DNA of 64,000 nucleotides from Frigoribacterium sp. PhB24. GTDB taxonomy: Bacteria > Actinomycetota > Actinomycetes > Actinomycetales > Microbacteriaceae. The stretch lies in assembly GCF_003755185.1 (NCBI RefSeq), contig NZ_RKIC01000011.1, positions 62,001-126,000 of the forward strand, read 5' to 3'. The position numbers and the translations under genes were made by a program. A model generated the notes under the pieces. That model had not been told where the DNA came from. It saw only the letters and a program-made list of their open reading frames with translations, and did no database searches. Positions 1 through 64,000 of the stretch are shown here, one piece after another (the stretch's first letter is position 1; every line of letters begins with the position of its first letter).

Positions 1-420
1 GACGCCGCCGCGTTCGCCGACGAGCACCGGCACGACCTCGACCCGTCGCTCTCGGTCGCCGAGGCCGTCGCAGTCGTCGCGACCGGTGCGGGCGTCGCGG
101 TCGTGCCGCAGTCCCTCGCCCGACTGCACGCCCGGAAAGAGGTCACCTACCGCTACGTCGCCGACCTGCCGCCGACCACGATCGCGCTGGTCTGGCCCGA
201 CGGCGAGCTCACCGACGACCTCGACGACTTCATCGGCGTCGTCCGGGGTCGCACGGCCCGCAGCTCGCGATCGAGGAGGCGCGACGAGCCCGAGCAGGCC
301 GCCACGGCCCGCAAGGGGTCGACTCCCGACCCGCGCGGAGCCAAGCCGAAGCGCACGCCGCCCAAGGGTCGGGGGCCGCAACGCGGCACCGGCCGCAGTC
401 GGCCTCGCCGCGGGCGCTGA
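1..420 (+). CDS. LysR-family regulator, C-terminal part (partial)
   Basis: The window opens inside a gene read in frame 1, with a stop at 418-420; 139 residues remain. The segment around VATGAGVAVVPQSLARL is typical of the last part of the LysR substrate-binding (periplasmic-binding-like) domain, where an effector-sensing lobe precedes the C-terminus. No helix-turn-helix is visible because the 5' part lies outside the window. The last 50 or so residues are an unusual low-complexity basic tail rich in Arg, Lys and Pro (KPKRTPPKGRGPQRG), which ordinary LysR proteins lack and which may add non-specific DNA binding. The family call is good; the regulated target cannot be inferred. Confidence 0.7.
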   Translation, partial: DAAAFADEHRHDLDPSLSVAEAVAVVATGAGVAVVPQSLARLHARKEVTYRYVADLPPTTIALVWPDGELTDDLDDFIGVVRGRTARSSRSRRRDEPEQAATARKGSTPDPRGAKPKRTPPKGRGPQRGTGRSRPRRGR

Positions 421-504
421 CCCGCTCGCGCCGAGCCCACGCGGCACCCCAGCCCTGGCGAGTCGGCGGCAGGGCGCGGCAGGGGCGTCTGACAAGCTGA
501 GCGG

Positions 505-1287
505 ATGTCGAAGGAGACCCGCATGTCGAGGAAGATCTGTCTGCTCACCGGTGCCGGCCGGGCGAACTCGATCGCGAACGGCATCGCCCACGAGCTCGCC
601 GCCGACGGGTGGGACCTCGCCCTGACCACCTGGGACGGTTACGACGCCTCCATGCCCTGGGGTCTGACGGCCGTCGACGTGGACGCGCTCGTCTCCGAGC
701 TCGAGGCCGTGGGGGCGCGCGTGACCGTGTACCCGGCGGATCTGGCGGACCCGGGGACTCCCGCGCGCCTCCTCGGGGCGGTCAACGCCGACCTGGGGCC
801 GGTCACCGCGCTCGTGCTGTCCCACTCGCACAGCGTCGACTCGTCGATCCTCGACACGACGCTCGAGAGCTGGGACGCCCACTACGCCGTCAACGTGCGG
901 GCGGCCTGGCTGGCGATCAAGGCGTTCGCCGAGCAGCTGCCCCCGGTCGAGCTGCTCCACGACGGCGCCCGCGTCGTCGCCCTGACGAGCGACCACGTCG
1001 TGCACAACCTGCCCTACGGGTCGAGCAAGGGGGCCCTCGACCGGCTCGTGATCGCGGCGGCGCGTGAGCTCGGACACTTGGGCGTCTCGTCCAACGCGCT
1101 GAACCCCGGTCCGATCGACACGGGGTGGATGGACGACGAGATCCGGGCGAGCGGCACCGAGCGGCAGCCGACCGGGCACCTCGGCACGCCCGCGGACATC
1201 GGTCGGGTCGTGCGCTTCCTGCTGTCGCCCGAGGGGCGCTGGATCTCGGGCCAGCTGATCAAGGCCGACGGCGGCTTCTCGGTCTGA
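505..1287 (+). CDS. SDR-family oxidoreductase
   Basis: A 260-residue short-chain dehydrogenase/reductase of normal family length. The N-terminal nucleotide-binding turn is the atypical TGAGRANSIANGIA, as in the enoyl-ACP-reductase-like and 3-ketoacyl-reductase-like branches. The catalytic Tyr-Lys pair is visible as YGSSK. The C-terminal LNPGPIDTGWM and SGQLIKADGGFSV blocks are characteristic of classical SDRs. A CAAGCT box at 493-498 lies six bases before ATG 505, which favours this start, although a second Met lies six codons later. The gene stands alone after the LysR gene and could be its target, but the orientation does not prove this. The substrate is unknown. Confidence 0.8.
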   Translation: MSKETRMSRKICLLTGAGRANSIANGIAHELAADGWDLALTTWDGYDASMPWGLTAVDVDALVSELEAVGARVTVYPADLADPGTPARLLGAVNADLGPVTALVLSHSHSVDSSILDTTLESWDAHYAVNVRAAWLAIKAFAEQLPPVELLHDGARVVALTSDHVVHNLPYGSSKGALDRLVIAAARELGHLGVSSNALNPGPIDTGWMDDEIRASGTERQPTGHLGTPADIGRVVRFLLSPEGRWISGQLIKADGGFSV

Positions 1288-1423
1288 GGGCGTCCGACCC
1301 GAGATCGCCGCACCCTGTACCCCGCGTCGCTGGGTGGCGGGTCGACGCCTGCGGGGTACCGTCCACGCCACCACCGCGCGGCACCGGCCGGCGGCGGACG
1401 GATCGACACACCAAGGAGGCGCG

Positions 1424-1636
1424 ATGTCGTTCAGCACGGGAGACCACGTCACCTGGAACACCCCTCAGGGCGAGACCCACGGCACGGTCGTGGAGAAGCG
1501 CGTCAAGGAGTTCCAGCTCGACGGACAGAAGTTCAAGGCCTCGGACGACGAGCCCTACTTCGTCGTCGAGAGCGACAAGAGCGGGGCGAAGGCCGCCCAC
1601 AAGGGCTCGTCGCTGAGCCCCAAGAAGAAGAAGTAG
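1424..1636 (+). CDS. DUF2945 / Hva1-TUDOR small protein
   Basis: A 70-residue basic protein beginning MSFSTGDHVTWNTPQG and ending in a lysine run (SPKKKK). The pattern GDHVTWNTPQGETHGTVVEK followed by an EPYFVVESDKSG block matches the small DUF2945 (hypervirulence-associated TUDOR-like) family, a single beta-barrel domain of unknown biochemical role. The start is fixed by a perfect Shine-Dalgarno, AAGGAGG, a few bases upstream. That Shine-Dalgarno is also a copy of the dispersed GGAGGCGCG word. The next gene follows after 59 bases of C-rich sequence, so the two may be co-transcribed. Confidence 0.75.
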   Translation: MSFSTGDHVTWNTPQGETHGTVVEKRVKEFQLDGQKFKASDDEPYFVVESDKSGAKAAHKGSSLSPKKKK

Positions 1637-1695
1637 CACCAGCCGCACCACACCCACCACCGCCCCGCCCCACCCCACCCCATGAGGAGAAGACC

Positions 1696-1932
1696 ATGGC
1701 CGACCTGAACGACGTGCGCTGGAACGACGAAGCGCGCGACAAGATCCTGACCGACGCCGACAACGTGCTGCGCGACGCCGTCCGCGACGCCGCGGCCGCC
1801 CATTCGGGCGAGTCGTGGGAGGAGTCCTTCAAGGCGATCAACGACGCCGTCAAGAACCGCTTCATCGACTACGAGCCCGGCCCGGACGTCCGCAAGTACG
1901 CCGAGGCGATCGAGCGCGGCGACTTCAGCTGA
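1696..1932 (+). CDS. Small acidic hypothetical protein
   Basis: A 78-residue acidic, soluble, predicted all-helical protein that I do not recognise. The first part (NDVRWNDEARDKILTDADNVLRDAV) reads as an amphipathic helix, followed by a segment rich in Trp, Glu and Lys, and a C-terminal RKYAEAIERGDFS. A good ribosome-binding site (ATGAGGAGA) precedes ATG 1696. It follows the DUF2945 gene and its last eight bases overlap the end of the convergent MFS gene. No signal peptide or membrane segment is seen, and no function is assigned. Confidence 0.6.
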   Translation: MADLNDVRWNDEARDKILTDADNVLRDAVRDAAAAHSGESWEESFKAINDAVKNRFIDYEPGPDVRKYAEAIERGDFS

Positions 1933-3172
1933 GCCGTGCCTCCTGGCCGGCGTCGACCCGTCGCACCCGTGAGCTGAGCGCCACGGCAACCGCGACGGTG
2001 ACCACGAGGCCCGCCAGGGCGGCGAGAGTCGCCGGGGTGCCGATCAGTTCGGTCAGGGGTCCGACGACGACCTCGCCGACCGGCACCCCTGCCAGCGACG
2101 CCAACGTCAAGCAGGAGAAGACGCGACCCAGGTAGACCCCCGGCACCTGCCGTTGCACGACGACGTCCAGCGGCACCGTGAAGACCTCGAGCCCGACGCT
2201 CGCCGCGAAGAGGCCGAGGCTGATCCAGAAGAACCAGTGCAGCGGGTCGAACACGACCGGGTCGGTGCCGTAGGCGAACGACAGCAGCACGAGCGGCAGG
2301 GCGAGCGCTGCGGCACCGAGACAGGCCGCCCAGAGGCGGAGCCGCCCTCTCAACGCCCCCGCCCAGAACGCGCCCGCGATCAATCCGAGCGTCTGCACCG
2401 CTCCGGCGAAGCCCCAGAGCAGACGCCCGAACGACTGGTCGGCGACCAGCGGGCCGACCACCTGCACCCCGCCGGCGAAGGCGAGCTGGAACGTGAACGC
2501 CAGGGCGGCGGTCGCGACGAGCCAGCGGGTGCGCCAGACGAAGCCGAGCCCGCTGCCGAGATCCTCGAGCACCGACGTCCCTCCGGAGGCGCGGGCTCCG
2601 TCACGAGGCAACCCCACGAACACCACGGCCGCGACCACGAAGACGGCCGCCCCGGCGGCCAGGGCCACGCCCGACCCGGCGGTCGCGACCACGGCACCGC
2701 CCACCGCCGTGCCGATCACGAGTCCGACGTTCATCCCGACGCGGCTGAGCACCGTCGCGTCCCGTAGCTGGTCGTCGGTCACGGTCTCCCGCAGCAGGGC
2801 GCTGGTGGCGGGGCCGAAGAAGGCGGCCGCGGCGCCATTGACCGCGCCGACCGCCGCGAGGGTGGGCAAGGTCTCGGTCCCCGTCATCATCAAGGCGGCC
2901 GCCGCGACGAGCGACGCCGCCGACAGCCACGACGACGCGATCGCGACGGTGCGCTTCGAGAACCGGTCGGCGAGGGCACCGCCGACCAGCACCAGGGCGA
3001 TGTTCGGCACCGACCGGGCGACGACGACGAGCCCCAGGTCGACGGCGTCGGCCCCCAGATCGATGGCCGCGAAGACGATGGCCAGGGGCGCGAAGCCGCT
3101 GCCCACCCACGAGAACAGGCGCCCGACCCAGAGGGCCCGGAAGGCAGGCGTTCTCAGCAGCGACCACGGCAC
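1925..3172 (-). CDS. MFS transporter
   Basis: A 415-residue inner-membrane protein with about 12 hydrophobic segments, of the enterobactin-exporter/MFS_3-like branch of the major facilitator superfamily. Loop 2-3 carries the family motif as GGALADRFSKRTV. An efflux role is inferred from family and from the divergent TetR regulator 87 bases away. The start is GTG 3172: a TAGAGT -10 box on the minus strand (3184-3179) lies six bases before it, so the mRNA is probably leaderless. The substrate is unknown. The gene ends convergently, overlapping the small acidic gene by eight bases. Confidence 0.8.
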   Translation of the reverse strand: MPWSLLRTPAFRALWVGRLFSWVGSGFAPLAIVFAAIDLGADAVDLGLVVVARSVPNIALVLVGGALADRFSKRTVAIASSWLSAASLVAAAALMMTGTETLPTLAAVGAVNGAAAAFFGPATSALLRETVTDDQLRDATVLSRVGMNVGLVIGTAVGGAVVATAGSGVALAAGAAVFVVAAVVFVGLPRDGARASGGTSVLEDLGSGLGFVWRTRWLVATAALAFTFQLAFAGGVQVVGPLVADQSFGRLLWGFAGAVQTLGLIAGAFWAGALRGRLRLWAACLGAAALALPLVLLSFAYGTDPVVFDPLHWFFWISLGLFAASVGLEVFTVPLDVVVQRQVPGVYLGRVFSCLTLASLAGVPVGEVVVGPLTELIGTPATLAALAGLVVTVAVAVALSSRVRRVDAGQEARLS

Positions 3173-3259
3173 CGCTGAACTCTATGCCGACGCACCGTGT
3201 ACGGCCGCCGCGTCCTGAGGCGTCGTCATCTCGGCGGAGGACGACCTAGGCTGGCCCCG

Positions 3260-3952
3260 ATGGACGCCCCCGAGCCCGACACGACCCGCGCCGACGTCAC
3301 CGACGCCACGCCGCTCGGCGTGGTGCGCGAACCCGGTCGGTACCGCAAGGGCATCGCCAAACGCGAGGCCATCCTGGACGCGGCCCTGCCGGTGTTCGGC
3401 AAGGTCGGGTTCCACGGCGCCACCCTGCGCGAGATCGCACGGCGGTGCGGCGTCTCGCACCAGTCGCTGATGCACTACTTCCCGACGAAGGACGAGCTGC
3501 TGATGGCCGTGCTCCGTCGGCGCGACGAGCGCCTCCGACGACACTTCGACGACGACGGGGGCATGAGGGTCGACGAGCTCGTCGCGCTCGCCGAGTACAA
3601 CGTCGACGTGCCCGTGGTCATCTCGCTGTTCATCACCGCGTCGGCCGAGGCCACCTCGCCCGACCACCCGGCGCACCAGTACTACGCCGACTACTACGAG
3701 CGCATCGTCTCGTCGACCTCGGCCTACCTCGGACTCGCCCAGGCCCGCGGCTGGTTGCGCGACGGCTACACCGCCGAGTCCGCGGCCCGCGTCGTGCTGG
3801 CCGTGCAGGACGGGCTGCAGCTGCAGTGGCTGTACGAGCGCGACGCCGTGGACGTCCCGGCCCTGATGCGCCTCGTGATCGGGAGCGTCCTCACGGTGCC
3901 GACGAGCGAACTCGACGCCGCCGTGCGCGAGGCGGCCGGGCGCGCGGGCTGA
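3260..3952 (+). CDS. TetR-family transcriptional regulator
   Basis: A 230-residue TetR-type repressor. The N-terminal helix-turn-helix is clear: ILDAALPVFGKVGFHGATLREIARRCGVSH followed by the canonical YFPTKDELL helix at about residues 70-80. The rest is the helical ligand/dimerisation domain. ATG 3260 is preferred because TAGGCT at 3247-3252 sits seven bases upstream, fitting a leaderless transcript; an in-frame upstream start at 3197 would place the promoter inside the gene. It lies divergent to the MFS exporter, the usual arrangement for a local repressor of efflux, and convergent to the ABC exporter genes. Confidence 0.8.
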   Translation: MDAPEPDTTRADVTDATPLGVVREPGRYRKGIAKREAILDAALPVFGKVGFHGATLREIARRCGVSHQSLMHYFPTKDELLMAVLRRRDERLRRHFDDDGGMRVDELVALAEYNVDVPVVISLFITASAEATSPDHPAHQYYADYYERIVSSTSAYLGLAQARGWLRDGYTAESAARVVLAVQDGLQLQWLYERDAVDVPALMRLVIGSVLTVPTSELDAAVREAAGRAG

Positions 3953-3976
3953 CCCGCGCCTCCTCGGTTGCCGCCT

Positions 3977-3992
3977 GCGGGCAGGCGCCCGC
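3977..3992. terminator. Short GC hairpin between convergent genes
   Basis: GCGGGC-AGGC-GCCCGC forms a six-pair stem in the 39-base gap between the convergent TetR and ABC permease genes. No T-tract is visible, so termination is inferred only from position. A copy of the dispersed CGCGCCTCC word (3955-3963) sits immediately after the TetR stop. Confidence 0.4.
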
Positions 3993-4846
3993 TACTTCGC
4001 GCTGATGCGCTGGAACTTCCGGATGCAGAGCGGCACGAAGACCACGAGCATCACGGCGATGCCGAGCAGGACGGTGGCGTAGGGATGCTGCATCGTCCAG
4101 ATGTCGGGCACCGGGGTGTCTCCCAGGTTGCCGAACGAGGTGCGGGCCGCCTGCACGAGCGACGACACCGGGTTCCACTCGGCGAAGACCCGCAGCACGG
4201 TGGGCAGCGTGTCGCTGGGGACGAACGCGTTGGAGACGAACGTCAACGGGAACAGGATCATGAAGGACGCGTTGTTGATCGTCTCGGGCGTCTTGACGCT
4301 CATGCCGAGCAGGGCCATCACCCAGCTGAACGAGTAGCTGAAGAGCAGCAGCAGCGCCACCCCGCCGACGAACGAGGCCGGCGAGGCGTCGACCCGCCAG
4401 CCGACCGCGAGCCCGGTGAGCATCATGATGACCATCGAGATCGTGTTGAGGACGAGGTCGCTGTTGGTGCGACCGATCAGCACGGCCGACGAGCTCATCG
4501 GCAGGGTGCGGAACCGGTCGATGATGCCCTCTTTCAGGTCTTGGGCCATCGCGGCACCCGAGAAGGTCGAGCCGAAGACCACGGTCTGCGCGAAGATGCC
4601 CGCCATCAGGAACTGCGTGTAGTCGGTGCCCTGGACGGCGATGGCACCGCCGTAGACCTGGCTGAACAGCAGGACGAACATGATCGGCTGCAGCACGGCG
4701 AAGATCAGCATGTCGGGTGAGCGCTTCACCTTGGTCAGGTTGCGCTTGGTGACGGTCCAGCCGTCCGAGGCCCAGGTGCCGACACCCGTGTCGGTCGACG
4801 GGACGAGCGTCTGCGCGAGGGCGGAGGTGGTGCCGGTGGTGGTCAT
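3992..4846 (-). CDS. ABC-2 transporter permease (DrrB-like)
   Basis: A 284-residue membrane protein of the ABC-2 permease type. A cytoplasmic N-terminus is followed by about six hydrophobic segments and the family signature region LKEGIIDRFRTLPMSSSAVLIGR, as in DrrB daunorubicin exporters. It should form the membrane channel paired with the ATPase encoded immediately upstream. ATG 4846 overlaps the stop of the ATPase gene by four bases (ATGA), which indicates translational coupling. The reading frame continues upstream through the ATPase gene without a stop, but this is only a shadow. The exported compound is unknown; drug or lipid export is typical of the family. Confidence 0.82.
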   Translation of the reverse strand: MTTTGTTSALAQTLVPSTDTGVGTWASDGWTVTKRNLTKVKRSPDMLIFAVLQPIMFVLLFSQVYGGAIAVQGTDYTQFLMAGIFAQTVVFGSTFSGAAMAQDLKEGIIDRFRTLPMSSSAVLIGRTNSDLVLNTISMVIMMLTGLAVGWRVDASPASFVGGVALLLLFSYSFSWVMALLGMSVKTPETINNASFMILFPLTFVSNAFVPSDTLPTVLRVFAEWNPVSSLVQAARTSFGNLGDTPVPDIWTMQHPYATVLLGIAVMLVVFVPLCIRKFQRISAK

Positions 4847-5892
4847 GCCCGTGCCTCTCTCTTCTTCGCACCGCGCCGAGCACGACCCCGACCGCCGGCC
4901 GGGTCGTCGTCGGGGGAGCCGGGGTCGTCGTCCGTGTCGTCGTCGGCCGTGCGGTGGCCCGTGAGCTGCAGGAACACGTCGTCGAGGGTGGGGCGCCGCA
5001 TGCCGGCGTCGTGCAGCTCGATGCCGGCCGCACCGAGGTCGGCGAGCGTTCGCTGCAGGGCGGTCGGGCCGTCGGTGACCGCGACCTCGAGTTGACGGCC
5101 GTCGGCCCCGACGGTCGGCTCGGAGTCGCCGTGCCGCCGGAGCACCTCGACCGCCTGATCGGCCCGCGCCTCGTCGACGAGGGCGACGACGAGACGGTGC
5201 CCGCCGACCTGGGCCTTGAGCTGGTCGGCCGTTCCCTCGGCGATGACGGCTCCACCGTCGATGACCGAGATGTCGTCGGCCAGGCGGTCGGCCTCCTCGA
5301 GGTACTGCGTGGTCAGCAGCACCGTCGTGCCGCCGTCGACGAGGCCGGTGATGATGTCCCACAGGGCGAGGCGGCTGCGGGGGTCGAGGCCCGTCGTCGG
5401 CTCGTCGAGGAACAGCACGCGCGGGTTCGTCACGAGCGCCCCGGCGAGGTCGATGCGTCGGCGCATGCCGCCCGAGAAGCCCTTCACCGGACGGTCGCCC
5501 GCGGCCGACAGGTCGAAGACGTCGATCAGCTCTCGGGCCCGGTCCCTGCTGACGCGGCTGCCCAGGTGGTAAAGCCGTCCGATCATGTCGAGGTTCTCGA
5601 AGCCGGTGAGGTTCTCGTCGACCGCGGCGTACTGCCCCGAGACGCCGATCGAGCGGCGCACCGCCTGGGCGTCCGCGACGACGTCGAGCCCGGCGATCGT
5701 GGCCGTGCCGGAGTCCGGCCGTTCGAGGGTGGTGAGCATCTTGACGCCGGTCGTCTTGCCGGCACCGTTCGGCCCGAGCAGCGCCTTGACGGTGCCCTCG
5801 GGCACGATCAGGTCGAGCCCGGTCAGGGCGTGGACCGGGCCGGACTTCGACCGGTAGGTCTTCGTGAGGCCGCGGGCCTCGATCATCGCCAT
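4843..5892 (-). CDS. ABC transporter ATP-binding protein (DrrA-like)
   Basis: A 349-residue ATPase subunit. Walker A (GPNGAGKTT), the ABC signature (FSGGMRRRIDLAGAL) and Walker B (RVLFLDEPTTGLDP) are all present in order in the first 230 residues. A DrrA-type C-terminal extension with VAVTDGPTALQRTLADLGAAGIEL follows. The last 50 residues form an Asp/Pro-rich linker ending in a basic patch (RGRARRGAKKREARA), which is longer than usual. It is the first gene of a two-gene exporter operon with the permease (ATGA overlap). Its start is 205 bases from putA, in divergent orientation. Confidence 0.85.
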   Translation of the reverse strand: MAMIEARGLTKTYRSKSGPVHALTGLDLIVPEGTVKALLGPNGAGKTTGVKMLTTLERPDSGTATIAGLDVVADAQAVRRSIGVSGQYAAVDENLTGFENLDMIGRLYHLGSRVSRDRARELIDVFDLSAAGDRPVKGFSGGMRRRIDLAGALVTNPRVLFLDEPTTGLDPRSRLALWDIITGLVDGGTTVLLTTQYLEEADRLADDISVIDGGAVIAEGTADQLKAQVGGHRLVVALVDEARADQAVEVLRRHGDSEPTVGADGRQLEVAVTDGPTALQRTLADLGAAGIELHDAGMRRPTLDDVFLQLTGHRTADDDTDDDPGSPDDDPAGGRGRARRGAKKREARA

Positions 5893-6061
5893 GGGTGCTC
5901 CCGGTACGTGGGACCCGTCCGTCCGCAGACGGGTCGGTCTCGGCGGCCGCCGTGCACCGCCTGGACGCGCCCAAGGTAGCGCTGTCCGGCCTCCGCCGCC
6001 AGTGCCGATCGGCCCCCTGTCGAGAAGGAGGCGCGGCGCACGTCACGGTCTCGTGTCAAAC

Positions 6062-6097
6062 CTTGCCAGGTGGCAAGTTCCGCCCTACATTCATCCC
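6062..6097 (+). promoter_or_regulatory. putA promoter with palindromic operator over the -35 box
   Basis: TTGCCA (6063-6068), a 17-base spacer and TACATT (6086-6091) give a near-consensus sigma-A promoter. ATG 6098 lies six bases after the -10, so the mRNA is probably leaderless. A perfect inverted repeat CTTGCCAGGTGGCAAG (6062-6077) covers the -35 box, the expected place for a repressor or proline-responsive activator. The promoter geometry is seen directly; the regulator is unknown. Confidence 0.7.
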
Positions 6098-9000
6098 ATG
6101 ACCACCATCGACGAGACGGCGGGGCCGTCCACCGCTGAACAGCTCCTGCCCGTCGGCATCGGCGACGACGCCGTCGCCCTCGCCCGTCGCTGGGCGCACG
6201 AGGCGTCCGGCGCCCCGAGCACCGGCTCGGCCCACCTGCTCGCCCAGGTCCTGAAGGACGAGTCGGGACTCGCCTTCACGATCGGGTTCGTCGACCGGGT
6301 CGTCCGGCCGGAAGACCTCGGCGTCGCCGCCCGCAACCTGTCGACCCTGGCGAAGCAGGCACCCGCCTTCCTGCCGTGGCACATGCGCTCCGCCGTGCGC
6401 CTCGGCGGCGTCATGGCGCCCGTGCTGCCGGGCGTGGTCGTGCCGATCGCCCGTCGCGTCCTGCGCGGCATGGTCGGCCACCTCGTCGCCGACGCCCGCC
6501 CCGCCAAGCTCGGCGCCGCCATCGCGAAGATCAAGAAGGACGACACGCGGCTCAACCTCAACCTGCTCGGCGAGGCCGTCCTGGGCGACACCGAGGCCGA
6601 GCACCGCCTCGCGGGCACCCGGGCGCTGCTCGCCCGCGACGACGTCGACTACGTGTCGATCAAGGTCTCGTCCATCGTCAGCCAGCTCTCGATGTGGGCC
6701 TTCGACGAGACCGTCGAGCGCGTCGTCGAGAAGCTCACCCCGCTGTACGAGCTCGCCGCCCGGTCGCCGAGGCCGAAGTTCATCAACCTCGACATGGAGG
6801 AGTACCGCGACCTCGACCTGACGATCGCGGTCTTCACGCGCCTCCTCGACCAGCCGCAGCTGAAGGGCCTCGAGGCCGGCATCGTCCTGCAGACCTACCT
6901 GCCCGACGCCCTCGGCGCCCTGCAGCACCTCACCACCTGGGCGACCGAGCGGGTCGACGCCGGCGGGGCCGCGATCAAGGTGCGCATCGTCAAGGGCGCG
7001 AACCTCGCGATGGAGACCGTCGACGCCACCGTGCACGAGTGGCCGCTCGCGACCTACGGCACCAAGCAGGACAGCGACACGAACTACAAGCGCGTGCTCA
7101 CCTGGGCCTTCACTCCCGAGCGCACCCGCTCCGTGCGCATCGGCGTCGCCGGCCACAACCTGTTCGACATCGCCTTCGCCCACCTGCTGGCCGAGGCCCG
7201 CGGCGTGAGCGATCGGGTCGAGTTCGAGATGCTGCTCGGCATGGCCGAGGGGCAGGCCGAGCTGGTCAAGGCCGACGTCGGCGGACTGCTGCTGTACACG
7301 CCCGTCGTGCACCCCCGCGAGTTCGACGTCGCCATCAGCTACCTGATCCGCCGCCTCGAAGAGAACGCCTCGAGCGAGAACTTCATGTCCGCCGTCTTCG
7401 AACTCGCCTCGAACGAAGCCATGTTCGAGCGCGAGAAGGGTCGGTTCCTCGCCTCGCTCGCCGAGGTCGACGGCGACACCCCGGCATCACACCGCGTGCA
7501 GAGCCGCCTCGACGCCGCCCAGGCGCTACAGCCCCGCGCGGCCGGCAGCGGCTTCGACAACGAGCCCGACACCGACCCCGCCCTGGCCGACAACCGCGCC
7601 TGGGGTCGTGAGATCGCCGCCCGCTCGGCCGACTCGCGCCTGGGCGTCGAGCTGATCGAGTCCGCCCGGGTGACCGACGAGGCCACCCTCGACGCGATCG
7701 TGGCCGACGCCGTCGCCGCGTCCGCCGACTGGGCGGCCCGCGGAGGCGCGGGTCGGGCCGCGGTCCTGCGCGAGGCCGCGGCGACGCTGTCGGCCCGCCG
7801 CGCCGACCTGATGGAGGTCGCGGCGAGCGAGACCGGCAAGACCGTCGCCGAGGGCGACGTCGAGGTCAGCGAGGCGATCGACTTCGCCAACTGGTACGCC
7901 CATCTCGCCGAAGAACTCGACCAGGTCGACGGGGCCACCTTCATGCCCGAGCGGCTGACCCTGATCACCCCGCCGTGGAACTTCCCCCTCGCGATCCCCG
8001 CCGGTTCGACCCTGGCCGCGCTCGCGGCGGGCAGCAGCGTCGTGATCAAGCCGGCCGGGCAGGCGAAACGCAGCGGTGCCGTGATGGTGCAGGCCCTCTG
8101 GGACGCCGGCGTGCCCCGAGAGGTGCTCAAGCTGGTCGACGTCGACGAGGGCGACCTCGGTCGTCACCTGGTGTCGCACCCGTCGGTCGACCGCGTCATC
8201 CTCACCGGCGCCTTCGAGACCGCGGCCCTGTTCACGAGCTGGCGCACCGACCTGCCCCTGCTCGCCGAGACCAGCGGCAAGAACGCCCTCATCGTCACCC
8301 CCAGTGCCGACCTCGACCTGGCCGCGTCCGACGTCATCAAGTCGGCCTTCGGCCACGCGGGCCAGAAGTGCTCGGCGGCGAGCCTGGTGATCCTGGTCGG
8401 CTCGGTCGCCACCTCCGAGCGCTTCCGCCGACAGCTCGTCGACGCCGCGTCCACCCTGCGCGTCGGCCTGCCCTCCGACCCCACCACGCAGATGGGCCCG
8501 ATCGTCGAGCCGGCCCACGGCAAGCTCGAGCGGGCGTTGACCACGCTCGGTGCGGGTGAGACCTGGCTGGTCGAGCCGAAGCAGCTCGACGACTCCGGGC
8601 GCCTCTGGTCGCCCGGGGTGCGCGCCGGCGTCGCCGCGGGCAGCGAGTTCCACCTCACCGAGTACTTCGGCCCGGTGCTCGGCATCATGACCGCGAAGAC
8701 GCTCGACGAGGCGATCGAGCTGCAGAACGCGACCGACTACGGCCTCACCGCGGGTCTGCACACCCTCGACCCCGCCGAGCTGTCGACCTGGCTCGACCGC
8801 GTCGAGGCGGGCAACCTCTACGTCAACCGCGGCATCACGGGCGCCATCGTGCGGCGCCAGCCGTTCGGCGGCTGGAAGAAGTCCTCGGTCGGTGCCGGGG
8901 CCAAGGCCGGTGGACCGAACTACCTCGTGCACCTCGGCTCGTGGCGGCCGACGGCGCTGACCGAACCGCAGGAGGCGCGCCCGGGTCGCGAGGCCCTGGC

Positions 9001-9598
9001 CGTCCTCGAGGCCGCGTCGCCGCTGCTCGGGGCGTCGGGTGCGTCGGCCTCCGACGACCTGCGAGCCGCCGCCGCCAGCGACGAGCACTTCTGGGCCACC
9101 GAGTTCGGCGTCGCCCGCGACGTGGGCGACCTCGGCCTCGAGCGCGACCTGCTGCGCTACCGCGCGTTGCCCGTCACGGTCCGCGCCGCCGACGGCGCGG
9201 CTCCGGTCGACGTGGTCCGGGTGCTGCTCGCCGGTCTGCGTGCCGGCGCGCCGCTCACGGTGTCGTCGTCGGTCGAGCTGCCCGGCGCTCTCGTCCGGGC
9301 GCTCGGCCTCGCGGCCTCCGACGTCGTGCGCGAGGACGACGCGGCGTGGCATGACCGGGTGCGTGCGGGTCGCCTGTCGACCGAGCGCGTGCGGTTGGTG
9401 ACGGACGCGGGCGGCGTGGCCGGCGCCTCCTCGGCTCTGTCGGACGCCCTCGGCGGCGACCCGGCGGTGGCCGTGTTCGCGGCCCCCGTCACGCCGACCG
9501 GGCGCCTCGAGCTGCTGCCGTTCCTCCGCGAGCAGGCCGTCGCCATCACGGCGCACCGCTTCGGCAACCCCGACGACTGGAGCGCCGCCGTCATCTGA
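6098..9598 (+). CDS. putA: Bifunctional proline dehydrogenase / P5C dehydrogenase PutA
   Basis: A 1166-residue bifunctional enzyme oxidising proline to pyrroline-5-carboxylate with FAD and then to glutamate with NAD. The proline dehydrogenase barrel covers roughly residues 60-420 (LINLDMEEYRDLDLT-like strands and the YLIRRLEENASS signature for substrate binding). The aldehyde dehydrogenase domain covers about 500-960, with general-base Glu near 724 (LLAETSGKNAL) and nucleophile Cys near 758 (GHAGQKCSA). The final 200 residues form a degenerate ALDH-like tail found in long PutA types, presumably for dimerisation or channel sealing. No N-terminal ribbon-helix-helix is present, so it is not an autoregulatory PutA. 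ATG 6098 is set by the promoter spacing. Confidence 0.93.
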   Translation: MTTIDETAGPSTAEQLLPVGIGDDAVALARRWAHEASGAPSTGSAHLLAQVLKDESGLAFTIGFVDRVVRPEDLGVAARNLSTLAKQAPAFLPWHMRSAVRLGGVMAPVLPGVVVPIARRVLRGMVGHLVADARPAKLGAAIAKIKKDDTRLNLNLLGEAVLGDTEAEHRLAGTRALLARDDVDYVSIKVSSIVSQLSMWAFDETVERVVEKLTPLYELAARSPRPKFINLDMEEYRDLDLTIAVFTRLLDQPQLKGLEAGIVLQTYLPDALGALQHLTTWATERVDAGGAAIKVRIVKGANLAMETVDATVHEWPLATYGTKQDSDTNYKRVLTWAFTPERTRSVRIGVAGHNLFDIAFAHLLAEARGVSDRVEFEMLLGMAEGQAELVKADVGGLLLYTPVVHPREFDVAISYLIRRLEENASSENFMSAVFELASNEAMFEREKGRFLASLAEVDGDTPASHRVQSRLDAAQALQPRAAGSGFDNEPDTDPALADNRAWGREIAARSADSRLGVELIESARVTDEATLDAIVADAVAASADWAARGGAGRAAVLREAAATLSARRADLMEVAASETGKTVAEGDVEVSEAIDFANWYAHLAEELDQVDGATFMPERLTLITPPWNFPLAIPAGSTLAALAAGSSVVIKPAGQAKRSGAVMVQALWDAGVPREVLKLVDVDEGDLGRHLVSHPSVDRVILTGAFETAALFTSWRTDLPLLAETSGKNALIVTPSADLDLAASDVIKSAFGHAGQKCSAASLVILVGSVATSERFRRQLVDAASTLRVGLPSDPTTQMGPIVEPAHGKLERALTTLGAGETWLVEPKQLDDSGRLWSPGVRAGVAAGSEFHLTEYFGPVLGIMTAKTLDEAIELQNATDYGLTAGLHTLDPAELSTWLDRVEAGNLYVNRGITGAIVRRQPFGGWKKSSVGAGAKAGGPNYLVHLGSWRPTALTEPQEARPGREALAVLEAASPLLGASGASASDDLRAAAASDEHFWATEFGVARDVGDLGLERDLLRYRALPVTVRAADGAAPVDVVRVLLAGLRAGAPLTVSSSVELPGALVRALGLAASDVVREDDAAWHDRVRAGRLSTERVRLVTDAGGVAGASSALSDALGGDPAVAVFAAPVTPTGRLELLPFLREQAVAITAHRFGNPDDWSAAVI

Positions 9599-9621
9599 TC
9601 CGGCGACGACCCGCGTCATGG

Positions 9622-9679
9622 CACCGCGTTCCGTGCGGCACACCCCGTCGAGACAGGGAGCAGAGCACGGAACGCGGTG
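9622..9679. terminator. Long hairpin B1 between putA and adh
   Basis: A perfect 15-base inverted repeat, CACCGCGTTCCGTGC (9622-9636) with its complement at 9665-9679, encloses a 28-base loop in the gap between two convergent genes. There is no T-tract. Its arm words recur in the hairpin at 36562-36621, so it belongs to a small related family and probably terminates both genes. Confidence 0.55.
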
Positions 9680-9697
9680 TCGTGTGATGCGGTGCCG

Positions 9698-10906
9698 TCA
9701 GCCGGCGACGACCTCGACCTTGGTCCAGCCGGGCTCGCGGCGGTCGAACGCCTCGTAGGCCTCGATCGCCGAACCGATGCCCTCGTGCTCGGTGATGAAC
9801 GCCGTCGGGTCGAACTGGCCCGAGGCGACGAGGTCGATCAGCGGCGGGGTCACCGAGTGGTGGTCGCAGTTGCCCATGCGGATGGTGAGGTTCTTCAGCA
9901 TCGCCTCGCCGAACGGGAACGACGTGACGGTCGGCGAGTACACGCCGATGACGCCGATGCGGCCGTACTTCGCGACGACCTCGACGGCCCAGCGCAGAGC
10001 CTGGGTCGGCGCGTTGCCGGGAACCCACTGGTCGCCCTGCGGGTTCGCGTCGGGGGCGACCTGCTCGACCTCGGCCGCGAACTCGGCGGCCGTGTCGGCG
10101 TCGGGGGCGGCCGGGCCGTGGCTCGCGTGCTGGGCGTCGACGCCGACCGCGTCGATGACGGCGTCCACGCCCGCACCGCCGGTGAGGCGCTTGATCGTCT
10201 CGACGGGGTCCTCGTCGTCGAAGTTCACGATCTCGGCGTTCTGGGCGAGGGCCTGGGCGAGGCGCGTCTCTTCTCGGTCGACCACGATCACGCGGCTGGC
10301 GCCCTGCTTGAAGGCCGAGGCGATCGCGAACTGGCCGACCACGCCGGCACCGAAGACGGCGACCACGTCGCCGCGGGTGACCCCCGCGAGCTCGGCTCCG
10401 AACCAGCCGGTCGGGAAGATGTCGCTCAGCAGGATCGCCTGCTCGTCGCTGACCGTGTCGGGCAGGCGGTGCATGGTGTTCTGCGCGAACGGCACGCGCA
10501 CCTGCTCGGCCTGCAGGCCGTTGACCGGGCCGGTCGAGGCCGGGCCGCCGAAGAAGCAGGTGCCGGCGTCCGGGCCGTTGGGGTTCGCCACGTCGCACTG
10601 GGCCGTCTGGCCCTGGCGGCAGTAGCGGCAGGTGCCGCACGACACCGTCGAGTTGATGACGACCCGGTCGCCGGCGCTGAAGCCGCGGACGTCGTCACCG
10701 ACCGCGGTCACGACGCCGACCGCCTCGTGGCCGAGGATCGTGCCCTCGGCCATGGGGGCCATCGTGCCGCGCACGAAGTGCAGGTCGGTGCCGCAGATCG
10801 CGCTGCGGGTGATGCGGACGACCGCATCGGTCGGGTCGACGATGGTGGGGTCGGCGACCTCGTCGAGTCGGATGTCGCCGATGCCGTGCCAGACGACTGC
10901 CTTCAT
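9698..10906 (-). CDS. Zinc-dependent alcohol dehydrogenase
   Basis: A 402-residue medium-chain dehydrogenase resembling the formaldehyde dehydrogenase/threonine dehydrogenase group. Catalytic zinc ligands are seen in ICGTDLHFVRG and GHEAVG, and the structural zinc loop in SCGTCRYCRQGQTAQC. The Rossmann glycine motif follows as VFGAGVVGQFAI. It is longer than the 350-residue norm because of an inserted segment near residues 240-290, as in glutathione-independent formaldehyde dehydrogenases. The electron acceptor is NAD(P); the natural alcohol is unknown. It is monocistronic and converges on putA. About 190 bases upstream lie without a gene, holding only the ole terminator hairpin. Confidence 0.85.
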   Translation of the reverse strand: MKAVVWHGIGDIRLDEVADPTIVDPTDAVVRITRSAICGTDLHFVRGTMAPMAEGTILGHEAVGVVTAVGDDVRGFSAGDRVVINSTVSCGTCRYCRQGQTAQCDVANPNGPDAGTCFFGGPASTGPVNGLQAEQVRVPFAQNTMHRLPDTVSDEQAILLSDIFPTGWFGAELAGVTRGDVVAVFGAGVVGQFAIASAFKQGASRVIVVDREETRLAQALAQNAEIVNFDDEDPVETIKRLTGGAGVDAVIDAVGVDAQHASHGPAAPDADTAAEFAAEVEQVAPDANPQGDQWVPGNAPTQALRWAVEVVAKYGRIGVIGVYSPTVTSFPFGEAMLKNLTIRMGNCDHHSVTPPLIDLVASGQFDPTAFITEHEGIGSAIEAYEAFDRREPGWTKVEVVAG

Positions 10907-11031
10907 GGATGGTCCTTCCGTCGAGTGGGGTGCCGGGTCTCCGCCGGCCGCCGCGGGCTGCTGCCACCGGCTGCTCCCGCTATCCGGGTGACGGTAGGCC
11001 GCGCCCGGCCGTCCGGGCCGGTCCCGGCCGT

Positions 11032-11089
11032 CGAGATGTCACGACGTGCCGCTCACCTTCGAACGTGAGCGGCACGTCGTGACATCTCG
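11032..11089. terminator. Perfect long hairpin A1 downstream of the ole operon
   Basis: The arms at 11032-11056 and 11065-11089 are exact complements over 25 bases (left arm begins CGAGATGTCACGACGTGCC) with an eight-base loop CTTCGAAC. It starts 12 bases after the oleD stop. Two close relatives occur at 59891-59954 and 63172-63229, also at gene ends. It is probably an intrinsic terminator of the kind lacking a U-tract. Confidence 0.65.
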
Positions 11090-11101
11090 CGCGAGGCGGC
11101 C

Positions 11102-12085
11102 TCAGACGGCGGGCTGCCCCGCGGCGTACCAGGCGGCGAGCCGGCGCAGGCCTTCGTCGACGCTCACCGCGGGCGTCCAGCGGAGGTCGTGCTGCGTGCG
11201 CCGCTGGTCGAACCAGTGCGCGGTGGACAGCTGCTCGGCGAGGAACCTCGTCATGGGTGGTTCGTCGGTGCCCGGTCGCACGGCCCAGACACGCTCGACC
11301 AGTGAGCCCGCGGCGCGGGCGACGACGGCCGGCACCCGCAGGCGAGGGGCGGGCACCCCGGCGGCCGCGCAGATGCCGGCCATCAGGTCGGCGACGGTGC
11401 GGGGCTCGCCGTTGCTGATCACGTACGCCCCACCGCTGACGTCGTCGACGCGGTCGAGGGCCGCGGCGATGCCGGACGCCGCGTTGTCCACGTAGGTGGA
11501 GTCGATCAGGGCGGCGCCGTGATCGAGCAGGGGCAGGCGTCCGGAGCGGGCACGGTCGACGATGCGCTCGACGAGCTGCGTGTCACCCGGGCCCCAGACG
11601 AGGTGCGGGCGCACGGCCACGACCCGCAGGTCGGCGTCGGCCGTCCCGAGGGCGACGCGCTCGGCCGCGGCCTTGGTGCGGGCGTAGTCGCCGCGAGCGT
11701 GCCCGGGCGACGCCGGCAGCGCGTCGTCGCCGACGATGGATGCCCCGGAGTGAGCCACGGACGGCGACGACACGAAGACCAGTCGCGACACCGAGGAGGC
11801 GCGCATCGCCTCGACGAGGGAGCGCGTGCCCCCGACGTTGACGGCCTCGAAGTCGGCGGCGTCACCCGTGAGCGACACCTTCGCGGCGAGGTGGACGACG
11901 GCGTCCTGGTCGCGGACGGCGGCCGCGACGGCCCGGGGGTTCGTGATCGACCCGAGCACGTCGCGGGCACCCGGGACGCCCGAGGGGCGGCGTTGGAACG
12001 TCGTGACCTCATGCCCGGCGTCGGCGACGGCCCGGGCGACGGCGCCGCCGAGCAGCCCGCTCGCCCCGGTGACCAGCACCCTCAC
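11102..12085 (-). CDS. oleD: OleD-like NAD(P)-dependent 2-alkyl-3-ketoacid reductase
   Basis: A 327-residue extended-SDR protein. A Rossmann motif (TGASGLLGGAVARAV) stands at the very N-terminus and the catalytic YARTK in the middle. Family and context give the role: in olefin biosynthesis OleD reduces the beta-keto acid made by OleA to a beta-hydroxy acid. The GTG start at 12085 overlaps the TGA of the OleBC gene by four bases (GTGA), so translation is coupled. It is the last gene of the operon and is followed by a perfect hairpin. A copy of the dispersed word encodes MRASSV within it. Without context it could be mistaken for a 3-beta-hydroxysteroid dehydrogenase. Confidence 0.85.
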   Translation of the reverse strand: MRVLVTGASGLLGGAVARAVADAGHEVTTFQRRPSGVPGARDVLGSITNPRAVAAAVRDQDAVVHLAAKVSLTGDAADFEAVNVGGTRSLVEAMRASSVSRLVFVSSPSVAHSGASIVGDDALPASPGHARGDYARTKAAAERVALGTADADLRVVAVRPHLVWGPGDTQLVERIVDRARSGRLPLLDHGAALIDSTYVDNAASGIAAALDRVDDVSGGAYVISNGEPRTVADLMAGICAAAGVPAPRLRVPAVVARAAGSLVERVWAVRPGTDEPPMTRFLAEQLSTAHWFDQRRTQHDLRWTPAVSVDEGLRRLAAWYAAGQPAV

Positions 12086-14841
12086 GGTCGGCGCATCCGG
12101 CCGCCGGAGAGCACCGAGGCCGCCCAGGCGGCGAGGCCGCTGCGGTCGATCTTGCTGTTGTGGCGCACGTCGGTCGGCAGCCGCGGCACGACGAGCACGG
12201 CCGCCACCGGTCGACCCGACGCCGAGGCCACGGCCGAGCGCACCGAGGCCGCCAGGGTCGCGGACGCCAGCCCCGGGCGACGAGCCGGAGGGACGGTCTC
12301 GGCCACGACGACGACCTGCTGCGTGCCGGCCGGGCCGACGCCCACGACGGCGGCGCGGGCGATGCCGGCCCGCGCCTCCACGGCCTGTTCGGACGCCACC
12401 GGTGTCAGCACGCCCGTCGCCGTCGTGATCACGTGGGGCAGGCGGCCCTCGACCCAGAGGCGGCCCTGCGCGTCGAGGTGCCCGACGTCGCCGGTGCGGT
12501 GCCACCGCGTCTCGGCGGTCGAGCCGAGGCGGCTGGTCCGATGCGTGAGCCAGAGGCGGTCGTAGTGGTCCTCGACGTGCGGCGCCGAGACGACGATCTC
12601 GCCGGTCACCCCGGCGTCGTCGGTGAACGCCGAGGAGGCGCGGCCCGCGTCGTCGAGAGGAGCGATCCGCACCGTCGTGGTCGCGCCGGGCAGCCCCACG
12701 CAGACGCCGCCGGCGTCGGGCGCGCCCTCGGCGACGGCGGCCTCGCGGTCGGTCGCCGCGGAGCGCACACCGTCGAGCGTGACGTCGGTCATCAGCAGGC
12801 CCTCGGTCATGCCGTAGGGCGTGTGGGGCGTGGCGTTCGGCATCAGGTCGCCGGCCGCGGCGAGCAGCGACTCGGAGACCGGTGCGCCCGCCGACAGGAA
12901 GGTCTCGACGCCCGACAGCGCGCGATGGCCGGCGGCATCGAGTTCGTCGGACGTCGCGACCACGTTGGTGAGCGCGGCGGGGGAGAGGAACACCACGGTG
13001 GCGTCGACCGCGGCCGTGGCGGCCGCGACGGCGCGGGCCGTCAACGTGCGGGGTTTCGTGACGTCCATGTCGGGCGTGACGCTGGTCGCGCCCAGGGCGG
13101 GCCCGAGCAGGGCGAACGGGGCGAAGCCGGCGACCAGGCCGGTGCCGGGGCCGACGCCGTACTGCTCGGCCAGGGCGTCGCGCAGGGCGGTCAGCTGGCC
13201 GTGGCGGTAGACGACGCCCTTCGCGGGACCGGTCGAGCCCGAGGTGAAGAGGATCGCGGCCTCGGCGTCGGCCGCGGGAGCCTCGGGCAGTTCGGCGAGG
13301 GCCTCGTGGGCGCGGCGCCCGAGTTCGGCGATCTCGGGCAGCGAGGCCTCGACGCCGAGCGCGCGGGCGGCGATCGGTGCCAACGTCGTGGTCGAGATCT
13401 TGCGGCCGGGCCAACCGAGGGCGGTCGCGGCGGTGAGCCCGGGCAGCTGGCCGATCACGTGTTCGGGCCAGGCCCCCCGGACGGCGCGGGTCAGGCCGCG
13501 CACGCCGAGACCGGCGTCGGCCACGACCACGACAGCACCGAGGCGGACGCACGCGTAGAGCACGGCGGTCAAGTCGGCACCCGGCTGCACGAGCAGCGAC
13601 ACCCGGTCCCTTGGCCGCACACCGTGCTTGCGCAGGCCGAGGGCGATCTCGTGCACGCGGCGGGCCAGCAGGCTCCAGCTGACCGAACGGGGGCCGTCGG
13701 CACCCGCGGGGGCCATCTCGACCAGCGCGGTGGCCGGGCTGTCGGCCAGGGACTCGAGGTACGACCAGAGCGGGCGGTCCTGCGGGGAGGCGACCCGCGC
13801 CTCCTCGGCGACGGCGACGGCGGCGGCTCCGGCCGGGGCGTCGACCGTGGCCGCGCCGTCGGGCAGTCGATCGCCCAGCCAGGTGAGCACGGCCCCGGCG
13901 TAGTCGACGTCCTCGGCGACGAGGTGGCCCGCGCCCTCGTAGCGGTGGACGTCGGCGTGCGGCAGGCGGTCGATCAGATCGTCGAGGTACCGGTCCGAGA
14001 AGATCGGGTCGCGCGGGCCCCAGAGCATCAGCGCCGGCACCGTGAGCTCGCGCAGGCCTTCGGCGATGCGGTCGAGCTCGGGGCTGCTGACGTGCTCGGC
14101 GTCGACCGGGATGTCGGCGACGAACCCGCCGATGCCACCACGGCGGTCGGCCTGGCGGTAGGGGGCACGGAAGCCGTCCTTGACCGCGGCCGAGAGCGGC
14201 GGGTGGGCGAGGCCGAGGGTCACGTCGAGGAACCCGGTCGTGCCGACGGTCGCCCGGCCCAGGACGCCGCGGGCGAGGGTGAGGCGGAGGGGGGCCGGGA
14301 TCTTCTCGTCCTCTGGCTGGTGGATCGCCGTGTTGAGCAGCATGAGCCCGACGAGCTGGTCGGGGTGGTCGACCGCCCAGCCCATCGAGACGACGCCGCC
14401 CCAGTCGTGGCCGAGGGTGACGACGGGGCCGGCGATCTCGAGGGCCTCGGTCAGGTCGCCCAGGTCGGCGACGCGGCGGGCCAGCGTCTGCGGCGAGCCG
14501 GTGCGTTCGGAGAAGCCCATGTCGAGCTGGTCGACGGCGACGACGCGCCAGGCGGGGCCTCCGGCGGCGGCCGTCTCGACCGTGCGCGCGACGAGGCGGC
14601 GCCACAGGTACGACCAGGTCGGGTTGCCGTGCACGCAGAGGATGGTGCCGACGGGTTCGACGCCGAGGGCCGTCAGTCGGTCGCCGTTGTCGAGGACGTG
14701 CCAGGTGCGGGAGGCGCGGTGCGAACCCAGCCCGTAGGGCACATCGACGAGACGCGACCACGACGGGTCGAGCCCGTCGAGACCCGCGGGGGGACGTGAC
14801 GCCGGCGCCGTGGCGGAGGCGGACCGCGGGAGCCGACTCAC
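12082..14841 (-). CDS. OleBC fusion: beta-lactone decarboxylase + beta-lactone synthetase
   Basis: A 919-residue two-domain protein. Residues 1-330 are an alpha/beta hydrolase close to haloalkane dehalogenases: oxyanion HGNPTW, nucleophile elbow GHDWGG with Asp near 146, and DQLDMGFSER. This is OleB, which decarboxylates the beta-lactone to a cis-olefin. Residues 370-919 are an AMP-forming ligase with LFTSGSTGPAKGVVYRHG, YGMTEG and the late TGDVGHLDAQGRLWVEGR. This is OleC, which closes the beta-lactone with ATP. OleB-OleC fusions are known in Actinobacteria. The GTG start (14841) overlaps the oleA stop as GTGA. Three copies of the dispersed GGAGGCGCG word fall inside it (12634, 13796, 14710). 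Confidence 0.9.
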   Translation of the reverse strand: MSRLPRSASATAPASRPPAGLDGLDPSWSRLVDVPYGLGSHRASRTWHVLDNGDRLTALGVEPVGTILCVHGNPTWSYLWRRLVARTVETAAAGGPAWRVVAVDQLDMGFSERTGSPQTLARRVADLGDLTEALEIAGPVVTLGHDWGGVVSMGWAVDHPDQLVGLMLLNTAIHQPEDEKIPAPLRLTLARGVLGRATVGTTGFLDVTLGLAHPPLSAAVKDGFRAPYRQADRRGGIGGFVADIPVDAEHVSSPELDRIAEGLRELTVPALMLWGPRDPIFSDRYLDDLIDRLPHADVHRYEGAGHLVAEDVDYAGAVLTWLGDRLPDGAATVDAPAGAAAVAVAEEARVASPQDRPLWSYLESLADSPATALVEMAPAGADGPRSVSWSLLARRVHEIALGLRKHGVRPRDRVSLLVQPGADLTAVLYACVRLGAVVVVADAGLGVRGLTRAVRGAWPEHVIGQLPGLTAATALGWPGRKISTTTLAPIAARALGVEASLPEIAELGRRAHEALAELPEAPAADAEAAILFTSGSTGPAKGVVYRHGQLTALRDALAEQYGVGPGTGLVAGFAPFALLGPALGATSVTPDMDVTKPRTLTARAVAAATAAVDATVVFLSPAALTNVVATSDELDAAGHRALSGVETFLSAGAPVSESLLAAAGDLMPNATPHTPYGMTEGLLMTDVTLDGVRSAATDREAAVAEGAPDAGGVCVGLPGATTTVRIAPLDDAGRASSAFTDDAGVTGEIVVSAPHVEDHYDRLWLTHRTSRLGSTAETRWHRTGDVGHLDAQGRLWVEGRLPHVITTATGVLTPVASEQAVEARAGIARAAVVGVGPAGTQQVVVVAETVPPARRPGLASATLAASVRSAVASASGRPVAAVLVVPRLPTDVRHNSKIDRSGLAAWAASVLSGGRMRRP

Positions 14842-15860
14842 CAGGCGAGTTCCATCATCGCGGTGTTGATGCCCGAGCCGACGCCCATCAGCAGCACGCG
14901 GTCGCCCTTGCTGAGGGTCTTGCTCTCTTCGACGAGGGTGATGGGGATCGAGGCCGGGCCCACGTTGCCGAGGGTCGGGTAGGTCAACGGGACGAGCTTC
15001 TTGTCGATGCCGGCGGCTTTGACGAAGGCGCCGGTGTGCACGTCGCTGACCTGGTGCATGATGTAGCGGTCCATGCGCTGCCAGTTCCAGTCGCGCTTGG
15101 CTTCTTTCCAGGCCGAGACGACGAGTTCCATGCCGCGCTTGAGCAGCGCCTTGGCGTCGGTGAACATGCCGTCGACGCTTCCGACGCACAGGTCGTAGTT
15201 CTCGGTGGCGGCGCGGGTGACCCCGCCGACGATGCGGTGGCCCTCGGGGTGCAGGTCGGCCCGGCCGATGACGGCGGCGGCGGCACCCGAGCCCAGGGTC
15301 AGGCTGGCGAACTCGCTCATGAAGTCGTCGCGGCCGTAGCCCTTGGTCAGCAGGCGGTCGATGGTGTTGACCTGGACGTCGTCGGCGTCCTCGCCGTCGA
15401 TGATGACGGCGTAGTCGATCTGGCCTGCGTCGATCAGCTGGGCGGCGAGGGTCATGCCGTTGACGAAGCCGAGACAGGCGTTGGCGATGTCGAAGTTCGT
15501 GGCCGACGAGGGCAGGCCGAGACCGTGGTGCAGGCGCACGGCGACCGAGGGTTCGAGGTGCGGGCGGGTCACCGAGGTGTTGATCAACAGGCCGACCTGG
15601 TCGGGGCGGACGCCGGCCTCGGCCAAGGCGCGCTTGCCTGCGTCGATCGCCGCTGCGTCGAAGCTCTGCTCGGTGCTCCAGTTGCGGCGCTCGTACACGC
15701 CCGCGACGCGCTGGAGCAGGCCCGTGGGCAGCTTCAGGCGCTTGAGCACGGGGCTGAGCTTCTCGTCGATGCTCTCGGAGGTGGTGACCCGATCGGCCAT
15801 GGTGCTGGTGACCGACAGCAACGCGACGTTGCTGTGCCGGGTCGTAGCGTTTCCGTTCAA
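14838..15860 (-). CDS. oleA: OleA-like head-to-head acyl-CoA condensing enzyme
   Basis: A 340-residue thiolase-fold enzyme that condenses two fatty acyl-CoAs non-decarboxylatively to a beta-keto acid, the first step of long-chain olefin formation. The nucleophilic Cys lies in FDIANACLGFVNGM, and the late His/Asn region reads IMHQVSDVH and TLGNVGPAS. The start is read as TTG 15860 giving LNGNATTRHSNVALLSV, matching the conserved OleA N-terminus, with AGGGAG five bases upstream. Earlier in-frame starts lack this support. The TTG lies at the centre of a perfect palindrome, so translation or transcription may be controlled there. Confidence 0.9.
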   Translation of the reverse strand: MNGNATTRHSNVALLSVTSTMADRVTTSESIDEKLSPVLKRLKLPTGLLQRVAGVYERRNWSTEQSFDAAAIDAGKRALAEAGVRPDQVGLLINTSVTRPHLEPSVAVRLHHGLGLPSSATNFDIANACLGFVNGMTLAAQLIDAGQIDYAVIIDGEDADDVQVNTIDRLLTKGYGRDDFMSEFASLTLGSGAAAAVIGRADLHPEGHRIVGGVTRAATENYDLCVGSVDGMFTDAKALLKRGMELVVSAWKEAKRDWNWQRMDRYIMHQVSDVHTGAFVKAAGIDKKLVPLTYPTLGNVGPASIPITLVEESKTLSKGDRVLLMGVGSGINTAMMELAW

Positions 15861-15865
15861 CGGAA
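15851..15865 (-). promoter_or_regulatory. Palindrome centred on the oleA start codon
   Basis: TTCCGTTGAACGGAA is a perfect inverted repeat with a one-base centre, and the TTG start is part of it. In RNA the arms are too close to form a good hairpin, so a protein operator is more likely. No regulator gene lies in the ole locus. Confidence 0.45.
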
Positions 15866-15951
15866 CTCCCTGTCGAGTTGTGGCGGGGTGGGGCTGCACG
15901 CGCGCGCGGGGTCGCGAGCGGAGCCGAACGTCGTGGGCACCGGTTCGGTGC

Positions 15952-15975
15952 GTCCGCCAGTTTACGGCGGCGGAC
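15952..15975 (-). promoter_or_regulatory. Putative ole promoter flanked by an inverted repeat
   Basis: On the minus strand a TAAACT -10-like box (15964-15959) lies between the arms GTCCGCC (15952-15958) and GGCGGAC (15969-15975). It would start a leader of about 90 bases before oleA. This is inferred from sequence only. Confidence 0.4.
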
Positions 15976-16043
15976 GCTGGGTGGTTGCCAGGTTGACGGG
16001 GCACGTCCATGCCGCGAACGGCATGTGGCGGGGAGTGCCGGCG

Positions 16044-16325
16044 TCAGGCCGAAGGGTCGCGGGGCAGCCGGACGATGCGACGTCGGTCGTCACGAGACCA
16101 CCAGACGAGGTCTGCGACGGCCCAGGTGACGGCTCCCAGGCCGGCGGCGACCACGACCACGGTGACGACGGTGACGCTGCCCCCGCCGACCGTCAGGGCG
16201 GCGACGATGCTCGCGATCACGACGAGCGCGCAGAACGTCGTCACCAGGGGCAGGGCGATGCCGCCGCGTCTGGTCAGCAGCCAGTTCGGCACGTCGGGGT
16301 CGACGTGGACGTCGCGTCGTCGCAC
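16044..16325 (-). CDS. Small two-helix membrane protein (paralogue of the next gene)
   Basis: A 93-residue protein with a basic N-terminus (VRRRDVHVDPDVPNWLL), two transmembrane segments at about residues 25-45 and 52-75, and a cytoplasmic tail DLVWWSRDDRRRIVR. GTG 16325 is chosen because GAGGAGG lies five bases upstream; longer in-frame starts have no ribosome-binding site. The divergent neighbour has the same end (DLVWWSKDGRRAR), so the two are likely duplicates. Function is unknown. Confidence 0.6.
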   Translation of the reverse strand: MRRRDVHVDPDVPNWLLTRRGGIALPLVTTFCALVVIASIVAALTVGGGSVTVVTVVVVAAGLGAVTWAVADLVWWSRDDRRRIVRLPRDPSA

Positions 16326-16389
16326 GGTGCCTCCTCGGCGGATCGGGGTCCCGGCGATCGTAGCCCGCGCACCTTGTACCCTCGGGTTC

Positions 16390-16635
16390 ATGAGCGACCT
16401 GCGGCGACCCTGGTTCACCCTGACGAAGACCGGCGCCGTGGTGCCTGCCGTGTTCGAGGTGCTGATCGGCCTGTTCGGTCTCGTCGTTCAGGTGCTCAAC
16501 ATCGCCTCGGGTGTGCCGGTCCAGGCGCTGACCGTGATCATCCTGATCGTGGCGGTGTTGCTGATCGCGCAGGGTGTCGCCGACCTGGTCTGGTGGAGCA
16601 AGGACGGCCGCCGGGCGAGGGCGCGCCAGGTCTGA
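16390..16635 (+). CDS. Small two-helix membrane protein
   Basis: An 81-residue membrane protein starting MSDLRRPWFTLTKTG. Two hydrophobic helices (about residues 17-38 and 45-65) are followed by VADLVWWSKDGRRAR, nearly the same tail as in the divergent neighbour. A TACCCT box at 16377-16382, seven bases before ATG 16390, indicates a leaderless transcript. No known domain is recognised. The two genes share a 64-base divergent promoter region. Confidence 0.65.
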   Translation: MSDLRRPWFTLTKTGAVVPAVFEVLIGLFGLVVQVLNIASGVPVQALTVIILIVAVLLIAQGVADLVWWSKDGRRARARQV

Positions 16636-16665
16636 CCCGAGCGCGAGGGCTGCCCGGTCCTGGGC

Positions 16666-17814
16666 TCAGGTGGCCACCTCGGCGCGGGGGCGCCGCAGTC
16701 GGTGGGTCGCGAGCAGCACGACGACCACGACGCCCACGCCGATCGCGGTGTCGGCCGTCCGGGTCGCCACGAGGGCGCCCACGTCGACGGGTTCGCCCCC
16801 GAGCGCCCGCATGCCGAGCGCCATGGGCGTGATGAACACCAGGGCGAGCCCGTAGTTGCGCACGATCAGCAGTTCGGTCGCGAACTGCAGGACGCCGAAG
16901 GCGACGATCAAGGCGGCGACCCCGGGGTGCCAGGCCAGCAGCAAGGCGGCGAGGGCCACCCCGACGAGGGTGCCGAGGAGGCGGTGGCCGGCTCGCACGA
17001 GCTGGCCCGCCGTCGCGCTCCCCACCACGGGCACCACGGCCGACACCATCGCCCAGTACGGGCTCTCGACACCGAGACCCAGGCTGAGCAGCCCGGCCGC
17101 GATCGAGGCCACCAGGCAGACGGCGGCGTGGACGACCGTCCGTCGACCGTCCAGCGGTCGCGGTCCGCGCCTCCAGCGGCGTCCGTCGACGGTGGCGAGC
17201 GCCCGACGGCCGCCCGGCAGCAGCACGCCGGCGAACGACGCGAGCAGGGCGAGCGCGAGACTCGCCGGCGCGACGACCGCTGCCACGGCGACGGTCGACG
17301 CGGTCGCGGGCACGAATGCCGAGACGCCGAGGCCGAAGACGAAGAAGAGCGGGCCGGGCGGACTCCAGCGGCGCAGGTCGGAGGTGGCCGAGGTGACGCC
17401 GGCGACCAGACCGATCGTCACGACCAGCACCCAGACCGGGGCTGACGAGGCGGCCAGTGCGGTGCCCAGCACCACGCAGGAGACGAGTGCGAGCCCGGCC
17501 TCGAGCTGCATCTCGAGTCGCTGGAATCGGGGCAGGCCGCGCCCGAACGCCGAGGCGAAGGCCCCGAACACCGCGTAGGGCGTCCACTCCACGTGACCGA
17601 TCAGGGCCAGAACGACCATCGGCACGAGCACGGAGGCGGCGACTCGGGCCGCCGGACGGTGGGCGCCGTCGTGCGGGCCGAAGCGGAGCAGGTCGCGCGG
17701 GTGCGGCAGCAGGCGGTGGGCGGGGGTCGTGGTCGTGATGGGGCGGTCCTCTGGTCGACGCGGCGTGGGCGCTCGTCGTCGAACTGCTTCACGGGTGAAT
17801 GATCTGACAGTCAC
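16666..17814 (-). CDS. FUSC-family aromatic-acid-exporter-like membrane protein
   Basis: A 382-residue membrane protein with two sets of hydrophobic segments, about ten in total. The second half begins VVHAAVCLVASIAAGLLSLGLGVESPYWAMVSAVVP, the hallmark of the FUSC (fusaric acid resistance/YccC) domain, here without the large cytoplasmic domain of YccS. Export of a weak acid or aromatic compound is the family role. It is divergent from a MarR repressor across 32 bases that hold an inverted repeat, so regulation by that MarR protein is likely. The ATG start at 17814 puts the left operator arm inside its first codons. Confidence 0.75.
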   Translation of the reverse strand: MTVRSFTREAVRRRAPTPRRPEDRPITTTTPAHRLLPHPRDLLRFGPHDGAHRPAARVAASVLVPMVVLALIGHVEWTPYAVFGAFASAFGRGLPRFQRLEMQLEAGLALVSCVVLGTALAASSAPVWVLVVTIGLVAGVTSATSDLRRWSPPGPLFFVFGLGVSAFVPATASTVAVAAVVAPASLALALLASFAGVLLPGGRRALATVDGRRWRRGPRPLDGRRTVVHAAVCLVASIAAGLLSLGLGVESPYWAMVSAVVPVVGSATAGQLVRAGHRLLGTLVGVALAALLLAWHPGVAALIVAFGVLQFATELLIVRNYGLALVFITPMALGMRALGGEPVDVGALVATRTADTAIGVGVVVVVLLATHRLRRPRAEVAT

Positions 17815-17839
17815 TTTACCCGTGAACCATCGGTAGTCT
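17788..17839. promoter_or_regulatory. FUSC/marR divergent operator and marR promoter
   Basis: TTCACGGGT (17788-17796) and ACCCGTGAA (17818-17826) form a perfect nine-base inverted repeat spanning the divergent region. TAGTCT at 17834-17839 is the likely -10 of the MarR gene, seven bases before its ATG. Binding by the adjacent MarR protein is inferred. Confidence 0.55.
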
Positions 17840-17846
17840 CAAGGGC

Positions 17847-18344
17847 ATGACCGATACCGGCCCCCGCGACGTGATGGACGACGTCCACGACCGGTGGCGC
17901 GAACTGCGGCCCGACCTCGACGTCTCGGCCGTGCCCGTCATCGGCCGGGTGAACCGTCTGGCACGCATCGTGCAGCGGCGCAGCGACGATCTGCTGGCCC
18001 AGTTCGGCCTGGGACGGGCGGACTTCGACCTGCTCGCGGCCCTGACCCGACGCGACGGCCCGATGAGTCCGACGCAGTTGGCCGACGAGACGCTGCTCTC
18101 GCCGCCGGCCGTCACCAAACGAGTCAAGGGCCTGCTCGTGGCGGGCCTCGTCCATCGGTCGGCGAACCCCACCGACCACCGCGGCTACTTCGTCGCCCCG
18201 ACGGAAGCCGGCGGTCGCCTGATCGACCGGGTGCTCGAGGTGCAGCTCGCCGACGAGCGGGCGATGCTCGCCGCCCTGCCCGAGGAGGCGCGGGAGGCCG
18301 TCGCGGACGGCCTGCGTCACCTGCTCGTCGCCCTCGAGGGCTGA
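17847..18344 (+). CDS. MarR-family transcriptional regulator
   Basis: A 165-residue winged-helix repressor. The recognition region reads GPMSPTQLADETLLSPPAVTKRVKGLLVAGLVHRSANPTDHRGYFVAPTEAG, the classical MarR DNA-binding core with a wing ending in DHRGY. Dimerisation helices flank it. The -10 box is seven bases from ATG, so the transcript is probably leaderless and autoregulated through the operator shared with the FUSC exporter gene. The ligand is unknown but is probably the exported acid. Confidence 0.85.
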   Translation: MTDTGPRDVMDDVHDRWRELRPDLDVSAVPVIGRVNRLARIVQRRSDDLLAQFGLGRADFDLLAALTRRDGPMSPTQLADETLLSPPAVTKRVKGLLVAGLVHRSANPTDHRGYFVAPTEAGGRLIDRVLEVQLADERAMLAALPEEAREAVADGLRHLLVALEG

Positions 18345-18378
18345 ACGGCAGCCGCCCCGGGGAGCAGGGGTGGAAGAG

Positions 18379-18451
18379 AGCCGGCCACGGGACTTGAACC
18401 CGTAACCTTCCGATTACAAGTCGGATGCGCTACCAATTGCGCCAGGCCGGC
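18379..18451 (-). tRNA. tRNA-Thr (anticodon TGT)
   Basis: On the minus strand the cloverleaf is complete: acceptor GCCGGCC pairs with GGCCGGC, the anticodon loop CTTGTAA places TGT at 34-36, and the T-arm carries GGGTTCAAGTCCC. The discriminator base is T and CCA is not encoded. It lies between the MarR gene and a small membrane-protein gene. Confidence 0.93.
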
Positions 18452-18597
18452 GAGGCATGCCCATCTTACCCAGCCCGCGCCTCCTCACCCGGCGTCAAGC
18501 CTGCGGTCGGTGCAGGATTGGCGCTCCGAGGCCGAGAAGTGGTGAAGTAGAGCGAGCGCACCGCGCCCGCCAGACGCATCGACCAAGAGGAGCCCCC

Positions 18598-18780
18598 TTG
18601 TCCACGATCTTGACCGCGATCGGTTCGCTCGCCCTGCTCTTCGTCAGCTTCGCCCTGTTCGCCTACTCGTTCGGCACCGGCGAGCCCAACGCCGTCATCT
18701 TCTTCGCCGGCATCGTCCTGATGACGGGGTCGTTCTGGCTGCCCATCACGGTGATCGGCAACAGCCACAAGACCTGGTGA
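18598..18780 (+). CDS. Small two-helix membrane protein
   Basis: A 60-residue protein, LSTILTAIGSLALLFVSFAL at the N-terminus, with two transmembrane helices (about 4-24 and 33-53) and a short WLPITVIGNSHKTW tail. The start is read as TTG 18598, with AAGAGGAG about eight bases upstream; a longer in-frame reading lacks hydrophobic or domain support and runs into the tRNA region. No function is recognised. Confidence 0.55.
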   Translation: MSTILTAIGSLALLFVSFALFAYSFGTGEPNAVIFFAGIVLMTGSFWLPITVIGNSHKTW

Positions 18781-18814
18781 CCCCGTCGGCGCCCTATCCC
18801 GGGGCGCCGACGGA

Positions 18815-19360
18815 CTACGGCGTGCTGACGAACTGCTCGGGGTCGAGCAGCTTGCGCGGCTTGGGATCATCCCCCTCGCGCCCGCCGACGTACAGCCAGC
18901 CCAACAGCTGTTCACCCTCACGCAGGCCGTGCGCCGCCGCCACCTCGGGTGCCCGGGTCAGGACGCCGGTGCGCCAGAAGACGCCCCAGCCCTCGTCGTC
19001 GAGGACGAGCGACAGCAGGTGCGCGACCCCCGAGGCAACGGATTCTTGCTCCCAGTAGGGCACCTTGCGGCTCTCGCGCGGCGAGACGACGACCGCGACG
19101 ATCAGCGGCGCCCGGAACGCCTTCTGCGTCAACTTGTCGCGGGCGTGGCCCTCGGCCCCGCCCGCGTCGGCCAGCGACCGGCCGACGATCAGGCGGTCGT
19201 CTCCGCGGAACTCGATCAGCCGCCACGGGCGCAACTCGGAGTGGTCGGCCACCGTCGCCGCCGAGCGCACCGCGTCGAGCAACTGCTCGTGCGTCGGCGC
19301 GACGTCGGTGACCTTCGACCGCGACCGGCGTCGGCGGGCGGCGTCGGCGACCGTGCTCAC
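18815..19360 (-). CDS. Nitroreductase-family flavoprotein
   Basis: A 181-residue FMN-dependent nitroreductase-like protein. The pattern VADHSELRPWRLIEFRGDD, then HLLSLVLDDEGWGVFWRTG and EQLLGWLYVGGREGDDPKPRK matches the small nitroreductase branch in which the FMN phosphate is held by early Arg/Ser residues. Reduction of quinones or nitro compounds with NAD(P)H is typical of the family. GTG 19360 overlaps the msrB stop by one base (TAGTG), so it is translationally coupled to MsrB. The arrangement suggests a joint role against oxidative or electrophile stress, which is inference. Confidence 0.75.
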   Translation of the reverse strand: MSTVADAARRRRSRSKVTDVAPTHEQLLDAVRSAATVADHSELRPWRLIEFRGDDRLIVGRSLADAGGAEGHARDKLTQKAFRAPLIVAVVVSPRESRKVPYWEQESVASGVAHLLSLVLDDEGWGVFWRTGVLTRAPEVAAAHGLREGEQLLGWLYVGGREGDDPKPRKLLDPEQFVSTP

Positions 19361-19761
19361 TACTCGGCGGCCGTGAAGTCGAGCGAGATGCTGTTCATGC
19401 AGTAGCGGTCGCCGGTGGGCGTGCCGAAACCGTCGGGGAACACGTGGCCCAGGTGCGAGCCGCAGTTCGCGCAACGCACCTCGGTGCGGGTCATGCCGAG
19501 GCTGTTGTCGTCGATGAGCTGCACGGCGTCGGGGTTCACCGACTCGTAGAAGCTGGGCCAGCCGCAGCCGCTGTCGAACTTGGTGCCGCTCTTGAACAGC
19601 TCGGCGCCGCAGGCGGCACAGGCGTAGGTGCCGGCACGGCTCTCGTCGAGCAGCTCGCCGGTCCACGGGCGCTCGGTGGCGGCCTCACGCAGGACGGAGT
19701 ACTGGTCGGCGTCGAGCTCCTCGCGCCACTGCTCGTCGGTCTTCTCGATCTTGTACGCCAC
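19360..19761 (-). CDS. msrB: Peptide-methionine (R)-S-oxide reductase MsrB
   Basis: A 133-residue MsrB that repairs methionine-R-sulfoxide in proteins using thioredoxin. Zinc-binding CxxC pairs are CAACGAELF and [12 protein letters not shown]; the substrate loop is [12 protein letters not shown]; the catalytic Cys is in [13 protein letters not shown] at the C-terminus. Length and motif order are standard. It is the first gene of a two-gene unit with the nitroreductase. Unlike fused MsrAB forms, it stands alone. Confidence 0.95.
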
Positions 19762-19852
19762 GATGATCTCCTCGCTTGTCGGGACTCCTCATTCAACACG
19801 GTCGACCGGCGCACGATTCCCCGGCCCCCACCGGGCTGCCAGACTCCTGCGT

Positions 19853-20833
19853 GTGAGCACCTCCGACCGGTTCCTGGCCGCGGCCCTCGCCTTCGACCGC
19901 GAGGGCTCGCCCTCGCAGGCCGAACTCGCTCGAGGCATCGCGGGTGACGCGACCGCGGTGGCCGTCGTCGACCGAGCCGAGGAGGCGCGGCGTCAGCCCG
20001 TCCTCGTCCTCGCGGTCTGCCGGTGGCTGGGCGCGCCGCTCGGGCCCTGGTCGGCGCTGCGGCCCTGGCTGCTCGCCCGCTCCGACGACGTCGTGGCCGA
20101 ACTCGCCCGCCGGCTCACCCAGACCAACGACGTACGACGGTGCGCCCCGCTCTCGGTCGCCCTGGCCCGCGTGCCGGGCCCGGTCGCCCTGCTCGAGGTC
20201 GGCGCCTCGGCCGGACTCTGCCTCGGTGTGGACCGGTACGGCTACCGCTCGGGCGACCGCACCTGGGGTGACCCGTCGAGCACGGTGCAGGTGCGCATCG
20301 ACGTCGCCACCGCGGTCGTGGGCGGGACCCGGCCTCGACCGGAGCTGCCGACGGGGCCGCTGCCCGAGGTCACCTGGCGCGCGGGGATCGACCTCGACCC
20401 GGTCGACGTCCGTGACCGCGACCAGGTGGCGTGGCTCGAGACGTTGCTGCCACCGGAGCGCGGCGACCGGCTCGCGCTGTCGAGGCGGGCGGTCGCGCTC
20501 GCCCGCACCGCGCCTCCTCGGCTCGTCACGGCGGACGCCGTCGACGGGCTCGCCGCACTCGCGGCCGAGGCTCCGTCGGACGCGACCCTGGTCGTCGTCT
20601 CGACGGGGACGCTGGTCTACCTGCCGGGTCGGCGGCGCCAGGCCTTCGTCGACGAGGTCGGCCGGCTCGGCGCGCGGTGGATCTCGTACGAACGCCGCGA
20701 CCTCCTGACGGACGTGGTCGCCGAGGTGCCGCCAGGAGTGTCCGCCGACGACTCGTTCGCCGCACTCGCCCTCGACGGACGGGTGCTCGGCGTGGGGGAC
20801 GCGCACGGCACGCGTCTGCACCTCACGGCGTGA
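19853..20833 (+). CDS. DUF2332-family protein
   Basis: A 326-residue soluble protein. GWTLEV-like features are replaced by ALLEVGASAGLCLGVDRYGYR, and the AGIDLDPVDVRDRDQVAWLETLLPPE block is characteristic of DUF2332, an uncharacterised actinobacterial/proteobacterial family resembling class I methyltransferases. The LEVGASAG glycine loop could bind a nucleotide cofactor; this is an inference. GTG 19853 is chosen because CAGACT at 19840-19845 fits a -10 box seven bases upstream. Two copies of the dispersed word (19981, 20509) are inside the gene and encode EEARR and PPR. Confidence 0.7.
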   Translation: MSTSDRFLAAALAFDREGSPSQAELARGIAGDATAVAVVDRAEEARRQPVLVLAVCRWLGAPLGPWSALRPWLLARSDDVVAELARRLTQTNDVRRCAPLSVALARVPGPVALLEVGASAGLCLGVDRYGYRSGDRTWGDPSSTVQVRIDVATAVVGGTRPRPELPTGPLPEVTWRAGIDLDPVDVRDRDQVAWLETLLPPERGDRLALSRRAVALARTAPPRLVTADAVDGLAALAAEAPSDATLVVVSTGTLVYLPGRRRQAFVDEVGRLGARWISYERRDLLTDVVAEVPPGVSADDSFAALALDGRVLGVGDAHGTRLHLTA

Positions 20834-20970
20834 CGGCGATGCGACCCGTGGCCCCTCTGGCCGCCGACGTCCCGGGCGGGCCGACGCGATGTCGGACCAC
20901 GCCCGTGGCCTCCGCGATCGCCCGGAACCCCGCCCGTAGGATGACCCGGGACCAGGGGAGGGCCGCGACG

Positions 20971-21258
20971 ATGGACGACAAGGCGACGAGCGACGACGTG
21001 CGCACGAGCGCGTTGTCCGAACGCGACCGTGCCGTGCTCGACTTCGAGCAGCGTGCCCCCGCCGCCCCGGGTGCCCGGGAGGCCGCCATCCGTCGCGAGT
21101 TCGGCCTCGGGGTCGTTCGTTATCAGCAGTTGCTCAACTCGCTCATAGACCGACCCGCTGCACTGGCGTACGCACCCATGCTCGTCGGCCGCCTCCAGCG
21201 CCTACGAGCCGCCCGCCGAGACGCCCGAGCGACCCGTTCGTTCGGTCCGACCCGCTGA
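20971..21258 (+). CDS. DUF3263 protein
   Basis: A 95-residue protein beginning MDDKATSDDVRTSALSERDRAVLDFEQ and containing REFGLGVVRYQQLLNSLIDRPAAL, the signature of DUF3263. In mycobacteria the homologue (Rv0430) lies directly before the LytR_C protein VirR (Rv0431), exactly as here. The helix pattern suggests a small helix-turn-helix-like fold, but no function is established. A TAGGAT box at about 20937 and GGGGAG before ATG 20971 give a short normal leader. The next gene follows after 17 bases. Confidence 0.8.
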   Translation: MDDKATSDDVRTSALSERDRAVLDFEQRAPAAPGAREAAIRREFGLGVVRYQQLLNSLIDRPAALAYAPMLVGRLQRLRAARRDARATRSFGPTR

Positions 21259-21275
21259 TCCACGAGAGACCACGC

Positions 21276-21848
21276 ATGCCGAAATTCGACCGAGACCGGT
21301 TCGACGACGTTCCCGCCGACCTCGACCGCGTCGGGGCCCACCGGGCCGAGAAGCGCCCCGGCAGCGGCTGGATCGCCTTCGCCTGGGCGGCCCTCGCCGT
21401 CGGTGTGCTGGTCGGTGCCGGCGTCGTCTACCTCGGGGTCGCGAACAACAGCTTCCAGTTCGTCAACCCGTCGTCGTCCAGCACGGCCGCGGCCGAGGCC
21501 CCCGAGACCGAGACGACGGCCCCGGCTCCGACTCCGTCCGTCACGCCGCTGACCGACCCGTCGCAGATCGACCCCTCGGTCACGACCATCACCGTGCTGA
21601 ACGGCACGGCCACGGCCGGGCTCGCCGGTTCGGCCTCCGACCGGCTCGAGGCCGTCGGCTGGGTCGTCGGGACCCAGGGCAACGCCAGTGAGCGCGTCGC
21701 GACGTCGACCGTCTACTATTCGGCGGCCGACGACGAGGCCGCGGCGCTCGGCCTCGCGCAGCGACTCGGCATCACCGACGTCGAATCGAGCGACGCCTTC
21801 CCGGGTGCCGCGGTCACGATCGTCCTCGGGGCCGACTACAGCCTCTGA
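21276..21848 (+). CDS. LytR_C-domain membrane-anchored protein (VirR-like)
   Basis: A 190-residue bitopic protein: cytoplasmic basic head (residues 1-30), one transmembrane helix (about 32-55), a Ser/Thr/Pro/Glu-rich linker (about 65-95), and an extracytoplasmic LytR_C domain with ITVLNGTATAGLAGSASDRLEAVGW. LytR_C proteins act in cell-envelope maintenance, and VirR of Mycobacterium is the best-known case. It is co-transcribed with DUF3263. Unlike true LytR-CpsA-Psr enzymes it has no phosphotransferase domain, so an enzymatic role is unlikely. Confidence 0.8.
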   Translation: MPKFDRDRFDDVPADLDRVGAHRAEKRPGSGWIAFAWAALAVGVLVGAGVVYLGVANNSFQFVNPSSSSTAAAEAPETETTAPAPTPSVTPLTDPSQIDPSVTTITVLNGTATAGLAGSASDRLEAVGWVVGTQGNASERVATSTVYYSAADDEAAALGLAQRLGITDVESSDAFPGAAVTIVLGADYSL

Positions 21849-22112
21849 CGGCCTCTCCGCGCCTCCTGTGTTACGCCCAGGTCTAATTACCGGTTAAATC
21901 CTCGTCTTCAGCGGGTGTTTCTCGGACGAGGTGTCGTTCCGGGCTTTCGCCGTGGCTACGATCTGGAATTGGTCGCCCCTCACGGCTCGCCGACCTGGTG
22001 TTCTGCACGAGTGACGCTGCCCCGTCCGGGCGCGCAGGTCACTGCGTCGACGACCCGGCTCGGCACCACCGCACGCGCCGTACCACCACAGCGACACAAG
22101 GGGAGCGACACC

Positions 22113-22316
22113 ATGGCAAACGGGACCGTGAAATGGTTCAACGCGGAGAAGGGCTACGGCTTCATCACCGTCGAGGGAGACGGCCAGGACGTCTTCGTGC
22201 ACTACTCGGCCATCGACATGAGCGGGTACAAGGTCCTGGAAGAGGGCCAGGCCGTCGTGTTCGAGGTGGGCACGGGCGACAAGGGGCCGCAGGCGGAGTC
22301 CGTCCGACTCGCCTGA
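22113..22316 (+). CDS. cspA: Cold-shock protein (CspA type)
   Basis: A 67-residue single cold-shock domain with RNP1 as KGYGFITV and RNP2 as VFVHYSAI; it binds single-stranded RNA and DNA and is an RNA chaperone. The 264 bases upstream are gene-free and comparatively AT-rich at 21885-21900, in keeping with the long 5' leaders of cold-inducible csp genes, but I cannot define a thermosensor by eye. A ribosome-binding site AAGGGGAG precedes ATG. It lies between the LytR_C gene and groL, which has its own promoter. Confidence 0.93.
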
Positions 22317-22413
22317 CGCCCGTCGGTGCGCCTCCACGCGCCGACGCTCTCGCCGCACGCCGCCACGGTCCGCCGTGGCGGCGTGCTCGTGCGTCCGGGC
22401 CCCGTCACGTCAC

Positions 22414-22438
22414 TTGCACTCTCATCGGGCGAGTGCCA
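22414..22438 (+). promoter_or_regulatory. CIRCE element 1 overlapping the groL promoter
   Basis: GCACTC-N9-GAGTGC at 22416-22436 matches the HrcA operator core. TTGCAC (22414-22419), a 17-base spacer and CAGAAT (22437-22442) form the likely promoter, so HrcA binding would block RNA polymerase directly. Confidence 0.88.
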
Positions 22439-22448
22439 GAATCGTTGC

Positions 22449-24135
<1,687 letters not shown>

Positions 24136-24170
24136 TCCGCAGCGGCTCGGCTCACGCCGGGCACACGCTC

Positions 24171-24202
24171 AAGGGCGGTTCCCCTCCGGGGGAGCCGCCC
24201 TT
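24171..24202 (+). terminator. groL terminator hairpin
   Basis: AAGGGCGGTTCCCC pairs with GGGGAGCCGCCCTT (one G-T pair) across a short loop, 36 bases after the groL stop, and ends in TT. It is a typical high-GC intrinsic terminator. Confidence 0.75.
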
Positions 24203-24223
24203 CGGCGTCGGCTCCTGACGACA

Positions 24224-24277
24224 CCAGGAAATGGACACCGCACCACGAGAAAACGTGGTGCGGTGTCCATCTCCTGG
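24224..24277. terminator. Long hairpin B3 between groL and the histidine kinase
   Basis: The arms at 24224-24247 and 24254-24277 match over 23 of 24 bases around the loop AGAAAA. It lies between convergent genes, after the groL terminator. Its central word GACACCGCACCACG recalls the other CACCGC hairpins at 9622 and 36562. A short GGCGCCG tandem repeat (24299-24330) follows just before the kinase stop. Confidence 0.55.
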
Positions 24278-24338
24278 CGTTGCGGGACGGTAACGCGCGG
24301 CGCCGGGCGCCGGGCGCCGGGCGCCGGGGCCGGTCGGG

Positions 24339-26099
24339 CTAGGCGGTGGCGGCGGGTTCGACCGGAGTGGCCGCGTCGGCCGGCATCAGGGGGAGGGCGA
24401 CCCGGAAGGTCGCACCACCGCCGGGGGTGTCGTCGACGTCGACCGAGCCACCGTGAGCCGCCACGATGCCTGACACGATGGCCAGGCCCAGCCCGCTGCC
24501 GCCCGTGTCGCGGGTGCGCGACGAGTCGGCACGCCAGAAGCGCTGGAAGATCTTCTCGCGGATCTGCGGCGGGATGCCTTCGCCGTGATCGACGATGGCG
24601 ACCGTGGCGACGCCGCGCCCGGGGTCGGACTGCACCACGAGCTCGATCGGGCTGTCGTGCTCGGTGAACCGCATGGCGTTGCCCATCAGGTTGGTGATGA
24701 CCTGACGGATCTTGTTCTCTTCGCCGTGCACGATGGCCGGGGCCTCGAACCGCTGCACCTCGTCCTGCAGCTGCGCGGCGGTGGCCGTGTCGCCGTTGCG
24801 CACGGCCCGGGCCCGCAGACTGCGGAGGCGCGCGAGGGTCGCGCCCGCGAACGAGATCGGCCCCGTCGCCCCGGGCACGGCACCCCCGAGTGGCGTGCCC
24901 GGCACGGGGGGTGTGGTCGCGGCCGGGGGAGCGGTCGGGGGGAGGCGACCGTCGGTGGCCGCCTCGTCACCCTCGACCGGCGCGTCGAACGTCGGGGCGA
25001 CCGGTTCGAGGACGATCACGTCGATGTCACGGTCGGGGTTCGACGCCATCGTGTCGAGTGCGGAGTCGCGGGCGAGCTGGACGAGGTCCACGGGACCGAG
25101 CTCGAGGGGCTTGGACTCGTCGAGGCGGGCCAGCGCGAGCAGGTCCTGGACCAGCACGCCCATGCGGATGGCCTCCTTCTCGATGCGGTCCATCGCCTGG
25201 GCGACGTCCTCGGGCTTGGTCAGGGCGCCCATGCGGTACAGCTCGGCGTAACCGCGCAACGACACGAGCGGGGTGCGCAGTTCGTGACTGGCGTCGCCGA
25301 CGAAGCGCCGCATCTGGTCGATGGTCTTGGCGCGGTCGTCGAACGCGCTGTCGATCCGATTGAGCATCGTGTTGAGCGACCGGTTGAGCCGCCCGACCTC
25401 GGTGTTCGGCGTCGTCGAGTCGAGTCGCTGGGTGAAGTCGCCGTCGGCGAATCGAGCCGCGGTGGCCTCGACGTCGCGCAGGGGCGCGAAGGTCGAGGTG
25501 ACCAGCAGACGGGTGAGCGCGGCCCCGAGCACGACGACCGAGAGACCGAAGCCCAGGAAGATGCCGCCGAAGCGCCCGATGGTCGCGTTCGTCCCCGCCA
25601 GGTTGGTGCCGGCCACGATGACGGCCGGGACGGTCGTCACGCTGCCCTGGGCGTCCGTCGAACGCAGGTTGGCCGCGTGGGCGAAGAGTCGCCATTCGTT
25701 GTCGCGGGACGCGTTGTACCGGTTGAACGCCTCGTCGAGGGGAGCGCCGGCGATGCCGACGCCCGAGAGGTCGGGGGCGTCGGTGGCGCTCGACAACTGG
25801 GAGCGGGTATCGCAGATGAGATCGCCCTCGTCGTCGAGGATCGCCACGTAGCTGCTGGTCAGGCCGGCGAAGTTGACGGTGCACGATCGCGAGTCGGCCT
25901 GGTCGAAGGACGCGCTGGTGAAGTTCGTCGCCGAGTTCCGCAGCGACGTGTCGACCTGCCCCATGAGGTACGTACTGAGGACCGTCATCGTGCCGAGACC
26001 GGCGACGACGAGGCCGAGGGTGACCAGGGTCACCGTGATACCGGTGATCTTGGTGCGGATGGAGATCTCGTTCCACCACTGCGAGAGGCGAGCGTGCAT
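24339..26099 (-). CDS. Sensor histidine kinase
   Basis: A 586-residue membrane kinase. Transmembrane 1 is at about residues 20-42, an extracytoplasmic sensor loop of about 130 residues contains two Cys (SCTVNF, LICDTRS), transmembrane 2 is at 177-199, then HAMP, HisKA with His 272 in DASHELRTPLVSLRGY, and a HATPase with the G box GGSGLGLAIVSGIVAAHGG. An unusual Pro/Thr/Ala-rich insertion of about 60 residues splits the HATPase region before the N box. It is the partner of the response regulator encoded upstream, but a strong hairpin separates the two. The signal is unknown. Confidence 0.9.
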   Translation of the reverse strand: MHARLSQWWNEISIRTKITGITVTLVTLGLVVAGLGTMTVLSTYLMGQVDTSLRNSATNFTSASFDQADSRSCTVNFAGLTSSYVAILDDEGDLICDTRSQLSSATDAPDLSGVGIAGAPLDEAFNRYNASRDNEWRLFAHAANLRSTDAQGSVTTVPAVIVAGTNLAGTNATIGRFGGIFLGFGLSVVVLGAALTRLLVTSTFAPLRDVEATAARFADGDFTQRLDSTTPNTEVGRLNRSLNTMLNRIDSAFDDRAKTIDQMRRFVGDASHELRTPLVSLRGYAELYRMGALTKPEDVAQAMDRIEKEAIRMGVLVQDLLALARLDESKPLELGPVDLVQLARDSALDTMASNPDRDIDVIVLEPVAPTFDAPVEGDEAATDGRLPPTAPPAATTPPVPGTPLGGAVPGATGPISFAGATLARLRSLRARAVRNGDTATAAQLQDEVQRFEAPAIVHGEENKIRQVITNLMGNAMRFTEHDSPIELVVQSDPGRGVATVAIVDHGEGIPPQIREKIFQRFWRADSSRTRDTGGSGLGLAIVSGIVAAHGGSVDVDDTPGGGATFRVALPLMPADAATPVEPAATA

Positions 26100-26154
26100 G
26101 AGGTCAGACGTTATCGGAGCCGGCTGGGCGCGCCCCGCCGGTCGCAGGGCGCAT

Positions 26155-26191
26155 GACGACGCCCGACCGTGCGGAACGGTCGGGCGTCGTC
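26155..26191 (-). terminator. Hairpin between response regulator and kinase
   Basis: GACGACGCCCGACCGT (26155-26170) is an exact complement of 26176-26191 with a five-base loop. Both flanking genes run leftward, so it lies in the operon interior, 17 bases after the regulator stop, and should reduce kinase expression relative to the regulator. Confidence 0.65.
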
Positions 26192-26207
26192 GTGCGGTGA
26201 CGTGGGA

Positions 26208-26900
26208 TCAGGCCTTGGAGGCCTTGAGCATGTAGCCGAACCCGCGTTTGGTCTGGATGATCGGCTCGGTCGAGAACTGGTCGAGCTTGCGACGCAGGTA
26301 CGAGATGTAGCTCTCGACGATGCCGGCGTCGCCGTTGAAGTCGTACTCCCAGACGTGGTCGAGGATCTGCGCCTTCGACAGCACCCGGTTCGGGTTGAGC
26401 ATGAGGTAGCGCAAGAGCTTGAATTCGGTGGGGCTGAGCTCGATGGCGGTCTCGCCGATCGTGACCTCGTGGGTGTCCTGGTCCATCGTGAGCTCGCCCG
26501 CGCGGATGATCGCGTCTTCGTCCTCGTTCATCGTGCGACGCAGGATCGCCTTGATGCGCGCGACGATCTCGTCGAGGCTGAACGGCTTGGTGACGTAGTC
26601 GTCGCCGCCGACGGTGAGGCCCGTGATCTTGTCCTCGGTGTCGTCCTTGGCCGTCAGGAAGAGGATCGGAGAGGTGTAGCCCGACGAGCGAAGTCGTTTG
26701 GTGACGCCGAAGCCGTTCATGTCGGGCAGCATCACGTCGAGGATGATCAGGTCGGGTTCTTCTTCGAGGACGGCCGAGATCGCCTGTGCACCGTTGCCGA
26801 CCGCACGGACGGCGAAGCCCGCGAAACGCAGGCTGGTGGTCAACAGGTCGCGGATGTTCGGTTCGTCGTCGACGATCAGGATCTTGGGGCCGTCACTCAT
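26208..26900 (-). CDS. OmpR/PhoB-family response regulator
   Basis: A 230-residue regulator. The receiver domain (1-120) has the acidic pocket DDE at 11-13, phospho-acceptor Asp 55 (LIILDVMLPD) and Lys 105 (VTKPFSLDE). The C-terminal winged helix (about 130-228) is of OmpR type: LSPTEFKLLRYLMLNPNRVLSK and YISYLRRKLDQ followed by TKRGFGYML. It is transcribed with the histidine kinase downstream, with a terminator-like hairpin between. A GATACT box seven bases before ATG suggests a leaderless transcript. It resembles PhoP/TcrA-type actinobacterial regulators, but targets cannot be inferred. Confidence 0.9.
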   Translation of the reverse strand: MSDGPKILIVDDEPNIRDLLTTSLRFAGFAVRAVGNGAQAISAVLEEEPDLIILDVMLPDMNGFGVTKRLRSSGYTSPILFLTAKDDTEDKITGLTVGGDDYVTKPFSLDEIVARIKAILRRTMNEDEDAIIRAGELTMDQDTHEVTIGETAIELSPTEFKLLRYLMLNPNRVLSKAQILDHVWEYDFNGDAGIVESYISYLRRKLDQFSTEPIIQTKRGFGYMLKASKA

Positions 26901-27004
26901 GCGCCCAAGTATCTGCGCGCCTCCTCGGCGTTTCCTGTGAGCGAGAGGCGAGCCCCCCGCACGTCGACGGAGCGTCAGCCCTCAGGACGCCGGACGGTCC
27001 GCCG

Positions 27005-27568
27005 TCAGGCCGTCGGGTCGGACCACTCCACGTTCGGCACGAGCGCGATGCGCGTGGTGAGCTCGAGCAACTCGTCGGGCACGGCCAGGGTGAAGTCCAC
27101 GCCCTCGCGTCGCTCGAGCACCGCGGTGTAGCCGGAGGCGCGGGTGATCTGCCAGCCGGGGAACTCCTCGACCGAGGCCGCGACGACCTGGGCCTCGGAG
27201 GCGTCGTCGGTGGCACCGATCGCGGTGAGGCCGGCGAACAGGTGGTCCTTGACGGGCGACCCGGCGAGCAGGTCGCTGCGTTCGATGACCTCGGGGTCGG
27301 GGCTCCACGTCACGATGCTCAGGGTCGCACCCGCGTGCAGGCCTCCCTGCACCTCGTAGGTGCGTGCGACCGACACGACCACCGACGGGTCCCACTCGGC
27401 GAATCGCGCACTCTGGCCGCGGAACTCCATCGCGTCGTGGTCGAGCGAGGCCACGAGCGGCCCGAAGGTCGCGAACGGGGCCTGGTCCGCGGCGAACACC
27501 CGGCGGAGGCTGTCACGCCAGAGCTCGTCGTCGCCCAACGGCAGGTCGGCGCCCCGCTCGTCGCTCAT
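27005..27568 (-). CDS. Hypothetical protein coupled to XPB helicase gene
   Basis: A 187-residue acidic soluble protein that I do not recognise, starting MSDERGADLPLGDDELWRDSLRRVFA. It contains an alternating beta pattern (VVVSVARTYEVQGGLHAGATLSIVTW) and ends VPNVEWSDPTA. Its ATG overlaps the stop of the XPB helicase gene by four bases (ATGA), so it is translated together with the helicase and may assist it or simply share its expression. No catalytic motif is evident. Confidence 0.6.
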   Translation of the reverse strand: MSDERGADLPLGDDELWRDSLRRVFAADQAPFATFGPLVASLDHDAMEFRGQSARFAEWDPSVVVSVARTYEVQGGLHAGATLSIVTWSPDPEVIERSDLLAGSPVKDHLFAGLTAIGATDDASEAQVVAASVEEFPGWQITRASGYTAVLERREGVDFTLAVPDELLELTTRIALVPNVEWSDPTA

Positions 27569-29199
27569 GCGGCGACCACCGGCGAGTCGAGGATCGTGTA
27601 GCTGTAGCCCTGCTCGGCCAGGAAGCGCTGGCGGTTCTGGGCGAAGTCCTGGTCGACGGTGTCGCGGCTGACGAGCGTGTAGAACGAGGCCGGCAGGCCC
27701 GACTTCTTCGGTCGCAGCAGGCGGCCGAGGCGCTGCGCCTCTTCTTGACGCGACCCGTACGAACCGCTGACCTGGATCGCCACGGTCGCCTCGGGCAGGT
27801 CGACCGAGAAATTGGCCACCTTCGAGACGACGAGCACTTTGAGGTCGCCGTCGCGGAACCGCTGGTAGAGGCGTTCCCGTTCGTCGACGGGCGTGCTGCC
27901 GGTGAGGGTCGGGGCGTCGAGCACGGCGGCGAGCTCGTCCAGCTGGTCGAGGTACTGGCCGATGACGAGGATCTGCTCGCCGTCGTGTCGGGCCACGAGG
28001 TGCTTGACCACGTCGAGCTTGGCCGGGGCCGTCGCGGCCATGCGGTAGCGCTCGTCGTCGGGGGACGCCGCGTACTCGAGCCGCGCCTCCTGGGGCAGGT
28101 CGACCCGCACCTCGTAGCACGAGGCCGGCGAGATGAAGCCCTGGGCCTCGATCTCTTTCCAGGGGGCGTCGAACCGCTTGGGGCCGATCAGGCTGAAGAC
28201 GTCGCTCTCGCGGCCGTCCTCGCGCACGAGCGTCGCGGTGAGGCCGAGGCGGCGACGGGCCTGCAACTCGGCGGTCAGCTTGAAGACCGGCGCCGGCAGC
28301 AGGTGCACCTCGTCGTAGACCACGAGACCCCAGTCGAGCGCGTCCAGCAGCGAGAGGTGGGTGTACTTGCCCCCGCGGCGGGCCGTGAGGATCTGGTAGG
28401 TCGCGATGGTCACCGGCTTGACCTCTTTCACCGAGCCCGAGTACTCGCCGATCTCGTCCTCGGTGAGCGAGGTGCGCCTGAGCAGCTCGTCGCGCCACTG
28501 ACGCGCCGAGACCGTGTTCGTGACGAGGATGAGCGTGGTGGTGCCGGCGGCCGCCATGGCCCCGGCGCCGACCAGCGTCTTGCCGGCACCGCAGGGCAGC
28601 ACGACGACGCCGGAGCCGCCCTCGAAGAAGTTGTCGATCGCCTTCTGCTGGTAGTCACGCAGGTGCCAGTCGCTCTCGTCGAGGTCGATGGCGTGAGGGG
28701 TGCCGGGCGTGTAACCGGCGTGGTCCTCGGCGGGCCAGCCGAGCTTGACGAGCTGCTGCTTCACCTCGCCGCGCGCCCAGGGCAGGAGCTCCCACAGATC
28801 GTCCGCCCGCTTGACGCCGAGCAGCTCACCGACCTTCTTGGCACGGGTCACCTCGCTCAGCACCGAGCTGTCGGTGCCGCGGAGCAGCAACTGGTCGCCG
28901 TCGCGCTCGATGACGATGCGACCGTAGCGCGCGACCGTCTCGGCGATGTCGACGCTGACGCTCTGCGGCACCGGGAACTTGCTGTACTTCTCGAGGGTGC
29001 CGAGCATGTCGTCGGCGGTGTGCCCGGCCGCCCGTGCGTTCCACAACCCGAGCCGGGTGATGCGGTAGGTGTGCACGTGCTCGGGGGCGCGCTCGAGCTC
29101 GGCGAAGACGCTGAGGTCGTGTCGCGCGTCCTCCGCCTGCTCGTGGGCGACCTCGAGCAGGACGGTGCGATCGCTCTGCACGATCAGGGGTCCGGTCAT
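27565..29199 (-). CDS. XPB/ERCC3-type DNA repair helicase
   Basis: A 544-residue superfamily 2 helicase. An N-terminal damage-recognition-like domain (1-180) comes first, then Walker A LPCGAGKTLVGAG, the DEVH box VVYDEVHLLPA, motif III LTATLVRED, and helicase domain 2 with GSYGSRQEEAQRLGRLLRPK (motif VI). The thumb-like insertion and RED motif fit bacterial XPB, a 3'-5' translocase acting in DNA repair. A TAGACT box lies eight bases before ATG 29199, suggesting a leaderless mRNA. The upstream gene encodes a protein of the family that usually accompanies XPB. Confidence 0.92.
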   Translation of the reverse strand: MTGPLIVQSDRTVLLEVAHEQAEDARHDLSVFAELERAPEHVHTYRITRLGLWNARAAGHTADDMLGTLEKYSKFPVPQSVSVDIAETVARYGRIVIERDGDQLLLRGTDSSVLSEVTRAKKVGELLGVKRADDLWELLPWARGEVKQQLVKLGWPAEDHAGYTPGTPHAIDLDESDWHLRDYQQKAIDNFFEGGSGVVVLPCGAGKTLVGAGAMAAAGTTTLILVTNTVSARQWRDELLRRTSLTEDEIGEYSGSVKEVKPVTIATYQILTARRGGKYTHLSLLDALDWGLVVYDEVHLLPAPVFKLTAELQARRRLGLTATLVREDGRESDVFSLIGPKRFDAPWKEIEAQGFISPASCYEVRVDLPQEARLEYAASPDDERYRMAATAPAKLDVVKHLVARHDGEQILVIGQYLDQLDELAAVLDAPTLTGSTPVDERERLYQRFRDGDLKVLVVSKVANFSVDLPEATVAIQVSGSYGSRQEEAQRLGRLLRPKKSGLPASFYTLVSRDTVDQDFAQNRQRFLAEQGYSYTILDSPVVAA

Positions 29200-29298
29200 G
29201 AGGGACGAGTCTAGGCGCGCCTCCTGCCGCCTCTCACAGCCGGGTGGGGGCCGCCTCCGGACGAGGAGGCGCGGGTCGGCCGACGAGGGCCGCGCGCC

Positions 29299-31158
29299 TC
29301 AGTCGCGACTCGCGACCGCCACCACGTTCTTCAACGGCAAGGTGCGTTCGACGTCCGACTTCTTGTCGCGTCCGCGGACGCGTCCCCCGCCGATGCCCGT
29401 CGGCTCCATGTCGAGCGTGGTCGTGCTGCCGTCGGGCATCGCGACGGTCACCGTGACCGTCAACCGGCCCTTCACGGCGGCGTCCAGCTGGCGGGCGATC
29501 CAGGCGCGGTCGGTCGACTCGTCACCGGAACCCTCGTCGCTGTGCAGCCGCCGGACCAGTTCGCGCAACGGGTCGCGCGTCTCGACCGGGGCCGGACGCC
29601 GCGGTCGGCGGCGGGACGGCGGGACGACCTCGGCACCGTCGGCGTCGACGACGACGACGGGATACCGCTCGTCGTTCAGCGACCAGAAGACGGTGTCGCG
29701 TTCGAATCGACTCGCGACGGTCGTCGCATCGATCCGGGTCAGGGCGAGTGGCGAGAGCGACTGGTCGACCTCGAGGGTGTCGAGGCTCGCGCGGTCGTCG
29801 GCGACGACGATCGACAGGGCGTCGCCCGGCGCACCGGCCGGGGCGCTGCCCGGCGTCACGGCGCTCACGCGGTAGCGGCCGTGCCGCTCGGCGCTCTGCT
29901 GGATCAGGTAGTCGAGCGGCTGGGGGATGCCCGTCGACGAGATGCCCCCGAGGAACTCGCGCAGCGTCTCGGCCGATTCGCCCTCGCTGAGGGCGCGTTG
30001 CAGCCCGCCCTCGGTGATGCGGTAGGTGGCCGCCAGGCCGGCGCTCTCGACCACCGCGATGACGCGGAGCCGGGCGTCGATGGCCGGCGACAGGGGCCCG
30101 GGCGACACGACGCTGAGGTCGTGCTGCAGGTAGACCTGCTCGACGGCGTCCGGCAGCAGGGCGGCGACGCGGGTGCGGGCGGCCGCGGGCCCCTCGCGGA
30201 ACAGGGCCACGGCGGCCGAGGTGGGTGTGTCGTCCGAGGTCAGGCCCAGCACCTCGGCACTGCGCGAGAACGCGGAGATGCGATCGGTGATCCAGCTGCC
30301 CCCTGCCGGGTACGACCACTCGGAGAACTCGCGCAGCGGCAGCCCCCACGACGTGTCGACGCGTTGCTCGAGCACCGTGAGGATCTCGGCCGGCAGCGAG
30401 CTCAGCCAGGCCCGTGTCAGCGTCTGCCACCGGTCGGGCCAGGAGGCGCGGAGCCAGTCGGTCGCGTCGGCGGCCACGACCCAGCCGTCGGGGCTCGGGG
30501 CTGCCAGCCCGGCCCGCACGGCGATGGCGAGCACCGTGGCCACGTCGTCGACGTCGATGCGGGCGGCCTCGGCGAGCCGCCTCGTCTCGGGCAGCGCCAG
30601 GCCGCCCTTCGCGAGCTCGCGCGCCGGCGACTGCTCGAGGGCCCGGAGGATCTCGGCCACCTCGATGACCACGGCGTACAGCCGTTCGGCCGATCGGGCG
30701 TCGGCGTCGTCGCGGGCCTGGTCGAGGACGGTCTCGAGCACCACCGGCGGTCGCTCGGAGGTCAGCACCTCGAGGGTCAGGGCGGGGTCGTCGTCGAGGC
30801 GCTCGCCCACGGCGTCGAGGGTCGCGACGGAGTCGCCGCGACGCACGACGAGGAACGCCTCGTCGACGCGGTCGAGCGCGGCCGCCACCGTCTCGCGGTC
30901 GACCTCGAAGGCGGCCTCGATGCGCTCGTGCACGGCGTCGACGTCGCCCGGCACCCGGACGACCTGCAGGACGATCAGCGCGACGCGATCGAGGTGGGCG
31001 AGGGCGTCGCGCACGCTGGCCGGCTCGAGCAGGACGTCCGCGAGGTCGAACGCGTCGTGGACGCTCGACGCCCGGACCTGCCGCCGCGCGAGGCGCCGCA
31101 GGAGGTCGTCGTCGCCGACGGAGCGCAGGACGCCCGCGAGGTCGAGTGCACTAGCCAT
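29299..31158 (-). CDS. Helicase-associated (XPB partner) domain protein
   Basis: A 619-residue protein of the actinobacterial family annotated as helicase-associated or XPB/Ssl2-like helical domain protein (mycobacterial Rv0862c type). It starts with winged-helix-like repeats (ALDLAGVLRSVGDDDLLRRL) and has a C-terminal DPLRELVRRLHSDE and WYL-like ATLDMEPTGIGGGRVRGRDKKSDVERTLPLKNVV-type strands. It has no ATPase motifs itself. It directly precedes the XPB helicase gene with 99 bases between, in which two opposed copies of the dispersed GGAGGCGCG word occur. Function is unproven; a loader or regulator of XPB is plausible. Confidence 0.75.
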   Translation of the reverse strand: MASALDLAGVLRSVGDDDLLRRLARRQVRASSVHDAFDLADVLLEPASVRDALAHLDRVALIVLQVVRVPGDVDAVHERIEAAFEVDRETVAAALDRVDEAFLVVRRGDSVATLDAVGERLDDDPALTLEVLTSERPPVVLETVLDQARDDADARSAERLYAVVIEVAEILRALEQSPARELAKGGLALPETRRLAEAARIDVDDVATVLAIAVRAGLAAPSPDGWVVAADATDWLRASWPDRWQTLTRAWLSSLPAEILTVLEQRVDTSWGLPLREFSEWSYPAGGSWITDRISAFSRSAEVLGLTSDDTPTSAAVALFREGPAAARTRVAALLPDAVEQVYLQHDLSVVSPGPLSPAIDARLRVIAVVESAGLAATYRITEGGLQRALSEGESAETLREFLGGISSTGIPQPLDYLIQQSAERHGRYRVSAVTPGSAPAGAPGDALSIVVADDRASLDTLEVDQSLSPLALTRIDATTVASRFERDTVFWSLNDERYPVVVVDADGAEVVPPSRRRPRRPAPVETRDPLRELVRRLHSDEGSGDESTDRAWIARQLDAAVKGRLTVTVTVAMPDGSTTTLDMEPTGIGGGRVRGRDKKSDVERTLPLKNVVAVASRD

Positions 31159-31197
31159 GGTGGGGGCCTCCAGCCGTCGTGCAGCCCGGGTCTGCGG

Positions 31198-31476
31198 TTA
31201 CCGTCTGGTGCCCCGTGAGTCGCGGCTGCGACGCACGGCGCTCGCCACCACGAATGCGAGGAGCATCGCGAAGGCGATCGGGAGCCCGATGAGGGGCAGG
31301 ATCGTGAGAGCGGGCCAGACGCCCGCGGTGAAGTCGGTGACACCCGTCGCCGTGCCGACGAGCCTCGTGAAGAACGCGAGGACCGAGACGACGACGATGG
31401 CGAGGATCATGAAGAGGAGGACGCGCTCTGTACGATTGACGGCAGAGGGCGCACTCGGTTCGATCTTCTTGGCCAC
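31198..31476 (-). CDS. Small two-helix membrane protein
   Basis: A 92-residue protein starting MAKKIEPSAPSAVNRTERVLL, with two transmembrane helices (about 19-42 and 55-78) and a basic tail RRSRDSRGTRR. It follows the usual small multipass hypothetical near cspB-DUF3027 in Actinobacteria. It ends 39 bases before the helicase-associated gene start and could be co-transcribed with it. No function is assigned. Confidence 0.6.
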   Translation of the reverse strand: MAKKIEPSAPSAVNRTERVLLFMILAIVVVSVLAFFTRLVGTATGVTDFTAGVWPALTILPLIGLPIAFAMLLAFVVASAVRRSRDSRGTRR

Positions 31477-31567
31477 GGGTCAACGATAGTGCGGTGCGGC
31501 CCTACCCGGCGATCTAAGCTGGGGCGACCCACCCCCAGGGTCACCCGTCTTCACGAGAGGTCCAGTC

Positions 31568-31945
31568 ATGCCCACCGGCAAGGTCAAGTTCTACGACGAC
31601 GAGAAGGGCTTCGGCTTCATCAGCAGCGATGACGGCCAAGAGGTCTTCCTCCACGCGTCGGCCCTGCCCGCCGGCACCGTGGGTGTCAAGGCGGGAACCC
31701 GCCTCGAGTACGGCATCGCCGACGGCAAGCGCGGCGCGCAGGCCCTGTCGGTCCGCGTGCTCGAGGCCGCTCCGAGCCTGGCGAAGATGAACCGTCGCTC
31801 CGCCGACGACATGGCCGTCATCGTCGAAGACCTGGTCAAGGTGCTCGACAAGGCCGGTGGCGACCTGCGTCACGGCCGCTACCCGCAGAACGGCGCCCGC
31901 ATCGCGGTCCTGCTCCGCACCGTCGCGGACTCGTTCGATGCCTGA
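31568..31945 (+). CDS. Cold-shock-domain protein with C-terminal extension
   Basis: A 125-residue protein: an N-terminal cold-shock domain (residues 1-66) with RNP1 KGFGFISS and RNP2 VFLHASAL, then a helical extension of about 55 residues ending DLRHGRYPQNGARIAVLLRTVADSFDA. This long form is typical of actinobacterial CspB-like proteins next to DUF3027 (mycobacterial Rv0871/Rv0883c region). TAAGCT at about 31513 and GAGAGG before ATG indicate a conventional leader. The stop overlaps the next gene's start by eight bases, coupling the two. Confidence 0.88.
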   Translation: MPTGKVKFYDDEKGFGFISSDDGQEVFLHASALPAGTVGVKAGTRLEYGIADGKRGAQALSVRVLEAAPSLAKMNRRSADDMAVIVEDLVKVLDKAGGDLRHGRYPQNGARIAVLLRTVADSFDA

Positions 31946-32570
31946 GGCCGCCACGCGCACGCCCTGGTCCGAACTCGCCCGCCGCGCCCTCACCGAGATC
32001 ACGCCGGACGAGACCATCGGTGCCGAGGTCGAGCCGGTCGACGACGAGGCCGGCGTCACCTCGGTGCGCTTCGCCACGCTGCTGCCCGGCTACCCGGGCT
32101 GGCACTGGACGGTCAGCGTCGCCCACCTCGACGGTGAAGAGCCCTCGGTGCTCGAGGCCGAGCTGATGCCCGGCGACGGTGCCCTGCTGGCCCCGGACTG
32201 GGTGCCGTGGGCCGATCGCCTCGCCGAGATGAAGGCCCAGGAGGCGCACGACGGCGACGAGGACGGCGACGAGTCCGAGGACGACGAGTCCGACGACGAC
32301 GACTCCTACGACGACGATTCCGACGACGAGGACGAGGACGAGTCGGACGACTCCGACGGCGTGCACGGTTCGATCGTGCACGGCGGCGACGTGGACGGCG
32401 TCGACATCGACGACCTCGTCGACGACACGGACGGTGACGACGACGACTCCGATCAGGCGGACGCACCCGTCGTCCCCGGCGCGCACCCCGAGGCCGACCT
32501 CGACGACGACTCGCACGACGACGACTGGGACGGCGAGGACGAAGACCCCCTGAGCAGGCGACGGAAGTAG
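31938..32570 (+). CDS. DUF3027-family acidic protein
   Basis: A 210-residue protein. Residues 1-100 match DUF3027 by FATLLPGYPGWHWTVSVAHL and LLAPDWVPWADRL. The following 100 residues are an extremely acidic Asp/Glu/Ser run (ESEDDESDDDDSYDDDS) ending in a basic SRRRK. Family members differ in this low-complexity tail. The ATG overlaps the preceding cold-shock gene by eight bases, so it is translated with it; an RNA-related role is plausible but not shown. It is followed by a 46-base perfect palindrome and converges on serC. Confidence 0.8.
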   Translation: MPEAATRTPWSELARRALTEITPDETIGAEVEPVDDEAGVTSVRFATLLPGYPGWHWTVSVAHLDGEEPSVLEAELMPGDGALLAPDWVPWADRLAEMKAQEAHDGDEDGDESEDDESDDDDSYDDDSDDEDEDESDDSDGVHGSIVHGGDVDGVDIDDLVDDTDGDDDDSDQADAPVVPGAHPEADLDDDSHDDDWDGEDEDPLSRRRK

Positions 32571-32609
32571 TCGACGGAGCTCGACCCGCGCCTCCTGCGT
32601 CCGGGTCGG

Positions 32610-32655
32610 GCACGACGAAGGCCCCGACACGATCGTGTCGGGGCCTTCGTCGTGC
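32610..32655. terminator. 46-base perfect palindromic bidirectional terminator
   Basis: Two 23-base arms are exact complements with no unpaired centre (ACACGATCGTGT in the middle; outer word GCACGACGAAGGCCCC). It lies between convergent DUF3027 and serC, ending ten bases from the serC stop, and should terminate both. A copy of the dispersed word (32587) is adjacent. Confidence 0.75.
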
Positions 32656-32665
32656 GCGCGATCGA

Positions 32666-34559
<1,894 letters not shown>

Positions 34560-34672
34560 CCGCACCGACGGGGCACGCTCGATTCTTGCGTGCGGGCGCC
34601 GCGCCTCCTGCGATCCGTGCCGGATCACGCAGTCCTTTACCGATTCGTTACAAATGTCCCCCGCGAGGATGA

Positions 34673-34843
34673 TTTCACACGGGTCCCTGGGCTACAGTCG
34701 CTGAGTCCCCAGGCCGCTGAACCGGCCGCCGGACCCGTGGCAGGACGTCTCTCACGCCCGTCTCCTGCCGTGTGTCGTCGCGATACGAACGAACGGACGG
34801 GACAGCTTCCCTAGAGCTGTCGAGACGCAGGAGACCCATCCCC
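34673..34843 (+). promoter_or_regulatory. Structured leader of the NlpC/P60 gene
   Basis: TACAGT near 34692 is a possible -10 box, giving a leader of about 140 bases with several GC-rich stems (for instance CTGGGC with GTCCCCAG, and ACCGGCCGCCGG). Long leaders before NlpC/P60 or rpf genes in Actinobacteria often hold a c-di-AMP riboswitch; I could not match its consensus by eye. Confidence 0.35.
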
Positions 34844-35722
34844 TTGACGCTTCCCGGCTCAGAGAACGACCCCGACGTGCGCCCGAACCGCACCGTCGCC
34901 ACCCGGACCCCCGCCGATCTGCCGACCCGCTCGTCGCTGCGGCGCGCGCAAGCTGCTGCGGCTGCCGCACCCGCCCGCTCGGGCCGGCCCTCGGTCAAGC
35001 GCAGCGTGGTGTCGGTGACCGTCATGACCCTCACCGCCGGTCTCATCGGCACGATGGCCCTCCCGGCTTTCGCGTCCAACCCCGCCGCGGCGAACGGCCC
35101 GAGCGTGGGCGCCTCGTCGACGAGCGCCTCGACCGGTCACGCGCAGAGCGTCGCCGTCGGCGACGACGTCGCCCTCGCCGACGCCACCCGCGACGGCTAC
35201 ACGGCGACGTCGCAGGCGGACCTCAACGCGGCGGCCCTGGCCACCCAGCGCGAAGCCGAGCGTGCCGCCCTGGCCGCGAGCTACGCCAGCTACACGGGCC
35301 CGACGGCCGCCGACAACGTCGCCGCCGCCGCGAGCTCGGCGAGTTCGACGACCGGCACCGTGGCGACGCCCGGTGCGTTCAGCCTCAGCGCCGTCTACAA
35401 CACCGCACTGCAGTACGTCGGCACGCCCTACGTCTTCGGCGGAGCGACCCCGGCCGGCTTCGACTGCTCGGGCTTCGTGATGTACGTCTACTCGCAGTAC
35501 GGCATCTCGCTGCCGCACTCGGTGACGCGTCAGGGCGCGATGGGCACGCCGATCTCGGCGGCCGAGGCGCAGCCCGGAGACGTCGTGATCTTCAACGACG
35601 GGTCGCACGACGGCTTCTACGCGGGCAACGGCATGATCCTCGACGCGCCCAAGCCCGGCGGGTCGGTTAGTGTGCGGCCGCTCTGGACCAGCGCGGTGCA
35701 CTACGTGCGCTACGGGGCGTAG
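34844..35722 (+). CDS. Secreted NlpC/P60 peptidoglycan endopeptidase
   Basis: A 292-residue secreted cell-wall hydrolase cleaving peptide stems of peptidoglycan. TTG 34844 is preferred, with AGGAG ten bases upstream. An N-terminal cytoplasmic basic region is followed by a signal helix (about residues 62-85, ending LPAFASN). A low-complexity Ala/Ser/Thr linker leads to the NlpC/P60 domain (about 180-292) with the catalytic Cys in FDCSGFVMYVYSQYG and His in DGSHDGFYAGNG. The AEAQPGDVVIF turn is standard. A long upstream leader suggests RNA-level regulation. A hairpin 34 bases after the stop probably terminates it. Confidence 0.85.
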   Translation: MTLPGSENDPDVRPNRTVATRTPADLPTRSSLRRAQAAAAAAPARSGRPSVKRSVVSVTVMTLTAGLIGTMALPAFASNPAAANGPSVGASSTSASTGHAQSVAVGDDVALADATRDGYTATSQADLNAAALATQREAERAALAASYASYTGPTAADNVAAAASSASSTTGTVATPGAFSLSAVYNTALQYVGTPYVFGGATPAGFDCSGFVMYVYSQYGISLPHSVTRQGAMGTPISAAEAQPGDVVIFNDGSHDGFYAGNGMILDAPKPGGSVSVRPLWTSAVHYVRYGA

Positions 35723-35755
35723 GCGACCCGCGCCTCCTGCGCCTGAACACCCTGT

Positions 35756-35792
35756 GAAGAGTCGTGTTGCCCCTAGGCAGCGCGGCTCTTCC
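35756..35792 (+). terminator. Terminator hairpin after the NlpC/P60 gene
   Basis: GAAGAGTCGTG and CGCGGCTCTTC pair (two G-T pairs) with an inner TGCC/GGCA stem. It lies 33 bases after the stop and just upstream of the HNH leader promoter, so it could alternatively act on that promoter. Confidence 0.5.
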
Positions 35793-35797
35793 GGGGT

Positions 35798-35803
35798 TAG
35801 CCT
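35798..35803 (+). promoter_or_regulatory. Putative -10 box of the HNH attenuator transcript
   Basis: TAGCCT, matching the TAnnnT boxes seen elsewhere in the window, would start a transcript near 35810, about 30 bases before the leader-peptide ATG. Confidence 0.5.
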
Positions 35804-35840
35804 GGCGCTCTCGGAGTTCCGCTGAGACCAGGAGCGTCAC

Positions 35841-35912
35841 ATGAATCGTTCGACCGCCACCCGCACCATGGGTGCGCTGTCGCACGAGCACATACGACAC
35901 CCCGCCATGTGA
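35841..35912 (+). CDS. Leader peptide of the HNH endonuclease gene (23 residues)
   Basis: A short open reading frame with a good ribosome-binding site (CCAGGAGCG). It begins MNRSTATRTM and carries HEHIRHP at residues 15-21, then AM and a TGA. Three His codons fall within six, joined to the codons ATA and CGA, both rare at this GC content; these make a plausible slow or stalling site. It is followed four bases later by an intrinsic terminator. Codons 11-14 (35871-35881) are complementary to the sequence at 35911-35921 that forms the start of the terminator stem. This is the layout of ribosome-mediated attenuation. The gene is too short for routine calling and its expression is inferred. Confidence 0.65.
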   Translation: MNRSTATRTMGALSHEHIRHPAM

Positions 35913-35921
35913 CAGAGCACC
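35871..35921 (+). promoter_or_regulatory. Antiterminator pairing in the HNH leader
   Basis: GGTGCGCTGTC (35871-35881) pairs with GACAGAGCACC (35911-35921), ten of eleven positions. The second segment overlaps the 5' arm of the terminator (35916-35924), so the two structures exclude each other. Confidence 0.6.
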
Positions 35922-35943
35922 GTCCCCGTGACGGTGCTTTTTT
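35916..35943 (+). terminator. Intrinsic terminator (attenuator) before the HNH gene
   Basis: AGCACCGTC-CCCGT-GACGGTGCT followed by six T. It is the only hairpin in the window with a classic T-tract, and it lies between the leader peptide and the HNH gene rather than after a gene. Confidence 0.85.
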
Positions 35944-36026
35944 CGTATCGGTGGGCCCGTCGGTCCTGCGCAGCCCCGAGAGATCGAATCCCTGGAAGCC
36001 GTCCAGGGTGCTTCGAAAGGGAAAGC

Positions 36027-36521
36027 ATGCGCACTCTCGTCCTGAACGCCGGTTACGAGCCCCTCGCCGTGGTGTCCGACCGGCGGGCCCTCGTCCTCGT
36101 CATGAGCCAGAAGGCGACCGTCGTCGCCGCCGATGCGGAACACCCCGTGCTCGGGGCGGTGATGTCCTGGGATCGCCCGTCCGTGATCGTGCTGACACGG
36201 TACGTGCGCATCCCGCACACACGGCAGATCCCCGTCTCGAGGCGCGGCGTCATGCGGCGCGACTCGCACCGCTGCGCGTATTGCGGGCGGTCGGCGACGA
36301 CGATCGACCACGTGCAGCCGCGGTCGCGGGGCGGGGCGGACAGCTGGGAGAACCTCGTCGCGTGCTGCCTCAAGTGCAACAACCTCAAGAGCGACCGCAC
36401 CCCGCACGAGATGGGCTGGGAGCTGCTCGTCACGCCCAAGCCGCCACACGGGGTCGGCTGGGTCGTGCGCGGCATGGAGCGGACGCAGGCGGACTGGGAC
36501 GAGTACCTCGCCGCCGCGTGA
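36027..36521 (+). CDS. HNH endonuclease
   Basis: A 164-residue HNH-fold nuclease of the widespread actinobacterial single-domain type beginning MRTLVLNAGYEPLAVVSDRRA. The zinc/catalytic core is CAYCGRSATTIDHVQPRSRGGADSW, then NLVACCLKCNNLKSDRTP: two CxxC pairs, catalytic DH and the Asn-containing loop. DNA cleavage is the family chemistry; the biological role is not established. ATG 36027 has AAAGGGAAAG upstream, with a hairpin (CCCTGG/CCAGGG, about 35989-36008) shortly before it. Expression is likely conditional, through the leader-peptide attenuator. It is followed by hairpin B2 and tRNA-Arg. Confidence 0.88.
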   Translation: MRTLVLNAGYEPLAVVSDRRALVLVMSQKATVVAADAEHPVLGAVMSWDRPSVIVLTRYVRIPHTRQIPVSRRGVMRRDSHRCAYCGRSATTIDHVQPRSRGGADSWENLVACCLKCNNLKSDRTPHEMGWELLVTPKPPHGVGWVVRGMERTQADWDEYLAAA

Positions 36522-36561
36522 GCGTGCGCGCCGTGCGCGCTGGCGGGCTGGCGGGCCGTTC

Positions 36562-36621
36562 GCACCGCATTTCGTGCACCGCACCGCGACTAGTCGGGGT
36601 GCGGTGCACGAAACGCGGTGC
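36562..36621. terminator. Long hairpin B2 after the HNH gene
   Basis: The arms 36562-36585 and 36598-36621 match over 23 of 24 bases, and the loop itself contains the palindrome CGACTAGTCG. The outer word CACCGCRTTTCGTGC is shared with hairpin B1 at 9622. It probably terminates the HNH transcript. Confidence 0.6.
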
Positions 36622-36677
36622 AGTGGTCCTGCGGGCCGGACGGCAGGAGGCGCGGGTTCGGTAGACTCGGACGGTCA

Positions 36678-36749
36678 GCCTCTGTAGCTCAATGGAAGAG
36701 CAGTTCCGTCCTAAGGAAAGGGTTGGGGGTTCGAGTCCCTCCAGGGGCA
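36678..36749 (+). tRNA. tRNA-Arg (anticodon CCT)
   Basis: The cloverleaf is complete: acceptor GCCTCTG with CAGGGGC, D-arm GCTC/GAGC, anticodon loop GTCCTAA giving CCT, T-arm TTCGAGT, discriminator A. CCA is not encoded. Its last 13 bases are repeated in each unit of the tandem array that follows. Confidence 0.93.
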
Positions 36750-37127
36750 CTTCTCGCTGGCGCTCGTCGCGCCCCGTCGGGCCTCGAACCCCGCGGCCCG
36801 ACGTCGCTGGCGCGCCGTCCCCTCCAGGGGCACTTCTCGCTGGCAGGGGCACTTCTCGCTGGCGCTCGTCGCGCCCCGTCGGGCCTCGAACCCCGCGGCC
36901 CGACGTCGCTGGCGCGCCGTCCCCTCCAGGGGCACTTCTCGCTGGCGCTCGCCGCGCCCCGTCGGGCCTCGAACCCCGCGGCCCGACGTCGCTGGCGCGC
37001 CGTCCCCTCCAGGGGCACTTCTCGCTGGCGCTCGTCGCGCCCCGTCGGGCCTCGAACCCCGCGGCCCGACGTCGCTGGCGCGCCGTCCCCTCCAGGGGCA
37101 CTTCTCGCCGGCGCTCGTCGCGCCCCG
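36737..37127 (+). repeat. 83-bp tandem repeat array containing the tRNA-Arg 3' end
   Basis: Units start at 36737, 36820, 36922, 37005 and 37088 (the last partial, to 37127). The period is 83 bases, except that unit two has an extra 19-base internal duplication (CAGGGGCACTTCTCGCTGG). Each unit begins with the tRNA 3' end (CCCTCCAGGGGCAC) and contains the hairpin GTCGGGC/GCCCGAC (first copy 36776-36802). Units differ by very few bases. There is no coding sequence in 36750-37156; open readings through it are artefacts of the repeat. Confidence 0.92.
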
Positions 37128-37156
37128 CGCCGGCCGGGCTCCCGAAGGAGAAGGCG

Positions 37157-37333
37157 CTAGGCCGGGACGCCCGGGAAGGTCAGGAGCGCGACGGCGAGGA
37201 GGGTCGCCACCGCTCCCAGCGCGATGATCACCACGCCCGGCACGGCGCTGCCGTCGTCCCGCCGGCGGACGATCAGGACGCCACCGACGATTCCGACGAG
37301 CCCGAGGACGAGGAGGGTGATCGAGAACGCCAT
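37157..37333 (-). CDS. Small two-helix membrane protein (58 residues)
   Basis: A 58-residue reading on the minus strand, beginning MAFSITLLVLGLVGIVGG, with two hydrophobic helices (about 4-22 and 33-54) separated by a short basic-acidic turn RRRDDGS, ending LLTFPGVPA. GGAAGG lies just before ATG 37333. The hairpin topology is that of many small actinobacterial membrane proteins of unknown role. It faces the tRNA repeat array at its 3' end, and 219 gene-free bases lie between its start and the NRAMP-like gene. Confidence 0.5.
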   Translation of the reverse strand: MAFSITLLVLGLVGIVGGVLIVRRRDDGSAVPGVVIIALGAVATLLAVALLTFPGVPA

Positions 37334-37494
37334 GGAGGACCTTCCGGGTGGCGGCGGCAGGGTGGTCGAGCGGTGCGCGACAGGTGTCGCTGCTCGAGCC
37401 TAGGTGACACGCCGCGCGGTGTGACGATGCACGGCCGGGACGTGCCCTGCTCGTCCCACGACGACGCGATCGCGCAGATCACGCACGAGTATTT

Positions 37495-37521
37495 GCGCGT
37501 ACCGCGCAGGGCATGACATGC
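37495..37521. promoter_or_regulatory. Adjacent palindromes upstream of the NRAMP-like gene
   Basis: GCGCGTACCGCGC (37495-37507) and GCATGACATGC (37511-37521) are two perfect inverted repeats 32-58 bases before the GTG start. They are candidate operator sites; no regulator is adjacent. Confidence 0.35.
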
Positions 37522-37552
37522 TCGATCGATTCCGACTGTCAAGGGAGACACC

Positions 37553-39019
37553 GTGAACACGAGCCAGAACGGCCCGCCGACGACCGATGTGGCCCCGGCG
37601 GCCGCCGCCGATCCGACCACGCGACCCACACGGTCGAGCGAGGTACGTGACCCGTACGCCCTCCGGCCCGGCGACGCGGCCGCGGCACCGGGCACGTTCC
37701 TGCAGAGGTTCCGCTACCTCGGCCCGGGCCTGATCCTCTCGGCCGCCGTCGTGGGTTCGGGCGAGCTCATCACGACGACGGCGCTGGGTTCCAAGGCCGG
37801 CTTCGTCCTGCTCTGGCTCGTCATCGTCAGCACCGGCGTCAAGGTCTGGGTGCAGATGGAGCTCGCGCAATGGGCGATCCTGCACGGCAAGACCGCGTTG
37901 CAGGGCTTCAGCGAGGTGGGCCCCCGCACCGGCCGGGGCGGCTGGATCAACTTCTTGTGGATCTTGATGGACTTCGCCAAGGTGCTCCAACGCGGCGGCA
38001 TCATCGGTGGTGCCGTGGCATGTCTGTCGATCATGGTGCCGGTGGCGGGCGAGCCGCTCAGCACCCCGTCGCTCTGGTTCTGGACGATCGTCGTGCTCGT
38101 GGCCGCGGTCACGCTGATGCTCTCCGGGCGGTACGGCATGGTCGAACGGGTCTCGCTGGTGTCGGTGGTGCTCTTCACGCTCATCACGGTGGCTCTCGCG
38201 GTCGGCTTGCCCCTCACCCCCTTCGGCTACGACGGTGGTGACCTCGCGACCGGCCTCACGTTCGCGCTCCCGGCCGGTGCGATCGGCTTCGCCATCGCCA
38301 TGTTCGGCATCACCGGCGTCGGTGCCGACGAGATGACGACCTACACCTACTGGTGCCTCGAGAAGGGATACGCCCGCTGGACCGGGCCGGATGACGGCAC
38401 CGAGGAGCGTGCTCGTCGTGCCGAGGGCTGGATCAAGGTCATGCGCCTCGACGTGCTCGTCTCGTGGGTGATCTGCACGCTCTGCACCCTGTCGTTCTAC
38501 GTCATCGGCGCGGCCGTGCTGAACCCTCAGGGGCTGGTCCCCGAGGGCAACCAGATGATCGTGACCCTGTCGCGGATGTACTCCGACACGCTCGGCACGG
38601 CCGGCTACTGGGTGTTCCTGGTCGGAGCGTTCTTCGTGCTCTTCTCGACCCTCGTCGCCTCGACGGCGTCCGTGCCCCGGCTGTGGTCGAACACGCTCGC
38701 GATCCTGGGCTTCTACCGCTGGGAGGACGTCACGACGCGCCTCCGGATCATCCGGGTTCTCACCGTCGTCATGCCGATCATCTGGGCTGCGAGCTTCCTC
38801 GTGATCAAGTCGCCCGTGCTGATGGTCCAGATCGGCGGGGTGGCCGGGGGCGTGTTCCTGCTCGCGGTGGTGATCGCCGTCTGGAAGTTGCGACGCTCGG
38901 TGCCTCGTCGGTTCCGACGGTCGGCCTTCTGGACGATCGCCCTCACCTTCAGCAGCATCGCGGTCGCCGCGGTCGGCGTCTACACGGTGCTCACCGTCGT
39001 CGGCGTGGAGTTCTCGTGA
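37553..39019 (+). CDS. NRAMP-related transporter lacking the metal motifs
   Basis: A 488-residue membrane protein with about 11 transmembrane segments of NRAMP/LeuT-like fold. After a disordered N-terminus (1-45) helix 1 reads YLGPGLILSAAVVGSGELITTT, where true NRAMP proteins have DPGN, and helix 6 reads GITGVGADEMTTYTYWC where they have a Met-Pro-His motif. Both metal-binding motifs are therefore missing, so manganese or iron transport is doubtful. It starts at GTG 37553 with AAGGGAG upstream. Its stop overlaps the GTG of a hydroxyacid dehydrogenase gene (GTGA), linking the transporter to that enzyme. An organic or otherwise non-canonical substrate is possible. Confidence 0.8.
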   Translation: MNTSQNGPPTTDVAPAAAADPTTRPTRSSEVRDPYALRPGDAAAAPGTFLQRFRYLGPGLILSAAVVGSGELITTTALGSKAGFVLLWLVIVSTGVKVWVQMELAQWAILHGKTALQGFSEVGPRTGRGGWINFLWILMDFAKVLQRGGIIGGAVACLSIMVPVAGEPLSTPSLWFWTIVVLVAAVTLMLSGRYGMVERVSLVSVVLFTLITVALAVGLPLTPFGYDGGDLATGLTFALPAGAIGFAIAMFGITGVGADEMTTYTYWCLEKGYARWTGPDDGTEERARRAEGWIKVMRLDVLVSWVICTLCTLSFYVIGAAVLNPQGLVPEGNQMIVTLSRMYSDTLGTAGYWVFLVGAFFVLFSTLVASTASVPRLWSNTLAILGFYRWEDVTTRLRIIRVLTVVMPIIWAASFLVIKSPVLMVQIGGVAGGVFLLAVVIAVWKLRRSVPRRFRRSAFWTIALTFSSIAVAAVGVYTVLTVVGVEFS

Positions 39020-40023
39020 GCGGGCTCGAGACCACGCGTCCCGAGCGGGCCGGGTCGACGGGGGCGCCCCGTGTGCTCGTGACGACGCCGAGCTTCGGAC
39101 AGCAGTCGCCGAGACCGTGGGAGGCGCTGGTCGCCGCCGGTCTGGAGGCCTGCCTCCCCGAGGGCACGCACCCGCTCTCGGCCCCCGACCTCGCGGCAGA
39201 GCTGGCCCGGACCGGTGCCGAGGCGGTCGTCGTCGGGCTCGACGCCGTCGACGCGTCGGTCTTCGCCGCCGCACCGGCTCTGCGTGTCGTCGCCAAGCAT
39301 GGCGTCGGCGTCGACAACATCGACCTGGACGCCGCACGCGCGGCCGGGGTCGTCGTGGTCAACGCCCCCGGCAGCAACTCGGGGGCGGTCGCCGACCTCG
39401 CCCTCGGGGCGATGCTCGCCCTCGCCCGGCAGCTGGTGCCCGCTCACGCCTCGATGATCGCCGGGCGGTGGGATCGCTTCCCCGGCGTGGAGTTGACGGG
39501 CCGGACGCTCGGCCTCGTCGGCTTCGGGCGCATCGGGCAGGCGGTCGCACGCCGCGCCTCCGGGTTCGACATGGACGTCGTGGCCTTCGACCCGTTCGTG
39601 CCGACCGAGGTGTCGGACGCCGCCGGGGTCCGCCGCGCCTCCCTCGAGGAGGTCGTCACGGGCTCGGACTTCGTCAGCCTGCACCTGCCCGGCACGCCCG
39701 GCGAGCCACCACTCGTCGACGCCCGTCTGATCGAGGCCATGCGCCCCGGCGCGTACTTCGTCAACGCGGCCCGTGGTGGGCTCGTGGACGAGGAGGCGCT
39801 GGTCGCCGCCCTGCGCGACGGCCGTCTCGCCGGTGCCGCGCTCGACGCCTTCGCCCACGAGCCGCCCGGGGCCGACGATCCGCTCGTCACCGCACCGAAC
39901 GTGCTGCTCACCCCGCACATCGGCGCGTTCACGGACGTGGCCAACGCGGCCATGGGCGTCGCCGTGGCCGAGGACGTCGCCCGGGTGCTCCGCGGGCACC
40001 CCGCGCGCAACGTGGTCGCCTGA
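39016..40023 (+). CDS. D-2-hydroxyacid dehydrogenase (PGDH-like)
   Basis: A 335-residue NAD-dependent dehydrogenase. The Rossmann motif is VGFGRIGQAVARRA; catalytic residues appear as Arg in VNAARGGLVDEEAL, Glu in DAFAHEPPG and His in LTPHIGAFTD. It resembles phosphoglycerate dehydrogenase, but lacks the ASB and ACT regulatory domains, so it is probably a general 2-hydroxyacid or hydroxypyruvate reductase. GTG 39016 overlaps the transporter stop by four bases. The pair likely imports or exports and oxidises one metabolite. Two CGCGCCTCC words (39553, 39634) lie inside it. Confidence 0.85.
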   Translation: MSGLETTRPERAGSTGAPRVLVTTPSFGQQSPRPWEALVAAGLEACLPEGTHPLSAPDLAAELARTGAEAVVVGLDAVDASVFAAAPALRVVAKHGVGVDNIDLDAARAAGVVVVNAPGSNSGAVADLALGAMLALARQLVPAHASMIAGRWDRFPGVELTGRTLGLVGFGRIGQAVARRASGFDMDVVAFDPFVPTEVSDAAGVRRASLEEVVTGSDFVSLHLPGTPGEPPLVDARLIEAMRPGAYFVNAARGGLVDEEALVAALRDGRLAGAALDAFAHEPPGADDPLVTAPNVLLTPHIGAFTDVANAAMGVAVAEDVARVLRGHPARNVVA

Positions 40024-40063
40024 GGCGCCGCGCGGCGGCGAGGGGCCACGATCAACGCGCGGG

Positions 40064-40426
40064 TCAGGCGCGGTCGTGCAGGGTGACCTGGTAGCCGTCG
40101 GGGTCGACGAAGGTGAAGGTGCGGCCGAAGGGGCCGTCGACGGGTGCCGTGGCGATCTCGACGCCGGCGGCGAGCAACGCGTCGTGGATGGCCTGTGCGT
40201 CGGGGGCGAGCAGCCACAGGCCGACGCCACGACCGAGCGGGGCCGCGTCGAGGTCGACGCCGGGCAGCGCGCCGCGCACGGCGAAGGCGATCGGCTTCGT
40301 GGCGAAGACGACGGCGTGCGGCGGGCCGTCCTGCCGGGTGAGGCCGAGGTGCTCTTCGTAGAAGGCGGCCGAGCGCTCGACGTCGCGGACCTGGAGTGAG
40401 ATGAAGTCGGGGCCGGTGGCGGTCAT
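40064..40426 (-). CDS. VOC-family (glyoxalase/bleomycin-resistance) protein
   Basis: A 120-residue single-module VOC protein built from paired beta-alpha-beta-beta-beta units: FISLQVRDVERSAAFYEEHLGL at the start and FGRTFTFVDPDGYQVTLHD at the end. Metal ligands would be the early Ser/Gln and late Glu/Gln positions; canonical His ligands are not obvious, so sequestration rather than catalysis is possible. It is divergent from a MarR gene with two matching operators between, so it is probably that repressor's target and responds to a toxic small molecule. Confidence 0.8.
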   Translation of the reverse strand: MTATGPDFISLQVRDVERSAAFYEEHLGLTRQDGPPHAVVFATKPIAFAVRGALPGVDLDAAPLGRGVGLWLLAPDAQAIHDALLAAGVEIATAPVDGPFGRTFTFVDPDGYQVTLHDRA

Positions 40427-40455
40427 GGTGCGCCTGCTCTCGTGTCGGGATTGTT

Positions 40456-40471
40456 TGTCAGTTAGCTGACA
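40456..40471. promoter_or_regulatory. MarR operator O1
   Basis: TGTCAG-TTAG-CTGACA, a perfect six-base inverted repeat with a four-base spacer, closer to the VOC gene. Its arms and spacing are identical to O2, with centres 28 bases apart. Confidence 0.75.
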
Positions 40472-40482
40472 TCAGTCAACCT

Positions 40483-40500
40483 ATGTCAGACTACTGACAT
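40483..40500. promoter_or_regulatory. MarR operator O2 overlapping the marR start codon
   Basis: ATGTCAG-ACTA-CTGACAT is a perfect seven-base inverted repeat whose last two bases are the first two bases of the marR ATG. Binding there would block autogenous transcription. Confidence 0.75.
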
Positions 40501-40960
40501 GAGTCAAGTCGGATCGTCCATCGACCTCGAGACCTCGGTGGGCTACCTGCTCAAAGAGGCGTCGAGCGCCCTGCGCACCGCCATGGAGGCCGAGCTGCGC
40601 CCGCTCGGCATGACCATCACCCACTACTCGTGCCTCGAGCTGCTGGCGCAACGGCCCGGGCTGTCGAACTCCGAGCTCGCCCGCGGCGCGTTCGTCACCC
40701 GTCAGTCGATGAACGTGTTGCTGCAGGCGCTCGAGCGCGAAGGCCTCGTGCGACGGGCCGACCGGGCACCGACGGGGCGGGCCTTGCCGACCGAGTTGAC
40801 GGCGGCGGGGCGACGACAGCTGGCCGTGGCGAGTGCCGCCGTCCGCGGGGTCGAGGACAGGATGACCGCAGACCTCACGGAGGCCACGCGGCGCCAGCTC
40901 GCCGAGGCGCTCGCCGGATTCGTGACGGCGCTCCGTCAGCCGGGGCACGGGCTCGACTGA
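40499..40960 (+). CDS. MarR-family transcriptional regulator
   Basis: A 153-residue MarR protein. The winged helix reads LSNSELARGAFVTRQSMNVLLQALEREGLVRRADRAPTGRALPTELTAAG, with dimerisation helices at both ends. It is divergent from the VOC-family gene, and both promoters lie within two copies of the same inverted repeat, so it very probably represses both. ATG 40499 is the first start after the operators; the operator overlap suggests the message is leaderless or nearly so. The ligand is unknown. Confidence 0.87.
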   Translation: MSQVGSSIDLETSVGYLLKEASSALRTAMEAELRPLGMTITHYSCLELLAQRPGLSNSELARGAFVTRQSMNVLLQALEREGLVRRADRAPTGRALPTELTAAGRRQLAVASAAVRGVEDRMTADLTEATRRQLAEALAGFVTALRQPGHGLD

Positions 40961-40993
40961 GTCACCGGGCCTCGGTCGCCGGTCGTCAGGGCC

Positions 40994-42340
40994 TCATCGT
41001 CCCGCCGTGGCGCGGTTCCGCGCCCGGGCGACGAGATACAACACCGTGCCCGCCGCGAGCAAGGCGGCCCCGAACAACCAGACCTGTCCGCTCTGCTGCG
41101 TCATCAGCAGCAGGCACGAGGCCACTCCGGCCACCGGGACGGCGGTCCAGACCCGGAAGTGCGCGTGGTCGACGCGGTCTCGGCGCAGCACCAGCACGGC
41201 CACGTTCGTGCTGATGAACACGATCAGCAGCAAGAGGACCACCGTCTCGGCGAGGACGCTGATGTCGCCGACGGTGGTCAGCGCCATGGCGACGGCCGTG
41301 GTCACCGCGATCGCGGCCCAGGGCGTCCTGCGCCGGGGGAGGACCGCTCCGAGCGAACGCGGCAGCAGTCCTTGTTCCGCCATGCCGAAGGTCACGCGGC
41401 TCGCCATGATCATCGTCAGCAGGGCTCCGTTGGCGACGGCCACGAGCGCGATGAGGCTGAACACCCAGGTCGGCACGCCGATGCCGGTCGCGGCGACGAC
41501 GGCCAGCAGGGGGCCGGTCGAGTCCGCGAGCTCGGCGGGTGGCAACGCCACGGCACTCGCGAGTCCGACGAGCACGTAGACCACGCCCGCCGTGGCCAAC
41601 GCGCCGAACAGGGCGCGGGGGTAGACCCGACTGGGCTCGCGCACCTCCTCGGCGACGTTCGCACTCGTCTCGAAGCCGACGAACGAGTAGTACGCGATGA
41701 TCGCGGCACCGAGCGTGGCCAGCGCCGGGTTCGCGTCGACGGGGAACTCGCCGACGCGCGACACGTCGCCGCCCCCGCGGCCGAGCATCACGGCGACGAC
41801 GACGATCACGATCACCAGGCCGCTCACCTCGATCACGGTCATGACGACGTTTCCCTTCAGCGACTCGCTGATGCCCCGGGCGTTGAGCAGGCCGACGAGC
41901 GCCAGGAACGCTATGGCCGTCGGCACCGGCGGCAGGTCGACGAAGGTGCCGAGGTAGTCTCCGGCGAAGGCCAGCGACAGGCCCGCCGCACTCGTCACGC
42001 CCGCGGCGAGCATGCTGAACCCGACCAGGAACGAGACCAGGGGCTGACGGAACGCCCTCTCGGCGAAGATCGCCGCGCCTCCTGCCTTGGGGTACTTCGT
42101 GACGAGCTCGGCGTACGAGCCGGCTGTCAGCAGGGCGAGCAAGAGGGCCAGGACGAGCGGGGCCCACAGGGCGCCGCCGACCTCGGCCGAGAGCGTACCC
42201 ATCAGGGCGTAGATGCCCGCCCCGAGAACGTCGCCGAGGATGAACAGGTAGAGCAGCGGGCCGGTGATCGCCTGCTTCAGCTTCGAGCCGTTCGCCTCCG
42301 GCGTGGACGGGTGGTCGTCGCGGTGGACGGACGTACTCAT
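40994..42340 (-). CDS. APC-family amino acid/polyamine permease
   Basis: A 448-residue permease with 12 hydrophobic segments. Helix 1 carries the APC substrate/sodium-binding turn as FILGDVLGAGIYALMG, and helix 6 contains AAIIAYYSFVGFETSANVAEEVREPSR, both hallmarks of the CAT/APC branch. Import of an amino acid is likely but the specificity is open. ATG 42340 has AGGAGG seven bases upstream. It is monocistronic. The 330 bases between it and metE (42341-42670) contain no gene, only a hairpin and a C-rich repeat. Confidence 0.85.
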   Translation of the reverse strand: MSTSVHRDDHPSTPEANGSKLKQAITGPLLYLFILGDVLGAGIYALMGTLSAEVGGALWAPLVLALLLALLTAGSYAELVTKYPKAGGAAIFAERAFRQPLVSFLVGFSMLAAGVTSAAGLSLAFAGDYLGTFVDLPPVPTAIAFLALVGLLNARGISESLKGNVVMTVIEVSGLVIVIVVVAVMLGRGGGDVSRVGEFPVDANPALATLGAAIIAYYSFVGFETSANVAEEVREPSRVYPRALFGALATAGVVYVLVGLASAVALPPAELADSTGPLLAVVAATGIGVPTWVFSLIALVAVANGALLTMIMASRVTFGMAEQGLLPRSLGAVLPRRRTPWAAIAVTTAVAMALTTVGDISVLAETVVLLLLIVFISTNVAVLVLRRDRVDHAHFRVWTAVPVAGVASCLLLMTQQSGQVWLFGAALLAAGTVLYLVARARNRATAGR

Positions 42341-42535
42341 GATGCCTCCTGGCACGGGTGGAGGCACCCGCGGTCGCCCGGCGACTCAACCACCGTCACG
42401 TCCCGGCGGACCGGCCCTCGCCGAGGGGTTGACGGACGGTGGTTCGAGGGGGAGCGAGAGGGCGCCCGAGCGACACGGTGCCCGGCCCGGACGGCTACCG
42501 AACCTGCGTGAGACCCGGCCCCGGGGCCGTCGCGG

Positions 42536-42601
42536 GTCGCACCACCGATGTGGTGTCGAACCACCCACAAGCGTGGTTCGATGCCACGACGGTGGTGCGA
42601 C
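42536..42601 (-). terminator. Long hairpin downstream of metE
   Basis: The arms of 29 bases (42536-42564 and 42573-42601) agree at 25 positions around the loop CCACAAGC; the outer words are GTCGCACCACCG and GTCGAACCAC-like. It lies 70 bases after the metE stop and is the only strong hairpin in the gap. A terminator role is inferred. Confidence 0.6.
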
Positions 42602-42624
42602 CTCGGTCCGGGCCGGCACCCGGG

Positions 42625-42669
42625 CCCACCCGCACCCCCACCCGCACCCCCACCCCCACCCCCACCCGC
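42625..42669 (-). repeat. CACCCC microsatellite abutting the metE stop codon
   Basis: Seven or so units of CACCCC/CACCCG end one base before the metE TAA. On the metE message this reads GGGTGGGGGTGGGGGTGGGGG, with four or more G-tracts, so a G-quadruplex at the 3' end is possible. Confidence 0.7.
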
Positions 42670-42670
42670 A

Positions 42671-45001
42671 TTACACGGCGGCGGGTGCGGGCACCGCGGC
42701 GACCCGCTCGCGCGCGGCACGCGTCGCGGCCACGAGGTTCTCGAGCGCCGCGACGGTCTCGGCGTAGCCGCGGGTCTTCAGGCCGCAGTCGGGGTTCACC
42801 CAGAGCTGCCGCGCCGGCAGCGCGTCGAGCGCCGTGGTGAGCAGCTCGGAGACCTCGTCGACGCTCGGCACCCGCGGCGAGTGGATGTCGTAGACGCCCG
42901 GTCCGACGCCGCGCGAGAAGCCGCCGTCGCGGACCTCGGCCACGACCTCCATGCGCGAGCGCGCGGCCTCGATCGAGGTGACGTCGGCGTCCAGCGCGTC
43001 GATCGCCTCGATGACGACGCCGAACTCCGAGTAACAGAGGTGCGTGTGGATCTGCGTCCGCGGAGCGACCCCGGCCGTCGCCAGCCGGAACGACCCCACC
43101 GACCAGTCGAGGTACGCCGCCTGGTCCGCCGTCTTCAGCGGCAGCAGTTCGCGCAACGCCGGCTCGTCGACCTGCACGATGGGGATGCCCGCCGCCTCGA
43201 GGTCGGCGATCTCGTCGCGCAGCGCCAACGCCACCTGGTCCGCCGTCTCGCCGAGCGGCTGGTCGTCGCGGACGAACGACCACGCGAGGATCGTCACCGG
43301 CCCGGTCAGCATGCCCTTCACCGGCTTGGTCGTCAGCGACCGCGTGAACGTCGACCACTCGACCGTGATCGGCGCCGGCCGCGACACGTCGCCCCAGAGG
43401 ATCGACGGCCGCGTCGCCCGCGAGCCGTACGACTGCACCCAGCCGTGCCGGGTCACCGCGAAGCCGTCGAGGTTCTCGGCGAAGTACTGCACCATGTCGT
43501 TGCGCTCGGGCTCGCCGTGGACCAGCACGTCGAGGCCGATCTCCTCCTGCAGGGCCACCACGCGGCGGATCTCGCCCCGCAGGAAGTCGCGGTAGGCGGC
43601 GTCGTCGATATCGCCGCGAGCGTGCCGGGCCCGGGCGACGCGGATGTCGCCGGTCTGGGGGAACGACCCGATCGTCGTGGTCGGCAGGGCGGGCAGCGAG
43701 AGGGCGGCCTCCTGTTCGGTGACCCGCGCCTCCTCGTCCCCGCGGACGTAGTCCGCCGGCGTCAGGGCGGCGGCCCGGGCGCGCACGGCACCGTCGCGGA
43801 CGCCGGGCGCCGCGAGTCGGTCGGCGAGAGCCGAGGAGGCGCGGGTCAGCTCGTCGAGGACGGCCTCGCGCCCCTGCTCCAGTCCACGCGCGAGCACGGC
43901 CACCTGCCCGACCTTCTGGTCGGCGAAGGCGAGCCAGCTGCGCAGCCGGGCGTCGAGCTGCTGCTCGACCTCGACGTCGTGCGGCACGTGGAAGAGGTCG
44001 GTCGAGGTGCCGGCCGAGACGGTCGGCGACACCGACCGCAGCGCCTCGAGCTTCTCGAGCCCGGCGGACAGGTCGCCGCGCCAGATGTTGTGCCCGTCGA
44101 CGACTCCACCGACCAGCACCTTGTCGGTCGTGACGCCGGTCGGCACCGCGCCCTTGACGAGGTCGAGCGCGATGCCGTCGATCGGGGCCTCGAGCAACAC
44201 GGGCAGGGTCTCGCCGAGGTCACCGTAGGGTGCCGCGACGAGGATCGCCAGGGGGCGGTCGGCACCGAGCGTCGCGTAGGCCGATGACGCCGCGGCCCGC
44301 ATGGTCGCGGCGTCGACGTCGAGCGACTCGCTGACGAGGGCGGGCTCGTCGAGCTGCACCCAGTCGGCGCCGGCCTCGGCCAGGCGGGCGAGCAGCTCGC
44401 GGTAGACCGGCACGAGGTCGGCCAGGCGGTCGAGGGGTACGAAGCCCTGGGATGCGCCCTCCTCGGCCTTGGCGAGGGCGAGCAGCGTCACCGGGCCGAC
44501 GACCACCGGGCGGGTGCGATACCCGGCCGCGCGCGCCTCCTCGACCTCGCGCACCAGGCGGTCGCCCGCCAGGCGGAAGGCCGTCGAGGGGCCGATCTCG
44601 GGCACCAGGTAGTGGTAGTTCGTGTCGAACCACTTGGTCATCTCGAGCGGGGCGCGCTCGGCGTCACCGCGGGCGAGCGCGAAGTAGCCGTCGAGGTCGA
44701 GCCGCCCGTCGGCGTCGACGAGGTCGGCGAACCGGGTGGGCACGGCGCCGACCGTCACGGCGGCGTCGAGCACCTGGTCGTAATACGAGAACGACTCGGG
44801 CACCGACGAGTCGTCCCGGCCGAGGCCCAGCTCGACCAGGCGGGCGCGCGTCGTGGCACGCAGCGACGCCGCGGTCGCCTCGAGCTCGTCGACCGTCGTG
44901 TCGCCGCGCCAGTGCGACTCGACGGCGCGCTTCAGCTCGCGGTTCGCACCGATGCGCGGGTAGCCCAGGACGGTGCCGGCGGGGAAGGAGGAAATGGTCA
45001 T
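42671..45001 (-). CDS. metE: Cobalamin-independent methionine synthase MetE
   Basis: A 776-residue enzyme transferring the methyl group of 5-methyl-tetrahydropteroyl-triglutamate to homocysteine. The N-terminal barrel starts LGYPRIGANRELKRAVE; the C-terminal catalytic barrel has LPTTTIGSFPQT, GEPERNDMVQYF and the zinc ligands in IHTHLCYSEFG and VNPDCGLKTRGY. Full length and motifs are intact. ATG 45001 has AGGAGG-like purines upstream. It follows metF by 76 bases in the same direction, supplying its methyl donor. Three copies of the dispersed word lie inside it (43725, 43835, 44532), two encoding EEAR. Confidence 0.96.
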   Translation of the reverse strand: MTISSFPAGTVLGYPRIGANRELKRAVESHWRGDTTVDELEATAASLRATTRARLVELGLGRDDSSVPESFSYYDQVLDAAVTVGAVPTRFADLVDADGRLDLDGYFALARGDAERAPLEMTKWFDTNYHYLVPEIGPSTAFRLAGDRLVREVEEARAAGYRTRPVVVGPVTLLALAKAEEGASQGFVPLDRLADLVPVYRELLARLAEAGADWVQLDEPALVSESLDVDAATMRAAASSAYATLGADRPLAILVAAPYGDLGETLPVLLEAPIDGIALDLVKGAVPTGVTTDKVLVGGVVDGHNIWRGDLSAGLEKLEALRSVSPTVSAGTSTDLFHVPHDVEVEQQLDARLRSWLAFADQKVGQVAVLARGLEQGREAVLDELTRASSALADRLAAPGVRDGAVRARAAALTPADYVRGDEEARVTEQEAALSLPALPTTTIGSFPQTGDIRVARARHARGDIDDAAYRDFLRGEIRRVVALQEEIGLDVLVHGEPERNDMVQYFAENLDGFAVTRHGWVQSYGSRATRPSILWGDVSRPAPITVEWSTFTRSLTTKPVKGMLTGPVTILAWSFVRDDQPLGETADQVALALRDEIADLEAAGIPIVQVDEPALRELLPLKTADQAAYLDWSVGSFRLATAGVAPRTQIHTHLCYSEFGVVIEAIDALDADVTSIEAARSRMEVVAEVRDGGFSRGVGPGVYDIHSPRVPSVDEVSELLTTALDALPARQLWVNPDCGLKTRGYAETVAALENLVAATRAARERVAAVPAPAAV

Positions 45002-45077
45002 GTGGACGGTTCTCTCTGTGCGGGGTGGCGGGGGGTGCGGGACGGTGGATCGATCGGGGACAGGAGGCGCGGCGCGG

Positions 45078-46064
45078 TCAGGACGACGAAGGCGACGCCG
45101 TCTCGAGGACGGGCGTCGCCCGGAGGAGGGTGTCGACCGGAGTCGTCGGCGTCGACGGCACACAGTGGTCGAGCAGCCCGCAGCCGCGCAGCACGGCGAG
45201 CGGCGCCTCGTGACGGTTGAAGGTGTACAGGTGCAGTCCGGGGGCCCCGCCCGCGAGGAGGCGGCGACCGATGTGCACGGCGTGGTCGACGCCGACGACG
45301 GTCGGCTGGTCGGCCGTCTCGAGGCGACGCAGCAGGTCGGCGGGCAGCGTATCTCCGGTCAGCTCGACGATGCGGCGCAGCTGCCCCGCCCCGAGGATCG
45401 GCATCAGCCCCGGCAGGATGCGCATCGTCACGCCGGCCTCGCGTGCCCGGTCGACGAAGACGAGGTAGTCGTCGGCCTCGAAGAAGAGCTGCGTGATGGC
45501 GAGCGTGGCACCCGCGGCCTGCTTGGCGAGCAGCGTGTCGATGTCCTGCCGGGACGACCGCGATCGGGGGTGCCCGTTCGGGAACGCCGCGACCGCGACC
45601 GTCGTCTTGGGGCCGCTGCTGAGGCGCGAGGCGAACGGGTTGCCGGGCACGGCGTTCTCGACGAACGGCACGCGCTCGGCCTGCACCCGGTGGATCAGCT
45701 GCACGAGCTCGCCGGCGCTGCCGAGGTCGCCGAGGAAGGCGTCCGCCTCGGTCAGCCCCGCCGGCGGGTCGCCGCGCAGGGCGAGGAACGCCGTGACCCC
45801 CGCGTCGAGGAACTCGCGGATCAGCCGCGACGCCTCGGCGTACGACGAGCCCACGCAGGTCAGGTGCGCCATCGCCTGCACGTCGGTGTCGCGCAGTACC
45901 TCGGTCAGCACGGCGAGCGACTCGGACCGCGACGACCCCGACGCCCCGTAGGTCACCGAGATGAACTCCGGTCCGGTCGCGGCCAGCTGGCGCAGCGACG
46001 CGTGCAGGGCGTCGGCGTTCGCCGGGGTGCGGGGCGGGTACATCTCGAACGAGAAGGTCGGCAC
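45078..46064 (-). CDS. metF: Methylenetetrahydrofolate reductase MetF
   Basis: A 328-residue flavoprotein reducing 5,10-methylene-THF to 5-methyl-THF, the methyl donor for MetE. FSFEMYPPRTPANADAL at the start contains the catalytic Glu; FISVTYGASGSSR, HLTCVGSS and LRGDPP are folate/FAD-binding segments; ITQLFFEADDYLVFVDRARE is characteristic. ATG 46064 stands 65 bases downstream of a possible TAGTGT -10 box on the minus strand (about 46143-46138). The order metF-metE forms a methionine operon; metY lies 1.5 kb upstream in a separate unit. Confidence 0.93.
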   Translation of the reverse strand: MPTFSFEMYPPRTPANADALHASLRQLAATGPEFISVTYGASGSSRSESLAVLTEVLRDTDVQAMAHLTCVGSSYAEASRLIREFLDAGVTAFLALRGDPPAGLTEADAFLGDLGSAGELVQLIHRVQAERVPFVENAVPGNPFASRLSSGPKTTVAVAAFPNGHPRSRSSRQDIDTLLAKQAAGATLAITQLFFEADDYLVFVDRAREAGVTMRILPGLMPILGAGQLRRIVELTGDTLPADLLRRLETADQPTVVGVDHAVHIGRRLLAGGAPGLHLYTFNRHEAPLAVLRGCGLLDHCVPSTPTTPVDTLLRATPVLETASPSSS

Positions 46065-46307
46065 GTCTGCTCCTGTCCTGGATACGGTCGCGGATCGGGC
46101 CGTCGGCCGTCCGTCGTCGCCCGGGTGGCAGTGACACTACGAGCGGCCCGGCCACCGCGTCGAGGGCTGTGACGCCCCGTGTCGCCCGGTGACGCCGGGT
46201 GTCGACCCGCGCCTCCTGGTCGTCGGCGCGTTCCCGTCGTCGGCGGCGGGTCAGCGCGGACCCGCCGAGCGGGACGGCGACCCGCCGACTCCACGAGGAG
46301 GGGCGGG

Positions 46308-47615
46308 TCAGCCGAACAGGTTGGCGCGCGTCCCGCCCGGGGCGAGTTCGTCGCGCAGCACGCCACGGCGCCGCAGCACGGGGACGAGGTCGTCGAGCAT
46401 GCGGTGCAGCGTCACGGGGTGCAGGTCGCCCGAGAACAGCAGCCCGTCGTTGTCGCCGTCGTCGCCGAGTTCCTCGACGAAGTCCGCGAACTCGTCGGCC
46501 GTGCCCACGAACCCGGCCCGGTCGGCGACGAGTCCCTTGCGCGCCTTGCGGGTGAGCAGCTCGCGCAGCGGGGCGTCGTCGGTGCCGCCGTAGAAGCCCG
46601 CGATGCTGCCGTGCGACACGTGCTCGCCGAACACCCCGCGGTCGACCGCGCGGTCGAGGTCGAGCCCGGTCAGGTCGGTCTCCAGGTCGCTCGACCACCC
46701 GAGGGCCACCTGAGCGAGGACGTCGTCGGCCGGGTGCCGTGAGGCCTCGACGACCCGGTCCGCTTCGTCGTGGCTCGACACGATCTCGGGCTTCACGACG
46801 AACAGGACGCGCACGTCGTCGGGGCCGCGCCCGTGCTCGGTCGCCGCCGCGAGCACCTTCGCCCGGTAGTCGAGCACGGCCTGCGCCTGCAGTGGGGCGA
46901 GCGCGAGCTGCACGTCGGACTGCGTGCCCGCGAACGCCAGCCCGCGGGCCGAGCCGCCGGGCGAGACGACCAGCGGGTCGCCGCGCTCGAACGGGACCGC
47001 GTTGAGCGGCCCGTCGACGGCGAAGTGCTCACCCCGGTGTCGGAACGCGTCGATCCTCGTGCCGTCCGCGTAGCGCCCCGTGGCCGGATCGGCGACGAGC
47101 GCGCCCTCGCCCCAGCTGTGCCACAGGCGACGGACGACGGCCATCCACTCGTCGGCACGGTCGTAGGCGGCGTCGTGCGGCAGCGGCTCGAGCCCGACGT
47201 GCCGGGCGCTGCCGACGTCGGTCACGAGGTTGATGCCGAAGCGGTCCGAGCTGAGGTGCGCCAGGGTGGCCGCCTGGCGCGCGGCGAGGTACGGGGGAGT
47301 GATGCCCGCGTTGACGGTTGGCGCCAGCCCGATGCGCGAGGTGGCCGCGAAGAGGTACGGGGCGAGCAGCAGCGGGTCGTGCTTCGGTCCGCCGTAGGCG
47401 CTGCGCACGCGCAGGTCGAGGGTGTCGGGCGAGCCGAGCGAGACCGCGTCCTCCATCACGATCAGCTCGAAGCCGGCCTGCTCGAGCTCACGGGCGGACT
47501 GCTGGTAGATCTCGGGCCGCGTCCAGTCGTGGTTCCACTCGCGGTACGGGTGGCCCCAGCCCTGCGGGCCGAAACCGCGCGAGAAGAACCAGCCGAGGTG
47601 CTGCCGGCGGGCCAT
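46308..47615 (-). CDS. LLM-class flavin-dependent monooxygenase
   Basis: A 435-residue luciferase-like oxidoreductase of the nitrilotriacetate/alkanesulfonate monooxygenase branch: HLGWFFSRGFGPQGWG at the start, FELIVMEDAVSLG, GINLVTDVGSARHVGL and SPGGSARGLAFAGTQSDVQLA. FMNH2 from a separate reductase and oxygen are the co-substrates in this family. ATG 47615 follows the metY stop with a single base between, so the two are co-expressed. This suggests that it releases sulfite from an organosulfur compound to feed sulfur into metY; this is inference from context. Confidence 0.83.
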   Translation of the reverse strand: MARRQHLGWFFSRGFGPQGWGHPYREWNHDWTRPEIYQQSARELEQAGFELIVMEDAVSLGSPDTLDLRVRSAYGGPKHDPLLLAPYLFAATSRIGLAPTVNAGITPPYLAARQAATLAHLSSDRFGINLVTDVGSARHVGLEPLPHDAAYDRADEWMAVVRRLWHSWGEGALVADPATGRYADGTRIDAFRHRGEHFAVDGPLNAVPFERGDPLVVSPGGSARGLAFAGTQSDVQLALAPLQAQAVLDYRAKVLAAATEHGRGPDDVRVLFVVKPEIVSSHDEADRVVEASRHPADDVLAQVALGWSSDLETDLTGLDLDRAVDRGVFGEHVSHGSIAGFYGGTDDAPLRELLTRKARKGLVADRAGFVGTADEFADFVEELGDDGDNDGLLFSGDLHPVTLHRMLDDLVPVLRRRGVLRDELAPGGTRANLFG

Positions 47616-47616
47616 C

Positions 47617-49062
47617 TCAGGCGTCCACGCGCGGGCGGGCCGTGCGGCTGTCCGCCTCGGCGACGTCGTCGCCGGGATCGGAACCGAGGAGGCGCGCTCG
47701 GCGACCCGCGCCTCCTGCGTCCGTGGCCCGTGCCGCGGCCTGCTCGCGGACCGCGGCGAACCCGCGCTCGAGGTCGCGCAGCAGGTCGGGCAGGTCCTCG
47801 ATGCCGACCGAGAGGCGCAGCAGGCCTGGCCAGATGCCGGCGGCGTCGCGCTCGGCCGGGGTGCGGCCCGCGTGCGTGGTGGAGGCCGGGTGCAGCACGA
47901 GCGAGCGGACGTCGCCGAGGTGCGTCATCCGGCTGAAGAGCTCGACGGCGTCGACGAAGGCCGCGGCGTCCGCCTCGCCGCCCGCCAGGGTGAACGAGAA
48001 GACCGAGCCCTGGCCGCGGGGCAGTTGGCGCTGCGCGAGGGCGTACGAGGGGCTCGATTCGAGCCCGGAGTAGTCGACGCTCGACACCTCGGCGCGTGCC
48101 TCGAGCCAGCGGGCGATCGCGAGCGCGTTGCTCGAGTGGCGTTCGACCCGCAGCGACAACGTCTCGATGCCCTGCCGCAGCAGGAAGGCGTTGAGCGGCG
48201 ACGGCGTCGGGCCGAACCGCGAGACCACGATCTCGCGGGTGTACGACACGAAGGCGCGACGACCGAGCCGCTCGGCCCAGCTGCGGCCGCCGAGCGAGCG
48301 CTCGGGCTGGTTGAGGTGCGGGAAGAGTCCGGGGCGAGCCGCCCAGTCGAAGGTGCCCGCGTCGACGACCACCCCGCCGAGTGCCGTGCCGTGCCCGGCC
48401 AGGAACTTGCTCGTCGAGTGCACGACGACGTCGGCGCCGTGTTCGATCGGGCGAAGCAGGTACGGGGTCGCGAGGGTGTTGTCGACCACGAGCGGCAGGC
48501 CGTGGCGGTGGGCGACCTCGGCGAGTCCGGCGACGTCGATCAGGTCGTTCTTCGGGTTCGGGATCGGCTCGCCGAAGAGCACGCGCGTGTCGGGGCCGAT
48601 GCGACGCTCCCACTCGGAGAGGTCGGCGGCGTCGTCGACGAAGTCCACGCCGATTCCCAGGCGGCCGAAGTTCTGCAGCAGCAGCCCGCGGTTGCCCTCG
48701 TAGATGCTGCGCGACGACAGGACCCGGTCGCCCGCTTGCACGATACCGAGCAGGGCGGACGTCGTCGCCGCCTGGCCGCTCGCGACGAGGATCGCCTCGG
48801 CGCCGCCCTCGAGGTCGGCGAGCCGACGCTCGACCTCGTCGGTGGTCGGGTTGCCGTTGCGCGTGTAGAGGTAGCCCTCGTCGTCGCCCGCGAACCGCTC
48901 GCGGGCGTGCTCGAAGCTGTCGAAGACGAAGCCGGCGCTGAGGTGGATCGGCGTGACCCGGGCCCCGTGCGCGCCGTCGGGCGTCGCCCCCGCGTGCACC
49001 TGGCGGGTGGTGAAGCCGGCGGGTCCGGGCCGCGTCGACTCGGACGGTGCGGTGTGGGTCAC
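47617..49062 (-). CDS. metY: O-acetylhomoserine sulfhydrylase MetY
   Basis: A 481-residue PLP enzyme of the Cys/Met metabolism family making homocysteine from O-acetylhomoserine and sulfide. It starts FTTRQVHAGATPD with YLYTRNGNPTTDEVERRLADLEGG; the PLP Lys is in DVVVHSTSKFLAGHGTALGG; LVLHPASTTHAGRTPAERDAAGI is the C-terminal signature. It is about 45 residues longer than usual because of a disordered C-terminal tail (RRARLLGSDPGDDVAEADS) which carries two copies of the dispersed word. No metX is adjacent. The 276-base gap to icd holds a GC-rich leader on this strand. Confidence 0.92.
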   Translation of the reverse strand: MTHTAPSESTRPGPAGFTTRQVHAGATPDGAHGARVTPIHLSAGFVFDSFEHARERFAGDDEGYLYTRNGNPTTDEVERRLADLEGGAEAILVASGQAATTSALLGIVQAGDRVLSSRSIYEGNRGLLLQNFGRLGIGVDFVDDAADLSEWERRIGPDTRVLFGEPIPNPKNDLIDVAGLAEVAHRHGLPLVVDNTLATPYLLRPIEHGADVVVHSTSKFLAGHGTALGGVVVDAGTFDWAARPGLFPHLNQPERSLGGRSWAERLGRRAFVSYTREIVVSRFGPTPSPLNAFLLRQGIETLSLRVERHSSNALAIARWLEARAEVSSVDYSGLESSPSYALAQRQLPRGQGSVFSFTLAGGEADAAAFVDAVELFSRMTHLGDVRSLVLHPASTTHAGRTPAERDAAGIWPGLLRLSVGIEDLPDLLRDLERGFAAVREQAAARATDAGGAGRRARLLGSDPGDDVAEADSRTARPRVDA

Positions 49063-49250
49063 GGGTGCCTCCTCGTCGCGGGTCGGAGCCGCGGTGCCGT
49101 GCAGCCTGTCACCCGGGGCGCCCCACCCTCAACGAACGTGACGCCCGGTTACCGCGCCGACCCGCGCCTCCTGACCTCCGGGGCCGTCGAGACGCCTCGA
49201 CGGGTCTTCCCCGGGTGCGGGCCCGGAGGGGTCGTCCAGACCGGGCATGT

Positions 49251-49266
49251 ATCTTCATGTCGAGAG
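49251..49266 (+). promoter_or_regulatory. Imperfect palindrome upstream of icd
   Basis: ATCTTCATGTCGAGAG contains a near-palindrome TCTTCATGTCGAGA with a TCTYSA-like half on each side. TAGCGT at about 49278 may be the -10 box of icd. It resembles TCTTGA-type operators I associate with actinobacterial TCA-cycle genes; the regulator is not identified. Confidence 0.4.
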
Positions 49267-49338
49267 ACTTCTGCGCGGTAGCGTAGGAGCAGCACCACCG
49301 AGCACACGCATGCCCGACAACGAGGGAGCACCTGCCGC

Positions 49339-51549
<2,211 letters not shown>

Positions 51550-51568
51550 GGCGCGAAGCCCTCGAGAG

Positions 51569-51604
51569 CAGGAGGCGCGGTGCCGGCTGGCACCGCGCCT
51601 CCTG
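51569..51604 (+). terminator. icd terminator built from two opposed copies of the dispersed word
   Basis: CAGGAGGCGCGGTGCC (51569-51584), loop GGCT, and its exact complement at 51589-51604. The arms contain GGAGGCGCG and CGCGCCTCC. It lies 19 bases after the icd stop. No T-tract follows. Confidence 0.75.
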
Positions 51605-51744
51605 TCGTCTGCGGGCCCCGGTCCGGTGGCGGGCCCGGGTGCCACCGTCGGGGTCGAGTGGGCGAGAGATGCTCCTCGCGGGCCGTCGAGCAAGATCTTC
51701 CGCCCACTCGGCGCCCTGTGCAGGGCGGACGGAGCGGGTCGGCG

Positions 51745-52698
51745 TCAGGGGTGCAGGGCGCGGCGGGCGGTGGTGCGGACGGCCACGGTGACGGCGTCGA
51801 GCAGCGGTGAGGCGAGGGTCCAACGCTGCCAGAAGAGCGGCACGTCGACGGGGTCGTCGGGGGCCAGTTCGACCAGGCGACCGGCGTCGAGCTCGGGGGT
51901 GGCCTGGGCCTCGGGCAGCATGCCCCAGCCGAGGCCCAGGACGACGGCCCGGGCGAAGTCGGCCGACGCGGGCACGTGGTGTCGGGGCGAGAGCGGTTCG
52001 TGACCGGTGAGGCGCCTGACGAAGTCGTGCTGCAAGGCGTCGGTACGGTCGAAGACGACCATCGGGGCCCGGTCGAGGGGTGCGAGGTCGAGCCTGCCGA
52101 GACCGGGTTCCTCCGGGCCGCGGGGCCCGCCTGCCAGCCAGCGTTCGACGAGACCAGGGCTCGCCACGGCTCGGTACCGCATGACGCCGAGCGGCTCGGA
52201 GCTGCAGCCCTGCACGGGCTCCCGGGTCGCGGTGACCGCGGCGAGCACATCCCCCGACCGCAGCAGCTCGGCCGTGTGCTGCTGGTCGGCCCTGCGCAGG
52301 TCGAAGACCACCGGAACGGTCGGCGGGACGGCGGCCAGCGCGTCGAGGAACCAGGTCGCGGTCGAGTCGGCGTTGACCGCGATCGGCAGGGTCGTGGGCG
52401 CGGGGTCGTCCGACGCGGCGTCGTTCCCGTCGCGACGGCCGGTGCCGAGCCGGGCGAGGGCGTCCGAGGTGAGCAGGTCGATCTGCCGGGCATGGCGCAA
52501 CAGGACGTCGCCGGCCGCGGTGGTCTCGACCGGGGTCGAGCGACGCAACAGCACCTGCCCGGCCGCACGTTCGAGCTGTTTGATGCGTTGCGACACCGCG
52601 GACTGCGTCACGTGCAGGCGTCGTGCGGCCGCCTCGAAGGTGCCCTCGTCGACGATCGCGCGCAAGGTGTCGAGCTGATCGAGTGCGAACCGGGTCAT
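51745..52698 (-). CDS. lysG: LysG/ArgP-type LysR regulator
   Basis: A 317-residue LysR activator. The N-terminal helix-turn-helix reads LDTLRAIVDEGTFEAAARRLHVTQSAVSQRIKQLERAAGQVLL, the typical ArgP/LysG form, then an effector domain from about residue 95. Divergence from lysE across 69 bases is the classical LysG-lysE arrangement, in which intracellular lysine or arginine activates the exporter. TAAGCT (52710-52705) six bases before ATG 52698 indicates a leaderless message. The effector is inferred from family. Confidence 0.87.
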   Translation of the reverse strand: MTRFALDQLDTLRAIVDEGTFEAAARRLHVTQSAVSQRIKQLERAAGQVLLRRSTPVETTAAGDVLLRHARQIDLLTSDALARLGTGRRDGNDAASDDPAPTTLPIAVNADSTATWFLDALAAVPPTVPVVFDLRRADQQHTAELLRSGDVLAAVTATREPVQGCSSEPLGVMRYRAVASPGLVERWLAGGPRGPEEPGLGRLDLAPLDRAPMVVFDRTDALQHDFVRRLTGHEPLSPRHHVPASADFARAVVLGLGWGMLPEAQATPELDAGRLVELAPDDPVDVPLFWQRWTLASPLLDAVTVAVRTTARRALHP

Positions 52699-52767
52699 GA
52701 GCAGAGCTTATGCAGCATCGAGAACATGAGTTGGCGCGATGACGCGGGATGGTCCTAGCGTGGCGGC

Positions 52768-53412
52768 ATGACCGTCGTGACCGTGCTGCCCGCCGTCCTC
52801 TTCGGCTTCGGCACGAGCCTCGCCCTGATCGTCGCGATCGGCGCTCAGAACGCCTACGTGCTGCGCGTCGGGCTGCAGGCGGTGACCCGTGCCGTCCTGC
52901 CGGTCGTCGTGGTCTGCGCCGTGAGTGACGCCGTGCTGATCAGCGCCGGGGTGGCCGGGGTCGGAGCCCTGGTCGAGGCGGCCCCGCAGGCAGTGCTCGT
53001 GGTGCAGCTCGTCGGCGCGGGATTCCTGCTGGTCTACGGCGCCCTCGCCGCGAAGCGGGCGATCCGGCCGACGGGCGCACTGACGGTCGACGTCGACGGC
53101 TCGTCTCCGACGGCACCCGCCCGGACCGTCCCGGCCGTGCTCGGCGCCCTCGCGTTCACCTGGCTGAACCCGCACACCTACCTCGACACCGTCGTCTTCC
53201 TCGGTTCGGTCGCGAACCACCAATCACCCGAGCTGCGCTGGTGGTTCGCCGCGGGGGCGATCACGGGCAGCTTCGTGTGGTTCTCGGCGCTGGGGTTCGG
53301 CGCGCGCCTCCTGCGTCCAATGTTCGCGAAGCCGGGCGCCTGGCGCGTGCTCGACGCGGTCATCGCCGTCGTGATGGTCGCCCTCGGATTGCGGCTGCTC
53401 ACGGGCATCTGA
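52768..53412 (+). CDS. lysE: LysE/ArgO-type basic amino acid exporter
   Basis: A 214-residue exporter with six hydrophobic segments. The family signature is FGFGTSLALIVAIGAQNAYVLRVGL in helix 1; GALAFTWLNPHTYLDTVVFLGSV is the second signature. Exports L-lysine or L-arginine using proton motive force. Transcription should be activated by the divergent LysG. TAGCGT (52756-52761) six bases before ATG 52768 points to a leaderless mRNA. One copy of the dispersed word (53303) encodes ARLLRP within the last helix. Confidence 0.9.
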   Translation: MTVVTVLPAVLFGFGTSLALIVAIGAQNAYVLRVGLQAVTRAVLPVVVVCAVSDAVLISAGVAGVGALVEAAPQAVLVVQLVGAGFLLVYGALAAKRAIRPTGALTVDVDGSSPTAPARTVPAVLGALAFTWLNPHTYLDTVVFLGSVANHQSPELRWWFAAGAITGSFVWFSALGFGARLLRPMFAKPGAWRVLDAVIAVVMVALGLRLLTGI

Positions 53413-53446
53413 GGCCCGTGGTCGGTCGCGGTCGGCCCCGCCGGCG

Positions 53447-54904
53447 TCAGGCCGGGCGCTCGGCGATCGCGCGCTGCCAGCGGACGAGCATCACACGCGC
53501 GTAGTGCACCGCCGAGACGTAATGGAAGACGAGGCCGACCAGGAAGACCAGGTAGCCCACGCCGATCACGCTCGTCCACTCGGGCCCGGCGAGTGCCACG
53601 CCGAGCAGCAGCACCGCGAGACCGACGAAGCAGAGGCCCGTGCGGAGGCGGCCCGCCCACCACACCGGCACGGCGGGATCGCCGCGGAACGCCAGGACGG
53701 CACCGACCGCGAGCAGCACGTCGGGCACGAGCAGCAGCACGGCCTCCTGCCAGCCGAAGACGTCGGCGGTCGCGAACGCCACGGCCACCACCACGACGGT
53801 CAGCCGGTCGGCCACGGGGTCGAGCCACGACCCCAGCACCGAGACCGAGTCGGTGCGCCGGGCCACGAACCCGTCGAGCCAGTCGGTCGCGAACACGACC
53901 CCGATCACGACGAGGGCCGGCCACCAGAGCTCGGCGACGAGCAGGCCGGCGAACACCGGCAACAGCAGGAGGCGCGCGGCCGTGATCGCGTTCGGCACGG
54001 TCCGCCAGTCGTCCACCTCGAAGAGGCGGTGGCGGAGGGCGCCGAGTCGGCGGGACGACAGGTGCCCAGTGATGAACTCGCCCGAGGCGGACGCTCCCGC
54101 GACGACGGGATCGGCCACGGCGTGCCCGGCCGCGTGGACGACGGACGAGACGGGCCCGCGGTCGTCGGCTCGCGCCTCCTCGTCCGATGTCTCGGCCTGC
54201 GCCTCGTCGGCGCGGGCCGCCCTGTCGTCGGCCGCGACGGTCTCGTCGACGGCGCCGGTCGACGCGCCCGCCACGCCGTCGGCCGCCGCGGCCCGGCGAC
54301 GACGCACGAGACGCACGACGAAGACGATCGCCACGATGACGGCCGCCCCGACCAACGCCCACGACGAGAACTGCCCGAGGTACCGTTGCGCCGCCTCGAG
54401 CGACGACCGCAGCAGGAACCCGATGCCGACGTAGACGGCGGCCCAGGTCAGTGCCCCGCCGAAGGACGCGGGCAGGAACGAGCGATAGGGCACCTTCGCG
54501 ACCCCGGCCGCCGCGGGCGTGAGGGTACGGACCACGGGCACCAGGCGAGTGAGGAAGACCGCGGCGGCCCCTCGTCGCTCGAGGACGGCGACGGCGCGGT
54601 CCCAGCTGTCCACGCCGATCTTGCGGATCACGCGCGTGTCACGGAACCCCGTGCCGAAGCGGCGACCCAGCAGGTAGCCGACGTGGTCGCCGAGCGAGCC
54701 GCCGATCGCCACGGAGACGAAGAAGGCGACCGCCGGCCACGGGCTGTCGAAGGTCGCGGCGAGCAGCAGCACGATCGTCTCGCCCGGCACGAAGACGCCG
54801 AGGCCGAGCCCCGACTCGGTGAACGAGAACAGCGCACCCAAGGCCCAGACGAGCGGGGTCGGCAGCGACGAGCCGACGTCGGTGATCCACCCGATGATGT
54901 CCAT
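53447..54904 (-). CDS. Fusion of DedA/VTT membrane protein and CDP-alcohol phosphatidyltransferase
   Basis: A 485-residue two-module membrane protein. Residues 1-200 are a DedA/SNARE-associated (VTT) domain: GVFVPGETIVLLLAATFDSPWP, GSLGDHVGYLLGRRFG, FLTRLVPVVRTLTPAAAGVA. An acidic Ala-rich linker (210-280) follows. Residues 290-485 are a CDP-alcohol phosphotransferase with the full active-site motif DWLDGFVARRTDSVSVLGSWLDPVADR (D-D-G-A-R-G-D-D). It should make a phospholipid from CDP-diacylglycerol, with the DedA half perhaps moving lipid across the membrane. TAGCCT six bases before ATG 54904 suggests a leaderless message. This combination is unusual. Confidence 0.85.
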   Translation of the reverse strand: MDIIGWITDVGSSLPTPLVWALGALFSFTESGLGLGVFVPGETIVLLLAATFDSPWPAVAFFVSVAIGGSLGDHVGYLLGRRFGTGFRDTRVIRKIGVDSWDRAVAVLERRGAAAVFLTRLVPVVRTLTPAAAGVAKVPYRSFLPASFGGALTWAAVYVGIGFLLRSSLEAAQRYLGQFSSWALVGAAVIVAIVFVVRLVRRRRAAAADGVAGASTGAVDETVAADDRAARADEAQAETSDEEARADDRGPVSSVVHAAGHAVADPVVAGASASGEFITGHLSSRRLGALRHRLFEVDDWRTVPNAITAARLLLLPVFAGLLVAELWWPALVVIGVVFATDWLDGFVARRTDSVSVLGSWLDPVADRLTVVVVAVAFATADVFGWQEAVLLLVPDVLLAVGAVLAFRGDPAVPVWWAGRLRTGLCFVGLAVLLLGVALAGPEWTSVIGVGYLVFLVGLVFHYVSAVHYARVMLVRWQRAIAERPA

Positions 54905-55011
54905 CCCGCCAGGCTAGGGGAGCGCTGCTGAGGGGGCGTCGGCCGGGGGACGCCAGGCGGGTCGGTCCCGGAGACGGGGTCGCGTCCGTCGCGAGTCGGT
55001 AGGGTCGCGGC

Positions 55012-55584
55012 ATGGTCAGCTTCGCCGACAAACCCGTGCTCGACGTGACGGTCGAGCAGTGGCGCGAGTACCTCGAGGGCGACCCCGACGGGGGTGGTGT
55101 GCGACTGACGCTCCGGAAGGTGCGGTCGACGGTGCCGGGCATGACCTGGCCCGAGGCGCTCGACGTGGCCCTTTGCCACGGGTGGATCGACGGCCAGACG
55201 AGCCGGCTCGACGACGACTTCACGCTCACGGCCTTCCAGCCGAGGCGGAAGGACAGCCCGTGGTCGCAGGTGAACCGTGACCACGTGGCACGCCTGGTCG
55301 CCGAGGGCCGCATGACCCCCGCGGGGCAGGCGGAGGTCGACCGGGCCAAGGCCGACGGTCGCTGGGACGCCGCCTACCGGCAGAAGGACGCCGTGCCGCC
55401 CGACGACCTGCAGGCCGCGCTCGACGCCGATCCGGCGGCGGCCGCGCACTTCGCGTCACTGACGAAGACCGAGCGGTTCCGGGTGTACTTCCGATTGGCC
55501 GCGCTCAAGCGACCCGAGACCCGTGCGGCGCGTGTCCGCGACGTGGTCGCCGCGGCCGCCCGGGGCGAGCAGCACTACCGCTGA
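55012..55584 (+). CDS. YdeI/OmpD-associated family protein
   Basis: A 190-residue soluble protein. LRKVRSTVPGMTWPEALDVALCHGWIDGQTSRLDDDFTLTAFQPRRKDSPWSQVNRDHVARLVAEGRM is the characteristic N-terminal block of the YdeI family, followed by KTERFRVYFRLAALKRPETRAARVRDVV. Biochemical function is unknown; some members are stress-induced. TAGGGT at 55000-55005 is six bases before ATG 55012, so the message is probably leaderless. It lies alone between two convergent or divergent membrane genes, and a copy of the dispersed word follows the stop (55595). Confidence 0.8.
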   Translation: MVSFADKPVLDVTVEQWREYLEGDPDGGGVRLTLRKVRSTVPGMTWPEALDVALCHGWIDGQTSRLDDDFTLTAFQPRRKDSPWSQVNRDHVARLVAEGRMTPAGQAEVDRAKADGRWDAAYRQKDAVPPDDLQAALDADPAAAAHFASLTKTERFRVYFRLAALKRPETRAARVRDVVAAAARGEQHYR

Positions 55585-55610
55585 GCCGAGCCCAGGAGGC
55601 GCGGGTCACG

Positions 55611-56243
55611 TCAGCGACGCGAGCGTCGTCTCCAGAAGCGGCCGGCCACCCGCGCGAGACCCACCAGCGCGACCGACAACACGGCGAGGGCGACGAGCAG
55701 CACGACCATGTAGACCGCCAGGGGGCCGTAACCGCCCAGCGCCTCCGGGTCGTAGAAGGGGTACGGGTAGAACGACGTGAGCGGACCGCGGACGAGCGAG
55801 TAGACGCTGTAGACGACGGGCACGACGAGGCCGATCGCCGCTGCGCCCCAGGGGAGGCGTCGCCCGACCGGCAGCACCAGCCAGTCGACCAGCACGGCGA
55901 TCGGCATCACCATGTGCACGATCACGTTCACCCAGGGCAGCACGGCACCGCTGACCTCGGTCAGCAGGGCGTTGAAGACGATCCCGACGAAGACCATGTC
56001 GACGACCGAGATGAGCCGCACGGTGTCCCAGGCGCGGCTGCCGGGGCGGCGCCGCAGCGTCCGGACGCCGCCGACGACGAACACGACGACGGCGAACAGG
56101 TTGCTGAGGTTCGTGAAGTACGAGAAGAAGTTGACGACGCTGAAGTGGTTCTCGAGATGCACGGCGAACTGCGCACCAACCGCCGCGAGCGCGAGTGCCG
56201 CGAACACGAACCGGTACGGGACCATCAGTTGAGCGCGCGTCAT
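55611..56243 (-). CDS. Pr6Pr family membrane protein
   Basis: A 210-residue membrane protein with six hydrophobic helices and the family pattern NFFSYFTNLSNLFAVVVFV near residue 40, MVFVGIVFNALL, and WVNVIVHMVMPIAVLVDWLVLP with conserved His and Asp. Late FYPYPFYDPEALGGYGPLAVYM is also typical. The family has no established role. TAGGGT (56255-56250) six bases before ATG 56243 indicates a leaderless transcript. The last residues are a basic patch RVAGRFWRRRSRR. Confidence 0.8.
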   Translation of the reverse strand: MTRAQLMVPYRFVFAALALAAVGAQFAVHLENHFSVVNFFSYFTNLSNLFAVVVFVVGGVRTLRRRPGSRAWDTVRLISVVDMVFVGIVFNALLTEVSGAVLPWVNVIVHMVMPIAVLVDWLVLPVGRRLPWGAAAIGLVVPVVYSVYSLVRGPLTSFYPYPFYDPEALGGYGPLAVYMVVLLVALAVLSVALVGLARVAGRFWRRRSRR

Positions 56244-56387
56244 GTCCTCACCCTAGTGAGGCTGCGGGCCAGGGCGACGACGCTCTCTGCGCCGCGTCGC
56301 GCCGTCTGGCTGCCCTCGTCATGTGGGAGCACCCCGTCTGACGAGCCGGCCAGGAGCGAACAGGGTCGGGGGCCGGCGCCCCCGGGG

Positions 56388-56837
56388 TCAGGCCTGCTCG
56401 ATCTTCTCGATCAGGGCGGCTTTGGTGTACCGCGAGACGTTCGTGACGCCCTTGGTGCGGGCGAGGGCGCGCAGGGCGACGAGGGTCTGCGCGTGCAGGT
56501 CGACGTGGGCGTCGTGCCCGTCGGGCAGCTGCACGCTGGTCTCGTCGATGTCGGGCAGCGGCGGGGTGTAGATCGAGCGCGGCTCGGCCGGCGTGGTCGT
56601 CGTCGAGCTCTTCGTGGCCTGCCCGGCCCCCTTGGCCGTCTTCTTCGCGTCCTTCAGCCCGGACGCGGCGTCGTCGAGGGCGTTCTCGAGCGGCTTCACC
56701 GACGGGCGCGACTTCTTGGCGAGCTTCTTCGCCCGACGCTTGGCCTCGGCGACGGCGGCCCGGGCGTCGGTGACGGCGTCCTCGGCCTTGTCGTAGGCCT
56801 TGGCGGCGGACTTCTTGAGCTTCTTCTGGTCGGCCAC
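56388..56837 (-). CDS. Lys/Ala-rich protein with SAP/Rho-N-like C-terminus
   Basis: A 149-residue protein with a histone-H1-like basic helical half (KKLKKSAAKAYDKAEDAVTDARAAVAEAKRRAKKLAKK), a Thr/Pro hinge, and a C-terminal LVALRALARTKGVTNVSRYTKAALIEKIEQA. The last part has the helix-turn-helix pattern of SAP or Rho N-terminal domains, which bind nucleic acid. A DNA-binding or nucleoid-associated role is inferred; nothing is proven. ATG 56837 follows GAGAGGG. The next gene upstream in direction is the sortase, which ends 69 bases away. Confidence 0.6.
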   Translation of the reverse strand: MADQKKLKKSAAKAYDKAEDAVTDARAAVAEAKRRAKKLAKKSRPSVKPLENALDDAASGLKDAKKTAKGAGQATKSSTTTTPAEPRSIYTPPLPDIDETSVQLPDGHDAHVDLHAQTLVALRALARTKGVTNVSRYTKAALIEKIEQA

Positions 56838-56905
56838 GGATCGGCCCTCTCTCGAACGTACGGAAATCGTGGGTCCGAGAGTGGCCTCGCGACCTGGGAC
56901 GACTG

Positions 56906-57547
56906 TCAGGCGACCGGCTCGGCGAACACGACCCGGTTCTGGTCATAGTGGCCCGACGCACGGTCGAAGACGCCGCCGCAGGTGATCAACCGCAGCTGGT
57001 CGGTCGGTTGGGCGCCGAAGACGCGCGTGGTCGGGAACTCGGCCTTGGGCACGTCGACCACGTCGGTCACGACGTAGCCGACGACGCCCCCGTCGATCGT
57101 CGTCACGTCGACGCGGTCACCGGGCACGACCTCGTCGAGCCGGGCGAACACCGCCGGACCCGAGGCCGAGTCGACGTGTGCCGCGATGACGGTCGGCCCG
57201 CGCCCGCCGGGCTTGCCGCCACCGGTGAACCAGCCGACGTCGTCCGCGTCGACCGGCACCTCCATGGCGCCGTCGTCGGCGATGCCGAGGTCGACCAACG
57301 GGGCGTCGAGCCCGATCGCGGGCACCGAGACGGCGGCCGGGGCGACGCCCTCCCCGACGCCCTCCCCGACGCCCTCCCCGACTGCAGGAGGCGCGGTGTC
57401 GGTCGCCGTCGGAGCCCCGGTCGTCGGGGTGGTCGCCCCCGCCCCCGGGGTCGGCGCCGTCGTCGGTGCGACCGTCCCGGGTGACGCGCACCCGGTCAGG
57501 GCAAGGACGACGGCGACGACGACCACCGGGAGCAAGGAGCGTCCCAC
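56906..57547 (-). CDS. Class F sortase (predicted lipoprotein)
   Basis: A 213-residue extracytoplasmic transpeptidase-like protein. The signal ends in a lipobox LTGC (Cys 20), followed by a Thr/Pro/Ala linker with a short tandem repeat (57346-57381, GEGVGEGVGEGV). The sortase beta-barrel runs from about residue 72: catalytic His 124 (VIAAHVD), Cys 190 (LRLITCGG) and Arg 197. The mature form would be lipid-anchored rather than held by an N-terminal helix, which is not the usual layout. It follows a CHRD surface protein by one base; that protein is the obvious substrate candidate. Confidence 0.85.
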   Translation of the reverse strand: MGRSLLPVVVVAVVLALTGCASPGTVAPTTAPTPGAGATTPTTGAPTATDTAPPAVGEGVGEGVGEGVAPAAVSVPAIGLDAPLVDLGIADDGAMEVPVDADDVGWFTGGGKPGGRGPTVIAAHVDSASGPAVFARLDEVVPGDRVDVTTIDGGVVGYVVTDVVDVPKAEFPTTRVFGAQPTDQLRLITCGGVFDRASGHYDQNRVVFAEPVA

Positions 57548-57548
57548 G

Positions 57549-58292
57549 TCAGGCCTGCGTCGAGCGGTGACGACGGGTCAGGACGTAGGCGCCGGCACCG
57601 AGCAGGGCCAGCGCCCCGACGCCGCCGGCCGCGAGGCCGAGACCGCCGGCCGACGCGCTCTCGCCGGCCGCGCCTCCGAGTCCGGTGTCGACGCCGCCGA
57701 CGGGCACCTGCGTCAGCTGGCCGCGGACGACGCCGGCCGCGAACGAGGCCGTGTGCGAGTCGCCCGTGAAGCCGGCCGGGTTCGCCTCGAGCTGTTTCAG
57801 GCTGAAACCGGCGCCCGTGTCGGCACCGGCGGCGCTCATCACACCCGTGGTGAAGGGGCCCTGCAGGCAGCCGCTGCTCGTGCGCGTGCCGTCACCTCGG
57901 TCGACCGGGTTCGGGAACGCGATCCGCGGCGGGCCGGCCTGGCCCTGCGCCGCTTCGTGGATGTGCGTCGCCGTCTTGGCCGGGCTCTGGTAGTCGCCGG
58001 TCACGCCGCGCAGGGTGATGTCGTAGCAGATGACCTCGGTGTCGCTGTTGACGCGGAAGTCGAACGTGCCGGTCGCACCGGGCTCGCCCGGGGTGGCGAC
58101 CCCGTCGTTGTTGATCACCTGGTCGGGCGTCGCCATCACCGTGTAGGCGCTCGTGAAGGTCGACGGCTCGGGCACCTCGGTCTCGGCGAACGCGGGCGTC
58201 ACGCCGAACAGGGTGACGGCGGTCGCGGCGGCACCACCGATCGTCAGGGTACGGATGGCGGTCTTCTTGGTCGTGCGCGTCATCTTCGGCAT
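57549..58292 (-). CDS. CHRD-domain surface protein with C-terminal anchor
   Basis: A 247-residue secreted protein. A signal peptide (about residues 1-36, ending TPAFAE) is followed by a CHRD domain (about 45-170) with VICYDITLRGVTGDYQSPAKTATHIHEAAQGQAGPP, then a Gly/Ala-rich segment, a transmembrane helix (about 218-238) and a basic tail RRHRSTQA. VGGVDTGLGG before the helix could be a non-LPxTG sorting motif for the class F sortase encoded one base downstream. The gene diverges from an ECF sigma factor gene, a setting in which the sigma factor may control the pair. Confidence 0.8.
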   Translation of the reverse strand: MPKMTRTTKKTAIRTLTIGGAAATAVTLFGVTPAFAETEVPEPSTFTSAYTVMATPDQVINNDGVATPGEPGATGTFDFRVNSDTEVICYDITLRGVTGDYQSPAKTATHIHEAAQGQAGPPRIAFPNPVDRGDGTRTSSGCLQGPFTTGVMSAAGADTGAGFSLKQLEANPAGFTGDSHTASFAAGVVRGQLTQVPVGGVDTGLGGAAGESASAGGLGLAAGGVGALALLGAGAYVLTRRHRSTQA

Positions 58293-58480
58293 GCTCCGGG
58301 TCCTCTCGACGGGGCGGCACCCGGGCGGGTGCCGCTCGACAGGGCCTACGTCGGGCCGGGCCGATCCGTTCACGACCGTCACGAGAAAGTTCGTGCCCGG
58401 TCCGATGAACGCGGGAGGCGCGGCGGACGTACACCCCGTCGGCATCCGCGACCGGCGCGGATAGGCTGGAGGGCAGGCGG

Positions 58481-59050
58481 ATGATCGCCGTCATGGGTCG
58501 CGCGGGGCCCGTCCCGGTCCGCGTGGCAGATCGGAGCCCGATGAGCGAGGGGTCGTCCGACCTCGACGTCCGCGCCGCGTTCGTCGAGCACGGCTCGTCG
58601 CTGCTCGGTTTCGCCGTCAACGCCCTCCGCGACCGGGCGCTGGCCGAGGACTGCGTGCAAGAGACCTTCGTGCGCGCCTGGCGTGCCCGCGACTCGTTCG
58701 ACGCCGACCGCGGCAGCGTCCGCACCTGGCTGTTCGCGATCGAGCGCCGCGTCGTGCTCGACGTGTACCGGGCACGCACGCGCACACCGTCGGTGGTGCC
58801 GCTCGAGCACGCCCCCGACCCCGTCGCGAGCGTGCGTGACCCCCTCGAACGGCTGGGCATGGCCGAGGGGCTCGCCCGCCTGAGCGACGACCACCGGGCC
58901 GCCGTCGTGGCCGTCCACCTCGAGGGCCTGAGTTACCGCGAGGTGTCCGACCGCACGGGCGTCCCCGTCGCGACGCTCCGCACCCGCGTGTTCCACGCGC
59001 TGCGCGCCCTTCGCACCCACCTCGACGACCAGGAGACGACCGATGACTGA
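58481..59050 (+). CDS. ECF RNA polymerase sigma factor
   Basis: A 189-residue extracytoplasmic-function sigma factor. Region 2 reads FAVNALRDRALAEDCVQETFVRAWRARDSFDADRGSVRTWLFAIERRVVLDVYR and region 4 reads RLSDDHRAAVVAVHLEGLSYREVSDRTGVPVATLRTRVFHALRALR. TAGGCT at 58462-58467 and GGAGGG precede ATG 58481; a second start 12 bases on cannot be excluded. The stop overlaps the anti-sigma gene by eight bases. It resembles SigK/SigM-like actinobacterial factors controlling envelope functions; the CHRD-sortase pair is the natural candidate regulon. Confidence 0.88.
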   Translation: MIAVMGRAGPVPVRVADRSPMSEGSSDLDVRAAFVEHGSSLLGFAVNALRDRALAEDCVQETFVRAWRARDSFDADRGSVRTWLFAIERRVVLDVYRARTRTPSVVPLEHAPDPVASVRDPLERLGMAEGLARLSDDHRAAVVAVHLEGLSYREVSDRTGVPVATLRTRVFHALRALRTHLDDQETTDD

Positions 59051-59846
59051 CCGCACGCCAGGGATGGGGGCCGGTGACGGTGACGCCCGTCGCGACGAGT
59101 TGGTGGCCGCGGCGCTCGCGGACGACCTCTCGCCGAGCGAACGCGTGGAGTTCGACGAGCTGCGGGCTGCCGACCCGTCGATCGACGCCGAGCTGACGTC
59201 GTTCGGGGTCGTGGTCGTGGGACTGTCGGACTTCGGTCGCTGGGACGACGTGGCCCCGAGCGACCGGCTGCGCGAGCACGTCGACGCCATCGGACACGTC
59301 GCCGAGGCCCCGGCCCCTCGCGGCACCGACGTCCCTCTCGACGCCGGCACCGCGCCCGACGGTGTGCCGGTCACGCACATCGGACCCCACGTCGCCGCGG
59401 CACGCTCGGGGCGGGGCCGACGCCCGCTGCTGATCGCGGTCGCCGCCGCCGCGTGCCTGGCGGTCGGTGCCGGGGGTGGGGCCCTGCTCGCGACGCCCCG
59501 CGACACGGTGGTGGCCGGTCCCGCCGGCACCCTCGGCGCCGTCGAGCACGTGGACTTCGTCGGTCAGCCCGCCGGGGTGGACCTCGACGGAGATCTCGTC
59601 GCCCACACGTGGGGAACCGAGACCGTCCTCAGCGTCGACGGCCTCCCGAGGGGCTCGGCGTTCACGGTCGTGGTGGTCGGCGGCGACGGGCGCGAGTACG
59701 AGTCCGGTGCGTTCCTCGGGTCGGACGTGCGCGTCGACTGTCGGTTGAACGCCGCCGTGCTGCGGTCCGAGGTCGCATCGGTCGAGATCCGTGCGGCGGA
59801 CGGCCACGACATCGCCGTCGCGTCGGTGCCTCCGGTCGCGAGCTGA
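59043..59846 (+). CDS. Transmembrane anti-sigma factor
   Basis: A 267-residue bitopic protein: a cytoplasmic part of about 120 residues (DELVAAALADDLSPSERVEFDELRAADPSIDAELTSF is the RskA-like sigma-binding helix region), one transmembrane helix (about 128-152), and an extracytoplasmic domain ending in EIRAADGHDIAVASV. No HxxxCxxC zinc motif is present, so it is of the RskA type without ZAS domain. It overlaps the sigma gene by eight bases, giving coupled synthesis. Release of the sigma factor by proteolysis is expected from family. Confidence 0.82.
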   Translation: MTDRTPGMGAGDGDARRDELVAAALADDLSPSERVEFDELRAADPSIDAELTSFGVVVVGLSDFGRWDDVAPSDRLREHVDAIGHVAEAPAPRGTDVPLDAGTAPDGVPVTHIGPHVAAARSGRGRRPLLIAVAAAACLAVGAGGGALLATPRDTVVAGPAGTLGAVEHVDFVGQPAGVDLDGDLVAHTWGTETVLSVDGLPRGSAFTVVVVGGDGREYESGAFLGSDVRVDCRLNAAVLRSEVASVEIRAADGHDIAVASVPPVAS

Positions 59847-59890
59847 GCCGCGCCATCCTGCCGTGCTGACCCGCGCCTCCGGCTCTCGTC

Positions 59891-59954
59891 CGCCGAGATG
59901 TCACGACGTGCCGCTCGCCTCTGGACGTGAGCGGCGAGTCGTGACATCTCGGCG
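59891..59954. terminator. Long hairpin A2 between convergent genes
   Basis: Arms of 26 bases (59891-59916 and 59929-59954) match at 24 positions. The sequence is closely related to hairpin A1 at 11032 (shared GAGATGTCACGACGTGCCGC). It lies between the anti-sigma and Gfo/Idh genes and can terminate both. Confidence 0.6.
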
Positions 59955-59957
59955 GGC

Positions 59958-61004
59958 TCAGACGACGGTCAAGGAGGCGCGGGTCGCCTCGATCGTCGCC
60001 AGCAACGACCTCGAGTCGGCCAGGGAGTGCAGGGGCGAGTCGCGCAGCCCGGCGGCCACGTAGGACGCGAGGGCGGTCGCCTGGTAGGCGAGCCCCTGAC
60101 GACCGGTCGGCACGGTCGGGTCGCTCCAGACGGCCGACCCGCTGCCCGTGGTCAGTTCGAACGTCGCCGGGAAGACGAGGTTCTGCAGGGTGCGGAGGGA
60201 CCCGGTCGTGCCCGCGATCGTGCCGAGCCCGGGTGACGTCGTGAGCAGGCTTGTCGCCGCGGTCGCGAGCACACCGTCGGCCGTGCGGGTGACGACGGCC
60301 GCGTCGAGGTCGACGCCGTCGGCCCGGGTCGAGCCGGTGGCGTGCCACTCGACGGGGTGACCGGTCGCGAACTGGGTGAACCAGAACGCGTAGACGCCGA
60401 TGTCGAGCAGCGCACCGCCGCCGAGCGCCGGGTCGGTCATGCGTCCGCCGGCCGAAAGGTCGTTGGCCCACGCGACGTCAGCGGTCGCGAGCCGCACGTC
60501 GCCGATCGCGCCCGCGGCGAGCAACTCGGCGATGACGGTGGTGTGCGGCAGGTAGCGCGTCCAGAGCGCCTCCATGGCGAGGACCCCGGCGGCGCTCGCC
60601 GCGGTGGCGATCTCGTCGGCCTCTGCCGTGCTGGTCGCCATGGGCTTCTCGATCAGGACGTGCTTGCCGGCCCGGATCGCGGTCAGGGCGTCCGGCAGGT
60701 GGCGGGTGTGGGGCGTGGCCACGTAGACGACGTCGACGTCCGGGGAGGCGGCCAGCGCCTCGTTCTCTCGGTACGCCGTGTCGACGCCGTGGGCGCGGGC
60801 GAACGCCTCGGCCCGGTTCAAGCTGCGGGAGGCCACGGCGACCACGCGCTGGTCGGTGTGCGCGTGCAGGGCGTCGGTGAAGTCGCCGGCGATCTCGCCC
60901 GGGCCGATCACGCCCCAGCGCAGGGTCGGACCGCCCCGCAACGGGACGGCCGTCGCGGCGGGGAAGCTCGGGGTGCTCGGGGTGCTCGGGGTCTGCGTGG
61001 CCAT
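59958..61004 (-). CDS. Gfo/Idh/MocA-family oxidoreductase
   Basis: A 348-residue NAD(P)-dependent oxidoreductase. LRWGVIGPGEIAGDFTDALHAHTDQRVVAVASR is the Rossmann domain, then VDVVYVATPHTRHLPDALTAIRAGKHVLIEKPMATS with the catalytic EKP, and a C-terminal beta-sheet domain starting LWTRYLPHTTVIAELLAAGAIGD. Similar to glucose-fructose oxidoreductase or dihydrodiol dehydrogenase types acting on sugars. The substrate is unknown. Upstream lies a GGTGCG repeat and the XRE regulator, transcribed in the same direction but separated by 108 bases. Confidence 0.87.
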   Translation of the reverse strand: MATQTPSTPSTPSFPAATAVPLRGGPTLRWGVIGPGEIAGDFTDALHAHTDQRVVAVASRSLNRAEAFARAHGVDTAYRENEALAASPDVDVVYVATPHTRHLPDALTAIRAGKHVLIEKPMATSTAEADEIATAASAAGVLAMEALWTRYLPHTTVIAELLAAGAIGDVRLATADVAWANDLSAGGRMTDPALGGGALLDIGVYAFWFTQFATGHPVEWHATGSTRADGVDLDAAVVTRTADGVLATAATSLLTTSPGLGTIAGTTGSLRTLQNLVFPATFELTTGSGSAVWSDPTVPTGRQGLAYQATALASYVAAGLRDSPLHSLADSRSLLATIEATRASLTVV

Positions 61005-61049
61005 GCGGTCTCCTCGGGGTCACGTCGTCGTGCGTGCGTCCATCTTCGC

Positions 61050-61106
61050 GGGTGTGCGTGCGGGTGCGGGTGCTGGTGCGGGTGCTGGTGCGGGTGCGCG
61101 TGCGCC
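61050..61106 (+). repeat. GGGTGC-type microsatellite
   Basis: Imperfect six-base units (GCGGGTGCGGGTGCTGGTGC and variants) fill the gap between the Gfo/Idh start and the end of the upstream regulator gene. Length variation by slippage would alter the Gfo/Idh upstream region. Confidence 0.75.
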
Positions 61107-61112
61107 GACGAG

Positions 61113-61958
61113 TCAGCCCTGCTCGGCGAACCGTCCTGCACCGATCACGTCGAGCAACCGCAGCTTGGCGTCGTCGTCGGACCCGGGCGTCGCCGTCAGC
61201 ACGAGCAGCGTCTGCGACTGGTCTTCGGTGAAGAGCGCCTGGCAGTCGACCTCGATGCGACCGAGCTCCGGGTGGAGCAGCGTCTTGCGGTCGTCGAAGC
61301 GTTGGTGCACCGTGTGCTTGCTCCAGATCGTCGCGAACTCCTCGCTCGACGCGAGCAGCGCCTCCACCAGCTCGCGTGATCGCCCGCCGCCGCCCGCCAG
61401 GCTGAGCGCCGCGCGCAGCCCCGATGCCTGCAACTCGAGTTGGTGAGGGTGGTCCTCGACTGGGTAGGAGGCGCGCTCGGCCGGGTCGATGAACCATCGG
61501 TAGAACGCGCTGCGGTCCAACCCCTCGTACCGCATCTGGTCGCCGAGCAGGGCGACCGCGAGCCGGTTCTGTGCGAGCGTCTCGGCCAGGTCGCTGAGGA
61601 CGAGCGCGGGGGTGTCGACCAGGCGGTCGAGCACCCGCAGCAGGGCAGGACTCACGTGGTCGCCACCACGCGTCCGGCGTGGCGGATGGTGACCGGTCAG
61701 GCGGTAGAGGTGGTCGCGTTCGTCGAGGCTCAACCGCAGCGCCCGGGTGAGAGCCACGAGCATCTGCTCGGACGGCTGGGGGCCGCGCTGCTGCTCGAGC
61801 CGCGCGTAGTAGTCGGTCGACATGCCGACGAGCCCTGCCACCTCTTCACGACGGAGCCCGGCGGTGCGTCGCCGCACACCCTCGGGCAGCCCCACGTCGG
61901 ACGGCCGCAGCGTCTCGCGGCGGTGGCGGAGGAAGTCGGCGAGTTCGGCGCGGTCCAT
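61113..61958 (-). CDS. XRE-type regulator with MmyB-like ligand domain
   Basis: A 281-residue transcription factor. The N-terminal XRE helix-turn-helix contains LRREEVAGLVGMSTDYYARLEQQRGPQPSEQMLVALTRALRL. The C-terminal PAS-like MmyB domain includes NRLAVALLGDQMRYEGLDRSAFYRWFIDPAERASYP and late TVHQRFDDRKTLLHPELGRIEVDCQALFTEDQSQTLLVLTATPGS. MmyB proteins usually regulate a divergent SDR gene and are thought to sense fatty-acid-like ligands; here too an SDR gene lies divergent. An inverted repeat in the gap is the probable operator. Confidence 0.88.
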   Translation of the reverse strand: MDRAELADFLRHRRETLRPSDVGLPEGVRRRTAGLRREEVAGLVGMSTDYYARLEQQRGPQPSEQMLVALTRALRLSLDERDHLYRLTGHHPPRRTRGGDHVSPALLRVLDRLVDTPALVLSDLAETLAQNRLAVALLGDQMRYEGLDRSAFYRWFIDPAERASYPVEDHPHQLELQASGLRAALSLAGGGGRSRELVEALLASSEEFATIWSKHTVHQRFDDRKTLLHPELGRIEVDCQALFTEDQSQTLLVLTATPGSDDDAKLRLLDVIGAGRFAEQG

Positions 61959-61990
61959 GGCTCCATGCTGTCAGCCGCGGCACGCGCCAG

Positions 61991-62011
61991 CCAGGGAGCA
62001 CCGATCCCTGG
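61991..62011. promoter_or_regulatory. Candidate operator of the XRE/MmyB regulator
   Basis: CCAGGGA-N7-TCCCTGG, a perfect seven-base inverted repeat 33 bases from the regulator start and 121 bases from the SDR start. A second perfect repeat, GTGGTGGTCGTC (62051-62062) with its complement at 62083-62094, lies closer to the SDR. Confidence 0.5.
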
Positions 62012-62131
62012 ACGAGCGCTCTCTGCCGCACCGCGCCTCCGCGGGTCAGAGTGGTGGTCGTCACCCCGACCACCGTCGGCGCGACGACCACCACCGGCCG
62101 CGCCCCGCGCGGCACACCCGAAGGAGCAACC

Positions 62132-62875
62132 GTGAAGATCAGCGGCAACACCGTGTTCATCCCCGGAGCCACGTCCGGCATCGGCCTGGGCCTCGCGCTG
62201 CGCCTGCAGGCCGCCGGTAACACCGTCGTCGTGGCAGGCCGACGCCGGGCGCTGCTCGACGAGATCGTCCGCGACCACCCGGGCCTCGAGGCCGTCGAGC
62301 TCGACATGACCGACCCGCAGGCCGTCGTGGACGTCTCGGCCGAGGTGCAGCGCCGCTGGCCCGAGACCAACGTCGTCGTCGCGATGGCCGGCATCATGCA
62401 GACCGAGGACGTCACGACCGGCGACTTCCTCGCCACCGCCGAGTCGACGGTCACGACCAACTTGCTCGGTCCGATCCGCCTCATCGCCGCATGGACGTCG
62501 TTCCTGCAGACGCAGCCCGCCGCCTCGTTCGTGACCGTGTCGTCGGGGCTCGCGAGCGTGCCGCTGCCGATCACGCCGACCTACAACGCGACCAAAGCCG
62601 CCATCCACTCCTTCAGCGAGGGCATCCGTGTGCAGCTCGCCGACACGAGCGTGCAGGTCGTCGAGCTCGTACCGCCGGCCGTGCAGACCACCTTGCTCGG
62701 CCAGCAGGACGACCCGTCGGCCATGCCGCTCGAGGAGTACCTCGACGAGACGATGGCATTGCTCGAAGCGCAGCCCGACGCCCACGAGATCCTGGTCGAG
62801 CGCGTCAAGTTCCTGCGCAACGCTGAGGCCGAGGGGCGGTACGACGCGGTGCTCGCGCTGTTGAGCGGGCACTGA
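62132..62875 (+). CDS. SDR-family oxidoreductase (DltE-like)
   Basis: A 247-residue short-chain dehydrogenase of the DltE-like group: VFIPGATSGIGLGLALRLQ at the start (TGxxxGIG in the variant form GATSGIG), AMAGIMQTED (NAG equivalent), catalytic YNATKAAIHSFSEGIRVQL and a variable C-terminus. GTG 62132 has AAGGAG upstream. It is divergent from the XRE/MmyB regulator, the usual configuration. Oxidised/reduced substrate unknown. A GC-rich leader with a 12-base inverted repeat precedes it. Confidence 0.85.
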   Translation: MKISGNTVFIPGATSGIGLGLALRLQAAGNTVVVAGRRRALLDEIVRDHPGLEAVELDMTDPQAVVDVSAEVQRRWPETNVVVAMAGIMQTEDVTTGDFLATAESTVTTNLLGPIRLIAAWTSFLQTQPAASFVTVSSGLASVPLPITPTYNATKAAIHSFSEGIRVQLADTSVQVVELVPPAVQTTLLGQQDDPSAMPLEEYLDETMALLEAQPDAHEILVERVKFLRNAEAEGRYDAVLALLSGH

Positions 62876-62909
62876 GGCCGGGCTGGGGGCAGCGCCCTAG
62901 GCTGGGCGG

Positions 62910-63143
62910 ATGAGTGCATGGGGCGACTGGGGTCCGGCGGTGGTGGCGATCGTCGTGGCGGTGGTGTACCTCGTGATCGTCGTCAGCATCGTGCGGGCGG
63001 TGCGGCGTCGGGCCGACACGACGCAACTCGAGCGCACGGTCTGGACGGTCGCGGCCGTCCTCTTCCCGCTCGGCGCCGGCGCGGTCTGGCTGCTGCTCGG
63101 GCCGCACCCGCTCGGGCTGCGCATCGACCACGAGCAGGATTAG
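62910..63143 (+). CDS. PLDc_N-domain membrane protein
   Basis: A 77-residue membrane protein with two transmembrane helices (about 9-30 and 42-64). The sequence RTVWTVAAVLFPLGAGAVWLLLGP matches the phospholipase D nuclease N-terminal (PLDc_N) module, here free-standing. Function unknown. TAGGCT at 62898-62903 is six bases before ATG 62910, suggesting a leaderless message. A hairpin of family A follows 29 bases after the stop. Confidence 0.75.
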   Translation: MSAWGDWGPAVVAIVVAVVYLVIVVSIVRAVRRRADTTQLERTVWTVAAVLFPLGAGAVWLLLGPHPLGLRIDHEQD

Positions 63144-63171
63144 GGCCCACCCGGCCCATCTCCGGTCGTGG

Positions 63172-63229
63172 CGAGGTGTCACGACGTGCCGCTCACCTCC
63201 AGAGATGAGCGGCAAGCCGTGACATCTCG
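63172..63229. terminator. Long hairpin A3
   Basis: The left arm (from 63172) and the right arm (to 63229) are related to A1 and A2 (shared GTCACGACGTGCCGCTCAC), with a few mismatches between arms. It lies after the PLDc_N gene. Confidence 0.55.
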
Positions 63230-63271
63230 ACAGGCAGACCGGGTGTCGGTGGCCGCACCTAGCCTGCGGGG

Positions 63272-63871
63272 ATGACCCGCCCGACATCCCGACCCGACGG
63301 CTGCCGAGGAGGCGCGGGTCGACACGACGAGGCCGCCTGCGGTCGTCCGGTCGCTCCCGCGTCACCCGTGCCGCTCTGCGACCGCCACCTCGCCATCGCC
63401 GCCGACTGGGTGGCCACGCTCGAGGGTCCCGGCGAGGGAGTGACCGACCTGCTGCCATCTCCTTGCCTGGCGTGCGGGTCGCGGCTCGGCGTGCACTGGC
63501 CGTCGGGGTGGCTCTGCGCCGTCTGCGAGTGGCGCCAGGGCGACGTGCCCGACGGCGAGCTCGGGGTCGTGCGGGTCGACGTCGTCTACTACATCCGGTT
63601 CGACGACCGCATCAAGATCGGCACGTCGTCGAACCCCCGGCAGCGACTGGGCACGCTCTGGCACGACGAGCTGCTCGCCTTCGAGCGCGGCGACCGCCTG
63701 GTCGAACGGCGGCGGCACGGGCAGTTCTCGGCGACGAGGTTCGGGCGCACCGAGTGGTTCGCGCAGAGCGCCGAGCTCGACGCCCACGTGGCGGCGCTGG
63801 CCGCAGGCGTCGACGACCCGTGGCAGCGCTACGCCCGCTGGCGCAGCGAGGCGCTCGCCCTGCGCGGCTGA
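63272..63871 (+). CDS. GIY-YIG-like (MUG113/T5orf172) protein with zinc-finger half
   Basis: A 199-residue protein. The first part contains two Cys pairs (PCLACGSRLG and LCAVCEWRQG), a likely zinc ribbon. From about residue 105 it reads VYYIRFDDRIKIGTSSNPRQRLGTL then ERRRHGQFSATRFGRTEWF, the pattern of the MUG113/T5orf172 branch of the GIY-YIG nuclease superfamily, where IKIGxS and Arg, His and Glu are catalytic. It is probably a DNA nuclease or DNA-binding protein. TAGCCT at 63260-63265, six bases before ATG 63272, indicates a leaderless transcript. A copy of the dispersed word is in codons 13-15. Confidence 0.75.
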   Translation: MTRPTSRPDGCRGGAGRHDEAACGRPVAPASPVPLCDRHLAIAADWVATLEGPGEGVTDLLPSPCLACGSRLGVHWPSGWLCAVCEWRQGDVPDGELGVVRVDVVYYIRFDDRIKIGTSSNPRQRLGTLWHDELLAFERGDRLVERRRHGQFSATRFGRTEWFAQSAELDAHVAALAAGVDDPWQRYARWRSEALALRG

Positions 63872-63882
63872 CCCGGCTGACG

Positions 63883-63945
63883 CCTGCGGCCTGCGGCCTG
63901 GCGCCCGCCGCCTGCGGCCTGGCGCCCGCCGCCTGCGGCCTGCCG
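63883..63945 (+). repeat. 21-bp tandem repeat at the window end
   Basis: CCTGCGGCCTGGCGCCCGCC-type units begin at 63890 and 63911, with a partial third unit from 63932 and a fragment before. It lies in the convergent gap between the GIY-YIG-like gene and the partial gene at the right edge and can fold into strong stems. Confidence 0.7.
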
Positions 63946-63966
63946 CGACACCGGGACGGGCGAGGG

Positions 63967-64000
63967 TCAGCGGCGGAGGTACGCGTCGACGAGCAGGGGG
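63967..64000 (-). CDS. 3' end of a leftward gene (partial)
   Basis: A minus-strand reading ending in LLVDAYLRR and a TGA at 63969-63967 runs off the window. Only about ten codons are seen. It is offered because no other reading fits the end, but the product cannot be named. Confidence 0.3.
   Translation of the reverse strand, partial: PLLVDAYLRR

Follow-up and report, generated by a model that had tools for sequence, protein, structure and literature searches.

The whiB7 leader of actinobacteria associates an upstream ORF (uORF) and a terminator before a gene that is not biosynthetic. In Streptomyces, the control exerted through bldA relies on UUA codons placed in the controlled genes themselves. 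In the ilvB-type uORF attenuators of Actinobacteria, an intrinsic terminator is overlapped or directly adjoined by a short ORF (PMC1262725, PMC10272879, PMC13236596). Outside this phylum, the toiL uORF of the E. coli topAI-yjhQ locus places a gene of a toxin-antitoxin pair, again not biosynthetic, under the control of translation stress (PMC12121999). Our search of the open literature, which covered titles and abstract openings, returned no paper on a leader before the HNH gene studied here, nor on an AUA-gated actinobacterial leader.

The window, i.e. the whole stretch of 64,000 nucleotides analysed here, carries a leader ORF and an intrinsic terminator before a gene for an HNH endonuclease (Table 1). 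A sequence-only reading had proposed at this place a ribosome-mediated attenuator, composed of a TAGCCT -10 box, a 23-residue leader ORF with its Shine-Dalgarno, a segment of the leader complementary at 10 of 11 positions to the start of the terminator, and a hairpin followed by six T; all these elements were found as described. The hairpin was also said to be the only T-tract terminator of the window, which holds in a narrower form: our scan gave 19 loose candidates, among which it is the sole one with more than 7 pairs (it has 11) and the sole one with a six-T run. Its T-run is 83 bases away from the HNH gene, and the segment 35816-35948 folds far more strongly than its shuffles (z = -5.5).

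Table 1. Features of the HNH leader and of its surroundings, in window coordinates.
Feature	Position	Strand	Basis
-10-like element TTAGCCT, putative leader promoter	35797..35803 (TAGCCT 35798-35803)	+	sequence
Shine-Dalgarno AGGAG of the leader ORF	35830..35834	+	GGAG columns nearly invariant in alignment A3
Leader ORF, 23 codons, MNRSTATRTMGALSHEHIRHPAM, stop TGA directly 5' of the terminator stem	35841..35912	+	
HP1, ACCCG-CACCA-TGGGT, nt 19-33 of the leader ORF	35859..35873	+	pairing by position, covariation
Alternative pairing, 5' strand GGTGCGCTGTC, partner 35911-35921	35871..35881	+	10/11 complementarity
AUA (ATA), codon 18 of the leader ORF	35892..35894	+	aligned leaders
Intrinsic terminator, 11-bp stem, six T	35914..35943 (stem-loop 35914-35940; T 35938-35943)	+	
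HP2, CCCTGGA-AGCCG-TCCAGGG, just 5' of the HNH Shine-Dalgarno	35990..36008	+	
HNH endonuclease gene, 164 aa, 3' of the leader	36027..36521	+	Pfam HNH 1.7e-13

The -10-like element is not peculiar to the window: among 66 thinned leaders, 40 have TTANNYT at a position between -80 and -22 relative to their start, mostly at -41 to -46, versus 6% of shuffles. The leader corresponds to no known family of the Rfam covariance models; two tRNAs are the only features of the window to attain the gathering score, and the single match between 35700 and 36100 (E 0.64) has 14.2 bits for a gathering score of 40. The gene located 5' of the leader codes for an NlpC/P60 protein. Between its stop and the -10 box of the leader, an inverted repeat GAAGAG...CTCTTC (35756-35793) is visible by eye and is possibly the terminator, devoid of T-tract, of this upstream gene.

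The HNH protein has a match (E <= 1e-3) in 130 of 150 Microbacteriaceae genomes, a few being weak or partial. We loaded 128 HNH loci and oriented 125 of them through a motif at the HNH start (L065, L083 and L089 were not oriented); near-duplicates are included, the distinct segments being 113. A terminator-like hairpin lies within about 160 nt 5' of HNH in 118 of the 125 oriented loci, the other 7 having none under the same rule. It is present as well in all of the 80 named loci, a set not independent of the former as it comes partly from the same genomes. A covariance model of the leader, R1, was built from 42 sequences and run on 60 genomes of the family, a match being called strong at E <= 1e-5. 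Strong matches were obtained in 41 genomes, partly by construction because some sequences of the model were taken from the genomes scanned, and every one is located just 5' of HNH. They cover 41 of the 50 genomes with a full-length HNH (9 are missed) and neither of the two with a weak or partial HNH; none was obtained in the 8 genomes devoid of HNH, where the best E is 0.011. As all strong matches are just 5' of HNH and none occurs without it, the leader is, judging from this distribution, a conserved cis element of the HNH gene. A free sRNA or small-protein gene is rejected on the same figures: all 41 strong matches adjoin HNH, not one falls in the 8 genomes that lack HNH, and no second strong match appears in any of the 60 genomes. 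The closest named record is that of Frigoribacterium sp. VKM Ac-2836, with 98% identity for the HNH protein (the genome of the window itself being possibly excluded). We also noticed an HNH 72% identical to that of the window on a contig labelled Acidobacteria (L292), which is probably mis-binned.

The internal geometry of the leader is also constrained. In 58 of 67 leaders, the in-frame start nearest to HP1 precedes it by 18 nt. Taken by position alone, HP1 is 80% paired in 66 leaders, and no other offset between 6 and 33 exceeds 54%; when the 3' arms are swapped between leaders, the pairs fall from 3.98 of 5 to 3.09 (maximum of 1000 shuffles, 3.41). For HP1 and the terminator considered together in 42 sequences, 97.3% of the cells are paired and 66 cells have changed on both sides versus 17.7 in shuffles; the alignment was not fitted to structure, and its 42 rows were selected from 69 because HP1 was clear in them, a choice that biases the result towards HP1. 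Changes on both sides concern 3 of the 5 pairs of HP1 and 8 of the 11 pairs of the terminator. Among 66 thinned leaders, 39 have their stop at -1 to +2 relative to the terminator stem, 16 at +15 to +18 and 11 elsewhere, and the placement is similar among 65 leaders from the named loci. If a ribosome masks about 26 nt, the value used in PMC13236596, a ribosome on the stop would cover the 5' arm of the terminator, whereas a ribosome on an AUA at codon 18 would leave the terminator free.

Relative to usage in the window, this AUA is the most over-represented codon of the leaders: ATA has the highest ratio in the leader codon table and occurs once in the 15,893 codons of the 41 long ORFs of the window, ATC occurring 507 times. 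The leader ORFs were picked by their Shine-Dalgarno, start and stop position, ATA not being a criterion; at some loci this rule seems to have taken the wrong ORF. In the 66 thinned Microbacteriaceae leaders (2250 codons) we nevertheless count 60 ATA in frame versus 5 and 8 out of frame; codon 18 accounts for 32 of the 60 and other places for 28. Among the 80 named loci, 65 passed the leader-ORF rule and 15 failed; the 65 leaders contain 62 ATA in frame versus 6 and 3 off frame, borne by 54 ORFs, with codon 18 concerned 47 times, and the HNH ORFs of the 80 loci contain 3 in 13,119 codons. When the leaders are aligned on HP1 (67 aligned), the column of codon 18 has Ile in 36 of 66 cases, always written ATA (36/36), never ATC or ATT. 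The residues around it vary with the genus—HIR, DIW, DIR or AIR—which indicates that the codon, not the peptide, is conserved. Conservation of the peptide HEHIRHP, put forward as a check of the attenuator, is therefore not what we find; it is AUA at codon 18 that is kept. Of the two leader codons presented as rare, ATA deserves the term; CGA, with 6.5 per thousand in the same 41 ORFs, is not especially rare. Some leaders, e.g. in Cryobacterium and Labedella, lack AUA and keep the other elements. As far as codon usage can tell, AUA is probably the gating codon of the leader.

Starvation for His had also been suggested as the signal. His codons (CAC, CAT) are common in the leaders, 150 in frame versus 51 and 216 off frame; since one off frame holds more of them than the reading frame, the sensing of His codons is not singled out. 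We note all the same that some f15 and a few f1 leader ORFs are visibly rich in His codons, as at L145-L159 (f15) and at L091 and L108 (HHRVHHHHV, RHHSHHCFHHHC). In such leaders His may be a further codon that is sensed, or may give a nascent peptide that binds metal.

The reading that we prefer, and to which we give about an even chance, is that expression of HNH needs a ribosome to finish the AUA-gated leader and thereby to block the terminator. Transcription would start about 30 nt 5' of the leader ORF, as placed from the -10 box. Translation would be required: the ribosome would initiate on the leader and have to decode the rare AUA, usually at codon 18, with HP1 just behind it, this decoding being the presumed regulated step. 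If in step with RNA polymerase, the ribosome would end on the stop at the foot of the terminator stem (or in its loop), the terminator would not form and HNH would be transcribed. With a ribosome paused at AUA, or with no translation, the terminator would fold and the RNA would stop 5' of HNH. We infer the direction of the switch, completion for ON and pause at AUA for OFF, from the position of the stop and of AUA relative to the ribosome footprint. Against this reading stand the 9 of 50 genomes with full-length HNH that R1 misses, and the leaders lacking AUA. The ribosome-dependent attenuator initially claimed before HNH is well supported by sequence, since the -10 element, the leader ORF and the terminator tied to HNH have proved conserved, but its exclusive antiterminator is not; what the leader features suggest is a ribosome-mediated attenuation in altered form, with AUA as probable gate and no antiterminator conserved beyond the genus.

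The antiterminator is precisely the centre of the classical alternative, in which a stall at AUA or nearby would free a segment of the leader to pair with the 5' arm of the terminator and so turn HNH on. In the window this pairing involves 10 of 11 positions, with a duplex of about -19 kcal/mol (z -4.2), and the AUA codon sits between the two pairing strands; in the 16 genomes of the genus, it reaches -15 kcal/mol or better in 10. However, it drops to -8.1 to -13.5 kcal/mol in the other 6, where the terminator stays at -17 to -23 kcal/mol, and over 69 thinned leaders the pairing with the terminator 5' arm is not above shuffles (mean z +0.34; 5 leaders below -1, 21 above +1). Judged on these values, a mutually exclusive antiterminator is not conserved family-wide, and it is mostly within the genus of the window that the alternative pairing occurs. 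Moreover a ribosome on the stop, which sits at the stem, would itself cover the 5' arm of the terminator. A classical attenuator thus appears rather unlikely to us. Pairing with the 3' arm is slightly favourable in the same 69 leaders (mean z -0.30; 14 below -1, 5 below -2), a weak signal which leaves room for a weak alternative fold through this arm. In the genus of the window, the alternative pairing could form during a stall at AUA; the control would then have the opposite sign to that of the completion reading.

A simpler view is that the weakly translated ORF and the terminator form a spacer keeping HNH low by default, with no sensed signal, AUA merely slowing translation. AUA is indeed very rare, an HNH made in excess may be harmful, and we know of no signal for this leader. 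Nevertheless, a conserved codon position, covarying hairpins and an overlap of stop and terminator across many genera are more than a passive spacer needs, so that we consider this view improbable.

The hairpins lead to another view. Taking the best stems with a 5-nt loop, 82 of 113 Microbacteriaceae regions have AGCCG or AGCCA as the HP2 loop. Elsewhere in the order the same loops are found in 7 of 56 regions, and a class-level set has them in 10 of 56 (4 of the 56 being from within the order); in letter shuffles an NNCCR loop is found 245 times in 4760. Loops AGCCA stand on stems of 6-8 pairs in f37, f44, f47, f26 and f41. A loose HP2-like pattern, pairing not required, occurs at 87 and 91 places of the genome of the window versus 146 and 126 in the reversed control. 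A role of HP1 and HP2 as DNA operator is disfavoured, for the stems change with compensation and the loops are constant. HP2, and perhaps HP1 with its similar loop, is a likely protein-binding site. That HNH itself or another protein controls expression by binding HP1 and HP2 through their A[NNCCR]U loops, the ORF and AUA being secondary, would agree with stems that vary and loops that stay within the family and in other families of the class, but is very improbable, as it leaves the in-frame selection of AUA unexplained and as the best 5-nt-loop hairpin has a different loop in f36 and several other families.

Outside Microbacteriaceae, 41 loci from the Actinomycetales were read and 39 gave a leader ORF, the choice of the ORF by rule looking wrong at some loci. 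ATA is found 28 times in frame versus 6 and 2 in the 2106 codons of these 39 ORFs; it is held by 13 ORFs, all from f7, f15 and f16, and none was found in the leader ORFs read for f8, f11, f17 and f19. In part of these families the ORF ends inside HNH: at +19 in all 10 loci of f15, at +4 in 4 of 8 loci of f7, and at +1 in 4 of 11 loci of f16; the hairpin of f15 has hardly any T-tract. Where the leader ORF overlaps the HNH start, the same dependence on the leader could operate through translational coupling. By eye, we saw no clear leader of this kind in f5, f6, f9 and f2, and none in the class-level loci viewed.

The controlled gene itself gives few indications, and we found no role for it in the literature searched. 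Its protein matches IscB with 51.2 bits, for a curated cut-off of 175, and the match is limited to the HNH domain; an IscB or Cas9 nuclease is rejected on this ground. The structure prediction has a mean pLDDT of 60, the N-terminal part and the tail being of low confidence. With the phage family phrog_16726 (1.3e-32) the match spans residues 1-143 and takes in this N-terminal part; with the remaining PHROG families of the list it begins at about residue 59. The window has a tRNA gene 3' of HNH (36678-36749); of 24 named relatives that we scanned, 11 have a tRNA-Arg(CCT) no more than about 1.5 kb beyond HNH. The 3' end of the tRNA gene and the sequence downstream recur several times in a tandem array (36742-37127), whose units of 83 and 102 bases are 98-100% alike. 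The HNH gene is widespread in the family, and its leader points to translation and one rare codon as its control input.

How does this leader compare with the systems mentioned at the beginning? As the trp/ilvB-type attenuators, it has a putative leader ORF with start and Shine-Dalgarno and an intrinsic terminator between leader and gene. It has no conserved mutually exclusive antiterminator (69 leaders; strong in 10 of 16 genus genomes only), nor the run of codons for an amino acid whose synthesis depends on the downstream gene: the leaders have mostly a single AUA, and the gene codes for an HNH protein. It shares with the whiB7 leader a uORF and a terminator before a non-biosynthetic gene, but the downstream genes are unrelated. 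The likeness with the ilvB-type systems is that of a short ORF at an intrinsic terminator before an actinobacterial gene; the ilvB-type ORFs contain many Ile, Val and Leu codons and precede a biosynthetic operon, whereas the HNH leader has mostly one rare AUA and precedes a nuclease gene, and an antiterminator is proposed for Corynebacterium and M. tuberculosis, whereas none is conserved beyond the genus here (PMC1262725, PMC10272879, PMC13236596). For toiL, an occlusion of the RBS and then a Rho-dependent termination are proposed (PMC12121999); the HNH leader has an intrinsic terminator.

More generally, we tentatively propose that AUA might be a regulatory codon in Actinomycetales, gating expression on the supply of the tRNA that decodes it. 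HNH would be made only if AUA is decoded fast, the outcome passing through terminator blocking in Microbacteriaceae or through translational coupling in other families, and the paired A[NNCCR]U hairpins would add a protein-responsive layer. The AUA-decoding tRNA is the lysidine-modified tRNA-Ile2. There is then a likeness with the bldA/UUA control, where a very rare codon may also gate expression, with the difference that AUA is in the leader and not in the controlled gene; five f16 leaders (L142, L143, L144, L149 and L153) carry an in-frame UUA (TTA) alongside AUA. If AUA is indeed regulatory, it would be a counterpart of the UUA of Streptomyces, and a nuclease would be linked to the state of a single tRNA.
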